Both the position numbers and the translations under genes were made by a program. Shown piece by piece: positions 1-47,956 of a stretch of DNA of 47,956 nt. Where the stretch lies: the NCBI GenBank assembly GCA_902774055.1, contig CACYGX010000021.1, forward strand, positions 1-47,956, in the 5' to 3' direction. The notes below the pieces were generated by a model. The model was not told the origin of the DNA, did no database searches, and saw nothing but the letters and a program-made list of their open reading frames with translations. This stretch comes from an uncultured Bacteroidales bacterium (GTDB lineage: Bacteria > Bacteroidota > Bacteroidia > Bacteroidales > Muribaculaceae). Position 1 is the stretch's first letter. Every line of letters starts with the position of its first letter.

Positions 1-1236
1 GTGAAGAGCTTCGGTGCCGAGAATCCCAAGTCGATGTCGCTGCGTACCCACAGCCAGACCTCTGGCTGGTCGCTGACCGCTCAGGATCCCTTCAACAACG
101 TGGGCCGCACCTGTATCGAGGCTATGGCTGCTGCACAGGGTCACACCCAGTCGCTGCACACCAACGCCCTCGACGAGGCTATCGCACTTCCTACCGACTT
201 CTCGGCTCGTATCGCCCGTAACACCCAGATCTACATCCAGCAGGAAACCTATATCACCAAGGTCATTGACCCATGGGCTGGCTCCTACTATGTAGAGGCA
301 TTGACCAACGAACTCGTGCAGAAGGCATGGGCTCACATCGAGGAAATCGAGAAGCTCGGCGGTATGGCTAAGGCTATCGAGACTGGCGTGCCCAAGATGC
401 GCATCGAGGAAGCCGCCGCTCGTACCCAGGCCCGCATCGACAGTGGTCGCCAGACCATCGTCGGCATCAACAAGTATGCCCTCGAGAAAGAGGCTCCCAT
501 CGACATCCTTGAGATTGACAACACCGAGGTTCGTAAGGAACAGGTTGAAGGTCTCGAGAAACTGCGTGCCAACCGTGACGAGGCTAAGGTGAAAGCTGAC
601 CTCGCCGCTATCACCGAATGTGTCAAGACGGGCAAGGGCAACCTGCTCGAGCTCGCTGTTGAGGCCGCTAAGGACCGCGCTTCGTTGGGTGAAATCAGCG
701 ATGCATGTGAGGAAGTCGTTGGACGTTACAAAGCAATCGTTAAAACCATTTCAGGCGTGTATTCAGCAGAAACCAAATCAGATCCCGACCTGGAGGAGGC
801 CCGTCGCTTGACAGCCCTCTTCGCCAAGAAGGAAGGCCGTCAGCCCCGCATCATGATTGCCAAGATGGGTCAGGACGGTCACGACCGTGGCGCTAAGGTT
901 GTTGCCACCGGCTATGCCGACTGTGGCTTTGACGTGGACATGGGTCCCTTGTTCCAGACGCCCGAGGAGAGTGCCCGCGAGGCTGTCGAGAACGACGTGA
1001 ACGTCCTCGGCGTATCTTCGCTCGCCGCTGGTCACAAGACCCTCGTTCCCGCTGTTATCGAGGAACTCAAGAAGCTGGGGCGTGAGGACATCATCGTCAC
1101 CGCTGGTGGCGTGATTCCCATGCAGGACTACGACTACCTCTACAAGGCAGGCGTAGCCGCCATCTTCGGCCCTGGCACCAACGTCATGAAGAGTGCCATC
1201 GAAGTGATGCACATCCTCCTCGACGACCAGGAGTAA
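1..1236 (+). CDS. mutB: Methylmalonyl-CoA mutase large subunit, C-terminal part (5' truncated by window edge)
   Basis: This is the catalytic subunit of the B12-dependent mutase that interconverts succinyl-CoA and (R)-methylmalonyl-CoA in the cytosolic propionate pathway. About 411 residues are visible, against roughly 700 for the family. The frame is open from base 1, so the GTG there is an internal codon and not a start. The visible part opens with the end of the substrate-binding barrel ([20 protein letters not shown], then the segment around [12 protein letters not shown]). It ends with the cobalamin-binding Rossmann domain, whose DGHDRG motif (DxHxxG, nt 874-891) supplies the lower-axial His. 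The small subunit mutA is expected upstream, outside the window. The gene is convergent with the BspA-like gene and shares a hairpin terminator with it. Identification is secure. Confidence 0.97.
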
Positions 1237-1260
1237 ATCACTTGACTCACTTATAAAATT

Positions 1261-1294
1261 TCAGGGCATCGCAATCTCAAATGCGGTGCCCTGA
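1261..1294. terminator. Bidirectional hairpin terminator between mutB and the BspA-like gene
   Basis: The arms tcagggcatcgca and tgcggtgccctga pair over 13 positions with one G-U, around an 8-nt loop. AT-rich flanks on both sides (aaaatt before, aattgtt after) extend the pairing. It lies about 24 nt after the mutB stop and about 35 nt after the BspA-like stop on the other strand, so it can serve both convergent genes. Confidence 0.75.
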
Positions 1295-1328
1295 ATTGTT
1301 GTAAAGTATATCGTCTAGCAACTTGTCT

Positions 1329-4034
1329 TTATAGGTTCAAGAGCATATCGATGAGCACCGACAGGTCGGCGATTTCTACTTTTCCGTTGCCATCAGCGTC
1401 GGCAGCACCCAGATCCATGCCGTTTGCATCCTCGGTCAAGAGATAGTCAATTAACGATGACACATCGCTGATACCCAAGTCTCCGTCACCATCAAAATCA
1501 CCCAACGGACGGATATTTTGGAAAAACATCCAATCTATTGTTGTCTGATAAGCCTCCAATGAAATGGCAGGCACATATATCGTCGCTTGGTTGAATACTA
1601 CATCATCAAAATTATAGACTATTATCTGATTTCCATCCACGATTTTGTAATAACGGACAAATATTGGTGGCGTTGTCGCTAAGCAGGTCACACTTCTGAT
1701 GTTTGGGCAGTCATTAAACAGCGCTCCCATATAGCCAATACCACTACCAAGAGTTACTCTCTCCAAACTCCAGCAATGAGAAAACCATTGGTTCGCTGTA
1801 TATTGTTTCGTTACGATTACTGAGTTAGGTATAGTGACTTCTTTTAAATCCAGGCAAGCAAAAAATGCATAATCACCAATCGTTGTTACTGAGTTCGGAA
1901 TGTGAATAGTCGTCAATTCTCTACATTCACCAAAAGCAGATTCTCCTATAGTGGTTACCGAGTTGGGGATATCAATCACTGTAACACCGCTTCCTAAGAA
2001 TGCATTGTCGCTTATGGCTGTTACGGTATTTGGAATCAAAGTGGCGTTGCATCCACATTTCAGAGTGTTAGAAGCTGTCTCAATGATAGCGTTACAGTTG
2101 TTGCGTGAATCATATATGGGATTGTCGCTCTCCACTATGATTGTTCTTAAACTGCTGCAATAATCAAATGGATTATAAGTATAAGTGGTGTCATTATTAT
2201 AATTATAGTCAGCAACGGCGCCAATTGAAGTGACAGAGTTGGGAATGAAAACTTCAGTCAAATCTTTACAACTAAAGAAGGACTCAAAACCGATGGAGGT
2301 GACCGAGTTTGGAATTACAATGCTTGTCAGTCCGTTACAGTCCTGGAAAGCATAGTCGCCGATGGCGGTGACAGTATTTGGAATGACGGTGGTCGGGCAA
2401 CCGACAACCAGGGTGTTGGTGGCAGTCTCGATGATGGCATTGCAGTCCTCACGTGAATCATACACGGGATTTCCGCTCTCCACTTTTAGGCTTGTTAAAC
2501 TGGGGCAGTTTTGTATCATATTCTCAAGATAAGTGACCGACTTGCTGATCGTGAGACTGGTCAAACTCGTACAGTCATGAAACACTCCATAATCTATGTC
2601 AACGATAGAGTTACCAAGCGTCACATTCGTTACCCCAGTACATCCTGAGAATGCCTCTGTTCCAATTTGGGTAATAGCGTCACCGAGGATTAAATTCGTC
2701 AGTCCAGTGCAACCCTTGAACGCATAATTGCCAATAGTAGCAACATCATCACCAAAGGTAACACTGGTAAATTCACTACCCCCTATAAAGGCATAATTGT
2801 TGATGTCAGCAATTGAATTGGGGATAACCAAATCCTTGATTTCTTGACCATTCAAATATAGATGATGAGCAAGAAAGAGAGGATTGGAACTACCACTTGG
2901 ATAGAGGTCGAAACCACTACCAATAGGAGTCTCAAAATCTATTCCACACCATGCTTCCAGGCTTGAGATATTGACTTTTCCTAGGTTTTCACATCCTTCA
3001 AACGCTGCTATACCTATCTGAACAACAGAATTTGGGATACTGATTTCTGTAATTCCCAAACAATTCAAGAAAGCCTCATTTCCTATAGAAGTTATAGCAT
3101 TACCCATGTTGAAGGCAGTAATTCCGACGCAGTCAGCGAATGCCTGAGAGCCGATAACCGTAACTGAGTTGGGGATGGTTAATTCCCCTGTCAGGCCGCT
3201 ACAGCCGTTAAATGCCGAGCTGCCGATGTCCGTAACTGAGTTGGGGATGGTTAATTCCCCTGTCAAGCCGCTGCAGCCGCTAAATGCCGAGCTGCCGATG
3301 CTAGTAACTGAGTTGGGGATGGCTAATTCCCCTGTCAAGCCGCTGCAGCCGCTAAATGCCGAGTTGCCGATTCTCGTAACTGAGTTGGGGATGGATAATG
3401 TCCCAGAAAGGCTACTACAACCATCGAATGCCGAGTTGCCGATTGTCGTAACGGAGTTGGGAATGGTGATCTCGGTAATCTGCGACCCTTGCGCGAAAAA
3501 GTTGGGAATCACTTCCACTTGGTCACCAAGTATCACATGCTGAAAGTTGGCTGTGACCATTTCCCCAAGGTCAGTGCAGTTGCGGGCCCGCCATGTCAAC
3601 GAAGTGATGTTTTCACATCCGGTAAACGCATTAAAAATCCTGTTTTGTTTTTTGACCCTTAGTGACGGCACTGATAATCCCACCGTCACGTTTGTTAGAT
3701 TAGTACATTGGGCAAACGCAAATCTGCCAATGCTGGAGACACTATCTCCGATGACGATTCCCGTCAGTTCCGTACATCCACTAAAGGTCATGTCACCAAT
3801 GGCCGTGACAGAATAGGTAATGCCGTCATGTGTCACTTCGTCGGGGATGACAACATCGCCGAAATAGGGCGATTCAGTATCCTTGGTCACTGTTACGGTT
3901 GTGCCGTCATCGTTCACATTGTAGTAAATGCCGCCTTCCTCAAAGTCGTAGGCACTGGCGACAGTCCAGCCCGCCAATAAAGCAAGGAGCAGAACCATCA
4001 GTCTTAAATTTGTAATTCGTTTCATAGTAATCAT
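1329..4034 (-). CDS. BspA-like secreted leucine-rich-repeat (LRR_5) protein with C-terminal dockerin pair
   Basis: A large predicted surface or secreted adhesin-like protein of 901 residues. The N-terminus is a signal peptide (MKRITNLRLMVLLLALLAG, ending near ASA). Residues about 75-790 hold many 23-24 residue repeats of the pattern xxxIPNSVTxIGxxAFxxCxx, the Treponema/BspA LRR_5 type. Residues about 845-901 form two dockerin-like calcium loops (GDFDGDGDLGISDVSSLID and ADADGNGKVEIADLSVLID). No T9SS C-terminal sorting domain follows the dockerin. The start may be 4034 or the ATG at 4025, which gives the MKRITN start. It lies 56 bp downstream of the GH3 gene on the same strand and may be co-transcribed with it. 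Binding to host or glycan ligands is a family-level expectation, not shown here. Confidence 0.9.
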   Translation of the reverse strand: MITMKRITNLRLMVLLLALLAGWTVASAYDFEEGGIYYNVNDDGTTVTVTKDTESPYFGDVVIPDEVTHDGITYSVTAIGDMTFSGCTELTGIVIGDSVSSIGRFAFAQCTNLTNVTVGLSVPSLRVKKQNRIFNAFTGCENITSLTWRARNCTDLGEMVTANFQHVILGDQVEVIPNFFAQGSQITEITIPNSVTTIGNSAFDGCSSLSGTLSIPNSVTRIGNSAFSGCSGLTGELAIPNSVTSIGSSAFSGCSGLTGELTIPNSVTDIGSSAFNGCSGLTGELTIPNSVTVIGSQAFADCVGITAFNMGNAITSIGNEAFLNCLGITEISIPNSVVQIGIAAFEGCENLGKVNISSLEAWCGIDFETPIGSGFDLYPSGSSNPLFLAHHLYLNGQEIKDLVIPNSIADINNYAFIGGSEFTSVTFGDDVATIGNYAFKGCTGLTNLILGDAITQIGTEAFSGCTGVTNVTLGNSIVDIDYGVFHDCTSLTSLTISKSVTYLENMIQNCPSLTSLKVESGNPVYDSREDCNAIIETATNTLVVGCPTTVIPNTVTAIGDYAFQDCNGLTSIVIPNSVTSIGFESFFSCKDLTEVFIPNSVTSIGAVADYNYNNDTTYTYNPFDYCSSLRTIIVESDNPIYDSRNNCNAIIETASNTLKCGCNATLIPNTVTAISDNAFLGSGVTVIDIPNSVTTIGESAFGECRELTTIHIPNSVTTIGDYAFFACLDLKEVTIPNSVIVTKQYTANQWFSHCWSLERVTLGSGIGYMGALFNDCPNIRSVTCLATTPPIFVRYYKIVDGNQIIVYNFDDVVFNQATIYVPAISLEAYQTTIDWMFFQNIRPLGDFDGDGDLGISDVSSLIDYLLTEDANGMDLGAADADGNGKVEIADLSVLIDMLLNL
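3161..3448 (-). repeat. Four near-identical 72-bp tandem units inside the BspA-like gene
   Basis: The block beginning taactgagttggggatgg recurs at 3161, 3233, 3305, 3377 and (as taacggag) 3449, an exact 72-bp period. Each unit encodes one 24-residue LRR of the form LTGELxIPNSVTxIGSSAFxG. The units are much closer to each other than to the remaining LRRs of the protein, which suggests recent expansion. Confidence 0.9.
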
Positions 4035-4090
4035 GGATTTTTTTGATTGAAAATCAGTGAAATATACTAGTGTTTTTTGATTTCTTATAG

Positions 4091-6391
4091 TTATAGTGTC
4101 AGGCGGATGTCTTGGCTGGAAGAGCCGACGAGGAATTCATATTGGCCTTCGGTTGCCCATTGCATTTTGTCATTGACAATGTTTAGGTCGATATCCTTGA
4201 AATAGAAGGTGACCGTGCGGGACTCGCCGGGCTGTAGTGTGATGCGCTCGAAGGCGACCAATTGGCGCTCTGGCTGAACGACCGATGCGCCTGTATTCCT
4301 TACATACAACTGGGCCACTTCGTCACCTGTCCTAGTTCCTGTATTGGTAATCTTGAAGGAAATGCCCGATGAAGTGATATTGAGATCGCTGTACTCAAAC
4401 GTTGTGTAGCTCAGGCCGTAGCCGAAGGGGTAGAGTGGCTTGGCCGTCATTTCCACATAGTCGTGAGCAACAGGCGAGGGTTTGTTGTAATACACTGGCA
4501 ACTGTCCCACATGGCGAGGCACGCTAACGGGCAGCCTTCCTGCAGGGTTAAAGTCGCCGAACAGCACATCGGCGATGGCGTTGCCGCCTTGCTCACCGGG
4601 ATAGTAGGCCGAGAGCAAGGCATTGGCGTTTTCATCAGCCCAATTCTTGTTGAGCGGTCGTCCCTCGATATAGACGACGACTAGCGGTTTACCCGTCTTT
4701 TTCAGGGCTTCGAGCAGTTCCATTTGTCGACCCAGCAGGTCGAGTGTGGCGCGGTCAAAGCCTTCGCCGCACTCCATGTCGCTAATGAAATGCTGTTCGG
4801 CAGTCGCGGCACCCGTCTCTTCGTAAGAAGTCTTGAAATCCCTTGCCGACGAGCCTCCCACCACGGCAATCACCACGTCGGCTTGATTGGCGGCTTGGAT
4901 GGCCGCTGGAATGTCATAGTCCAACGTGTCACGGATGGCGCAACCCTTGGCATAGACACATTGATTACTGCCGACTATGGCTTGTATGCCTTTTAACACG
5001 GTGACCACCTTGCCCTCAGGCTGAGGTGCCGTGTAATCGCCCAGCATGTTGTACACATTGTCGGCATTGGGGCCGATAACAGCGACATTGAGGTCCTTGC
5101 TCAGCGGCAGGGTGCCGTCGTTTTTGAGCAGGGTGATAGATTCGCGTGCCGCTTGGCGTGACAGTGAGATGGCATAAGCGTTGTTCACCTCTTTTCCAGC
5201 CCTTTTGGTTTCCACATAAGGATGTTCAAAAAGCCCCATCTCAAATTTCAGCTTCAGCACACGCCTGACAGCCTGGTCTAGTGCCGTTTCGTCCACTATT
5301 CCGCTTTTTACTGCTTCAATAAGCCGACTGAAGCAATTTCCGCCTAAATCCACGTCAACGCCAGCCAGGAGAGCTTGAATGGCAGCATCTTGCAGCGACT
5401 GAGCAGTGCGGTGTGTCCCCTTGAGCCCGTGAATGCTAAAAAGGTCGCTCACGACAATACCGCGATCAAAATTCCATTCATCGCGTAAAACATCAGTCAG
5501 CAGTTCTCGATTGGAAGTACAAGGAATGCCGTCAAGCGAATTGTAAGAGGTCATCACCGACAAGGCGCCAGCGTCAATCACGCGTTTGAACGGTGGCAAG
5601 AATACCTGCTTCAACTCCCGCGGTCCCACGATGCTGCGTGCCCCGTTCTGGCCGCCCTCGGTCGTGCCATAGGCGATAAAATGCTTCAATGTGGCGATGG
5701 TCGAGTAGGGGAGGCTGAGGTCTCCACCGCCCAAACCCTTGACCATGGCGGCACCCATTTCACTACTCAGATAAGGATCCTCGCCCAGTGTCTCTTCAAC
5801 GCGCGACCAACGGGGTTCACGAGCCAGGTCGAGCACTGGCCCGTAGCTGATGTGCCCGCCTTGCAGCCTGATTTCCTTGCCAATCACTTCACCCACTTGC
5901 CGCATCAAGTCCGTGTCCCATGTCGCTGCCATGCCAAGTCCTGTCGTGAACACGGTCGCTCCAATCGCCATGTGCCCGTGTGGCGCCTCCTCGGCAAGAA
6001 AGATAGGGATGCCCAGACGGGTGTTCTCGATGGCATAGCGCTGCATGGCATTTGCCGCCTCGGCAGCAAGCACGGGATTTAGCCCATTGGCAATGGTCTT
6101 CCGAGTCCAAGGGTCAGCACGGAATACCGCCCAATACATACCCACGTGCAGGCTATCCACCTCATGACGGAATTTCTCGCTTGTAGTCACCTTCTTGCCA
6201 TTGATTCGGTAGGAATCCCACCCCATGAGGCACACAAGTTGCCCTGCTTTTTCCTCAAGGGTCATGCGCGAGAGCAAGTCCTCAACCCGTTGCTCAATAG
6301 GCAGGTTAGCATCACGGTAAGGGTATTTTGTCGCTGAATTGCTTACTATGGCAATGAGAGAAATGACGATTGTTAAGAGGCACTTTTTCAT
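4091..6391 (-). CDS. Glycoside hydrolase family 3 (beta-glucosidase/beta-xylosidase-like), secreted
   Basis: A retaining exo-glycosidase, probably periplasmic, of 766 residues from the chosen start. The upstream frame is open further (to 6472), but the ATG at 6391 gives a clean signal peptide (MKKCLLTIVISLIAIVSNSA). It also overlaps the GH2 stop as ATGA, which decides the start. GH3 landmarks in order: RMTLEEKAGQ near residue 42; the segment GPVLDLAREPRWSRVEE; KHFIAYG; and the nucleophile Asp316 in VVSDLFSIHG. The second alpha/beta domain follows, then a fibronectin-III-like domain (YPFGYGLSYTTFEYSDL onward). The substrate cannot be read from sequence. Coupling to the GH2 gene suggests that both act on one glycan. 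Confidence 0.95.
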   Translation of the reverse strand: MKKCLLTIVISLIAIVSNSATKYPYRDANLPIEQRVEDLLSRMTLEEKAGQLVCLMGWDSYRINGKKVTTSEKFRHEVDSLHVGMYWAVFRADPWTRKTIANGLNPVLAAEAANAMQRYAIENTRLGIPIFLAEEAPHGHMAIGATVFTTGLGMAATWDTDLMRQVGEVIGKEIRLQGGHISYGPVLDLAREPRWSRVEETLGEDPYLSSEMGAAMVKGLGGGDLSLPYSTIATLKHFIAYGTTEGGQNGARSIVGPRELKQVFLPPFKRVIDAGALSVMTSYNSLDGIPCTSNRELLTDVLRDEWNFDRGIVVSDLFSIHGLKGTHRTAQSLQDAAIQALLAGVDVDLGGNCFSRLIEAVKSGIVDETALDQAVRRVLKLKFEMGLFEHPYVETKRAGKEVNNAYAISLSRQAARESITLLKNDGTLPLSKDLNVAVIGPNADNVYNMLGDYTAPQPEGKVVTVLKGIQAIVGSNQCVYAKGCAIRDTLDYDIPAAIQAANQADVVIAVVGGSSARDFKTSYEETGAATAEQHFISDMECGEGFDRATLDLLGRQMELLEALKKTGKPLVVVYIEGRPLNKNWADENANALLSAYYPGEQGGNAIADVLFGDFNPAGRLPVSVPRHVGQLPVYYNKPSPVAHDYVEMTAKPLYPFGYGLSYTTFEYSDLNITSSGISFKITNTGTRTGDEVAQLYVRNTGASVVQPERQLVAFERITLQPGESRTVTFYFKDIDLNIVNDKMQWATEGQYEFLVGSSSQDIRLTL

Positions 6392-9300
6392 AATGCAATG
6401 GTGGTTTTTGAGACGTTTGTGCCGGTGATTACCAACATGGGCGACGTACCACGGGCATCTTCGGCCTTCCACTCAATGTCGATGGTACGGACTTCGCCAG
6501 GCATCAGGTGGAAATAGTTGTCGCTATAGATGACGGGCAGAATCTGTTCGCCATCATCCCCCTTGAGGTTGAGTCGCAACATCACAGCAGGAACGCTGCT
6601 ATTATTAGATAATGTGATGCTCTTGCCATTGACAACGGCGTTGACCTGGGCGCGCCGCAGGTCATGCAGCGATGTGCGGTCATTCTCCACAGTGGTGTTC
6701 AAATAATCGTTCATGGAACACACGTTGCCCTCGTTGTCAACAAGGGTTAAACGCAGGAAATAGGCACCAGCAATCTCTTGTGGCACATCAACCTGCATCA
6801 TGTCAAGCGTCATGTCCTCATCGCAGACGTATCCTTGGACCCTTTCCCACAACGTGTTGCCCTTCAAGTCAATAATGCTAGCCTTGACTGTGCCTTGCTG
6901 ATGCCCAGCCGAGCGGTTGACGATCTCGACATGGTTGCTCACAGGATTCCATTGCACGTGGAGCGGCTCACAGGCGTGTTTCACGCCATAATAGGCCGCC
7001 GTGGGCTCCAGGTAGTAGTCATAGGTTTGCCATACCATCGACGGCCAGCAGGGGTGACTCATCCAGATGAGCAGTCCCATGCGGTCCTTGCTGCCGCTCT
7101 CATACATGGCACGATAGCCCTCATAGTTGATCCACTGTGCCCACTCGCAGAACTCCTGGGCCGATGTCGGCTCACCGAAGTTGTCGTTAATCAATTGGTT
7201 GAACGAAGCGCCACGCTGTGCACCCTCCATGGTGTAGTCATGGCGTCCCCAATAGAGGTTCTGCGGCCAGAGATGCTCCGTGTCAAGCATGCGGCTCAGG
7301 CCCTCGTAGGTCATCACGTTGGGCATTCCACGCTCGGAGTGCAATTTGCCCGTCTGCTTTTCAAAATACTCTTTGGGACTCAAGGCCCAATAGGGTCCGT
7401 GCCCGCTCACGCCGTCGTCAGCCGAACTCGAGATATAGTCCAACCCAGGATGTAGTGTGGCGACGCTGTTGCGCAATCCATCATCAAGTGTCTTGGGTGG
7501 GTAGCCCTCGTTGCGTCCGCAGTAGATGCCGATGCAGGGGTGGTTGCGGATTTTCAGCACCAGGTCGCGAGCGTTATCCATGAACATCGCCTCGTCATCA
7601 GGGTCGGGACCATCGGCGGGGTTGGCTAGCCAAAAGTCCTGCCACACCATAATACCGTAACGGTCACAGGCCTCATAGAACTCCTTGTCGCCAGTCATGC
7701 CCACCCAGTTGCGAATCATGTTGTAGTTCATCTCGCGGTGATGGCGCACGGCGGCGTCAAATTCGCGGCCTCGGTAATTCAGATTGTTCTCACTGAATGC
7801 CCAGTTTCCGCCCAAGGGTACCAAGCGACGATTGTTAATGAAGATTTTCAGTTCCGTGTCCTTGTCAACGGTTTTCACCTCACGGATGCCCGCTTTGAAC
7901 TCTACGGCATCACTCTCCTCGTCATTGACAATAAAGGAGAACCGTGCATCATACAGGTAGGGGTCACCATAACCGTTGGGCCACCACAAGCGCATGCGTT
8001 GATTCTTGAGTTGTGGGAATTCTTCAGGATTAAAGGATTCCTCGATTGTGCCTTGTGCCCCGATTGTGACTTGCTTCTCAAAGCAGATGTCCCCAATATG
8101 TCCATGCAGCGTACCCATAACGGGTTGGCTGCTGTGGTTGGTGAGCATCACGGTGGGTGTTATGGTGGCTAGCATGTCGCCTTCGGCCAGCGTGGTGGTC
8201 ACGACAGGGTCGCTCACAGTCACGTCGTTCGAAGCGGTAAAATAGACATCGTCCCAAATGCCGATGTCGCGACCGCGGATGGACGAAATCCAGTCCCAAC
8301 CAATAGTGGCATGGAATGTGGGGTTATCAGCCCCGAGGATGCCGCCGTTGAAGTCGGTGTTCTTCTCGGTTTTGACTTTCACGCCGCCAGGATTTGCATT
8401 GGCGATAATAAGCACCGCCAGTTCATTATTTGTCTCTTTCAGATAGGGTGTGATATCAAATTTTCCACGTTTGAAAGCGCCCTCGATGCGTCCCAGATTG
8501 GTACCGTTGAGTGTCACCTCTGCTTTCCAGTTGATACCGTCAAAATTGAGGAATACGCGCCTGCCCTGCATCTCCCTGGGCAAGTCAAACGTCCGATTAT
8601 AGATGAAATTGCCGTTGAAGAACGACTCCGAAGACAGCATCAGGTTGTCGTCGTGGTTCATGTCGGGCAAGGCCCCAGCGTTGACATAACTCGACAATAC
8701 CGTTGCAGGGACAGTTGCTTCGACTTTTGGACTAAATGGCCTGTCGGCTCGTTGCAGCAACCATTGACCACCATTCAGCAACCATTTTCCGTCTTGCATG
8801 CCGCCTTCAGGATGGCTTTTTCGGGTTAAACCACCTTTCCCCCAGACCTCAATTTCTTTTAGGCTATAGGGTGTTGGGCCTCCCGTCATGTTTAACCTGA
8901 TATAACGCCCAGCGGTTGTGTTAAATGTAATGATTTCGGCAAGGTTATCCATCTGCCTTTTATCATTCAGGTTGCGCCATGACGTGTTGTCGTCGCTCAC
9001 TTGAATGTTGTGGTTGGGAACATAGCCTTCCCAGAATAGTTTCACACTGCTGATTTGAGCTTGTGCTCCCAAATCGATGGTTAACCATTCGTCCTCTTTT
9101 CCCAAACTGCGCCATGCGCTGACAAAGTGCTCTGCTGGCAAGATGCCCTTGGCGCGTTGGCCGTCTTTCAGCATTTTCAGCTCGGTGATGGTCCAGTGGA
9201 CTGCGCTGGGGGTGACCATTTCCAGTTTCATGTGGGAAAATGCCCTACCTTTCTTAATATGAAACGTATGATCGATATTGCGCGTGGGCAGCAGGTCGTC

Positions 9301-9879
9301 GCCTGAATTTTTGTTGGGGTCGCTGTGTACACGGCGTCGCGAAGGCTCGCCAGGCAGTGAGTCACCCTTCCATTCATCAGCCACCTTCCATTTCTTACCA
9401 TCCTGTGATGTGAGCAGCCTGATTCTGAACCCCTTTTTGACGTTTTCGCGATAGGCCATGCTGCACACCATTTCCACCTCATCGATATCAATGGCCATAC
9501 CCTCCCAATCATATTGCAGCCATGTGCTACCACCCATCAGGATGTTGCACGTCCAATCGTTGCCATCGATGCAGGCTTCGCGCTTATGGGGCGGCAACGG
9601 TCCCTCGGGGGTGGTGACGTTGAGCCATGCGGGAACTTGGTCGTCGATGATGCCGTCGGTCAACAGTTGAGACGTGAGATTGAAATCCCATGACGAAGAT
9701 TGATAGACAGTGCGAAACAATGCCATATTGACGTATTCATTATCCTGGACAAGCGTCGGTCCATAATACTCCTGTGGTTTGCCTGGATATACACCGATGG
9801 GACGATTCATCGTTTGGGCTTGGGCAAACAGCCCCAGTAAAGCCATCTCTATTAATATCAGTTTTAGTCTCATACTCAT
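6388..9879 (-). CDS. Glycoside hydrolase family 2 enzyme with N-terminal discoidin-like domains
   Basis: A secreted glycosidase of 1163 residues with a signal peptide (residues 1-22, ending FAQAQT). Residues about 50-235 and 245-348 look like two F5/8 type C (discoidin) carbohydrate-binding modules, the second ending in YSLKEIEVWG. The GH2 sugar-binding jelly roll spans about 365-550, the Ig-like domain about 550-670 (with LWWPNGYGDPYLYDA), and the TIM barrel follows. The acid/base candidate is Glu791 in CGRNEGYPP and the nucleophile candidate is Glu849 in HSERGMPN. The LWWPNGYG segment resembles the beta-mannosidase and exo-beta-glucosaminidase branches more than LacZ; exact specificity is uncertain. 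Its TGA overlaps the GH3 ATG, so translation of the two is probably coupled. Confidence 0.92.
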   Translation of the reverse strand: MSMRLKLILIEMALLGLFAQAQTMNRPIGVYPGKPQEYYGPTLVQDNEYVNMALFRTVYQSSSWDFNLTSQLLTDGIIDDQVPAWLNVTTPEGPLPPHKREACIDGNDWTCNILMGGSTWLQYDWEGMAIDIDEVEMVCSMAYRENVKKGFRIRLLTSQDGKKWKVADEWKGDSLPGEPSRRRVHSDPNKNSGDDLLPTRNIDHTFHIKKGRAFSHMKLEMVTPSAVHWTITELKMLKDGQRAKGILPAEHFVSAWRSLGKEDEWLTIDLGAQAQISSVKLFWEGYVPNHNIQVSDDNTSWRNLNDKRQMDNLAEIITFNTTAGRYIRLNMTGGPTPYSLKEIEVWGKGGLTRKSHPEGGMQDGKWLLNGGQWLLQRADRPFSPKVEATVPATVLSSYVNAGALPDMNHDDNLMLSSESFFNGNFIYNRTFDLPREMQGRRVFLNFDGINWKAEVTLNGTNLGRIEGAFKRGKFDITPYLKETNNELAVLIIANANPGGVKVKTEKNTDFNGGILGADNPTFHATIGWDWISSIRGRDIGIWDDVYFTASNDVTVSDPVVTTTLAEGDMLATITPTVMLTNHSSQPVMGTLHGHIGDICFEKQVTIGAQGTIEESFNPEEFPQLKNQRMRLWWPNGYGDPYLYDARFSFIVNDEESDAVEFKAGIREVKTVDKDTELKIFINNRRLVPLGGNWAFSENNLNYRGREFDAAVRHHREMNYNMIRNWVGMTGDKEFYEACDRYGIMVWQDFWLANPADGPDPDDEAMFMDNARDLVLKIRNHPCIGIYCGRNEGYPPKTLDDGLRNSVATLHPGLDYISSSADDGVSGHGPYWALSPKEYFEKQTGKLHSERGMPNVMTYEGLSRMLDTEHLWPQNLYWGRHDYTMEGAQRGASFNQLINDNFGEPTSAQEFCEWAQWINYEGYRAMYESGSKDRMGLLIWMSHPCWPSMVWQTYDYYLEPTAAYYGVKHACEPLHVQWNPVSNHVEIVNRSAGHQQGTVKASIIDLKGNTLWERVQGYVCDEDMTLDMMQVDVPQEIAGAYFLRLTLVDNEGNVCSMNDYLNTTVENDRTSLHDLRRAQVNAVVNGKSITLSNNSSVPAVMLRLNLKGDDGEQILPVIYSDNYFHLMPGEVRTIDIEWKAEDARGTSPMLVITGTNVSKTTIAL

Positions 9880-9893
9880 TATGTTTTATTCCG

Positions 9894-9901
9894 CAAATAT
9901 A
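9894..9901 (-). promoter_or_regulatory. Bacteroidetes -7 box (TATATTTG) for the GH2-GH3 cluster
   Basis: On the minus strand the sequence reads TATATTTG, an exact TAnnTTTG match, 14 nt upstream of the GH2 ATG. No convincing -33 TTTG is seen at the usual 19-21 nt spacing. If the box is used, the 5' leader is only a few nucleotides long. Confidence 0.4.
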
Positions 9902-9933
9902 AGCATTATTGTTCAAAATAGGAACGAAATACA

Positions 9934-9962
9934 TTTGCTTTCAAGAAAAAGCAGTACCTTTA
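9934..9962 (+). promoter_or_regulatory. Possible promoter for the sodium/amino-acid symporter
   Basis: TTTG (9934-9937), then 17 nt, then TACCTTTA (9955-9962), which matches TAnnTTTG except in the last base. It lies 25 nt upstream of the ATG. The spacing is slightly short for the Bacteroidetes consensus. Confidence 0.35.
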
Positions 9963-9987
9963 GGGTCAAATTTCGTAACAACACAAT

Positions 9988-11400
9988 ATGTCGCTACAAT
10001 TAGACGCACTCAACAGGATAATCACATCGCTCAACGATGCCCTTTGGGCCTATTTGCTGATAGGTGCCCTTATCCTGTGTGGCCTTTATTTCACCATTCG
10101 CACACGATTTGTCCAATTCACCATGATTGGCGACATGTTCCGCCAACTAGTGGACTCTTCCTCTAAGAGTGACAAGAAGCACATTTCTTCATTTCAAGCC
10201 TTTGCCGTTTCGATGGCTACTCGCGTTGGCACTGGTAACTTGGCCGGTGTGGCGACGGCTATTGCCGTAGGTGGTCCTGGAGCAATTTTCTGGATGTGGC
10301 TGATTGCGTTATTCGGCTCAGCAACGGCCTTTGTCGAGGCGACGCTTGCCCAGTTGTTTAAGCGTCCTTCAAGTGACTCCTTTATTGGCGGCCCTGCATA
10401 TTATATCAGCCGCGGTATGCGCAGCAAGTGGATGGCGGGGCTGTTTGCGGTGCTCATCACGCTCACCTTTGGCCTCTCCTATAACTCCATCCAGAGTAAC
10501 GCTATTTGTGGGGCGTTGAACAAAGCTTTCGGCTTCGATCCGTTGCTCGTGGGATGCTTTATCACTGCGATAGCCCTGTTTATCGCTTTTGGCGGCATTC
10601 GGCGCATTGCCCATGTGAGTAGCGTCCTTGTGCCTATCATGGCTATTGGCTATTTTATCCTTGCCTTGTATGTCGTTATCATGAACATCAACATGATACC
10701 ACATGTTTTTAAACTGATTATCGAGAACGCATTCGGCTTTGAGCAGGTGGCAGGCGGAGGTCTGGGCATGACCATCATGGTGGGTATCAAACGAGGTCTC
10801 TTCAGTAATGAGGCAGGCGAGGGTAGTGCCCCCAATGTGGCGGCTACTGCCGACGTCTCTCATCCTGTCAAGCAAGGACTCATACAAGCACTTGGCGTTT
10901 TTACCGACACCTTGCTCGTGTGCAGCTGTACTGCATTCATGGTGCTTATTAGCGGCTTTTATAACACCAAGGGTCTTGAGGGCATCCAACTCACCCAGGC
11001 TTCACTTGAGTCCCAGGTGGGCAGTTGGGGTACTATTTATGTAGCCATCGCACTATTCCTGTTCGCATTTAGTAGCATTATTGGAAACTATTATTATGGT
11101 GAGGCCAACATCCGCTTTTTAACCGACAAGAAGTGGGTGCTCACGGTTTTTCGCTTCCTCTCGGGAGGTGCATTCGTTTTCCTTGGTGCTGTAGCCAGTT
11201 TTGAGTTTGTATGGAACCTGGGTGACCTGTTCATGGCCCTGCTCACGTTGTGTAACCTTGTCGCTCTGGTCTTCCTCTGCAAGTACGTCTTCAAGTTGCT
11301 GGATAACTACCGAGACCAGAAACGACGGGGCGTAAAGAATCCTGAATTCCATCGCAACGACCTCCCTGAGATTGCCGATGAACTAGACGCCTGGGAATAA
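9988..11400 (+). CDS. Sodium:alanine/glycine symporter, AGCS family
   Basis: An inner-membrane symporter that imports small neutral amino acids with Na+. It has 470 residues, the usual family length, and about ten hydrophobic segments. The AGCS signature is clear at residues about 70-110: SMATRVGTGNLAGVATAIAV followed by GGPGAIFWMWLIALFGSATA. A later conserved stretch contains KRGLFSNEAGEGSAPNVAA. The protein ends in a charged cytosolic tail. It is divergent from the GH2 gene, with promoter boxes for both in the 108-bp gap. rsgA follows after 87 bp. Substrate choice among alanine, glycine and serine cannot be decided here. Confidence 0.93.
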   Translation: MSLQLDALNRIITSLNDALWAYLLIGALILCGLYFTIRTRFVQFTMIGDMFRQLVDSSSKSDKKHISSFQAFAVSMATRVGTGNLAGVATAIAVGGPGAIFWMWLIALFGSATAFVEATLAQLFKRPSSDSFIGGPAYYISRGMRSKWMAGLFAVLITLTFGLSYNSIQSNAICGALNKAFGFDPLLVGCFITAIALFIAFGGIRRIAHVSSVLVPIMAIGYFILALYVVIMNINMIPHVFKLIIENAFGFEQVAGGGLGMTIMVGIKRGLFSNEAGEGSAPNVAATADVSHPVKQGLIQALGVFTDTLLVCSCTAFMVLISGFYNTKGLEGIQLTQASLESQVGSWGTIYVAIALFLFAFSSIIGNYYYGEANIRFLTDKKWVLTVFRFLSGGAFVFLGAVASFEFVWNLGDLFMALLTLCNLVALVFLCKYVFKLLDNYRDQKRRGVKNPEFHRNDLPEIADELDAWE

Positions 11401-11402
11401 AA

Positions 11403-11476
11403 CTCGCTACGCGAGCGGATTAGAGTTTAAAGGGGCATCCGCCTTCCAACGACAGAAACTAAGGACTAAGGACTAA
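11403..11476. other. Small hairpins and a heptamer repeat between the symporter gene and rsgA
   Basis: Hairpin ctcgc-tac-gcgag (11403-11415) is followed by gcggat...atccgc (11415-11442), with no T-tract, so termination is doubtful. ACTAAGG is then repeated, giving actaaggactaaggactaa (11458-11476), just before the rsgA start. Function unknown. Confidence 0.35.
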
Positions 11477-11487
11477 AAACCAAATCA

Positions 11488-12426
11488 ATGAAAGGACTTG
11501 TAATAAAGAATACTGGTAGCTGGGTGACCGTCCGTCTAGAAGACGGTAGCGGTGTCGTGAATTGCAAGATGCGTGGTGTGCTGCGACTCAAAGGCCTGCG
11601 CTGTACCAATCCCGTGGCCGTCGGAGACATCGTCCAGGTCGAGGACAAGGGCGGTGATGCGCCTGTTGTGGGGGCTATTGAGCCTCGCAAGAACTACATC
11701 ATTCGCCGTGCAAGCAATCTCTCCAAGGAATTCCAGATCATTGCCGCCAATCTCGACCAGGCGGTTCTTGTGGCCACGCTTTTCAATCCCGAGACCAGTA
11801 CCACGTTTATCGACCGTTTCCTAGCGACAGCCGAGGCTTATCAAGTGCCCGCTGTTCTTGCTTTTAACAAAATTGATTTGCTGGTGACCGAGGAGTCCCG
11901 TGAATACCTCAATGAAATGAAGGCAATGTATGAGCGCATCGGCTACCCGGTCATCACCATGTCGGCAGCGACGGGTGAGGGGGCAGACCAGTTGCGCGAC
12001 CTGTTGAAGGGCAAAATGTCGCTCCTGTCGGGCAATAGCGGCGTAGGCAAGTCTTCCATTATCAATCTGCTGGTTCCTGATGCCAATGTCCGCGTGGGAG
12101 ACGTCAGCCACACTCATCACAAGGGCATGCACACGACCACCTTCAGCGAATTGCTGGACCTGCCAGGCGGTGGCGCTATCATCGACACTCCGGGCGTAAA
12201 AGCGTTCGGCACCATCGACTTTGAACGCGCCGAGGTGGCCCACTATTTCCCTGAAATATTCAAGATTTCGGCCGAATGCCGCTTTAACAACTGCACACAC
12301 ACCCACGAGCCAGGTTGCGCAGTCCTCGCTGCAGTTGAGCAAGGCGAAATCGCCTATTCCCGCTTCGTCAGTTACCTGAGCATCCTCGACGAGGACCCCA
12401 ACAACAAATACCGCAAACCCTTCTAA
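11488..12426 (+). CDS. rsgA: Ribosome small-subunit GTPase RsgA
   Basis: A GTPase that acts late in 30S subunit maturation. The 312 residues show an N-terminal OB-fold, then the circularly permuted GTPase order typical of the family: G4 FNKID at 126-130, the P-loop GNSGVGKSS at 182-190, and G3 DTPGV near 231. The C-terminal zinc-binding segment ([16 protein letters not shown]) contains the expected Cys and His residues. Length and motifs are normal. It is convergent with the M16 protease gene, with only 26 bp between the stops. Confidence 0.97.
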
Positions 12427-12452
12427 CCGATTCTTCTCAAGCCCACTGCGCG

Positions 12453-15257
12453 CTAATTCATGACGATTCGGAGGCGGGTGTGGGGGTAGAGTGCGGCGAT
12501 GTAGTTGTTGAGAAGGTCTTGGGTGAGCGTGGGGAAGAGATTGTCAAAACCGGCAATGATGTCGATGCCTAGCGCCCTCATTTGTAATGCCCTCAACCAA
12601 TAACTATTGGTCTTCATGGCCGCTTCGTGCTGGTTATTTACCCGCTCTTTCATCTTGTTGAATAAGTCCTCACTCACGCCGCTGTTGAAGATGGCGTTTA
12701 CGGCATAGTCTGCATAGATGAGCATGCTGTCACGGTCGGCAGTGTTGGTCTCGAATTCGTAGTTAATCATCCAACGATTGTGATAGATGGATAGGTTGCC
12801 ATCGGCGGCTACATCATAGGTGGCGTGCTTTTCGTGCCTGAGAAAAGTCAACAATGCGGTCCCAACCGACTCGCCCACAAGGTCCATCATGAACTCATCG
12901 TCATAGCTGTATCGCTTGTCGCCCATGAGTGTTACATAGATTGATGACTTGGGATTGCGCATGGGCACTTCAAAGAAATTGTCCACCTCGCCAGATGCCA
13001 TCTCAGGACGGTAACAGCTGCCATAGGTCTCTCGCACGCCATTGTCGGGCAATGATGCGAGGTATTTCCTGATTAGGGGCCTCACCTCGTCGATGTTAAA
13101 TGCTCCAACTATCGAGAAGGTGTAGTCACCAGCGTTGGCTACCCGCTGTCGATAGAGTTCCAAGACACGTTGCCCGTCCAAGAGGTCAACCTCATCAGGC
13201 TTGATGCTACGGTACATGGGATTTCCCTTGTAAATGGTGCTACCGATGGAATCACTATAAATCATTTTGGGATTGTAGCTTGCTTGGGACAACTGGGAAC
13301 GAATGCGCGTTTTGACTCCCTGAAAAGACGGTTCGTCAATACTGACGTCAGTAAAATACAGATAGCACAGTTGCAGCAAGGTCTCAAGGTCGGCGCTTTG
13401 GCAACCGCCGTTTAATTGTTCGTTTGGGTCGTTGAGATTAAATTCAATGGCCAATTGACGGCCGCTCATCATCCTGTTGAGCTGGCTGACAGTGTGGCCT
13501 CCAAAAGCACTATTCTCAATGACTTGATCCATCAGCCGAACGTTGATATCGGCGGTGTCTCCATAAGCCCACTCGCCGCCAAGGCTAAAGGCGTTGAACA
13601 ACACCTCGTTGTTCTTGAATGTCGTGGGCTTGAGGCGCACAGTGGCACCATTGCGCAGGGTCATGGTTGTGATGCCTGTCGATTCCTCGTAGGTCTCGGT
13701 GATGATGCCTCCCATGGCGGGCTCATGCTCGATGAGTTTTTCTCCTGCGGTTTGATCGACATAGGGCGTCTGCTTCGCGTTCATGATGCGCCCAAAATGG
13801 TTAATCACGTCTCTTGAAGTTGGATAACGGCTCGTACGTCCCAATGACTGAGGACCAGAAATGAGTACGCTCACATTATCTTTCCCAACAATCTCCCTTA
13901 AATACTGGTTTACATCATCGAGCGTGACCAATTGGATACCATTGATAAGCATCTTGGATTCAGCGACCACACCAGGCACATAACTGCCGTTCTGATAGTG
14001 GTCGATATATTCATCGACATATTCGCGGTTTGTACGGTTGTTCGCCTCTTGGCTCAAGTTGGCATAAACTGACTGGGCGTCGCGTTTGGCCCGTTCAAGT
14101 TCGCTGTTGGTAAAACCGTGTTGCGTAGCACGCGCTGCTTGCACTATCAGTGAATCAAGGGCTTCAAGTGTTCGGCCCTCCTTGGTGAGAACAGCGATAG
14201 TGAGCGCATCGCAAGAGTTCGAAATGAGGTACTTACGGTCATAGACCATGCCGTAGTCGATGGGTGACTCTGGAGTGCGTGACTGTTCGTCAAGGCGTTT
14301 GGTAAGCATCTCCTGAACAAGGGTTGACACGATGTTGTGTTTCATGTAGGCATCGGTGTTGCGCATGGACTTGGGCACCGTGTGATGCTTAAACATTAGG
14401 TAAGTCATCGAACTTGCTGCCTCGGGGTCGGTGTGCAGAGCGTAGTTGACACCAACATGGTCGGGAACGTCTCCCAGGTTCTTGTCAAGAGGTGGACTGT
14501 AGCGTTTGGGTAGTGCGGACATGATCTGCTTGACACGTTGTTCCATCATGTCGGCATCAAAGTCTCCCACGATGACTACGGCCTGGCGGTCCGGAGTGTA
14601 CCAGCGTTGATAGAAGTTGAGTAGTTGCCCCCGAGTAACGGTGCGTATCACCGACATGTCACCAATAGGTATTCGGTAAGCATAGCGGCTTCCTGACAGC
14701 AGGATGGGCAGTGTGTTCTCATACATGCGCATGGTTTGGTCGGCATGCATGCGCCACTCCTCTTGGATCACTCCACGTTCCTCCTCAATGGCAAGGTCGT
14801 CAAAATTGAGTTCACTGGATAAGTCTTTGAGCATCAAGAGGACCGTATCCATGAGTTCGGTCCGCTCGGTAGGAACATTAGAAATCTGGAACCTAGTGTC
14901 GTCAAATCCTGTTGAAGCATTGATGTCCCCACCATAGGAGACGCCATTGTTCTGCAGAATGTCAACCATGTCGATTCCAGGGAAATTACGGGTGCCCTGA
15001 AACGCTATGTGCTCGATAAAGTGGGCGAGACCTCGTTCGTCCTCTTCCTCGACCAGCGAACCTGTGTTTTGTACCAACCAAAACTCAGCGCGGCCTTTGG
15101 GTTTTTCATTGTGACGGATATAGTAAGTCAAACCGTTCTCCAGTTTGCCAATGCGCAAATCGGGGTCAACAGGCAACTCTGTAGCTTGGGCGGCACTCAT
15201 GTGGGTTACTGCCAGCAAAAAAGCCAGTAACGCTAATATCCTACGGCTCATCTTCAT
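12453..15257 (-). CDS. M16 family zinc metallopeptidase (pitrilysin/insulinase type), full two-half protein
   Basis: A secreted or periplasmic zinc protease of 934 residues. A signal peptide is present (SRRILALLAFLLAVTHMSA). The inverted zinc motif HFIEH is at residues 79-83, with the third ligand Glu at about 159 in IEEERGVIQEE, at the roughly 76-residue spacing typical of M16. Two M16 halves are joined in one chain; the second half has lost the zinc motif, as usual for the non-catalytic half. It lies 42 bp downstream of the cyclo-ligase gene on the same strand and is probably last in that operon. The substrate is unknown; family members degrade peptides. Confidence 0.95.
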   Translation of the reverse strand: MKMSRRILALLAFLLAVTHMSAAQATELPVDPDLRIGKLENGLTYYIRHNEKPKGRAEFWLVQNTGSLVEEEDERGLAHFIEHIAFQGTRNFPGIDMVDILQNNGVSYGGDINASTGFDDTRFQISNVPTERTELMDTVLLMLKDLSSELNFDDLAIEEERGVIQEEWRMHADQTMRMYENTLPILLSGSRYAYRIPIGDMSVIRTVTRGQLLNFYQRWYTPDRQAVVIVGDFDADMMEQRVKQIMSALPKRYSPPLDKNLGDVPDHVGVNYALHTDPEAASSMTYLMFKHHTVPKSMRNTDAYMKHNIVSTLVQEMLTKRLDEQSRTPESPIDYGMVYDRKYLISNSCDALTIAVLTKEGRTLEALDSLIVQAARATQHGFTNSELERAKRDAQSVYANLSQEANNRTNREYVDEYIDHYQNGSYVPGVVAESKMLINGIQLVTLDDVNQYLREIVGKDNVSVLISGPQSLGRTSRYPTSRDVINHFGRIMNAKQTPYVDQTAGEKLIEHEPAMGGIITETYEESTGITTMTLRNGATVRLKPTTFKNNEVLFNAFSLGGEWAYGDTADINVRLMDQVIENSAFGGHTVSQLNRMMSGRQLAIEFNLNDPNEQLNGGCQSADLETLLQLCYLYFTDVSIDEPSFQGVKTRIRSQLSQASYNPKMIYSDSIGSTIYKGNPMYRSIKPDEVDLLDGQRVLELYRQRVANAGDYTFSIVGAFNIDEVRPLIRKYLASLPDNGVRETYGSCYRPEMASGEVDNFFEVPMRNPKSSIYVTLMGDKRYSYDDEFMMDLVGESVGTALLTFLRHEKHATYDVAADGNLSIYHNRWMINYEFETNTADRDSMLIYADYAVNAIFNSGVSEDLFNKMKERVNNQHEAAMKTNSYWLRALQMRALGIDIIAGFDNLFPTLTQDLLNNYIAALYPHTRLRIVMN

Positions 15258-15299
15258 GATTTCTTTGCTATCAGTAACGGCTTGGCAAGGGCAATAGTA

Positions 15300-15872
15300 T
15301 CAAGAGAACAAGTTTTTTTTCTCGTCGTCAAAGATGACAGTGTCGCTCGTAACGATGCAGTCCAATGGGTGGTCATGAGACTCAACAGGCACTTCTTCGA
15401 CTAACTGGAAATCACACACCACACCGATGGTGGGGCAAGTGGTTTCGTTTAACAGGCGATCATAGAAGCCCTTGCCGCGGCCCAAACGGTTGCGCTTGAC
15501 ATCAAGCGCGACAGCAGGCACAATGATGAGTTCCAGGCATGACGAGTCAACGCTGTCGCCTACGGGTTCCCCGATGTGGAACTTGTTGTTATCGTCAAGG
15601 CTTTGCGCCCCGTGATAAGGCACAATTTCCAGGTCATCACCATTGACGCGAGGCAAGTAAATGTTTTTTCCGTAGGCCAGCCAGCGGTTAACACAATCGT
15701 GAGTGGGCAACTCGTCGGGGAGCGACCAGTAGCACAGGATGTGCTGTGATTGTTGCCACACGGGCATCGCCTTTATTGTGCTGAATACCATTGCAGCCTC
15801 GACCTCACGCATTGCCATTGGAGTGATGGCCTTGAGCTGCTTGATTTGTTGTCTTAATTCTTTCTTTGTCAT
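15300..15872 (-). CDS. 5-formyltetrahydrofolate cyclo-ligase
   Basis: Converts 5-formyl-THF to 5,10-methenyl-THF with ATP, a cytosolic folate-salvage step. At 190 residues it has the family's usual size. Typical features are the N-terminal MTKKELRQQIKQLKAITPMA helix, the YWSLPDELPTH stretch, and the C-terminal signature RNRLGRGKGFYDRLL with VVCDFQLVEEVP and HDHPLD. Its ATG overlaps the TGA of the GH13 gene (ATGA), indicating coupled translation. The pairing with an amylase-type gene makes no obvious pathway. Confidence 0.95.
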   Translation of the reverse strand: MTKKELRQQIKQLKAITPMAMREVEAAMVFSTIKAMPVWQQSQHILCYWSLPDELPTHDCVNRWLAYGKNIYLPRVNGDDLEIVPYHGAQSLDDNNKFHIGEPVGDSVDSSCLELIIVPAVALDVKRNRLGRGKGFYDRLLNETTCPTIGVVCDFQLVEEVPVESHDHPLDCIVTSDTVIFDDEKKNLFS

Positions 15873-17560
15873 GATGGTTTGACCTTGGTTTTTAATGGTT
15901 TGATGGTGAGTAATGTGGCGGAGTGGGGAGCAGTATGAATCGGGATAGTAGTATCGACAGTGACATCAATTGTCATTTCTTCTCCATTGAGGAGGTCATG
16001 GCAGGCATAGGTGCCATGTGGAATCTGGGCAATGTCGAGAGCATGTTGAGGGATGCGCACTGAGCTGCCCACAGGCTCATTGCCGAAGTTAGCGACAACA
16101 AGCGTCATTTCGCCGTCACAATGACGCAAATAAGCATACTGGCGTGTAGTGTTGAGGGTGTCTTGATTGACGTACATCAGGTCGAAAAAGCCTCCACGTG
16201 CCAGTGTTTTCTCTTTGTTGCACAGGAGAAGCACTTTTCGGTAAATTGATCGCAGGCGGCGCTCATCGGCAGTCGATTTGCCCAAGTGCCAACGCCTCAA
16301 AATGGGAACACTCCAGTAGTCAAAGATGGTAGTGCGACCATCATGGCCACTGTAGCCCTCGGCGTCAGTAGCAGGTTCGCCCAATTCCTGTCCCGCATAG
16401 AGCATGAATGGACATCGCGACATGGTAGCGCTCACCACAAGGGCGGGCAGGGCCTGCTCGGGAGCGCCGAGGAATTGCTGGGATGCAATGCGTTGCTCAT
16501 CGTGGTTCTCGAGGAAATTGAGCATGTGGTCACCGACGCCATCCACCGTCTGCCAGCAACGGGTAAGGTCGCTAGCGGGCCAGCCCTCACACATGATGCC
16601 GCGCAGCGTGTCATACAATGTCACCTTGTCGTACAGGTAATCAAAACCACCGTCATAGATGTAACTGCGGTATAATGCCACGTCATAAATCTCGGCAATA
16701 AAAATCAACTGGGGATTGATTTCCTTGATTTGACCTATAGCCCAATGCCAAAAGGCAACCGGCACCATGTGAGCCATGTCGCAGCGGAAGCCGTCAACGC
16801 CCTTGCCTGTCCAGAATCTAAGGATCTCAAGCATGCGGGTCCAAGTTTTGGGTATGGGGTCAAAGTGTGTGCTGCCATTCCACGGATCAACGCCGTAATT
16901 GAGCTTGATGGTTTCATACCAGTCGTCACGATTGGGCGAGGCGCTATAGCAGTCGTTGCCCGTGGCACGGGCGGGAAATTCACGATAGGCATCGTCACCC
17001 GAGCCCAAGTCCACACCGATAGGAGCAAACTCCTGTCCAGTGATATAATAAAAGTTGTTTCGAGGCTCGAAGAACATCATGGGGTTATCGCCCTCGCCCA
17101 GGTCGCGTACACCCTCGGGCTTGGCATCGCTCTCATACTCCCTGGCCACATGATTGGGCACAAAGTCGATGATCACCTTGAGACCGGCTTTGTGGGTGCG
17201 CTCGACAAGAGCCTCAAACTCTGCCATGCGGTTTTTCACTTTCACGGCAAAGTCGGGACACACATCGTAATAGTCGCGGATGGCGTAGGGAGAGCCCGCT
17301 TTGCCTTTCACCACATGGGCATTACATGGCGTGATGCCCTGGCGAGCGTAACTCGTTGCGGTGGCGTGCTCGATAATGCCCGTGTACCACACGTGGGTGG
17401 CGCCGAGCGACTTGATAGAGCGCAATTTGCTCTCGTCAATCTCGTTGAATTTGCCCACACCATTTTGACGGATAGTGCCGTTGGGAACACAATGCTCGTT
17501 GAGATTGGTGAACCACCGTGGCATTAATTGGTAGATTATCGCTTTTTTCATCTCTTTCAT
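15869..17560 (-). CDS. Alpha-amylase family (GH13) glycosidase, probably cytosolic
   Basis: A GH13 enzyme of 563 residues without a signal peptide, so probably acting on imported or stored alpha-glucans. Conserved regions: I, DFVPNH at 132-137; II, GFRCDMAHM with nucleophile Asp261; III, IFIAEIYD with acid/base Glu290; IV, FLENHDEQR with transition-state Asp354. A C-terminal beta domain ends the protein. The start may be 17560 or the ATG at 17551 (MKKAIIYQLMPRW). The -7 box found only 4 nt upstream of 17560 favours 17551. First gene of an apparent operon with the cyclo-ligase and the M16 protease. Confidence 0.95.
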   Translation of the reverse strand: MKEMKKAIIYQLMPRWFTNLNEHCVPNGTIRQNGVGKFNEIDESKLRSIKSLGATHVWYTGIIEHATATSYARQGITPCNAHVVKGKAGSPYAIRDYYDVCPDFAVKVKNRMAEFEALVERTHKAGLKVIIDFVPNHVAREYESDAKPEGVRDLGEGDNPMMFFEPRNNFYYITGQEFAPIGVDLGSGDDAYREFPARATGNDCYSASPNRDDWYETIKLNYGVDPWNGSTHFDPIPKTWTRMLEILRFWTGKGVDGFRCDMAHMVPVAFWHWAIGQIKEINPQLIFIAEIYDVALYRSYIYDGGFDYLYDKVTLYDTLRGIMCEGWPASDLTRCWQTVDGVGDHMLNFLENHDEQRIASQQFLGAPEQALPALVVSATMSRCPFMLYAGQELGEPATDAEGYSGHDGRTTIFDYWSVPILRRWHLGKSTADERRLRSIYRKVLLLCNKEKTLARGGFFDLMYVNQDTLNTTRQYAYLRHCDGEMTLVVANFGNEPVGSSVRIPQHALDIAQIPHGTYACHDLLNGEEMTIDVTVDTTIPIHTAPHSATLLTIKPLKTKVKPS

Positions 17561-17564
17561 GCGG

Positions 17565-17572
17565 CAAAAATA
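17565..17572 (-). promoter_or_regulatory. Bacteroidetes -7 box (TATTTTTG) for the GH13 operon
   Basis: The minus strand reads TATTTTTG, an exact TAnnTTTG match, separated from the first candidate ATG (17560) by only 4 nt. Transcription would begin at or after that ATG. This supports the second ATG at 17551 as start, with an almost leaderless mRNA. Confidence 0.4.
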
Positions 17573-17595
17573 CTACATTAATTAGGATTTATGGA

Positions 17596-17625
17596 TTGGA
17601 AATCAGGAAAATTTCATTAATTTTG
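17596..17625 (+). promoter_or_regulatory. Bacteroidetes-type promoter for the threonine aldolase gene
   Basis: TTGG (17596-17599), then 18 nt, then TAATTTTG (17618-17625), an exact TAnnTTTG match. It lies about 92 nt upstream of the ATG at 17718. Confidence 0.5.
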
Positions 17626-17717
17626 CACACTGAATGTGAATAACTGTTTTTGGATTCAAGTGACGCAATTATAACGCCACGAGGTTTGATGCAGCATAAT
17701 AACTAACAACTAAACCA

Positions 17718-18740
17718 ATGATTTCATTTGAAAGCGATTACAATAATGGATGCCACGAGGCCATCCTTAAGCGTCTTATAGAGACCAATAACGAACGTGC
17801 GACGGGTTACGGCCTAGATGATTACTGTACAGCGGCTAAAGAGAAAATACGGCTAATTTGCGACAAACCAGAAGCTGACGTCTTCTTCCTCGTAGGCGGC
17901 ACCCAGACTAATGCAACCGTCATCGATGCCATGCTCCACAGCTATCAGGGAGTCCTCTCGGTCGAGACGGGACATATCAATGTGCATGAGTCGGGCGCGA
18001 TTGAGTTTGGCGGACACAAGGTATTGGCCCTCCCTTCCCATGACGGAAAAATGGACGCAAATGAATTAAATCAATGGCTACAGGCATTCTATGATGACAT
18101 AGCCTACGAACACATGGTGTTCCCTGGAATGGTCTATATCACCTTTGCTACTGAGATGGGTACAATCTATACCCTTGACGAATTGAGGGCCATCAGCGAT
18201 GTCTGCAAGAAGTATGATTTGCCCTTGTTTGTCGATGGTGCGCGTTTGGGCTATGGTTTGATGGCCGAGGGGTGTGATGTGTCAATCCAGCAGTTGGCTG
18301 ACCTGTGCGATGTCTTTTATCTAGGCGGCACCAAGTGCGGCGCTTTATGTGGCGAAGCCGTTGTATTCCCACACCATAATGCCCCTGCCCACTTTTTCAC
18401 TATCGTCAAGCAGCATGGAGCCTTGCTGGCCAAAGGACGCCTGCTGGGAATCCAGTTTGACGTGTTGATGCAGGATCATCTCTATTTCAATATTGCTCGC
18501 CATGCTGTTGAGCAGGCCATGCGCCTGCGTGATGCCTTCATAGCCAAGGGTTATGAGATGTATAGCAATTCCCCCACCAACCAGCAATTTGTGCTTCTGG
18601 ATCGCGAGACTATTGCACGACTTGAGAAAGACTTCGTCTTTGAGCAATGGTTTCCTGTTGGGGAGAAGATGAATTGCCGCTTCGTCACCAGTTGGGCAAC
18701 ACTCCCCGAGGACGTCGATGCCCTGATTGCCGCTTTGTAA
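17718..18740 (+). CDS. ltaE: Low-specificity L-threonine aldolase (PLP enzyme)
   Basis: Cleaves L-threonine or L-allo-threonine to glycine and acetaldehyde, in the cytosol. Its 340 residues match the family. Visible landmarks are the N-terminal SFESDYNNGCHEAIL, the cofactor-contacting FLVGGTQTNA near residue 57, the PLP-binding Asp173 in LFVDGARLGYG, and the Schiff-base Lys206 in YLGGTKCGA. It precedes the C10 array by 42 bp on the same strand, but that array has its own promoter-like box. Confidence 0.93.
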   Translation: MISFESDYNNGCHEAILKRLIETNNERATGYGLDDYCTAAKEKIRLICDKPEADVFFLVGGTQTNATVIDAMLHSYQGVLSVETGHINVHESGAIEFGGHKVLALPSHDGKMDANELNQWLQAFYDDIAYEHMVFPGMVYITFATEMGTIYTLDELRAISDVCKKYDLPLFVDGARLGYGLMAEGCDVSIQQLADLCDVFYLGGTKCGALCGEAVVFPHHNAPAHFFTIVKQHGALLAKGRLLGIQFDVLMQDHLYFNIARHAVEQAMRLRDAFIAKGYEMYSNSPTNQQFVLLDRETIARLEKDFVFEQWFPVGEKMNCRFVTSWATLPEDVDALIAAL

Positions 18741-18756
18741 CCCTTTATTATTTTTG
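18727..18756 (+). promoter_or_regulatory. Possible promoter upstream of the C10 protease array
   Basis: TTG (18727-18729), then 19 nt, then TATTTTTG (18749-18756), an exact TAnnTTTG match. It lies 27 nt before the first C10 ATG and overlaps the threonine aldolase 3' end. No comparable box is seen in the two spacers inside the array, so one transcript may cover all three copies. Confidence 0.4.
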
Positions 18757-18782
18757 ATCATTCAACAATTTATAGATAATAG

Positions 18783-20786
18783 ATGAAATTTAAGATTTTG
18801 TTAGTTGTGGCTCTAGCTGCGGTAAGTGGCATGTTAACACGTGCCGGTGTGATTGGCGCCAATGATGCTCGTGGCATTGCATTAGAGGTTTTGTCACAGC
18901 GTCAAGGTGGAAACCGATTGAACAGCAATCAGGGTGACATTCAATTAACCCACACCCGTTACTCGTCATTGTCACCAACAATGCCTGTTTTATACATCTT
19001 CAATGATGACAAGAATGGCGGTTGGGTGATTGTGGCGGCCGAGGACCGCGCAGAACGCGTTTTGGGATATAACCTGAGTGGAAAATTTGACGCCGAGGCA
19101 ATGCCTTGTAATGTGAGCGCATGGCTTGACGAGTATGGTAGTCAGATAGAACACCTCCAACTAAATCCCCAACTGGCTACAACACCCACTGTACAGGGTA
19201 CACGTCTAGCCAGTTTACCTGACATCAGTCCTCTCGTTAAATCGACATGGGATCAAGGATCTCCCTATAACACCCAATGCCCAAAGATCAGTTACTCATA
19301 TCCTTTAGTGGGATGTACGGCCACAGCGATGGCACAGGTCATGTATTACTACAAGTATCCCACTAGTGCATGTTTGGAAATACCATCTTATGTTACCTCT
19401 ACTAAAAAAATGACTGTGCAGGCCCTGCCCGCAACAACATTTGATTGGGATAATATGATGGACTCCTATAGCGGCTCATATAACAGTGCCAATAAAGCAG
19501 CTGTCGCCACGTTGAGTCGTTATAGTGGGCAGGCGGTATGCATGGACTACGGCTTGAACAGCAGCGGGGCATACATTGAACTGATACCCTATGCCCTTGT
19601 GCACTTTTTTGGCTACGATAAGCTTGAACCTGCTCATATGGAGATTAGGGAAAAATATGACGATGAGACCTGGACACAAATGCTTCATGAAGAATTGTCA
19701 AAAGGGCATCCATTGCCCTATTCAGGCAATAACGGCAGTAGCGGAGGTCATTCCTTTATCGTTGATGGCTATCGCAATGGCAGTTTTCACTTGAATTGGG
19801 GCTGGAGTGGTAATTATGACGGATATTTTCAGCTCTCAGCATTCACGCCTTCCACTCATGATTACACGCAGTCGCACAGGGCTGTCTTTGGTATTGAACG
19901 CTCACGTGCCGATCTCAATAGCGATGGCATGATAACCATTGCTGACATTTCAGTGCTGATTGATATGTTATTAGGCATTGTTCCATCTACATCTCAAAGC
20001 GTTGGAGATGTCAATCTTGATGGAACGGTAAGTATAAAAGACGTGTCGGTGTTAATCGATAAACTCTTGGGTGATTCAGAATCAGAAGTTAATTCTGTCA
20101 CTTATACAGTCAATGGCGTTAGCTTCAAAATGGCCTTGGTTGAAGGCGGCACCTTCATGATGGGTGCGACAGCCGAACAAGGGACAGAAGTAGCGGAAGA
20201 TGAATTTCCGGTTCATCAAGTGACACTTTCTTCTTTCTATATCGGCACTACCGAGGTGACTCAGGAACTATGGCAGGCTGTCATGGGCACGAACCCGGGT
20301 GTGATTCCTGGTCCCACTTTGCCTGTCAACAAAGTGAGCTGGGACGATTGCCAACAGTTTATTGCTAAATTGAACACGCTGACTGGAAAACAATTCCGCC
20401 TGCCCACAGAATCCGAATGGGAGTTTGCTGCCAGAGGAGGTGTGAAGAGCCGCGGTTACAAGTACGCTGGCAGTAATGATTTGGCTGCAGTGGCTTGGTA
20501 TGGAGAGAACGCAGGAGCTTCTTTTTGCATGGAAGTTGGTCTTAAGGCTCCAAATGAATTGGGATTATATGACATGAGCGGGAATGTCAGTGAATGGTGC
20601 AGTACTTATTGGGCCGATTACCTCTCGACTGCTCAAACCAATCCCCAGGACCCCGTTACTGGAACCCATCGGTTGTGCCGTGGTGGTAACTGGTATTTTG
20701 AGTCTGATTATTGCCGTGTTTCAAATCGAACCTACTCAACTCCTGATAATGCGACCTCTATCATTGGGCTGCGATTGGCATTATGA
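18783..20786 (+). CDS. Secreted C10 (streptopain-like) protease - dockerin - FGE-fold protein, copy 1
   Basis: A predicted extracellular cysteine protease of 667 residues. Layout: signal peptide 1-21; C10 prodomain/Spi inhibitor-like region about 22-135; peptidase domain about 150-375 with Cys178 (VGCTATAMAQ), His323 (GGHSFIVDGY) and Asn338 (HLNWGW). A dockerin pair follows at 376-430 (ADLNSDGMITIADISVLID and DVNLDGTVSIKDVSVLID). An FGE-sulfatase (SUMF1/C-type-lectin-fold) domain spans about 440-667, with EVTQELWQAVMG, RLPTESEWEFAARGG and LYDMSGNVSEWC. In the FGE domain, Phe639 replaces the first catalytic Cys while Cys644 remains, so oxidase activity is unlikely and a binding role is plausible. 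First of three tandem paralogues. Confidence 0.92.
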   Translation: MKFKILLVVALAAVSGMLTRAGVIGANDARGIALEVLSQRQGGNRLNSNQGDIQLTHTRYSSLSPTMPVLYIFNDDKNGGWVIVAAEDRAERVLGYNLSGKFDAEAMPCNVSAWLDEYGSQIEHLQLNPQLATTPTVQGTRLASLPDISPLVKSTWDQGSPYNTQCPKISYSYPLVGCTATAMAQVMYYYKYPTSACLEIPSYVTSTKKMTVQALPATTFDWDNMMDSYSGSYNSANKAAVATLSRYSGQAVCMDYGLNSSGAYIELIPYALVHFFGYDKLEPAHMEIREKYDDETWTQMLHEELSKGHPLPYSGNNGSSGGHSFIVDGYRNGSFHLNWGWSGNYDGYFQLSAFTPSTHDYTQSHRAVFGIERSRADLNSDGMITIADISVLIDMLLGIVPSTSQSVGDVNLDGTVSIKDVSVLIDKLLGDSESEVNSVTYTVNGVSFKMALVEGGTFMMGATAEQGTEVAEDEFPVHQVTLSSFYIGTTEVTQELWQAVMGTNPGVIPGPTLPVNKVSWDDCQQFIAKLNTLTGKQFRLPTESEWEFAARGGVKSRGYKYAGSNDLAAVAWYGENAGASFCMEVGLKAPNELGLYDMSGNVSEWCSTYWADYLSTAQTNPQDPVTGTHRLCRGGNWYFESDYCRVSNRTYSTPDNATSIIGLRLAL

Positions 20787-20804
20787 CGTGTTAGTTGATG
20801 ATAA

Positions 20805-20832
20805 TTGGCGGTATTCATTAAGGAAATTTTCT
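20805..20832 (+). repeat. Conserved spacer element in the C10 array, occurrence 1
   Basis: A 28-nt stretch containing ggcggtattcattaaggaaa, identical to 22885-22912 and located between a stop and the next C10 start. It is more conserved than parts of the coding sequence. It may be only a relic of duplication or may affect expression of the next copy. Confidence 0.7.
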
Positions 20833-20853
20833 ATCACTTAACTATAAACTAGT

Positions 20854-22866
20854 ATGAGAACTAGAATTTTACTCATTGCGTCCCTAGTTGCTCTTGCGGC
20901 AACGAGTGGTGTGTTTGTAGCTCATGCCGGTGTGATTGGCACCAATGATGCTCGTGGCATTGCATTAGAAGTATTGTCACAGCGCCAAGGTGGAAACCGA
21001 TTGAACAGCAGCCAGAGTGACATACAGTTAACTCACACCCGTTACTCGTCATTGTCACCAACAATGCCTGTTTTATACATCTTCAATGATGACAAGAATG
21101 GCGGTTGGGTGATTGTGTCTGCCGAGGACCGCGCCCGGCACGTTTTGGGATATAACCTGAGTGGAAAATTTGACGCCGATGCAATGCCGTGTAATGTGAG
21201 CGCATGGCTTGACGAGTATGGCAGTCAGATAGAAAAGCTTCAAATGAATCCCCAACTGGCTACAAAACCAGCCGTCAAGAACCCTCGCTTGGCAAGTCTA
21301 TCCAACATTGATCCTCTCATCACATCCACTTGGAATCAGAGTTATCCCTTTAACGACCAATGTCCAACAATATCTGATGAATATCCTTATGCAGGATGTA
21401 CAGCCATCGCCATGGCTCAAGTTATGAACTACTACAAGTATCCCACAAGTTCATGCTTGGCAATTCCGTCCTATGTTACTAAAACCAAAAAAGTGACTGT
21501 GCCGGCTCTGCCTCCAACAACATTTGATTGGGGAAATATTTTGGACTCCTACTTTGAATCATTTACCGATGACAATGTAAATGCTGTCGCTAAATTGATA
21601 CGTTACTGCGGACAAGCGGTATGCATGGACTACGGTTTGGGCAGCAGCGCGGCCTATCTTGAACTGATTCCCTATGCACTTGGATATTTTTTTGGTTACG
21701 ATAAGAAGGACCCGGCTCACATATATACCAGGTCGAGATATAGCGATGAGACTTGGACACTAATGCTTTATGAGGAGTTGTTAAAAGGACACCCGCTGCC
21801 TTATGCTGGCAATAATGGTAGTAGTGGCGGTCATTCTTTCGTCGTTGACGGTTATCGCGATGGCAGTTTTCACTTGAATTGGGGCTGGAAAGGTAGTTTT
21901 GATGGATATTTTCAACTTTCAGCCTTTACACCGGGAGGCCAAAATTACACTCAATCTCATAGGGCCGTCTTTGGAATTGACCGTTATCGTGACGATGTCA
22001 ATGGTGATGGTGAAGTGAGTGTAGCCGATGTCAACGCTGTGATTAATTTTATACTGGCAGGTGATACAGATCTAAGAGGTGATGTGAATGCCGATAACGA
22101 GGTGAATATCGCCGATTTTAACGCTGTGATTAATACTATCTTGGAAGGCAACTCATCACCCTCTGACCAAGTCGCTGAGACGTATACCGTCAACGGCATC
22201 AGCTTTAAAATGGTCAAGGTTGAAGGTGGTACCTTCATGATGGGCGCAACTGAAGAACAAGGAGCGGGAGTATCGTCCAACGAGAAACCTGTTCATCAAG
22301 TTACACTCTCCACTTTCTATATCGGCAGCACCGAAGTGACACAAGAACTCTGGCAGGCTGTCATGGGTAATTATCCGAGTGTGATTCTTGGACCCACTTT
22401 GCCTGTTAACAAAGTGAGCTGGGACGATTGCCAGCAGTTCATTGCTAAATTGAACACATTGACTGGAAAGCAATTCCGCCTGCCCACTGAATCTGAGTGG
22501 GAATTTGCCGCCAGGGGTGGTGTAAAAAGCGCTGGCTACAAGTATGCAGGCAGCAATGATTTAGCGTCAGTGGGTTGGTATGAGGAGAATGCAGGGGATT
22601 CTTATGGCATGGAAGTCGGCTTGAGGGCTCCTAACGAATTGGGCTTGTATGACATGAGTGGAAATGTTTGTGAATGGTGCGCGACTTATTGGGGTGGCTA
22701 CCCCTCAAGTGCCCAAACCGATCCTCAGGGTCCCACCTCGGGAACCTATCGGGTCTATCGCGGTGGCAATTGGTATTCTAATGCAAGCTTCTGCCGCGTT
22801 GCAAGACGTAATGGTGCAACTCCCGATTATTTGTCTTCTGTCATTGGCTTTAGGTTGGCATTATGA
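20854..22866 (+). CDS. Secreted C10 (streptopain-like) protease - dockerin - FGE-fold protein, copy 2
   Basis: 670 residues with the same layout as its neighbours: signal peptide 1-25, C10 prodomain about 26-140, peptidase domain with Cys182 (AGCTAIAMAQ), His327 (GGHSFVVDGY) and Asn342. The dockerin at about 380-432 is of a different class (DVNGDGEVSVADVNAVIN and DVNADNEVNIADFNAVIN) from copies 1 and 3. It is closer to that of the S8 protease starting at 33711. The FGE-fold domain spans about 443-670; Ser642 stands where the first catalytic Cys is expected and Cys647 is retained. All protease catalytic residues are intact, so it is probably active. Substrates are unknown. Confidence 0.92.
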   Translation: MRTRILLIASLVALAATSGVFVAHAGVIGTNDARGIALEVLSQRQGGNRLNSSQSDIQLTHTRYSSLSPTMPVLYIFNDDKNGGWVIVSAEDRARHVLGYNLSGKFDADAMPCNVSAWLDEYGSQIEKLQMNPQLATKPAVKNPRLASLSNIDPLITSTWNQSYPFNDQCPTISDEYPYAGCTAIAMAQVMNYYKYPTSSCLAIPSYVTKTKKVTVPALPPTTFDWGNILDSYFESFTDDNVNAVAKLIRYCGQAVCMDYGLGSSAAYLELIPYALGYFFGYDKKDPAHIYTRSRYSDETWTLMLYEELLKGHPLPYAGNNGSSGGHSFVVDGYRDGSFHLNWGWKGSFDGYFQLSAFTPGGQNYTQSHRAVFGIDRYRDDVNGDGEVSVADVNAVINFILAGDTDLRGDVNADNEVNIADFNAVINTILEGNSSPSDQVAETYTVNGISFKMVKVEGGTFMMGATEEQGAGVSSNEKPVHQVTLSTFYIGSTEVTQELWQAVMGNYPSVILGPTLPVNKVSWDDCQQFIAKLNTLTGKQFRLPTESEWEFAARGGVKSAGYKYAGSNDLASVGWYEENAGDSYGMEVGLRAPNELGLYDMSGNVCEWCATYWGGYPSSAQTDPQGPTSGTYRVYRGGNWYSNASFCRVARRNGATPDYLSSVIGFRLAL

Positions 22867-22884
22867 TGTGTTAATTGATGATTC

Positions 22885-22912
22885 TTGGCGGTATTCATTA
22901 AGGAAATTTTCT
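22885..22912 (+). repeat. Conserved spacer element in the C10 array, occurrence 2
   Basis: Identical over 28 nt to 20805-20832, in the equivalent position between copies 2 and 3. The spacer then continues to ttaactatataatatt before the copy 3 ATG. Confidence 0.7.
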
Positions 22913-22934
22913 AACAATTTAACTATATAATATT

Positions 22935-24950
22935 ATGAGAAATAGAATCTTGTTTATTATGGCACTTGTTGTTCTTGCAGCAACAAGCGGTGTGTTTGTA
23001 GCACATGCTAGTGTGATTGGCGCCAATGATGCTCGTGGCATTGCATTAGAGGTTTTGTCACAGCGTCAAGGTGGAAACCGATTGAACAGCAATCAGAGTG
23101 ACATTCAATTAACCCACACCCGTTATTCGACATTGTCACCAACTATGCCTGTATTTTACATCTTCAATGATGACAAGAATGGCGGTTGGGTGATTGTATC
23201 TGCCGAGGACCGCGCCCAGCACGTTTTGGGATATAATCTGAGTGGAAAATTTGACGCCGAGGCAATGCCTTGCAATGTGAGCGCATGGCTTGACGAGTAT
23301 GGTAGTCAGATAGAACACCTCCAACTGAATCCCCAACTGGCAACCAAGCCATCCATTCAGGGCGCACGCTTGGCCAGTCTTTCCAACATTGATCCTCTCA
23401 TCACTACAACATGGAATCAGGGTTATCCCTATCACGAGCAGTGTCCCAAAATCAATAATGAATATCCTTATACGGGATGTACGGCCACCGCATTTGCTCA
23501 GATCATGAATTATTACAAGTATCCCACTAGTGCATGTGCGGCCATTCCGTCTTATATTACTAAAACAGTGGGGATGACTGTGCCTGAGTTGCCTGCAACA
23601 ACATTTGATTGGGATAATATGTTGGACTCTTATAGCGGCTCATACACCAATGCCAATAAAGACGCTGTTGCTAAGTTGATGCGTTATTGCGGACAGGCGA
23701 CATGCATGGATTACACTTTAAGCAGTAGCGCGGCTTATATTGAACTGATACCCTATACTATTAGCTACTATTTCGGTTATGATAAGCTTGATCCCGCCCA
23801 TATGGAGGCTAGGGAAAGATTCGATGATGAAATATGGACGCAAATGGTACATGACGAGTTGTCAAAAGGGCGCCCATTAGCCTATGCTGGCGGCAACGAC
23901 AATGGTGGTGCCCATACTTTCATTGTTGACGGTTATCGCAATGGCGATTTTCACTTGAATTGGGGTTGGGGTGGTCGATTTGACGGTTATTTTCAGCTCT
24001 CGGCTTTCACACCCTCCACTCATGATTACACCAAGTCCCACAGAGCCGTTTTCGGCATTGTTCCAAAACGTGCCGATATCAATGGTGATGGCATGATAAA
24101 CATTGCTGACCTTTCGGTGCTGATTGATATGCTGTTGGGGATTGTTCCTACCACATCTCAGACTGTCGGGGACATCGATCTTGATGGAACGGTAGCCATA
24201 AGTGACGTTTCGGCGTTAATTGACAAACTCTTGGGCGATACAGAATCTGCAGGAAGTATTGAAACATATACCGTCAACGGCGTCAGCTTTAAAATGGTTA
24301 AGGTTGACGGCGGCACCTTCATGATGGGCGCGACTCCCGAACAAGGGGAAGAAGCATCGTCCAACGAGAAACCAGTTCATCAAGTGACACTCTCCTCTTT
24401 CTATATCGGCAGTACCGAGGTGACACAGGAACTCTGGCAGGCTATCATGGGGAATAATCCGAGTGTGATTCCTGGCTGTACTTTGCCCGTCAATAGAGTG
24501 AGCTGGGACGATTGCCAGCAGTTCATTACTAAATTGAACACGCTGACTGGAAAGCAATTCCGCCTGCCCACCGAATCGGAGTGGGAGTTTGCCGCCCGAG
24601 GTGGTGTGAAAAGTGCTGGCTACAAGTATGCGGGCAGCAATGTTCTAGCGTCAGTAGGTTGGTATGATGAAAACGCGTGGGCTTCCTATTGCATGGAAGT
24701 TGGCCTGAAGGCTCCTAACGAATTGGGTTTGTATGACATGAGTGGAAATGTCAGTGAATGGTGCGCTACCTATTGGGGTGGGTACTCATCGACAGCACAA
24801 ACCGATCCACAGGGCCCCACTTCGGGAACCTATCGAATTTATCGCGGTGGCAGTTGGTATATTGAAGCCAACAATTGCCGCGTTGCAAGACGTATGGGTA
24901 CAACTCCCGAAAAAGCGACTTCTCTCATTGGCCTGAGGTTGGCATTATGA
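22935..24950 (+). CDS. Secreted C10 (streptopain-like) protease - dockerin - FGE-fold protein, copy 3
   Basis: 671 residues: signal peptide 1-25, C10 prodomain about 26-140, peptidase domain with Cys182 (TGCTATAFAQ), His327 (GGAHTFIVDGY) and Asn342. The glycine-rich loop before the catalytic His is rewritten (GGNDNGGAH here, GNNGSSGGH in copies 1 and 2), so substrate access may differ. The dockerin pair at about 379-434 is of the copy-1 class (DINGDGMINIADLSVLID and DIDLDGTVAISDVSALID). The FGE-fold domain at about 443-671 has Ile643 in place of the first catalytic Cys and keeps Cys648. A strong hairpin terminator follows, closing the array. Confidence 0.92.
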   Translation: MRNRILFIMALVVLAATSGVFVAHASVIGANDARGIALEVLSQRQGGNRLNSNQSDIQLTHTRYSTLSPTMPVFYIFNDDKNGGWVIVSAEDRAQHVLGYNLSGKFDAEAMPCNVSAWLDEYGSQIEHLQLNPQLATKPSIQGARLASLSNIDPLITTTWNQGYPYHEQCPKINNEYPYTGCTATAFAQIMNYYKYPTSACAAIPSYITKTVGMTVPELPATTFDWDNMLDSYSGSYTNANKDAVAKLMRYCGQATCMDYTLSSSAAYIELIPYTISYYFGYDKLDPAHMEARERFDDEIWTQMVHDELSKGRPLAYAGGNDNGGAHTFIVDGYRNGDFHLNWGWGGRFDGYFQLSAFTPSTHDYTKSHRAVFGIVPKRADINGDGMINIADLSVLIDMLLGIVPTTSQTVGDIDLDGTVAISDVSALIDKLLGDTESAGSIETYTVNGVSFKMVKVDGGTFMMGATPEQGEEASSNEKPVHQVTLSSFYIGSTEVTQELWQAIMGNNPSVIPGCTLPVNRVSWDDCQQFITKLNTLTGKQFRLPTESEWEFAARGGVKSAGYKYAGSNVLASVGWYDENAWASYCMEVGLKAPNELGLYDMSGNVSEWCATYWGGYSSTAQTDPQGPTSGTYRIYRGGSWYIEANNCRVARRMGTTPEKATSLIGLRLAL

Positions 24951-24976
24951 TGTGTTAATTGCAGTTTGAGATAAGA

Positions 24977-25023
24977 ATGGCGGGGAGAGAAGGAGATTTT
25001 GCTTCTTTCCCTGCCATCTTTTT
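24977..25023 (+). terminator. Intrinsic terminator after the C10 array
   Basis: A 16-bp stem of atggcggggagagaag with cttctttccctgccat, including two G-U pairs, around a 9-nt loop, followed by ctttttat. It lies 26 nt after the copy 3 stop. Confidence 0.8.
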
Positions 25024-25100
25024 ATGACAAGTTTCTGGGAATTTTGGCGGTTTGTCAGCGGTTTATCCCGTCTTTTAGGTCCCAAGTCAATACTTTTTTG

Positions 25101-25108
25101 TAATTTTG
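25101..25108 (+). promoter_or_regulatory. Bacteroidetes -7 box (TAATTTTG) for the tsaB operon
   Basis: Exact TAnnTTTG match 20 nt upstream of the tsaB ATG. A weak -33 candidate (TTTA, 25074-25077) lies 23 nt further upstream. A purine-rich tagagga element precedes the start. Confidence 0.5.
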
Positions 25109-25128
25109 CACGTTTTTAGATAGAGGAA

Positions 25129-25848
25129 ATGGCGAATATCCTGCACATAGAGACATCTACCGATGTTTGCTCGGTAGCGCTGACTAGCGAAGGACAAGTA
25201 CTGGACCATAACGAGAACTATGAGGGGCAGACCCATGCCACACTGCTGAGCGAGTATGTCCAGAACATGCTCAAATATGCCCGTTCCCGTGAGTTAAAAC
25301 TCGATGCGATAGCAGTGAGCATCGGCCCCGGTTCCTATACGGGCCTGCGCATTGGCTTGAGCGAATCCAAGGGCTTGGCATTTGGCCTAGATATCCCTCT
25401 CATCGGTGTGAACACCCTTCAGTTGCTGACGGTCAGCACGATGTTCAATCACTTTATTGACGAGGACAAGGTGCTGTATGTGCCGATGATTGATGCTCGC
25501 CGCATGGAGGTGTACACGGCCGCCTATTCGCCAGCACTTGAAGCGATTATCGAGCCTCAGGCAATGATTCTCGACGAACACTCATTTAAGGACCTGTTGA
25601 GTCAAGGCTATACGCTCGTGATGATGGGAAACGGAAGCACAAAGGCTCAAACCGTGATTACCCATGAGCGTGTCCGTTTTATCGACGGTGTGAAGCCCGT
25701 GGCGGTTGATATGCTTGCCCTGGCTGAGCGCGCCTGGCGTGAGAAGGATTTCATCGACGTGGCCTATAGCACTCCCCTTTATCTAAAAGAGTTTCAAGCC
25801 ACACGCCCCAGAAATCCGCTGGGCAAACAACTAGAAACCAACAACTAG
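25129..25848 (+). CDS. tsaB: tRNA threonylcarbamoyladenosine biosynthesis protein TsaB
   Basis: A partner of TsaD and TsaE in making the t6A37 modification of ANN-decoding tRNAs. The 239 residues show the ASKHA-fold start (MANILHIETSTDVCSVAL) and the family signature SIGPGSYTGLRIGLSESKGL near residues 64-83. The conserved VPMIDARRMEVY segment lies near 118. Length is normal. First gene of a housekeeping run with 10-36 bp gaps. Confidence 0.96.
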   Translation: MANILHIETSTDVCSVALTSEGQVLDHNENYEGQTHATLLSEYVQNMLKYARSRELKLDAIAVSIGPGSYTGLRIGLSESKGLAFGLDIPLIGVNTLQLLTVSTMFNHFIDEDKVLYVPMIDARRMEVYTAAYSPALEAIIEPQAMILDEHSFKDLLSQGYTLVMMGNGSTKAQTVITHERVRFIDGVKPVAVDMLALAERAWREKDFIDVAYSTPLYLKEFQATRPRNPLGKQLETNN

Positions 25849-25858
25849 AGACAAATAT

Positions 25859-26455
25859 ATGTTGACGTATAACTCATTAATGAAGAAACTGGTGCTGCCT
25901 GAGTATGGCCGCAATATCCAGCAGATGGTGGACCACTGCCTGACGATAGAAGATCGCAACGAGCGCACTCGTTGTGCTTTCACCATTGTGCAGAACATGG
26001 CCAACATGTTCCCTCAACTGCGTGGTGAGCAGGATTATCAGCACAAGTTATGGGACCACTTGATGATCATGAGCGGTTTCCAGCTAGATGTGGATTTCCC
26101 TTTCGATGACATCATCAAGGAAGAGAATCTGGACACGAAGCCAGTCCCCATCAACTATGAGTTGGAGCCCATCGAGTTTCGTCATTATGGTAAGAATATC
26201 GAGAGAATGATTGCCCGCGCTGCTGAGTACCCTGAGGGCGAAGAGCGCGACGCCCTGGTCATGCTGCTGGCCAATCACATGAAGAAACTCATCTTCCAAA
26301 TCAATAACGAGGATGTGGAAGATGCTAAGATCTTTAAGGATTTGGCCCGTTATAGCCATGGCGCTATACGGCTTGACCCCGAGACCCATCACCTGCACGA
26401 GTATCAGGTGGTGAAGCCCGCCCAACCCGCTGGCAAGAAGAAAAAAAAGAAGTAA
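25859..26455 (+). CDS. DUF4290 family protein
   Basis: A 198-residue soluble protein of a Bacteroidetes-specific family with no known function. The start MLTYNSLMKKLVLPEYGRNI is the family's characteristic N-terminus as I remember it. The body is helical and acidic and the tail ends in a lysine run (GKKKKKK). It lies between tsaB (10 bp gap) and rimM (15 bp gap). The neighbours suggest a link with translation or RNA, but that is inference only. Confidence 0.85.
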   Translation: MLTYNSLMKKLVLPEYGRNIQQMVDHCLTIEDRNERTRCAFTIVQNMANMFPQLRGEQDYQHKLWDHLMIMSGFQLDVDFPFDDIIKEENLDTKPVPINYELEPIEFRHYGKNIERMIARAAEYPEGEERDALVMLLANHMKKLIFQINNEDVEDAKIFKDLARYSHGAIRLDPETHHLHEYQVVKPAQPAGKKKKKK

Positions 26456-26470
26456 CATCCACTGCAACCA

Positions 26471-27007
26471 ATGATTCAACGCGAGGAACTCATAGCAATT
26501 GGCCGTTACAACAAGCCGCATGGTGTAGCCGGGGAAATCTCGGCGACGATCGATATTGACATCGAGACACTTGGCGAGTTGTCATGCCTGGTGAGCGATA
26601 TAGATGGTATTTTTGTGCCCTTCTTTGTTGATGCATGCCGCCCCAAGAGCTCCGAGACCGTTTTGCTCACCATCGACGGCATTGACAGCGAGCAGGAGGC
26701 CTCACGCCTTGTCAACCACGATATCTATGCCCTCAAGCGCGAATACATGCAGTCGAGCCTGGATGCTGATGCCGACGCTTATCCGCTGGACTACTTCATC
26801 GGCTATGAACTGATGGATAGCGATAACACCAGGGTGGGGGAGATCATCGCTGTGGATGAACAAACCGAAAATGCGATCTTTATCGTCGATCGTGATGGTG
26901 AGGAACTCATGGTTCCCGCCACTGATGAATTGATTGTGGAATTTGATATGGACAAGAAAGTGATGGTCATGGATCTGCCCCAAGGGCTGCTTGACCTGAA
27001 CAATTAA
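26471..27007 (+). CDS. rimM: Ribosome maturation factor RimM
   Basis: A 16S rRNA processing factor that binds the 30S subunit through S19. At 178 residues it has the family's usual length. The N-terminal RimM barrel contains IGRYNKPHGVAGEI (the family's GxxxKPHGxxGE signature) and the C-terminal PRC-barrel contains YFIGYELMDSD and LMVPATDELIVEFD. It sits 15 bp after the DUF4290 gene and 12 bp before the OmpA-like gene, consistent with one transcript. Confidence 0.95.
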   Translation: MIQREELIAIGRYNKPHGVAGEISATIDIDIETLGELSCLVSDIDGIFVPFFVDACRPKSSETVLLTIDGIDSEQEASRLVNHDIYALKREYMQSSLDADADAYPLDYFIGYELMDSDNTRVGEIIAVDEQTENAIFIVDRDGEELMVPATDELIVEFDMDKKVMVMDLPQGLLDLNN

Positions 27008-27019
27008 CAGCATAACGAC

Positions 27020-27670
27020 ATGCAACGATTTGTATCACATATTATCATTTCAGCGCTGGCATTGCTGACGCTCTTGTGCCCGCAGACGTTGAACGCCAAG
27101 GATTATCTCGACGACATCTATGACATGTCACTTGACGAGAACTTGGCAACACCTGTGATCAAGAACAGCAAACAAGCTGACAAGATCCAGGATTTCCAAT
27201 ATGACATGGCGATAGCATTCAAGCGGACAAACTATGAAGTGGAAATCATGCGTAATGACGAGGTGATCGTTATCACGATCCCTGCCAGCCAACTGTTTGA
27301 GCCCAATGACACCGCGCTTTCACCCTTGGGCGAGACTCAACTCAAACCCTTCTTGAGGATGATCAAGAATCCAGGCTTCTACAAGATGATCTTGGTGATG
27401 CACAGCGACAACACGGGCAGCTCTGAATATACGCTCAACCTGACCCGCCAGCGCGTGAATGCCATTTTTGACTGGTTTGACGAGAATGGCAGCGTGGACT
27501 ATGTCGTCCCCTATGCCCTTGGCGAGAATGATCCTGTCGTTGACAACAATTCGGTCGAGAACCGTAAGCGCAACCGCCGTCTGGAGATATATCTTGTCCC
27601 CGAGAAGACGATGATACAGCAAGCCAAAAAAGGCGTCATCAACATCTCTAACATCGCAAAAGAGAAATAA
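27020..27670 (+). CDS. OmpA-family (OmpA/MotB C-terminal-like) periplasmic protein
   Basis: 216 residues with a signal peptide (residues 1-26, ending TLNA). An OmpA-like peptidoglycan-associating domain spans about 85-200: PLGETQLKPFLRMI, then a TLNLTRQRVNAIFDWF helix and the closing NRKRNRRLEIYLVP signature. There is no N-terminal beta-barrel, so the protein is probably periplasmic, not a porin. It belongs to the tsaB-rimM-proS run, although its role is not obviously linked to translation. Confidence 0.88.
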   Translation: MQRFVSHIIISALALLTLLCPQTLNAKDYLDDIYDMSLDENLATPVIKNSKQADKIQDFQYDMAIAFKRTNYEVEIMRNDEVIVITIPASQLFEPNDTALSPLGETQLKPFLRMIKNPGFYKMILVMHSDNTGSSEYTLNLTRQRVNAIFDWFDENGSVDYVVPYALGENDPVVDNNSVENRKRNRRLEIYLVPEKTMIQQAKKGVINISNIAKEK

Positions 27671-27706
27671 TCAACACATTAATATAATATAGCACATTTT
27701 AATACA

Positions 27707-29188
27707 ATGGCAAAAGAGCTTAAAGATTTAACTAAGAGAGCCGACAATTACTCTCAATGGTATAATGAACTGGTTGTAAAAGCTGACCTCGCTGAGCAAT
27801 CGGCAGTACGCGGTTGTATGGTCATCAAGCCCTATGGCTACGCTATTTGGGAGAAGATGCAGCGTCAGCTCGACGATATGTTTAAGGCAACCGGCGTCCA
27901 GAACGCCTATTTCCCCCTGTTGATTCCCAAGTCATTCCTGAGCCGTGAGGCTGACCACGTGGAAGGCTTTGCTAAGGAGTGTGCAGTGGTGACCCACTAT
28001 CGCCTGATGAATGACCCCAATGGCAAGGGTGTTGTCGTGGATCCGAGCGCCCGTCTGGAGGAGGAACTTGTGATTCGCCCCACCAGCGAGACGATCATCT
28101 GGAACACCTACCGCAACTGGATCAACAGTTATCGTGACCTGCCCCTGCTCATCAATCAGTGGGCTAATGTCTTCCGTTGGGAAATGCGCACCCGCATGTT
28201 CTTGCGTACCGCTGAGTTCCTGTGGCAAGAGGGACACACCGCACATGCCACCAAGGAGGAGGCTGAGGCCAAAGCCATCGAGATGCTCAACGTCTATGCT
28301 GATTTTGCCGAGAAATACATGGCATTGCCCGTTGTTAAGGGTATCAAGACCGCCAACGAACGCTTTGCAGGCGCTCTCGAGACTTACACCATCGAGGCCA
28401 TGATGCAGGACGGAAAAGCCTTGCAGTCGGGTACCAGCCATTTCCTGGGCCAGAACTTCGCTAAGGCATTTGACGTGAAGTTTATTGACAAGGAGAACAA
28501 GTTGCAGGATGTATGGGCTACCTCATGGGGCGTTTCCACACGTCTGATGGGTGCGCTCATCATGACCCACAGCGATGACAACGGCTTGGTATTGCCTCCG
28601 CACCTCGCTCCCATCCAGGTGGTCATCGTGCCCGTTTACAAGACCGACGACCAGCTTGAGACCATCAACAAGGTTGTTGAGCCCATCGTCAACAACCTGC
28701 GCGGAATGGGCATCTCGGTGAAATATGACAATGCCGATAACAAGCGCCCGGGCTTCAAGTTTGCTGACTATGAGCTCAAGGGTGTGCCCGTTCGCCTTGT
28801 GCTCGGTGCCCGTGATATCGAAGCCGGCACCGTCGAGGTGATGCGCCGCGATACGCTCGAGAAGAGCAGTGAGCAGCTTGCCGGCATCGAGAACCGTGTG
28901 AAAGAATTGCTCGAGGAGATCCAGCAGAACATCTATGACAAGGCCTTAAAGCATCGCGAGGAAATGACCTGCAAGGTGGATACCTGGGAGGAATTCAAGG
29001 AACAAATCGAGAAGGGTGGCTTTATCCTGGCTCATTGGGATGGCACTACCGAGACCGAGGAGAAGATCAAGGAAGAAACCAAGGCTACCATCCGCTGCAT
29101 CCCCCTGGATGCTGTTGAAGAGGAGGGCAAGTGCATCTATACTGGCAATCCCAGTCACCGTCGTGTTATCTTTGCTCGCAACTATTGA
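27707..29188 (+). CDS. proS: Prolyl-tRNA synthetase, archaeal/eukaryotic type
   Basis: A class II aminoacyl-tRNA synthetase that charges tRNA-Pro. Its 493 residues match the short archaeal/eukaryotic-type form without the INS editing insert. The N-terminus reads [18 protein letters not shown]. Class II motif 2 is seen in [20 protein letters not shown] with EGHTAH following, the anticodon-binding domain in the [15 protein letters not shown] region, and a C-terminal domain ends in RRVIFARNY. The stop overlaps the next gene's ATG by one base (TGATG). Confidence 0.96.
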
Positions 29189-30150
29189 TGAAAACAGGTA
29201 TGATAAAGATAGATCCCAAGCGAAAGTTGTGGCGTGAAGTGTGGGCCTACCTGTTGTTGGTCATCGGTAGCGCACTGTTTGCCATTGGTGATGTGATGTT
29301 CGTCAATCCCTACTTGATGGCTCCTGGTGGCACCTATGGTCTGAGTAACGTGTTCAACACCCTGTGGCCCTGGAAGATCTCCCTCTATGCTATCTGCATG
29401 GATGTGCCTTTGCTCATCATCGGCACGTGGATTCTTGGTCCCAAGTTCGGTATCAAGACCATCATCTCCACCGCATTGATCTTCTTGTTCACATTTATAT
29501 TAGAGACGGCATGGGGCTACAATCCCGTTATCCATGATGGACCAATCACTCAGATGGCAGGCCACTCGATGGTCGAGATTCCCCATCATGGCGGCTGGTT
29601 TGCTCCTGACTACTTCCTGAACACCGTCCTTGCCGGTCTGATCTATGGTGTGGCAATCGGTCTGATCTTCCGTTCGGGTGCTACGAGCGGCGGCTCTGAC
29701 ATCATCTCAATGATCCTGCACAAGTACACCAAGATCTCCCTGGGCACATTGGTCATGATCGTTGACGGCATTATCACATTGAGCACGCTGATTGCCTTTG
29801 GTGACATACGCCTGCCCATTTACTCGGTTATCATCATCTTCATCGAGGGCAAGGTGATCGACATTGTTGTTGATGGTATCAAGACCTACAAGACAATGTT
29901 TATCATTACCGATGATCCCGAACCCATCCGCGACTACATCATCAATGACATCAAGCGTGGTGGAACCTGCATCACAGGTAGTGGCCTCTATGAGGGCAAG
30001 GAGCGCAAGATGGTGTATGTAACCCTCGACCGCTCTGACATGATCAAGTTGCGTTCGGCGCTTTATCACATCGATCCTCACGCCTTTGTCAACATCATGG
30101 AGAGTTCCGAGATTTTGGGCGAAGGTTTCCGCGCACTCCCCGAGGAGTAA
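29188..30150 (+). CDS. YitT family membrane protein (DUF161 + DUF2179)
   Basis: An inner-membrane protein of unknown function, 320 residues from the ATG at 29188. The frame is open further upstream, but that ATG overlaps the proS TGA. An alternative start is 29200 (MIKIDPKRK). About five or six membrane segments occupy the N-terminal two thirds, including the conserved FRSGATSGGSDIISMIL. A soluble DUF2179 domain follows (FIITDDPEPIRDYIINDIKR onward). A hairpin terminator lies 26 nt after the stop, so this is the last gene of the tsaB run. Confidence 0.92.
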   Translation: MKTGMIKIDPKRKLWREVWAYLLLVIGSALFAIGDVMFVNPYLMAPGGTYGLSNVFNTLWPWKISLYAICMDVPLLIIGTWILGPKFGIKTIISTALIFLFTFILETAWGYNPVIHDGPITQMAGHSMVEIPHHGGWFAPDYFLNTVLAGLIYGVAIGLIFRSGATSGGSDIISMILHKYTKISLGTLVMIVDGIITLSTLIAFGDIRLPIYSVIIIFIEGKVIDIVVDGIKTYKTMFIITDDPEPIRDYIINDIKRGGTCITGSGLYEGKERKMVYVTLDRSDMIKLRSALYHIDPHAFVNIMESSEILGEGFRALPEE

Positions 30151-30175
30151 AAGGTGCATTTAATTTCACATTACA

Positions 30176-30202
30176 CAGGGTGGCTCTTTAGGGGTCACCC
30201 TG
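30176..30202 (+). terminator. Hairpin terminator after the YitT-like gene
   Basis: CAGGGTG (30176-30182) pairs with CACCCTG (30196-30202) around a 13-nt loop, followed by ttgtgttaatt. The T-tract is short, so strength is moderate. Confidence 0.55.
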
Positions 30203-30228
30203 TTGTGTTAATTGATTCAATGGATGTC

Positions 30229-30265
30229 ATAAAAACAAAAAGCACTTCGTTTCACAACGAAGGTG
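30229..30265 (-). terminator. Minus-strand hairpin with T-tract
   Basis: On the minus strand, GCACCTTCGTT, loop GTGA, AACGAAGTGC (one bulged base) is followed directly by TTTTTGTTTTT. On the plus strand the hairpin is followed by cctagg and no T-run, so it is oriented for minus-strand transcription, although no minus-strand gene lies to its right. Confidence 0.6.
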
Positions 30266-30303
30266 CCCTAGGAAAAATAGTATGAATAAAAGCTTGATTT
30301 AAG
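30229..30303 (-). ncRNA. Candidate small RNA of about 75 nt on the minus strand
   Basis: A promoter-like pair (30310-30340) points leftward into this stretch. The stretch has no ATG and ends in a hairpin whose arms include AACGAAG/CTTCGTT and GCAC/GTGC (30242-30265). On the minus strand the hairpin is followed by TTTTTGTTTTTAT (30229-30241). Promoter, short untranslated body and terminator lie in the right order with no gene on this strand nearby. I do not recognise the RNA family. The start at about 30303 is inferred from the box position. Confidence 0.4.
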
Positions 30304-30309
30304 GTTTTG

Positions 30310-30340
30310 CAAATATACAATCGTTTACTCATTCTTGCAA
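30310..30340 (-). promoter_or_regulatory. Minus-strand Bacteroidetes-type promoter for the candidate small RNA
   Basis: Read on the minus strand: TTGC (30340-30337), exactly 19 nt, then TATATTTG (30317-30310), an exact TAnnTTTG match with consensus spacing. The surroundings are AT-rich, which raises the chance of a random match. Confidence 0.45.
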
Positions 30341-30475
30341 GTTTTTAGACATAATATACAACTTTTTTGTCCAAATTTTAACTTTTCACTTTTCCATGCG
30401 CATTCACCTCTAGTTTTTCTTGGGTTTTTGAGAACAATTTTTGCAAATTTAACACCACAAGTCAGGATAAATTGT

Positions 30476-30483
30476 TAATTTTG
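30476..30483 (+). promoter_or_regulatory. Bacteroidetes -7 box (TAATTTTG) for the small membrane protein - PstS-like operon
   Basis: Exact TAnnTTTG match about 70 nt before the chosen start at 30554. No clear -33 element is seen at the usual spacing. Confidence 0.4.
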
Positions 30484-30553
30484 TCGTTTGATAGTTATAA
30501 ACGATTTTGTGCTTTATCAGTCTAAAGCCAAGAAATCAAATGATTGTAAAGAA

Positions 30554-30874
30554 ATGAACAATAATCAAACACGAATAAACCAGAGCTTGAAGTTGTTTTT
30601 CGGCATCTTCATGGTTTTTGTTTACCTGGGAATGTCTTGGCTCATGATCACGAACTTCTTCAATTGGACCAACACGCCCACGTGGACCGCAATCAGGTGG
30701 TTTTTTGCCCTGGTGTTTGGCGTCTATGGCCTCTATCGCGGTTATCGTGAGTTCAGGGGCGAACACACCTACGGCATGCGCAAATATGATGACAATGAGG
30801 AAGCACAACGATATGGGACCTACGAGAAGGACTCTAATATTGTGAAATCAGATGAAAATAATGATGAAAAATAA
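30554..30874 (+). CDS. Small hypothetical membrane protein
   Basis: 106 residues from the ATG at 30554. The frame stays open to 30488, but the first 22 codons look like leader sequence and would start at the probable transcription start. There are two hydrophobic segments, about residues 13-35 (LFFGIFMVFVYLGMSWLMI) and 46-62 (AIRWFFALVFGVYGLY), then a charged hydrophilic tail. No family is named with confidence. It overlaps the PstS-like start by 23 bp, so the two are surely co-transcribed. From memory, a similar small protein precedes the PstS-like gene in other Bacteroidales, often behind exbB-exbD-tonB. Confidence 0.75.
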   Translation: MNNNQTRINQSLKLFFGIFMVFVYLGMSWLMITNFFNWTNTPTWTAIRWFFALVFGVYGLYRGYREFRGEHTYGMRKYDDNEEAQRYGTYEKDSNIVKSDENNDEK

Positions 30875-31844
30875 TAGCATACTGATTCTTGTATCATTGT
30901 TGTTGGTGATGATGGTTGCTTCTTGCGGTGACCGTCGTCCCAAGAGCACAAGCACACGCGGACTTGCTCGCATCATGTGTGACGAGTCGTTCCAGAGTGT
31001 GCTCGAACAAGAAATTGCCGTGTTTGAATATCAGTATCCCGAGGCGAGCATCATGCCTGAATACATCAATGAGCACGATGCGCTTGATTCGCTCTTTAAC
31101 AACAAGGTGGATCTGATTATCATCTCTCACGACTTGACACCCGAGCAGAAGAAGAGCCTGAAGAAAATCGGTCGCGGCTATCGCTCCAAGATGATTGCCG
31201 TGGATGCCATTGCCGTCATCGTCAACAAGCAGAATGACATTGACGAGTTGTCGATGGATGACCTGCGCGACATTTTCACGGGCAAGGTGAAACGCTGGGG
31301 TGAAGTGTTCCCGACCAAGTTGAAGAATGATACCATCAAGGTTATGTTTGACGGCTCGGGTACCGGTGTGGTACATTATATGAAAGACAAGTTCCTCAAT
31401 GGAGGACAGTTTGGGCCCAATGTATATGCCAGGGGTTCCAGTTCAGATGTCTTTCAGGCTGTCGAGCAATACAAGAACGTGATTGGATTCATCGGTGTCA
31501 GCTGGATCACCAGCGACCTGAAATCGGCCGAGATCCCAATCGAGCAAAAGTACGAGGAGCTTAAGACCAAAAACGAGGTGAGCGTGATCGACTTTACTGA
31601 CCGAATCAAAGTCATGCCCCTGCGTGGCGATGACAAGGTGCAGGGAGTAAAACCCTATCAGGCTCACATCTATAGCGGCGATTATCCGCTGGTACGCTCA
31701 ATTTGGGCTATCGACGCCTCCTATAATGGGATGCTTGATCATGGCTTCTTCACCTTCCTCACGGGAGTGATTGGCCAGAAAATCATCCTCCAGACAGGAA
31801 TTTTACCCGCTGCCGAACCAGTTAGATATGTTGAAGTTCAATAA
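30852..31844 (+). CDS. PstS-like phosphate/substrate-binding lipoprotein
   Basis: A periplasmic solute-binding lipoprotein of 330 residues with lipobox VASC (Cys25) after a hydrophobic signal. The PBP-like fold is supported by the segments IMCDESFQSVLEQEI, VDLIIISHDLT, AVDAIAVIVNKQND, LRDIFTGKVKRWGEV and FDGSGTGVVHYMKDKF, the usual PstS-family landmarks. No pstC, pstA or pstB is nearby. That makes classical phosphate import uncertain and a sensory or envelope role possible. The start may be 30852, 30861 or 30864. Confidence 0.87.
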   Translation: MKIMMKNNSILILVSLLLVMMVASCGDRRPKSTSTRGLARIMCDESFQSVLEQEIAVFEYQYPEASIMPEYINEHDALDSLFNNKVDLIIISHDLTPEQKKSLKKIGRGYRSKMIAVDAIAVIVNKQNDIDELSMDDLRDIFTGKVKRWGEVFPTKLKNDTIKVMFDGSGTGVVHYMKDKFLNGGQFGPNVYARGSSSDVFQAVEQYKNVIGFIGVSWITSDLKSAEIPIEQKYEELKTKNEVSVIDFTDRIKVMPLRGDDKVQGVKPYQAHIYSGDYPLVRSIWAIDASYNGMLDHGFFTFLTGVIGQKIILQTGILPAAEPVRYVEVQ

Positions 31845-31865
31845 TTTGACATTTTGGCACGAGAA

Positions 31866-31895
31866 TTGCAATATCGCTAACAGAAATTAATTTTA
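31866..31895 (+). promoter_or_regulatory. Possible promoter for the TPR protein gene
   Basis: TTGC (31866-31869), 18 nt, TAATTTTA (31888-31895), which matches TAnnTTTG except in the last base. It lies 31 nt before the ATG at 31927. Confidence 0.4.
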
Positions 31896-31926
31896 GACTA
31901 AATATTAACATTAAATTGTTACTACA

Positions 31927-33552
31927 ATGAAAAGGAAATTCTTTTTTGCATCACTCTTGATGATGGGTGCATCCCTGGTAGCCAACGCACAGGGCTACAA
32001 GGACGGTATTGAGTATTACAAGGTTGACAAACTGGACAACGCCAAGGAGCTGCTCGAGCGTAATCTGAACGCCGCTAGCACCGACAAGGCCGAAGCCTAC
32101 TACTATCTGGGTCAGATCGCTCTGCACCAGGGTAAGGTAGCAGATGCCGCAGCCAACTTTGAGAAAGGTATCGCAGCAAACGCCATGAATCCTTATAACT
32201 ACGTGGGCCAGGCTGCTATCGCACTCAAGAATGGTGGCGACGTGAAGGCTCTGCTCGAGAAGGCTCGCAAAATGTCCAAGAAGGACTCCAAACTGGAGAT
32301 GGAAATCGCTCGCGCTTTCTATGATGCCAATCCCACTACCTACGCTAAGGACATTGAGAAGTGCATCAAGAATGCCCGCAAGTGGAACGCTGATGACCCC
32401 GACAGCTACATCTTTGAAGCCGATACCAAGGCCGACAAGCGCGACTGGGGCAATGCAGCCGGTATCTATGAGTTGGCATTTGACAAGGATCCCAACAACA
32501 TTGAGGCCTATGTGAAGTATGCCAACACCTATTTCAACGTGAATCCCGAGATGGCCATCGAGCGTCTTGAGGAGCTCCAGGCCAAAGTGCCCAACTCGGC
32601 TCTTGTTCAGCGTGAGCTCGCCGAGAAGTACTATGCCGATAACCTGGGCGCCAAGGCAGCCGAGCAATACGGTAAGTACATCAAGAACCCCAACCACTTT
32701 GCTCAGGATGAGGTGCGTTATGTACAGCTGTTGTTCTTCGGTGAGAAGTATAAGGAGTCGCTTGATCTGGCTACCAGCTTGGTCAACAAACTTAACCCCG
32801 CTGATGAGAAGGTCTTCTACATGAAGCGTATGCAGCTCTACAACCTGATTCAGCTCGAGAAGTGGCCCGAGGCCGTCGAGGCAGGACGCTCATTCTTCGC
32901 TAACATGCTGCCCAAGGGTTCAAACTATGAGGTTCGCGACTACACTGACTATGGTCAGGCTCTGCAGAATGCAGGTCTGCCTCAGGAAGCAGTCGTAGCC
33001 TATGAGAAGGCTCTGGAGCTCAATCCCAACAATGTGGAACTGATCCGCTACATGGGTGACAGCTATGCCGATGCCGAGAACTTTGTCAAGGCTGCTGAGT
33101 ATTACCAGCGCCTGGTGGACAGTGGCAACAACAAGTCTAACGACCTCTTTACCCTGTCCAACTACTATCTGGGCGTTGCCAGCACCGACAGTCTGGACAC
33201 CGTGACCAAAGCCAATGCACTTGCTAACTCTCAGAAGTATATTGACGAGGTTGACAAGCTGGTTCCCGGTAACGTACAGATTGTAAACCAGAAGGCTAAA
33301 ATTGCTAAATTCCGCGAGGGCGATAACAACAATGGCGCCGCTCTGGATGCCTACAGAGAGCTGATCAACATTCTTGACGCTAAGGACGATAAGGCTTCCT
33401 ATGCACGCTACTACAAGTATGCCTACAACTACCTCGCCACCTACTACTTCAACAAGGGTGACAAGGCAACTGCCAAGGGATACTATCAGAAGTGGCTTGA
33501 GTATGACCCCGACAACACTTCACTGCGCAAGTATGTCGAGAGCCTGAAGTAA
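31927..33552 (+). CDS. Tetratricopeptide-repeat protein, exported
   Basis: 541 residues with a signal peptide (MKRKFFFASLLMMGASLVANAQ). TPR-type helical pairs run through nearly the whole chain, for example AEAYYYLGQIALHQGKVADA at about 57-76, EAVVAYEKALELNPNNVELI at about 357-376 and KGDKATAKGYYQKWLEYDPD near the C-terminus. No catalytic motif is seen. It probably acts as a periplasmic scaffold. It follows the PstS-like gene with an 82-bp gap that holds a promoter-like pair. A strong terminator follows. Codon use is GC-rich and biased like mutB and proS, suggesting high expression. Confidence 0.9.
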   Translation: MKRKFFFASLLMMGASLVANAQGYKDGIEYYKVDKLDNAKELLERNLNAASTDKAEAYYYLGQIALHQGKVADAAANFEKGIAANAMNPYNYVGQAAIALKNGGDVKALLEKARKMSKKDSKLEMEIARAFYDANPTTYAKDIEKCIKNARKWNADDPDSYIFEADTKADKRDWGNAAGIYELAFDKDPNNIEAYVKYANTYFNVNPEMAIERLEELQAKVPNSALVQRELAEKYYADNLGAKAAEQYGKYIKNPNHFAQDEVRYVQLLFFGEKYKESLDLATSLVNKLNPADEKVFYMKRMQLYNLIQLEKWPEAVEAGRSFFANMLPKGSNYEVRDYTDYGQALQNAGLPQEAVVAYEKALELNPNNVELIRYMGDSYADAENFVKAAEYYQRLVDSGNNKSNDLFTLSNYYLGVASTDSLDTVTKANALANSQKYIDEVDKLVPGNVQIVNQKAKIAKFREGDNNNGAALDAYRELINILDAKDDKASYARYYKYAYNYLATYYFNKGDKATAKGYYQKWLEYDPDNTSLRKYVESLK

Positions 33553-33579
33553 GATAAAACAATAGAAATCTGATAATTG

Positions 33580-33614
33580 ACGGGTGGCCGAAACTATTGG
33601 CCACCCGTTTTTTA
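33580..33614 (+). terminator. Strong intrinsic terminator after the TPR gene
   Basis: ACGGGTGGCC (33580-33589) pairs perfectly with GGCCACCCGT (33599-33608) around a 9-nt loop, followed directly by TTTTT. Confidence 0.92.
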
Positions 33615-33656
33615 CGTTTTTTTGCTTGAATTAATCTATATGAAGTGATTTTTTAG

Positions 33657-33664
33657 TACTTTTG
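33657..33664 (+). promoter_or_regulatory. Bacteroidetes -7 box (TACTTTTG) for the S8 protease pair
   Basis: Exact TAnnTTTG match 46 nt before the ATG at 33711. No good -33 box at 19-21 nt spacing. Confidence 0.45.
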
Positions 33665-33710
33665 TAAGTTAAATACTTCTCAACCAGCAATCAAAATAAA
33701 ATCACATAAT

Positions 33711-35741
33711 ATGAAAAAGATTACTCTATTAATCACAATGATTGTCGCCATGTTATGTTCGTCGCAATCGATTTGCGCCCAAAACAATTCCGGCGACTAC
33801 TATGATGCCTTTATCGAGGTAGAACAGTTGAACGAACTGTTGCTGTATCGTCTCAACGAAGCAGGAGTGACCATCACTTCGAGATTTGATGGTTTCGTTG
33901 CTGCCAGAATCAATGCCGATGTTGAACCTTCAACGATTATGGCCATTGATGGCGTGAAGTATGTGACCAGGGCAACCTATGTCGAGACTTGTTCCGATAG
34001 TGCCCGCTATTTCTCCAATGTGGATCCCGTGCAACTGGGCACAGGGCTCGACATGCCTTACACGGGTAAAGGCGTGATTATCGGTTTAATAGACTGCGGT
34101 TTTGATTTCAACCACATTAACCTGTGTGATGAAGAGGGCAACACGCGTGTCAAGGCTGTGTATATGCCCTTCGACAATAGCGGCACACCTCCAGTCGTCA
34201 GAGCGACCCGCTTGCCGGGTAGTTGCTATGAAAAGCCCGAGGAAATTAGGAACCTGACAACCGATGACCCTTCAACGCCTCACGGCACCCAGACGGCTGG
34301 TATTGCCGCCGGATCATATCGTGATAACGGTTGGTATGGTATGGCTCCCGAGGCCGATATCGTTGCTTGTGGCATCCCCGAGAGCGAACTCAACGATGTC
34401 GTGGTCGCCAATTGCATCAGTTACCTGTGTGATTATGCCAGCCGCAAGGGTCAGCCCTGTGTCATCAATATGAGTCTAGGCACCATTATCGGCCCCCACG
34501 ATGGCACTTCCTACATGAACCGCATTTGTCAACAGTTGTCTGCTCCGGGACGTGTATTTGTCGTATCGGGCGGCAATGATGGCGATAACAATGTGTATGT
34601 CCACCGCATGCTTGAGAACAGTCAAGATACAGTGACTGTGCTGCTGCGCGGTGTATGGGGCAGCACCGAACTCACAGGCAATATCAATGCATGGAGTAAG
34701 GTGAATAAAGCATTTAACACAAGGCTCGTTGTCGTGGACACCCAGTCCAAGGAGATTGTTTATGGCACCCGTGCCTATGGCGCTGTTTCTCAAGGCTCCT
34801 ACGCTGAATACTCTACCGAAACCGATACGCTGCTCGCCGAGTACTGTACGGGTCGTGTCTCGCTGAGAGGTACTGTTGATTATAATGGCAAGCCATATTC
34901 ACTTTGTAATATCGACATGAAGTCCAATTCCAGCAGATATGCTGTTGGACTCCAATACTATGCTCCGTCGAGCAATGAGTTGTCTATCTGGACTTCATGG
35001 TATGCCCACTTCTACCAGCATGGCGTGACTTGGGCTGATAGGGGCGACATACACGGTTCAATCAGCGACTTTGCAACGACCGATAGCGTGATTTCGGTTG
35101 GTAACTATAACTCGAAGCAATATGTCATCTTGCGAGATAGCACACTCTTCTTCCGCCAGAACAGTGTACCCTTGCTGCTTTCTCACAATTCTTCATACGG
35201 CCCTGACGAGAATGGTGTTACACGTCCTGACGTGTGCGCTCCTGGCAGTGTGATTGTCGCTTCGGCTAACCGCTATGACCTTTATCCTCACAACTTGGCC
35301 TACTGGCAACCATCAGCCTTTGTTGACGGTGTGGAATATCCCTACTGCCCCGATATGGGTACTTCGATGTCGGCAGCGGTAGTATCAGGAACTGTGGCAC
35401 TGTGGATGCAGGCTAACCCCAATCTGAGTGCCGCCGACGTGCGCGACATCTTGCGTCACTCGAGTTACAAAGATTCTATCGTGAAGAATGGTGACCCCGA
35501 GATGTGGGGAACGGGTAAACTTGACGCCTTGGCTGGCATGCGCTATATCCTTCACATGGATGAGTTGATTGGCGACGTGAACAATGATGGCGAGGTGACC
35601 ATTAGCGACGTCAACTTGGCCATTAACATTATCCTGGGTGGAGATGCCGATGACCAGACCCGATCAAGAGCTGATGTGAACAAGGATGGTGAGATTGGCA
35701 TCAGCGATGTCAATGTTATCATTAACATCATCTTGAGTTAA
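33711..35741 (+). CDS. Secreted S8 (subtilisin-like) serine protease with C-terminal dockerin pair, copy 1
   Basis: 676 residues with a signal peptide (1-23, ending ICAQ) and a prodomain-like region about 30-110. The catalytic triad is Asp128 (GLIDCGFDFNH), His191 (PHGTQTAG) and Ser552 (MGTSMSAAVVSG); the oxyanion Asn289 is in SGGNDGD. The domain has a long insert between Asn289 and Ser552. Two usual positions are altered: DCG in place of D-T/S-G, and SMSAAV in place of SMSAPV. The dockerin at 620-676 (DVNNDGEVTISDVNLAIN and DVNKDGEIGISDVNVIIN) ends the protein. No T9SS sorting domain follows. The next gene starts 3 bp after the stop. Confidence 0.93.
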   Translation: MKKITLLITMIVAMLCSSQSICAQNNSGDYYDAFIEVEQLNELLLYRLNEAGVTITSRFDGFVAARINADVEPSTIMAIDGVKYVTRATYVETCSDSARYFSNVDPVQLGTGLDMPYTGKGVIIGLIDCGFDFNHINLCDEEGNTRVKAVYMPFDNSGTPPVVRATRLPGSCYEKPEEIRNLTTDDPSTPHGTQTAGIAAGSYRDNGWYGMAPEADIVACGIPESELNDVVVANCISYLCDYASRKGQPCVINMSLGTIIGPHDGTSYMNRICQQLSAPGRVFVVSGGNDGDNNVYVHRMLENSQDTVTVLLRGVWGSTELTGNINAWSKVNKAFNTRLVVVDTQSKEIVYGTRAYGAVSQGSYAEYSTETDTLLAEYCTGRVSLRGTVDYNGKPYSLCNIDMKSNSSRYAVGLQYYAPSSNELSIWTSWYAHFYQHGVTWADRGDIHGSISDFATTDSVISVGNYNSKQYVILRDSTLFFRQNSVPLLLSHNSSYGPDENGVTRPDVCAPGSVIVASANRYDLYPHNLAYWQPSAFVDGVEYPYCPDMGTSMSAAVVSGTVALWMQANPNLSAADVRDILRHSSYKDSIVKNGDPEMWGTGKLDALAGMRYILHMDELIGDVNNDGEVTISDVNLAINIILGGDADDQTRSRADVNKDGEIGISDVNVIINIILS

Positions 35742-35744
35742 TCA

Positions 35745-37853
35745 GTGAAGCGTCGGATACTGATATGCTTTATGTTGCTACTCGCCTGCGCATGTGCCCA
35801 GGCGAGTAGCAATTTGAGTGCGGCCTCCAAGGTCTTGCTCAAGCAATATCATGCAACCGCCGCGCACAAAGCCCCATGTGATAATTCTCTTTTTCAAGCA
35901 TTTATCGCCATAAATGATATCGGTGTGATTGACTCATTGCGATCGAGTGGGGTGATCATTGGTAGCGTGTTTGATGGCTTTGTAACCGCCCAGATTCCTC
36001 TGCGCACGATGAGGCAGATTGCAAACCTTCATGGCGTGAAACACATCTCACTGGGACGCCAACTCACCCTGTGCAACGATAGTGCCCGCTTTTATTCCAA
36101 TGTGGATCAGGTTCATCATGCGGCAGGCCTCATTGCGCCCCTGACCGGGCGTGGTGTGATTGTGGGCATGATTGACACGGGGTTTGATTTCAATCATATT
36201 AACCTGTGTGATGAAAATGGCAATTCGCGTGTCAAGGCCGTCTATCTGCCTTGTGATAGCAGTGGGGTGAAAACGACGATTGACGGTGACACTTTGCCTG
36301 GCAGTTGCTATGAGACGCCAGAGATGATTGCGGCACTCACGACCGATAATCCTCATTCCTCCCATGGGACTCACACGACAGGCACCGCTTCAGGCAGTTA
36401 CTTGCCAAATGGCTTGTATGGGGTGGCACCAGAGGCCGACATCGTCGCTTGCGGCATGCCTTCTGAGGAACTGAATGATGTCAACTTAGCCAATAGTGTG
36501 CGCTACATTTTTGATTATGCCGACAGGGTGGGGAAGCCATGCGTTATCAATATGAGTCTGGGCAGCAATGAAGGCCCCAATGACGGCACTTCATATCTGT
36601 GTAAGACCTTCGAGTCTTTATCTGGTCCAGGACGCATTTGTGTGCTATCGGCTGGAAATGACGGTTTTGCGCCGATTTGTTTTCACAAGGACCTCATGGG
36701 AATTGGCGACACGGTAACAACCTTGTTGCGCAACCGTTGGGGTGGAGGACAGCGCGAGGGATATGTCAGCATGTGGAGCGATGGCCCTCAGGAGCATAGC
36801 TCACGTGTTGTTGTCATCAATCGCCAATCAGGAGAGATAGAATATGCCTCCCCTGTGGTGGGAGTGTTGGCCGAGGACAGCGTCTTCACCATTGATAGTG
36901 ACGTGGATGCTGACTTTGCTGCTTTTTACACGGGCACAATGACTTATGCCAGCGCGGTCGAGCACTTGCAATCCAGCGAAGAGTCTAGTGTTGACCACTT
37001 TCATTCCTACTGGATATTTGACGCGACTTCTATTCAATCTGGCCATCTGTTGGGACTTCAGTATATGTCCGACAATCAGACCAAGTTGTCGGGGTGGTGC
37101 ACTAGCGATACCTATTTCTATACATTTGACCTTCCCGGCATGACAGGAGGGTCTCCATCAGGGTCTATTAGCGACTTGGCTACGACTGATAGTGTCATCT
37201 CAGTAGGCGCTTTTTCATCCCGCCGCAGTTATGTCAACAAGGACGGAGAACCCCAGTCGGTTTACTTGAGTTTCCCGACCGATATCGCCTATTTTTCATC
37301 CTATGGCCCCGATGAACGGGGTGTTTCCAGGCCCGACATCGTTGCTGCTGGCAATGCATTACTCTCATCGGCCAACCGTTATGACGTTGAGGCAACTCAA
37401 GTCAACTGGGTGAAGCCTGTTGAGGTAAATGGCACCCAATATCCTTATTATGCCAACCAGGGCACTTCGATGTCGGCCCCAGTTGTCTCAGGAACCATCG
37501 CACTGATGCTGCAGTTGAATCCCACACTCTCGCCATCTGATGTGCGTACCGTCATGAGTGCAACAGCCGTCAAGGACTCCCATGTAATGGCTGGTGATTC
37601 AGAGCGATGGGGCTATGGTAAGTTGGACGCCAGTGCCGCTGTTGATTACGTCATGAGCAACACACTGTTACGCGGTGATGTCAATGATGACGGCGAGGTG
37701 ACCATTGCCGACGTCTTGGCACTGATTGATATCGTGCTGAGGTCATCATCGCAGGCCGATGCGGTGACTCTCATCCGGGCAGATGTCAATCGGGACTGTG
37801 AAATCCAGATTGCAGATGTCAATTGTTTAATAGACTTGATATTAAAAAGTTAA
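35745..37853 (+). CDS. Secreted S8 (subtilisin-like) serine protease with C-terminal dockerin pair, copy 2
   Basis: 702 residues from a GTG start, chosen because it lies 3 bp after the previous stop and gives a signal peptide (MKRRILICFMLLLACACAQA). The catalytic residues are Asp144 (GMIDTGFDFNH), His207 (SHGTHTTG) and Ser575 (GTSMSAPVVSG), with oxyanion Asn305 (SAGNDGF), all canonical. The prodomain-like region and much of the catalytic core are homologous to copy 1. The C-terminal dockerin at 643-702 has DVNDDGEVTIADVLALID and DVNRDCEIQIADVNCLID; a Cys replaces a usual calcium-loop residue and the glycine in repeat 2. Co-transcribed with copy 1 and probably with ruvA. Confidence 0.93.
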   Translation: MKRRILICFMLLLACACAQASSNLSAASKVLLKQYHATAAHKAPCDNSLFQAFIAINDIGVIDSLRSSGVIIGSVFDGFVTAQIPLRTMRQIANLHGVKHISLGRQLTLCNDSARFYSNVDQVHHAAGLIAPLTGRGVIVGMIDTGFDFNHINLCDENGNSRVKAVYLPCDSSGVKTTIDGDTLPGSCYETPEMIAALTTDNPHSSHGTHTTGTASGSYLPNGLYGVAPEADIVACGMPSEELNDVNLANSVRYIFDYADRVGKPCVINMSLGSNEGPNDGTSYLCKTFESLSGPGRICVLSAGNDGFAPICFHKDLMGIGDTVTTLLRNRWGGGQREGYVSMWSDGPQEHSSRVVVINRQSGEIEYASPVVGVLAEDSVFTIDSDVDADFAAFYTGTMTYASAVEHLQSSEESSVDHFHSYWIFDATSIQSGHLLGLQYMSDNQTKLSGWCTSDTYFYTFDLPGMTGGSPSGSISDLATTDSVISVGAFSSRRSYVNKDGEPQSVYLSFPTDIAYFSSYGPDERGVSRPDIVAAGNALLSSANRYDVEATQVNWVKPVEVNGTQYPYYANQGTSMSAPVVSGTIALMLQLNPTLSPSDVRTVMSATAVKDSHVMAGDSERWGYGKLDASAAVDYVMSNTLLRGDVNDDGEVTIADVLALIDIVLRSSSQADAVTLIRADVNRDCEIQIADVNCLIDLILKS

Positions 37854-37857
37854 AATT

Positions 37858-38451
37858 ATGATAGATTATATCAAAGGTACAATAGCCGAACTCAATCCCG
37901 CCTATGCTGTGTTGGACAATCACGGGATGGGCTACATGATGAATATTTCCCTATCGACCTATGATGTCTTGAACAGGGTAGGGCAGGGTGAAATCGCCAT
38001 GCTATACGTTTATGAGGCCATCAGGGAAGATGCCCATCTGCTCTATGGGTTTGCTACCAAACGCGAGCGTGAATCCTTCTTGTTGCTCATTTCGGTGTCA
38101 GGTGTTGGACCCAACATTGCCCGCATGGTGCTCTCGTCGATGAGTGTCGATGAGTTTTCACAGGCCATTGCAAGCAACAATGTCGCCATGTTCAAGTCGG
38201 TAAAGGGTGTGGGAGGAAAAACGGCACAACGCATAATAGTTGACCTCAAGGATAAAATAAAACCCACTGATAATACGTTATTACAACAAACGGGTCACTC
38301 TGTGGGTGAAGCCTATGACGAAGCGCTTGCCGCTCTCGTCATGTTGGGCTTTACACAACAGGCATCACAAAAAGCCCTTAAGTCGCTGTTTTCCAAGAAT
38401 TCAGCCCTTAGCGTCGAAGAGGCCATCAAGCAGGCCTTGAAGATGATGTGA
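37858..38451 (+). CDS. ruvA: Holliday junction branch migration protein RuvA
   Basis: Binds Holliday junctions as a tetramer and directs RuvB. The 197 residues show domain I (MIDYIKGTIAELNPAYAVLD), the double helix-hairpin-helix (LLLISVSGVGPNIARMVLSS and VKGVGGKTAQRIIVDLKDKI), and the C-terminal RuvB-contact domain (DEALAALVMLGFTQQ). It starts 4 bp after the S8 copy 2 stop and precedes sprA by 59 bp. The ruvA-sprA order is, from memory, common in Bacteroidetes. Confidence 0.97.
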   Translation: MIDYIKGTIAELNPAYAVLDNHGMGYMMNISLSTYDVLNRVGQGEIAMLYVYEAIREDAHLLYGFATKRERESFLLLISVSGVGPNIARMVLSSMSVDEFSQAIASNNVAMFKSVKGVGGKTAQRIIVDLKDKIKPTDNTLLQQTGHSVGEAYDEALAALVMLGFTQQASQKALKSLFSKNSALSVEEAIKQALKMM

Positions 38452-38510
38452 TGTCGTTGTGTTGACGGCAGGTGAACCGTGGAGATTGATAATAGACAGT
38501 AAAAAAGTTC

Positions 38511-41500
38511 ATGTTGAACCGAAAAAAAATATTTTTTGCTATCATCATTGGTACGCTCATCGGTATTTGGGCGGGTCATGACACCGTGTTGGCTCAATAT
38601 GTGACCAGCACTTTGCCACCACCTCCGCCGCCCCCCGACACGCGTCCCTCGGCTCAGCGCATGCAGACGCCATCACTGGACCTGCAATTTAACGTAAAAC
38701 CCACAATACCCCAGAACTATAACGACATTCAAGGCACAGAGGAGTATTCTGCCGACCTGAAAACGCCGTCCAACATCACCTCGGAGGTCGAGTTTGACCC
38801 CGAGACAGGATGCTATGTCATCCACACACGACTGGGTGACCATGATATTGTCACTCCCTATATCATGTCGGCTGACGAATACAGCAATATGGATTTCAGG
38901 AAGTCGATGATGGAGTACTACCGCCAGAAGAATGCCGAGAATGCCCAAGATAAGGAAAAAGATCCGTTCAATTTCCTGGATATGCAGTTTGGAATGGGAC
39001 CCCTCGAGAAAGTGTTCGGCCCTGGTGGTGTTCAGCTCAAGACGACAGGTTCTGTAGTCATCAAAATGGGTGTTAAAAGCAATTCTACCGATAACCCTGC
39101 ATTGTCGGTAGCCCAGCGCAAAAAGACCTATTTTGACTTCGAGCAGAAGATTCAGGCCAATATCGCTGCTACAGTAGGCGACAAGATGCGCTTTAACATG
39201 TCTTATAATACTGGCGCGACATTTGACTTTGACAGTAAGAACCTGAAATTGGCCTACGAGGGCAAGGAGGATGAGATCATCAAGGAACTTGAGGCTGGTA
39301 ATGTGAGCATGACGACCGGTTCACAGCTGATTCGTGGTAGTGCTGCCCTGTTTGGTATAAAGACGAAACTGCAATTTGGCAAACTTACCGCCACGGCATT
39401 GGTTTCTCAACAGAATAGTGAGTCCCAGACCGTGAGCAGCAAGGGTGGATCGCAAACCACCGAATTCCACATTTCGGCCGACAAGTATGACCAGAACCGA
39501 AACTTCTTCCTCTCGCATTTCTTCCGTGACCACTACGACGAATGGTGCACCAGGTTGCCGCAGCCTAATTCGGGCATTCATATTACTGATATCCAGGTAT
39601 GGATTACCAACAAGCGCAATAACTATAATGAATCGCGCAACATCATGGCATTCATGGACATCGGTGAGGGCGACGAGCGCAACATTTGCAACAGTCACTG
39701 GACAGGAAATCCATTGATACCACCTCAAAACGAGTCAAATAACCTGTGGAGGGATATTGATACCCAATACCCAGATGCCCGATACAAAAGCATGGCTTCG
39801 GACGCATTATCACCGTTGAAGGAAGCCTATGGTTTTGAGGGTGGTAAGGATTATGAAATCATCGAGAGTGCGCGACTGCTTAACTCTTCAGAATATACCT
39901 TGAACGCCTCTCTGGGCTACATCATGCTCAAGACGGCTCTTGCTAGTGACGAAATCCTTGCCGTAGCCTATAAGTACACCTATAATGGAGAGTCTTTCCA
40001 GGTCGGCGAGTTCTCTAGTGATATCAATTCAACAGAGCAGTCACTGTATGTCAAGATGCTCAAGGGAACAACATCTTCGCCCTACTATCCCATGTGGGAT
40101 TTGGCTATGAAGAACGTGTATGCCCTGGGTGCTTATCAGGTTCAGAAAAACAATTTCAAACTCAATATCAAGTATCTGAGTGATACCACAGGTAGTGAGT
40201 TGATTTACATTCCTGAAGGCAAAATTAATGGAACCCCTCTGCTTCAGGTCATGAACCTTGACCGCTTGGACGCTAATCAGGAGCCAAATATCGATGGTCG
40301 TTTCGACTACATAGAGGGTTATACTGTACAATCTTCAACAGGTAAAATCATTTTCCCCGTTGTTGAGCCGTTTGGCGAACACTTGCGCAAAAAGTTCGAG
40401 AATGACGAAATTGCGAAAAAGTATATTTACACCGAGCTCTATGACTCGACATTGACTGTCGCTCAACAGTTTAGTGAAAAGAATAAGTTTATTCTTGTCG
40501 GTGAATATCAGTCGAGTTCGGGTAGTGTTATCCGCTTGAATGCCACAAATGTGGCACGTGGTTCGGTGGTCGTGACTGCGGCCGGTCAAACACTTACCGA
40601 GAACAGCGACTATACCGTCGATTACACGATGGGTACCGTGACGATTACCAATCAGAGCATTATCGACGCTGGTACCAACATCAGTGTATCGCTTGAGAAC
40701 CAGTCCACCTTCAGCATGCAACGCAAAACGCTGCTGGGCCTTGACCTGGATTATGCTTTCAACAAGGATTTCCATATCGGTGCTACCGTGATGCACTATG
40801 GCGAGAAAGCTATTGGTGATAAGGTAGCGATCGGTAATGAGTTGGTCAATAACACCATTTGGGGTGCAAATTTGTCTTACAATACCCAATTCATGTGGTT
40901 GACCAACCTGCTCAATAAGATTCCCACGGTTAATGCGGTAGCGCCATCGACCTTGAACTTCAGGGGTGATTTTGCTCAGTTGGTGCCTCATCAGGCCTCA
41001 ACGGGTTCTAACTCTGGTAGTTCCTATATCGATGACTTTGAATCGACCCAATCTGGTATTGACCTGCGCTCGCCCTTCTCTTGGTTCCTCGCCTCGACAC
41101 CCTATGACCCCTCGGCTGACGCCTTGTTCCCCGAGGCCGGATGGAGCAAGAATGTCGATTATGGCAAGAACCGTGCACTCATCTCATGGTACACTGTGGA
41201 CCGCTTGTTCACCCAGCGTAATTCCTCGTATGCGCCAGGTTATATCAAGAATGACCTTGAGGCATTGTCATATCCCTACGCCCGTGAGGTGGCATTCAGC
41301 GAGGTGTTCCCGGGACGTGAGCTCAACTATGGCGAGTCGTCTGTTGTCCAGACACTCAACGTTTCTTTCTATCCCAATGAGCGCGGCCCGTATAACTTAG
41401 ATGCCGAGAGACTTACCCCCGATGGTTATCTGCTTAATCCCGAGAAGCGTTGGGGTGGTCTCATGCGCAAGATTGATAACACCAACTTCGAGCAATCCAA

Positions 41501-44500
41501 TATCGAGTATATCCAGTTCTGGATGCTGGATCCCTTTATGGATAAGGATAATTTGCACAACGAGGAGGGTGGTGACCTCTATTTCAACTTGGGTGAAATC
41601 AGCGAGGACATCCTCAAGGATGGACTCAAGAGCTATGAGAATGGTCTTCCCATTAATGGTGACAGCACTTATGTATCCTCCACCATTTGGGGTAAGGTGG
41701 CTACTCAGTCCTCATTAACCTATGCTTTTGATAACACCAATGGTGCCCGCATCTTGCAAGACGTGGGTCTTGATGGGCTGACAGATGCCGAGGAGATGAA
41801 GCATGAGACTTATGCCAAGTTCCTTAGAGAATTGGAAACTAATTTCCCATCGGCATGGGCTGCGATGCAGGATGACCCATTCTCTCCGCGCAATGACCCA
41901 GCGAGCGATAACTACGGCTTCTACCGTAACAATTATTATGACTTGATTAAGGCCACGATTAACGACCGTTACAAGCACTATAATGGCACTGATGGCAACT
42001 CGTTGTCTCAGACTGACGCTGCTGATGGTCAGTACCAGTCGGCTCGTTCAACGCCTGATGTTGAGGATATCAACCAGGACAATACCCTTAACGAGTATGA
42101 GCGCTACTTCGAGTATAAAGTGTCGATTCGTCCCGAAGACATGAAGGAGGTGGGTACGAACTTCATCACTGACAAGCAGATTGCCAGCGTTCATACCCGC
42201 AATGGTCAGACGCAGTTAGCAACTTGGTACCAGTTTACCATACCCTTGTCTAATTTCACCAAGAAGGTGGGTAATATCCAGGACTTCTCCACCATCCGTT
42301 TCTTGCGCATGTACATGACGGGCTTCAAGGGGACGACCCATTTGCGTTTTGCCTCACTGGAATTGGTACGTGGCGAGTGGCGCAACTACAAGTATAACTT
42401 GAACCTGCGTGGTGAAGTGCCCGCCAATGGCTCTATCAGCATCAACTCGGTAAACATCGAGGAGAATGCATCGCGCGAGCCTGTCAACTACGTGCTGCCT
42501 CCTGGCGTGTCTCGTATCATCGACAGCGGTCAGTCACAAATCACCCAGCTCAACGAGCAGTCCATGCAGCTCACCGTTGCCGACCTTGACGCCGGTGATG
42601 CCCGTGGTGTGTATCGCAATACGGAACTTGACCTGCGCACCTACAAGCGCTTGCAGATGTTTGTCCACAACGAGGCTACCGTTGACGATGAGACCAACCT
42701 GCGCAATGGCGACGTGTCGTTGTTCATTCGCTTGGGCTCTGATGTTAAGAATAACTACTACGAGTATGAGATTCCCTTGACGGTAACTCCTCCTGGCCGT
42801 TACAGCACCAACAGCTCCGCCGACCGTCTCAAGGTTTGGCCAGCCGAGAACTTGCTGGACATCAATCTTGATGTGCTCGTCAATGCCAAGAAGCACCGCA
42901 ATGCCGACAAGCTGGCTGGAGTTGAGGGAGTAGGCTATGGTGTGCGTTATCTGGATTATGATGAGGCACATCCCAACAACAAGATTTATGTGATTGGTAA
43001 CCCCTCGTTGAGTAAGGTGCGCGTGATGCTCATCGGTGTGCGCAACAATTCGCCGACGACCAAGAGTTGTGTCGTTTGGGTTGACGAGTTGCGCGTAACC
43101 GACTTTGATAGCGAGGGCGGATGGGCTGCTAAAGCTACCATGACGCTTGGCATGAGCGATATCGCTACTGTAAATATGGGATTCCACAAGGAGACAGCGG
43201 GATTTGGTTCGGTTGACCAGAGCCTGTCCATGCGTCGCCTGGACAATTATGACCAGTATAACATCGCTGTGCAGTCCGACTTGGGACGCTTTATCCCCGA
43301 GAAAGTCAAACTGCACGCCCCCATCTACTATTCTTACAGCAACGAGAAAACCACGCCCAAGTACAATCCTCTCGACCAGGACGTGAAGCTCAAGGAATCT
43401 CTTGACGGATGTGAGACAAAGGAACAGAAGGATAGCGTCATGAACTATGCTGTCACCCAGCGCACCGCTAAGAACTTCTCTATCTCGGGTCTCAAGTTTG
43501 ATGTCAAGACGATGAAGGACCCCATGCCTTGGGATCCCGCAAACTTCTCCTTCAGCTACTCGTTCAACAAGCAGCACTTGAATGATCCCGATAATGTATA
43601 TGAGAACACCAACGACTATCGTGGTAGCATGCAGTATAGCTGGACGCCCTATATCAAGCCGTTCAAGCCGTTCTCACGCTTCATTAACGAGAAAAACAAG
43701 AATATGAAGTTCTTCCGTGACTGGGAGTTGCACTGGTTACCGACAAATATCTCCTTCGGCACGAACATTTCGCGTTACTACTATGAGCAGCAAACGCGCA
43801 ATGAGACGGGAATCGATGTAGAGTTGCCGGTTGCCGTCAGCAAGAACTTCTTGTGGGACCGTCAATTTGCCCTCAGCTGGAACTTTACCAAATCCCTCAC
43901 AGTGTCGTTCAACAGCAATACGACAGCCCACATCCTTGAGCCTGTGGGTCAGGTGAACCGCAAACTCTTACCTGATAAGTATCGCAACTGGAAGGATTCC
44001 GTCATGAATTCGATTAAGGACCTGGGTACTCCGTGGGCCTACAACCAGTCATTCAGCCTCTCCTATAAGGCGCCGCTGAGTCAGATTCCCATCTTGAGCT
44101 GGATCACCGCCAACCTGTCCTATAGCTCAACCTACCGTTGGGACCGTGGTACTGTTATCGACAGTATCTCATCGGGCAACTCGATTGCCAGTCAGGCAGT
44201 CCGCTCGATTGATGGCCGCTTCAATTTTGAGCAGTTCTACTCTAAGGTGCCCTATCTCAAGAAAATTGAGGAACGTTTCTCGTCCAAGAGCAGCAAACGC
44301 TCGCAGCCGGCCAAGAAGGAAAAGCCCAAGAAGTTTAGCCGCACCATCAAGTTGAGTCCCGACAGCGCTGTCGTGATCAATCACAAACTTGGTGTCAAGA
44401 AGGTTAAGGTAACGGCTAGCACTACCGACGACAAGCCATTCAAGGTGGAGTATAAGGTAAAGGATAAAGACAATGTTGAGATCACGACATTGGGCGAAGA

Positions 44501-45983
44501 GAACCTCAAGTTCACCATCACTGAGATTCAAGGTGAGGATCGCCACAACTTCTTTACCGAGGCGGCCCAGTACATGACTCGTGTCCTGATGAGCGTTCGC
44601 AATGTTAACGTGCGCTGGAAAAAGACCACTTCGCTCTCAGTGCCTCAGTTCATACCTGAGATTGGTGATGCCTTTGGTCAAACCAACCGCTACGATATCA
44701 TGGCGCCGGGTCTTGACTTCGCTTTTGGCTTTGCAGGCCAGTCCTACATCGAGAAAGCGAAGAGACATGACTGGCTCATTGGTAACCCAACCCAGACCAC
44801 CCCAGCTATTTATGGTTCTACCCAGGAACTTAATGCTGAGGTTCAGTTGGAGCCGATATCCGGTCTCAAGATTACGCTGACTGGTAACCGTACCGACAAC
44901 CGTACCAACCAGATCCAGTTCATGTTTGATAATCCCATGATTCAATACGGTGGTAGTTATACCAAAACCCATATTGCGATGGCCACGGCCATGAAGGCTG
45001 TCAAGGCGACCGATAATTACCACAGTGACGTGTTTGATAAGTTCATCGAGAACATTCCCATTATTACCGACCGCCTGAGGCAACAGTACTATGGCTCTAC
45101 CTATCCCGATGCTGGCTTCACGAGGAAAAACGGTATGGCGGGTAACCCCTTCGATGTCAATAATGGTGATGTCAATCCGTCGAGTAGTGATGTGCTCATC
45201 CCTGCCTTCATGGCAGCCTATTCGGGCAAGAATGCCAAGTCGGTCAATCTGAGTCCGTTCCCCGGAATTAAGGATATTTTGCCCAACTGGCGCATTACTT
45301 ATGACGGTCTGATGAGGATTCCGTTCTTCAAGAGGGTTTTCAAGTCATTCGCGCTCAATCATGCTTATCAGTGTGTTTACACTGTGGGTGCCTATAATTC
45401 ATTCAACGATTGGGTAACCATTGGCAACGGCCTTGGCTTCATTGAGGATGTGCGCTCTAAACAAGCCATTCCGTCATCGCCCTATAATATCGCGTCGGTC
45501 ACCTTGACCGAGAAGTTTGCGCCTCTCATCGGCTTCAATGCAACCTTATTAAACGATATTTCGCTGAATGTGCAGTATGAAAACCAACGCACATTGACGC
45601 TCAACTCATCGGCAGGACAGCTTGTCGAGGCAGCTTCTACTTCGTTTGTCGTGGGTGCCAGCTACAAGATTGCTAATTTCAATCAGGTGCTCAAGCTCAA
45701 GACCAAGCAGCAGAATGTGAACAACGACCTCACGCTCACGTTCAACGCCAAGATGTCGAGCAACACGGCTCTGATTCGCAAGTTTGAGACCCAGACCGCT
45801 CAGCCGACCAACGGAACCAAGACCTGGAGCATTAACTTCACAGCGAACTATGTGGTGAGCAAGCGCATCACAATGGGTGCCTACTTTGACTACATATCCA
45901 ATATTCCGCTCGTCTCCACGTCGTCCTATCCCACCACGAACAGCAATTATGGTTTGACTATCAACATGTCGCTCGTGAAGTAA
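38511..45983 (+). CDS. sprA: Type IX secretion system outer-membrane translocon protein SprA (Sov)
   Basis: SprA is the very large outer-membrane beta-barrel that forms the T9SS translocation pore. The 2490 residues fit the family's usual 2300-2500. The N-terminus has a signal peptide (residues 1-30, ending VLAQ) followed by a run of seven prolines. Family-typical segments include LDLQFNVKPTIPQNYNDI, GPGGVQLKTTGSVVIKMGV near residue 167, and SYIDDFESTQSGIDLRSPFS near 840. The C-terminus ends as a barrel strand (SNYGLTINMSLVK). It lies between ruvA and an EpsG-like gene. Other T9SS core genes (porK-N, sprE, sprT, porV) are not in the window. Confidence 0.95.
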   Translation: MLNRKKIFFAIIIGTLIGIWAGHDTVLAQYVTSTLPPPPPPPDTRPSAQRMQTPSLDLQFNVKPTIPQNYNDIQGTEEYSADLKTPSNITSEVEFDPETGCYVIHTRLGDHDIVTPYIMSADEYSNMDFRKSMMEYYRQKNAENAQDKEKDPFNFLDMQFGMGPLEKVFGPGGVQLKTTGSVVIKMGVKSNSTDNPALSVAQRKKTYFDFEQKIQANIAATVGDKMRFNMSYNTGATFDFDSKNLKLAYEGKEDEIIKELEAGNVSMTTGSQLIRGSAALFGIKTKLQFGKLTATALVSQQNSESQTVSSKGGSQTTEFHISADKYDQNRNFFLSHFFRDHYDEWCTRLPQPNSGIHITDIQVWITNKRNNYNESRNIMAFMDIGEGDERNICNSHWTGNPLIPPQNESNNLWRDIDTQYPDARYKSMASDALSPLKEAYGFEGGKDYEIIESARLLNSSEYTLNASLGYIMLKTALASDEILAVAYKYTYNGESFQVGEFSSDINSTEQSLYVKMLKGTTSSPYYPMWDLAMKNVYALGAYQVQKNNFKLNIKYLSDTTGSELIYIPEGKINGTPLLQVMNLDRLDANQEPNIDGRFDYIEGYTVQSSTGKIIFPVVEPFGEHLRKKFENDEIAKKYIYTELYDSTLTVAQQFSEKNKFILVGEYQSSSGSVIRLNATNVARGSVVVTAAGQTLTENSDYTVDYTMGTVTITNQSIIDAGTNISVSLENQSTFSMQRKTLLGLDLDYAFNKDFHIGATVMHYGEKAIGDKVAIGNELVNNTIWGANLSYNTQFMWLTNLLNKIPTVNAVAPSTLNFRGDFAQLVPHQASTGSNSGSSYIDDFESTQSGIDLRSPFSWFLASTPYDPSADALFPEAGWSKNVDYGKNRALISWYTVDRLFTQRNSSYAPGYIKNDLEALSYPYAREVAFSEVFPGRELNYGESSVVQTLNVSFYPNERGPYNLDAERLTPDGYLLNPEKRWGGLMRKIDNTNFEQSNIEYIQFWMLDPFMDKDNLHNEEGGDLYFNLGEISEDILKDGLKSYENGLPINGDSTYVSSTIWGKVATQSSLTYAFDNTNGARILQDVGLDGLTDAEEMKHETYAKFLRELETNFPSAWAAMQDDPFSPRNDPASDNYGFYRNNYYDLIKATINDRYKHYNGTDGNSLSQTDAADGQYQSARSTPDVEDINQDNTLNEYERYFEYKVSIRPEDMKEVGTNFITDKQIASVHTRNGQTQLATWYQFTIPLSNFTKKVGNIQDFSTIRFLRMYMTGFKGTTHLRFASLELVRGEWRNYKYNLNLRGEVPANGSISINSVNIEENASREPVNYVLPPGVSRIIDSGQSQITQLNEQSMQLTVADLDAGDARGVYRNTELDLRTYKRLQMFVHNEATVDDETNLRNGDVSLFIRLGSDVKNNYYEYEIPLTVTPPGRYSTNSSADRLKVWPAENLLDINLDVLVNAKKHRNADKLAGVEGVGYGVRYLDYDEAHPNNKIYVIGNPSLSKVRVMLIGVRNNSPTTKSCVVWVDELRVTDFDSEGGWAAKATMTLGMSDIATVNMGFHKETAGFGSVDQSLSMRRLDNYDQYNIAVQSDLGRFIPEKVKLHAPIYYSYSNEKTTPKYNPLDQDVKLKESLDGCETKEQKDSVMNYAVTQRTAKNFSISGLKFDVKTMKDPMPWDPANFSFSYSFNKQHLNDPDNVYENTNDYRGSMQYSWTPYIKPFKPFSRFINEKNKNMKFFRDWELHWLPTNISFGTNISRYYYEQQTRNETGIDVELPVAVSKNFLWDRQFALSWNFTKSLTVSFNSNTTAHILEPVGQVNRKLLPDKYRNWKDSVMNSIKDLGTPWAYNQSFSLSYKAPLSQIPILSWITANLSYSSTYRWDRGTVIDSISSGNSIASQAVRSIDGRFNFEQFYSKVPYLKKIEERFSSKSSKRSQPAKKEKPKKFSRTIKLSPDSAVVINHKLGVKKVKVTASTTDDKPFKVEYKVKDKDNVEITTLGEENLKFTITEIQGEDRHNFFTEAAQYMTRVLMSVRNVNVRWKKTTSLSVPQFIPEIGDAFGQTNRYDIMAPGLDFAFGFAGQSYIEKAKRHDWLIGNPTQTTPAIYGSTQELNAEVQLEPISGLKITLTGNRTDNRTNQIQFMFDNPMIQYGGSYTKTHIAMATAMKAVKATDNYHSDVFDKFIENIPIITDRLRQQYYGSTYPDAGFTRKNGMAGNPFDVNNGDVNPSSSDVLIPAFMAAYSGKNAKSVNLSPFPGIKDILPNWRITYDGLMRIPFFKRVFKSFALNHAYQCVYTVGAYNSFNDWVTIGNGLGFIEDVRSKQAIPSSPYNIASVTLTEKFAPLIGFNATLLNDISLNVQYENQRTLTLNSSAGQLVEAASTSFVVGASYKIANFNQVLKLKTKQQNVNNDLTLTFNAKMSSNTALIRKFETQTAQPTNGTKTWSINFTANYVVSKRITMGAYFDYISNIPLVSTSSYPTTNSNYGLTINMSLVK

Positions 45984-45997
45984 AATTATTGACCGCT

Positions 45998-47152
45998 ATG
46001 ATCCAAAGCCTTGTTGTTTATACTGGAACAGCCATTCTGATGGCATTGCTGGGATGGCACGTGAGCCGGCGTGAGCAACGGGTGATAGCAGCGGGTGGGG
46101 CAGAGCTGTCCTTCTTCTCCTGGGAGATTCTTCTCGCGATGCTCATCTATATCGCCTTGTCCTCGGTAAGGTGGTTGACCTCATGGGACTACAACATGTA
46201 TTACAGTTACTATGTGAGCATGCAGTCCCTGGGAGAGTTCTCTCGTGAGAATTTCGAACCTGGATTTGAACTCATAACGCGTGCGATGGCCCATGCCGGA
46301 ATGCACTATGCCTTCTACTTCTGTTTCTGGGCCACATTGCACATTGTGCTGTTATTCTATGCCTTGCGGCATCGCAAGGCGTTGTTGCCATGGATATCCC
46401 TGTGCATCTTCTTGGGCCCATACTATGTCCAGTGGATGAGCACGTTGCGCCAGGCTGTGGTCGAGAGCCTCTTTGTATTGATGGTCGAATTGATTGTCAA
46501 CCGCAAGTTCTGGTGGTACCTGTTGCTGGCATTATTGGCCATGTGCATCCACAAGATGTCGTTATTGCTCATCCCACTGTATCTGGTGCCCCTTATTCCC
46601 GTGCGCAATACTAAGCGGTGGTTGCCCTTCACTTTGTTGGCGATCTGCGTCTTGCTGGGTTGCTTCCCGCAGTGGATTAGATGGTGTTTTGACATGGCCG
46701 GGCAATTATTTACGCTGGTGGGATATGGGCATTATTATCGACTTGCTTCGACCGATGCCACGTTTGCTTTCAGGACTGTGATAGGACCAACACGCCTGTT
46801 CCCCTTGATTGTGGGTTGCATCATATTGTGGTATTATCCCAGCATCAAGAGCATGTTTGCCTCCGACAAGTATCTACCGGCCATCTATCGTTTCATGTTC
46901 TTCAGTATTTGCTACTTGAACTTGATGGGCAGCACAACTCAGTATATAAGCCGTCCTGGAGACCTGATGCGCGGTTGCACGCTGATCATGATTGCCTACA
47001 CCCTGTGTTACCTCTGGCGTGAGCGCAAGTGGTTGCCCTTTGCCGTGATGGTTATCTTGAACTTCTATTATATCTACTATGAGATATTCAAGGCGGTCCA
47101 CATGGGTGGCAGCATCTATGCGCCAGAACTCTACAACACCTTCCTGTTCTGA
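45998..47152 (+). CDS. EpsG-family polysaccharide polymerase-like membrane protein
   Basis: 384 residues from the ATG at 45998; the open frame begins with a TTG at 45989 that is less likely. About ten to twelve membrane segments are present, with the EpsG-type loop around DYNMYYSYYVSM and FEPGFELITRAM near the N-terminus. Members polymerise repeat units of exopolysaccharide or capsule at the inner membrane. No other glycan-synthesis genes adjoin it here, so its product cannot be guessed. It follows sprA by 14 bp and may be co-transcribed with it. Confidence 0.85.
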   Translation: MIQSLVVYTGTAILMALLGWHVSRREQRVIAAGGAELSFFSWEILLAMLIYIALSSVRWLTSWDYNMYYSYYVSMQSLGEFSRENFEPGFELITRAMAHAGMHYAFYFCFWATLHIVLLFYALRHRKALLPWISLCIFLGPYYVQWMSTLRQAVVESLFVLMVELIVNRKFWWYLLLALLAMCIHKMSLLLIPLYLVPLIPVRNTKRWLPFTLLAICVLLGCFPQWIRWCFDMAGQLFTLVGYGHYYRLASTDATFAFRTVIGPTRLFPLIVGCIILWYYPSIKSMFASDKYLPAIYRFMFFSICYLNLMGSTTQYISRPGDLMRGCTLIMIAYTLCYLWRERKWLPFAVMVILNFYYIYYEIFKAVHMGGSIYAPELYNTFLF

Positions 47153-47174
47153 CAAATACACGGGTTACAACAAA

Positions 47175-47219
47175 CAGAGATACCTGTCCAACGCATGCGG
47201 CGCGGGACAGGTATCTCTG
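47175..47219. terminator. Perfect 15-bp hairpin between convergent EpsG-like and nitroreductase genes
   Basis: CAGAGATACCTGTCC (47175-47189) pairs perfectly with GGACAGGTATCTCTG (47205-47219) around a 15-nt loop. T-tracts are weak on both sides, but the position between convergent stops supports a shared terminator. Confidence 0.75.
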
Positions 47220-47253
47220 TTAATGAGCATTAGTGGCCGATGCCACTCATCAA

Positions 47254-47850
47254 TTACTTCTTGGCTCCAAACTTGTTGTAGCTGATGTTCTCCTCCTTGA
47301 ATTTGTTCTTGGGTTCGGGTGACTCATCAGGATAACCGATGCGAACAACTGCCAGCGGGACAATGTTTTGGGGGCAATTCAGCACGTTGGCCACTTCTGA
47401 AACTCTTTCCATCATAGGATAAACACCGGTCCACACGGCGCCCAAGCCCAGTGCATGGGCAGCAAGCAGCAGGTTCTCGGTAGCAGCCGACACGTCCTGT
47501 ACCCAGAACTCGGGCAATTTTCCCTTGCCATCGGGCATGGTGGTCTTGTCAGTGTCACCGCAAATGGCGATGAGCAACGGGGCATTGGTCGGCTGGCGGC
47601 CCGAGAGCAGAGCAATGGTGTTCTTGTCGTCGATGACGATAAAGTGCCACGGCTGCAGGTTCACTGCAGTGGGAGCTGCCATTGCGGCTTTGAGCATGAT
47701 GTCGATTTTCTCTTGCTCCACGGGCTGGTCCTTGTACTGGCGGATGCTCGTGCGCGTCATGATGTTCTCGATAGCGGCCATATTATCGCCAGCTGTCTGA
47801 TCCGTTCCTTCCTGTTGCTTGTCGGTGGCTGGGGACGTACAGGCACCCAA
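47254..47850 (-). CDS. Nitroreductase-family flavoprotein, former lipoprotein with signal peptide cut by an IS element
   Basis: An FMN-dependent NAD(P)H oxidoreductase fold. Landmarks are TRTSIRQYKDQPVEQEKID, AMAAPTAVNLQPWHFIVIDD, and GLGAVWTGVYPM with the PLAVVRIGYPDE end. In this frame the coding sequence reads upstream through ACTSPATD and the lipobox-like LGAC to TSLLALGAC, as in a signal peptide. It then meets IS sequence at 47865 and a stop. Only a TTG (47850) precedes the Cys, and no intact signal peptide remains. An internal ATG at 47781 (MAAIENIMTRTS) could give a soluble 175-residue enzyme. The gene is either broken or relocated to the cytosol. Confidence 0.85.
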   Translation of the reverse strand: MGACTSPATDKQQEGTDQTAGDNMAAIENIMTRTSIRQYKDQPVEQEKIDIMLKAAMAAPTAVNLQPWHFIVIDDKNTIALLSGRQPTNAPLLIAICGDTDKTTMPDGKGKLPEFWVQDVSAATENLLLAAHALGLGAVWTGVYPMMERVSEVANVLNCPQNIVPLAVVRIGYPDESPEPKNKFKEENISYNKFGAKK

Positions 47851-47864
47851 TGCCAGCAGTGAAG

Positions 47865-47956
47865 TGACCCCAAAAAGTTGGACGGGTTAAACATTATTGA
47901 TTTAAGAGTAAAGAGTTCGGTATTGCACCGGGCTCTTTCCTTTTAACCGTGATTTG
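47865..47956 (-). mobile_element. Right end of an IS3-family insertion sequence (partial)
   Basis: Starting at TGACCCCAAAAAGTTGGAC, the sequence looks like the terminal repeat of IS3-family (IS150-like) elements. It is followed inward by the 3' end of a transposase gene and a hairpin (aaagag-tt-cggt-attgc-accg-gg-ctcttt, 47911-47939). The element runs off the window, so its other end and any target duplication are not visible. Confidence 0.8.
47902..47956 (-). CDS. IS3-family transposase, C-terminal end only
   Basis: Translating the minus strand from 47955 to the TAA at 47904-47902 gives KSRLKGKSPVQYRTLYS. This matches the typical C-terminus of IS3/IS150 OrfB transposases, with its KxKLKGxSPVxYRT motif. 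Only 17 codons are in the window. The stop lies 37 bp from the IS end, a normal arrangement. The fragment is short, but the motif is characteristic. Confidence 0.78.
   Translation of the reverse strand, partial: KSRLKGKSPVQYRTLYS

Follow-up and report, generated by a model that had tools for sequence, protein, structure and literature searches.

Three complete open reading frames of 667, 670 and 671 amino acids lie in tandem on the plus strand of the 47,956-nucleotide window, that is, the whole stretch of DNA analysed, separated by gaps of 67 and 68 bases (Table 1). Profile searches returned the same four Pfam families in every copy: Inhibitor_I69 (70-72 bits, cut-off 25) as well as Peptidase_C10 (198-200 bits), Dockerin_1 (29-38 bits) and FGE-sulfatase (149-153 bits), the last three all over their gathering scores. 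The first-pass annotation, made from the letters alone, had described a tandem array of three genes joining a C10 prodomain and protease, a dockerin pair and an FGE-type domain, and the matches bear this out, including the FGE family assignment; its start of the array (18783) was correct, but its end (24961) lies 11 bases beyond the last stop (24950). Identity to copy 1 is 73% for copy 2 and 77% for copy 3, and none of the domain matches, catalytic residues or copy identities is at chance level.

Table 1 Features of the tandem genes, in window coordinates (SP, signal peptide)
Feature	Coordinates	Strand	Details
Copy 1	18783..20786	+	667 aa; SP, I69 prodomain, C10 protease, dockerin pair, FGE-fold domain
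I69 prodomain, copy 1	18849..19148	+	residues 23-122
Peptidase_C10, copy 1	19248..19829	+	Cys178 at 19314, His323 at 19749, Asn338 at 19794
Dockerin pair, copy 1	19908..20069	+	
FGE-fold (TvpA-like) domain, copy 1	20130..20780	+	
Hypervariable loop (putative recognition), copy 1	20688..20762	+	
Copy 2	20854..22866	+	670 aa; SP, I69, C10, dockerin pair, FGE-fold
I69 prodomain, copy 2	20935..21231	+	residues 28-126
Peptidase_C10, copy 2	21331..21912	+	Cys182 at 21397, His327 at 21832, Asn342 at 21877
Dockerin pair, copy 2	21994..22167	+	different sequence class
FGE-fold (TvpA-like) domain, copy 2	22207..22860	+	
Hypervariable loop (putative recognition), copy 2	22768..22842	+	
Copy 3	22935..24950	+	671 aa; SP, I69, C10, dockerin pair, FGE-fold
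I69 prodomain, copy 3	23013..23312	+	residues 27-126
Peptidase_C10, copy 3	23412..23993	+	Cys182 at 23478, His327 at 23913, Asn342 at 23958
Dockerin pair, copy 3	24072..24233	+	
FGE-fold (TvpA-like) domain, copy 3	24291..24944	+	
Hypervariable loop (putative recognition), copy 3	24852..24926	+	residues 640-664

Protease and dockerin parts

In each copy, an I69 (Spi) prodomain precedes a C10 domain whose Cys, His and Asn, the latter within an NWGW motif, could be located and are invariant across 12 family members. The initial claim that all three copies keep these residues therefore stands, and the joint I69 and C10 matches, together with the Cys, His and Asn/Trp residues, place the proteins in the C10 family and support the self-inhibited cysteine protease proposed at first. 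Prodomain and protease align with interpain A and streptopain (SpeB) at E values of about 1e-42, with Cys-His-Asn-Trp present, but the match stops at the end of the protease, and neither enzyme is known to us to have a dockerin or an FGE-fold part. The Bacteroides Bfp/Btp proteases, as portrayed in PMC3462683, likewise comprise several partly clustered C10 paralogues per genome with N-terminal propeptides. They are, however, predicted to be lipoproteins and have separate inhibitors resembling staphostatin, and the clustered paralogue BtpZ is without the catalytic Cys, whereas in the window copies the signal peptide is not followed by a lipobox Cys, the catalytic Cys is always retained and the genes are just 67 and 68 bases apart.

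The dockerins combine a profile match with paired calcium-loop-like repeats, as type I dockerins do. The pair in copy 2 shares just 33% identity with its counterparts in copies 1 and 3, a divergence exceeding that of the hypervariable loop in pairs 1-2 and 2-3, and it has 37 of 50 residues in common with a dockerin encoded at another place in the genome. Altogether, this genome contains 151 dockerin matches; 20 of its 21 other C10 proteases bear a C-terminal dockerin, and the dockerin ends at most 10 residues from the stop in 36 of 40 sampled matches. Such modules might link the proteases to a cohesin-based complex or to a cell-surface anchor, as their scores and repeated calcium-loop-like motifs would allow and as has been proposed for Ruminococcus albus, where one cohesin would serve many dockerins as a surface anchor (PMC6118326). 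Against the 151 dockerins, however, stands one borderline cohesin match (28.3 bits in the genome search, 24.2 in the protein scan with a cut-off of 24.1), in a protein that itself bears a dockerin. A cohesin may have been missed because the genome is a 94%-complete draft, but we consider docking of this kind improbable; the dockerin pair says little in favour of a cohesin-bound complex, and a cellulosomal role is doubtful.

The FGE-fold domain and its hypervariable loop

By sequence as well as by the predicted fold of the dockerin-FGE part, the nearest solved structure to the FGE region is TvpA, a variable protein with a C-type-lectin fold; an AlphaFold2 model of the full-length chain, computed from 12 sequences, had a mean pLDDT of 44.8 and was discarded. 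The copper-binding cysteines of human FGE are residues 336 and 341. Unlike in SUMF1/FGE, the catalytic cysteine pair is incomplete in the window domains: the first position is occupied by Phe, Ser or Ile in the three copies and the second by Cys, and the first cysteine is absent from 86 of the 87 domains compared. One of the two catalytic cysteines is missing, and the FGE region is therefore probably a non-catalytic binding module; the TvpA-like C-type-lectin fold, judged from sequence and model, points the same way, in agreement with the binding role suggested at first. If the domain were an active oxidase producing formylglycine or a related modification on the targets of the protease, its FGE-sulfatase score of around 150 bits would be explained, but this is hardly credible in view of the lost cysteine and of the closer likeness to a binding protein. 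TvpA of Treponema denticola (PDB 2y3c) is presented in PMC6328139 as a single-domain retroelement target; the window domains, in contrast, share a chain with a protease, and the search of this 94%-complete genome turned up no retroelement.

The most variable part of the FGE domain, as measured by entropy over 87 domains (the last FGE domain from each of 84 of the 89 surveyed ORFs plus the three window copies), is a loop that, in copy 3, falls within the stretch aligning to the variable region of TvpA. Copies 2 and 3 differ in this loop by 18 amino-acid and 2 silent changes (Fisher p = 6e-6 relative to the FGE core), and comparison with the single-copy pair G082/G071 gave p = 4e-5, both values stemming from comparisons of regions or lineages with small counts that were picked after the data had been seen. 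For the remaining pairs, rounded counts of loop against core gave p = 0.025 for copies 1-2 and p = 0.087 for copies 1-3. An excess of dN over dS in the loop alone was not significant (one-sided p = 0.087) and was dropped as a stand-alone claim; relaxed constraint would look similar. Since the loop is fully conserved in G082/G071 (0 amino-acid, 7 silent changes) and nearly so in a second single-copy pair, G013/G053 (3 amino-acid, 4 silent changes), loop divergence is not a family-wide trait.

A diversity-generating retroelement (DGR) that rewrites recognition loops could produce such a pattern: the copies share with DGR variable proteins an FGE-type CLec fold with a variable C-terminal stretch, the position of the loop matches the TvpA variable region, and the changes between copies 2 and 3 are heavily weighted towards amino-acid replacement. 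Yet neither a reverse transcriptase (RT) match nor a template repeat was found in the 94%-complete draft genome, a DNA search for a further, template-like copy of the loop found none beyond the three, the variation also affects third codon positions, and the involvement of adenines was not significantly higher (14/20 versus 40/77, p = 0.21). Elsewhere in the genus, 67 RT matches are spread over 43 of 101 genomes; nine of ten sampled loci carry a QGxxxSP motif and one is ambiguous, and, to our knowledge, DGR enzymes are without this motif. As these ten are a sample of the 67, DGRs may occur elsewhere in the genus. With no RT and no template copy in the 94%-complete genome and no significant adenine bias, we rejected the DGR reading of this locus as very improbable. 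DGR-diversified sensors, according to PMC10907252, comprise FGE-type CLec domains with peptidase partners or effectors and belong to STAND-NTPase or MoxR-type conflict systems. The window proteins resemble them in linking a variable domain of this type to proteases, but differ in being secreted single chains with a C10 zymogen, in which an ATPase domain is absent and for which no DGR was found.

Distribution of the fusion and of its modules

Full-length matches occur in 10 of the 101 genomes of one genus (best 11 candidates scored per genome), all at a single conserved genomic place. Nine related species have one full-length match there and the source species has three, so that triplication, the term chosen initially, is the right one. 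No full-length fusion was detected in the sampled genomes of the family, order or phylum (at least 80% complete, with even draws for order and phylum), for which the best 3 candidates were scored at limits of E 1e-100, 1e-90 and 1e-80, respectively, weaker fusions being missed. The first-pass annotation had known of no described system with this architecture. Term matching in the open-licence literature found no paper combining dockerins with C10 peptidases or with formylglycine-generating enzymes in Bacteroidetes, and none, under one spelling of the family names, combining FGE-sulfatase with Peptidase_C10. Every part is known already; a C10 zymogen and a TvpA-like recognition domain in one chain were seen in a single genus among the sampled genomes.

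The dockerin-FGE unit is a shuffled module that is widespread in the group. Many different secreted proteins contain an FGE or dockerin-FGE module, and 52 of 87 surveyed FGE relatives carry a dockerin; this partner survey covered 87 of 89 distinct ORFs obtained with one FGE sequence motif at 100 loci, leaving out two copies of known orthologues, and the partners are those among the best 25 Pfam families, so that rare ones may be missing. A contig scan with two FGE-domain patterns gave at least 80 loci. The parts of the literature examined describe no role for FGE or dockerin-FGE modules in gut Bacteroidales.

The FGE-fold domain could also be an attachment or surface-retention tag for the producer cell that has no part in choosing substrates. 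Dockerins are usually C-terminal in this genome (36/40), and the FGE domain directly follows the dockerin both in the window proteins and in proteins with LRR or Ig-like parts. Proteins of about 310-360 amino acids with little beyond a signal peptide, a dockerin and an FGE domain are frequent in the genus, as might be expected of a general tag, and the genome encodes the type IX secretion parts SprA, PorK, PorL and PorP, of which PorK shares the FGE-type fold. Neither Pfam nor NCBIfam gave a match to a known type IX C-terminal sorting domain in any copy. A docking tag should, however, keep a conserved site, whereas no part of the 87 domains varies as much as the loop; moreover, this genome has just 11 FGE ORFs, PorK included, against 151 dockerin matches, and among these ORFs the dockerin is N-terminal in L082 and not detected by Pfam in L081, L083 and L084. 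We consider the tag reading unlikely, albeit a stronger contender than cohesin docking.

Probable targeted proteolysis by diverging copies

The best reading of the locus, to which we assign a probability of roughly 60%, is targeted proteolysis: three secreted C10 zymogens with their own recognition domains, triplicated and with diverged loops, which would probably act on different targets. A signal peptide would export each chain, and the I69/Spi-like prodomain would hold the protease inactive until it is cleaved off. The dockerin pair, calcium-binding by family, may act as a connector or tag. At the C-terminus, the TvpA-like C-type-lectin fold would bind a ligand and thereby hold the protease beside its target; the surface or glycoprotein proposed at first is no more than a candidate for the latter. 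The fusion may have a single origin: in the ancestor of a clade inside one genus of gut Bacteroidales, a C10-dockerin gene would have become linked to a dockerin-FGE gene, with triplication following later in the source species.

The copies are mosaics: the prodomains are near-identical, the proteases have diverged, copy 2 has a different dockerin, and the loop is hypervariable. Recombination could explain both the uniform prodomains and the exchange of one dockerin, and divergence of the recognition loops over the same time would have yielded three proteases with probably different targets. More tentatively, and with the odds clearly against it, the locus might be a re-targetable protease set, in which gene conversion maintains a constant front end and recombination and selection drive a fast-diverging lectin loop without a retroelement; if so, one commensal would make several proteases aimed at different ligands. 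The three copies offer a ready-made set in which one protease is combined with different recognition tips, enabling a direct test of whether secreted enzymes of gut Bacteroidales are guided by FGE-type C-lectin domains.

Architecture and distribution of the fused proteases

Inspection of the window confirmed three head-to-tail open reading frames of 667, 670 and 671 aa (copies 1-3), separated by 67 and 68 bases, each matching the Pfam families Inhibitor_I69, Peptidase_C10, Dockerin_1 and FGE-sulfatase over the gathering scores, in agreement with the three adjacent fused genes of the first-pass annotation. Its claim that all copies keep the protease residues was likewise borne out: the C10 catalytic residues are present in copies 1, 2 and 3 and did not vary across 12 members. 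Judged by eye, the N-termini resemble plain signal peptides and carry no lipobox cysteine. A putative binding module joined to a C10 zymogen, as proposed at first pass, is still the best reading of the copies; what changed is the description of the module, from FGE-type to a recognition fold like that of TvpA, a C-type-lectin-fold variable protein of Treponema denticola.

The components are already known, and their combination is a new variant with a narrow distribution. All 101 genomes in a genus search matched some part of the protein, with full-length matches in 10: three in G000, the genome carrying the window, and one each in nine others. Searching 361 genomes of the family returned the identical 10 full-length at E 1e-100, and order (393 genomes) and phylum (394 genomes) searches gave no full-length match beyond G000. 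Among the loci compared, only the window locus and the nine orthologous loci had open reading frames combining C10 and FGE; two of those orthologues reappear in the MAGs RUG14590 and RUG12777 (uncultured Bacteroidales bacterium). By eye from translated starts, a Beta_elim_lyase-family gene was recognisable upstream at 9/9 single-copy orthologue loci and a TsaD-family (TsaB-like) gene downstream at 8/9.

Features in the window
Feature	Position	Strand
Fusion gene, copy 1	18783-20786	+
Fusion gene, copy 2	20854-22866	+
Fusion gene, copy 3	22935-24950	+
Dockerin match	1338-1505	-
Dockerin match	35571-35735	+
Dockerin match	37674-37841	+
Peptidase_S8 gene	33711-35741	+
Peptidase_S8 gene	35745-37853	+
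sprA	38511-45983	

Proposed origin of the fusion and possible role of the dockerin

In a C10 tree in which some rows are cut pieces of window copies, the fused proteases formed one group with moderate support (92/87), and copies 1-3 clustered together beside G050, again with moderate support (89/75). G000 encodes 24 C10 proteases, 21 of them located elsewhere than in the window. No FGE match was seen in these 21; a dockerin was matched at or close to the C-terminal end in 20 of them, one of these matches being weak (E 0.0028). Dockerin also occurs in 52/87 FGE relatives, and the genus includes proteins of some 310-360 aa made up of dockerin and FGE, a signal peptide and little more. We infer as the simplest origin a recombination inside the dockerin between a C10-dockerin and a dockerin-FGE gene.

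Counted over all 87 FGE relatives, dockerin-bearing or not, further domains included PEGA (10), CarboxypepD_reg (9), LRR_5 (7), Big_2 (4) and others; many of the relatives among the matches listed were labelled Muribaculaceae or Prevotellaceae, and several were ruminant-derived. Within G000, FGE is also fused to LRR and Ig-like proteins. A second protease-FGE fusion in this genome, of a different protease class, is a 1268-aa protein (L081:890-4696, contig C5) that combines an M6-type metalloprotease with one laminin-G and one FGE-fold domain.

At least 151 dockerin matches were found in G000 (150 of 247 candidates scored), together with one cohesin match, barely at cut-off and inside a protein bearing its own dockerin. 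The match ended no more than 10 residues from the stop codon in 36 of 40 dockerins, a non-random sample drawn from two sections of the ranking. The genome also encodes the T9SS components SprA (inside the window), PorK, PorL and PorP; Por_Secre_tail, the one sorting-domain type sought genome-wide, gave three matches, one above cut-off. The many C-terminal dockerins, single borderline cohesin and T9SS parts therefore make the dockerin look like a general C-terminal tag, which in G000 may act in cohesin-free sorting or attachment. Alternatively, that one cohesin may anchor the G000 dockerins, by analogy with R. albus, for which a single-cohesin anchor has been proposed (PMC6118326).

Other proteases also carry dockerins. 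The adjoining Peptidase_S8 (subtilase-family) genes, each with a C-terminal dockerin, are closely followed downstream by ruvA and by sprA, the gene for the T9SS translocon, and locus L067 (G000:C7:24001-44000) holds six same-strand C10-dockerin protease genes in about 18 kb. At L077:708-3083 (contig C32), a C10 frame without dockerin is followed just downstream by a dockerin match in a separate open frame, which may reflect a frameshift or assembly error.

Divergence among the copies

Between copies, prodomains are 93-94% identical (0.14-0.23 silent differences per site) and proteases 68-72% (0.53-0.56); gene conversion would fit the prodomain pattern. Dockerin identity is 79% between copies 1 and 3 but falls to 33% when either is compared with copy 2; because the copy-2 dockerin shares 37/50 residues with a dockerin elsewhere in G000, it was probably acquired by exchange.

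In the FGE domain, identity was 81-88% over the core and 48-56% over the hypervariable C-terminal loop. Copies 2 and 3 differ by 18 amino-acid versus 2 silent changes in the loop and by 26 versus 51 in the core (p = 6e-6); a direct site test on the loop gave p = 0.087. Loops of the single-copy pairs G082/G071 and G013/G053 differ by 0 amino-acid and 7 silent, and 3 amino-acid and 4 silent changes, respectively. These comparisons suggest that loop divergence is linked to gene duplication; relaxed constraint may be an alternative cause.

A retroelement at the locus was rejected as unlikely, none of the signs sought having been detected: the RVT_1 profile had no match in G000, a loop DNA search returned nothing beyond the three copies themselves, and adenine involvement in loop differences was not significantly raised (14/20 versus 40/77, p = 0.21). 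Across the genus, reverse transcriptases gave 67 matches in 43/101 genomes, with QGxxxSP-type motifs in 9 of 10 loci read. Tandem or multi-domain FGE-fold arrays with divergent C-terminal loops occur in other Bacteroidales (L165, L121, L152, L131), comprising three FGE-fold genes in L165 and a single chain with three motif copies in L131.
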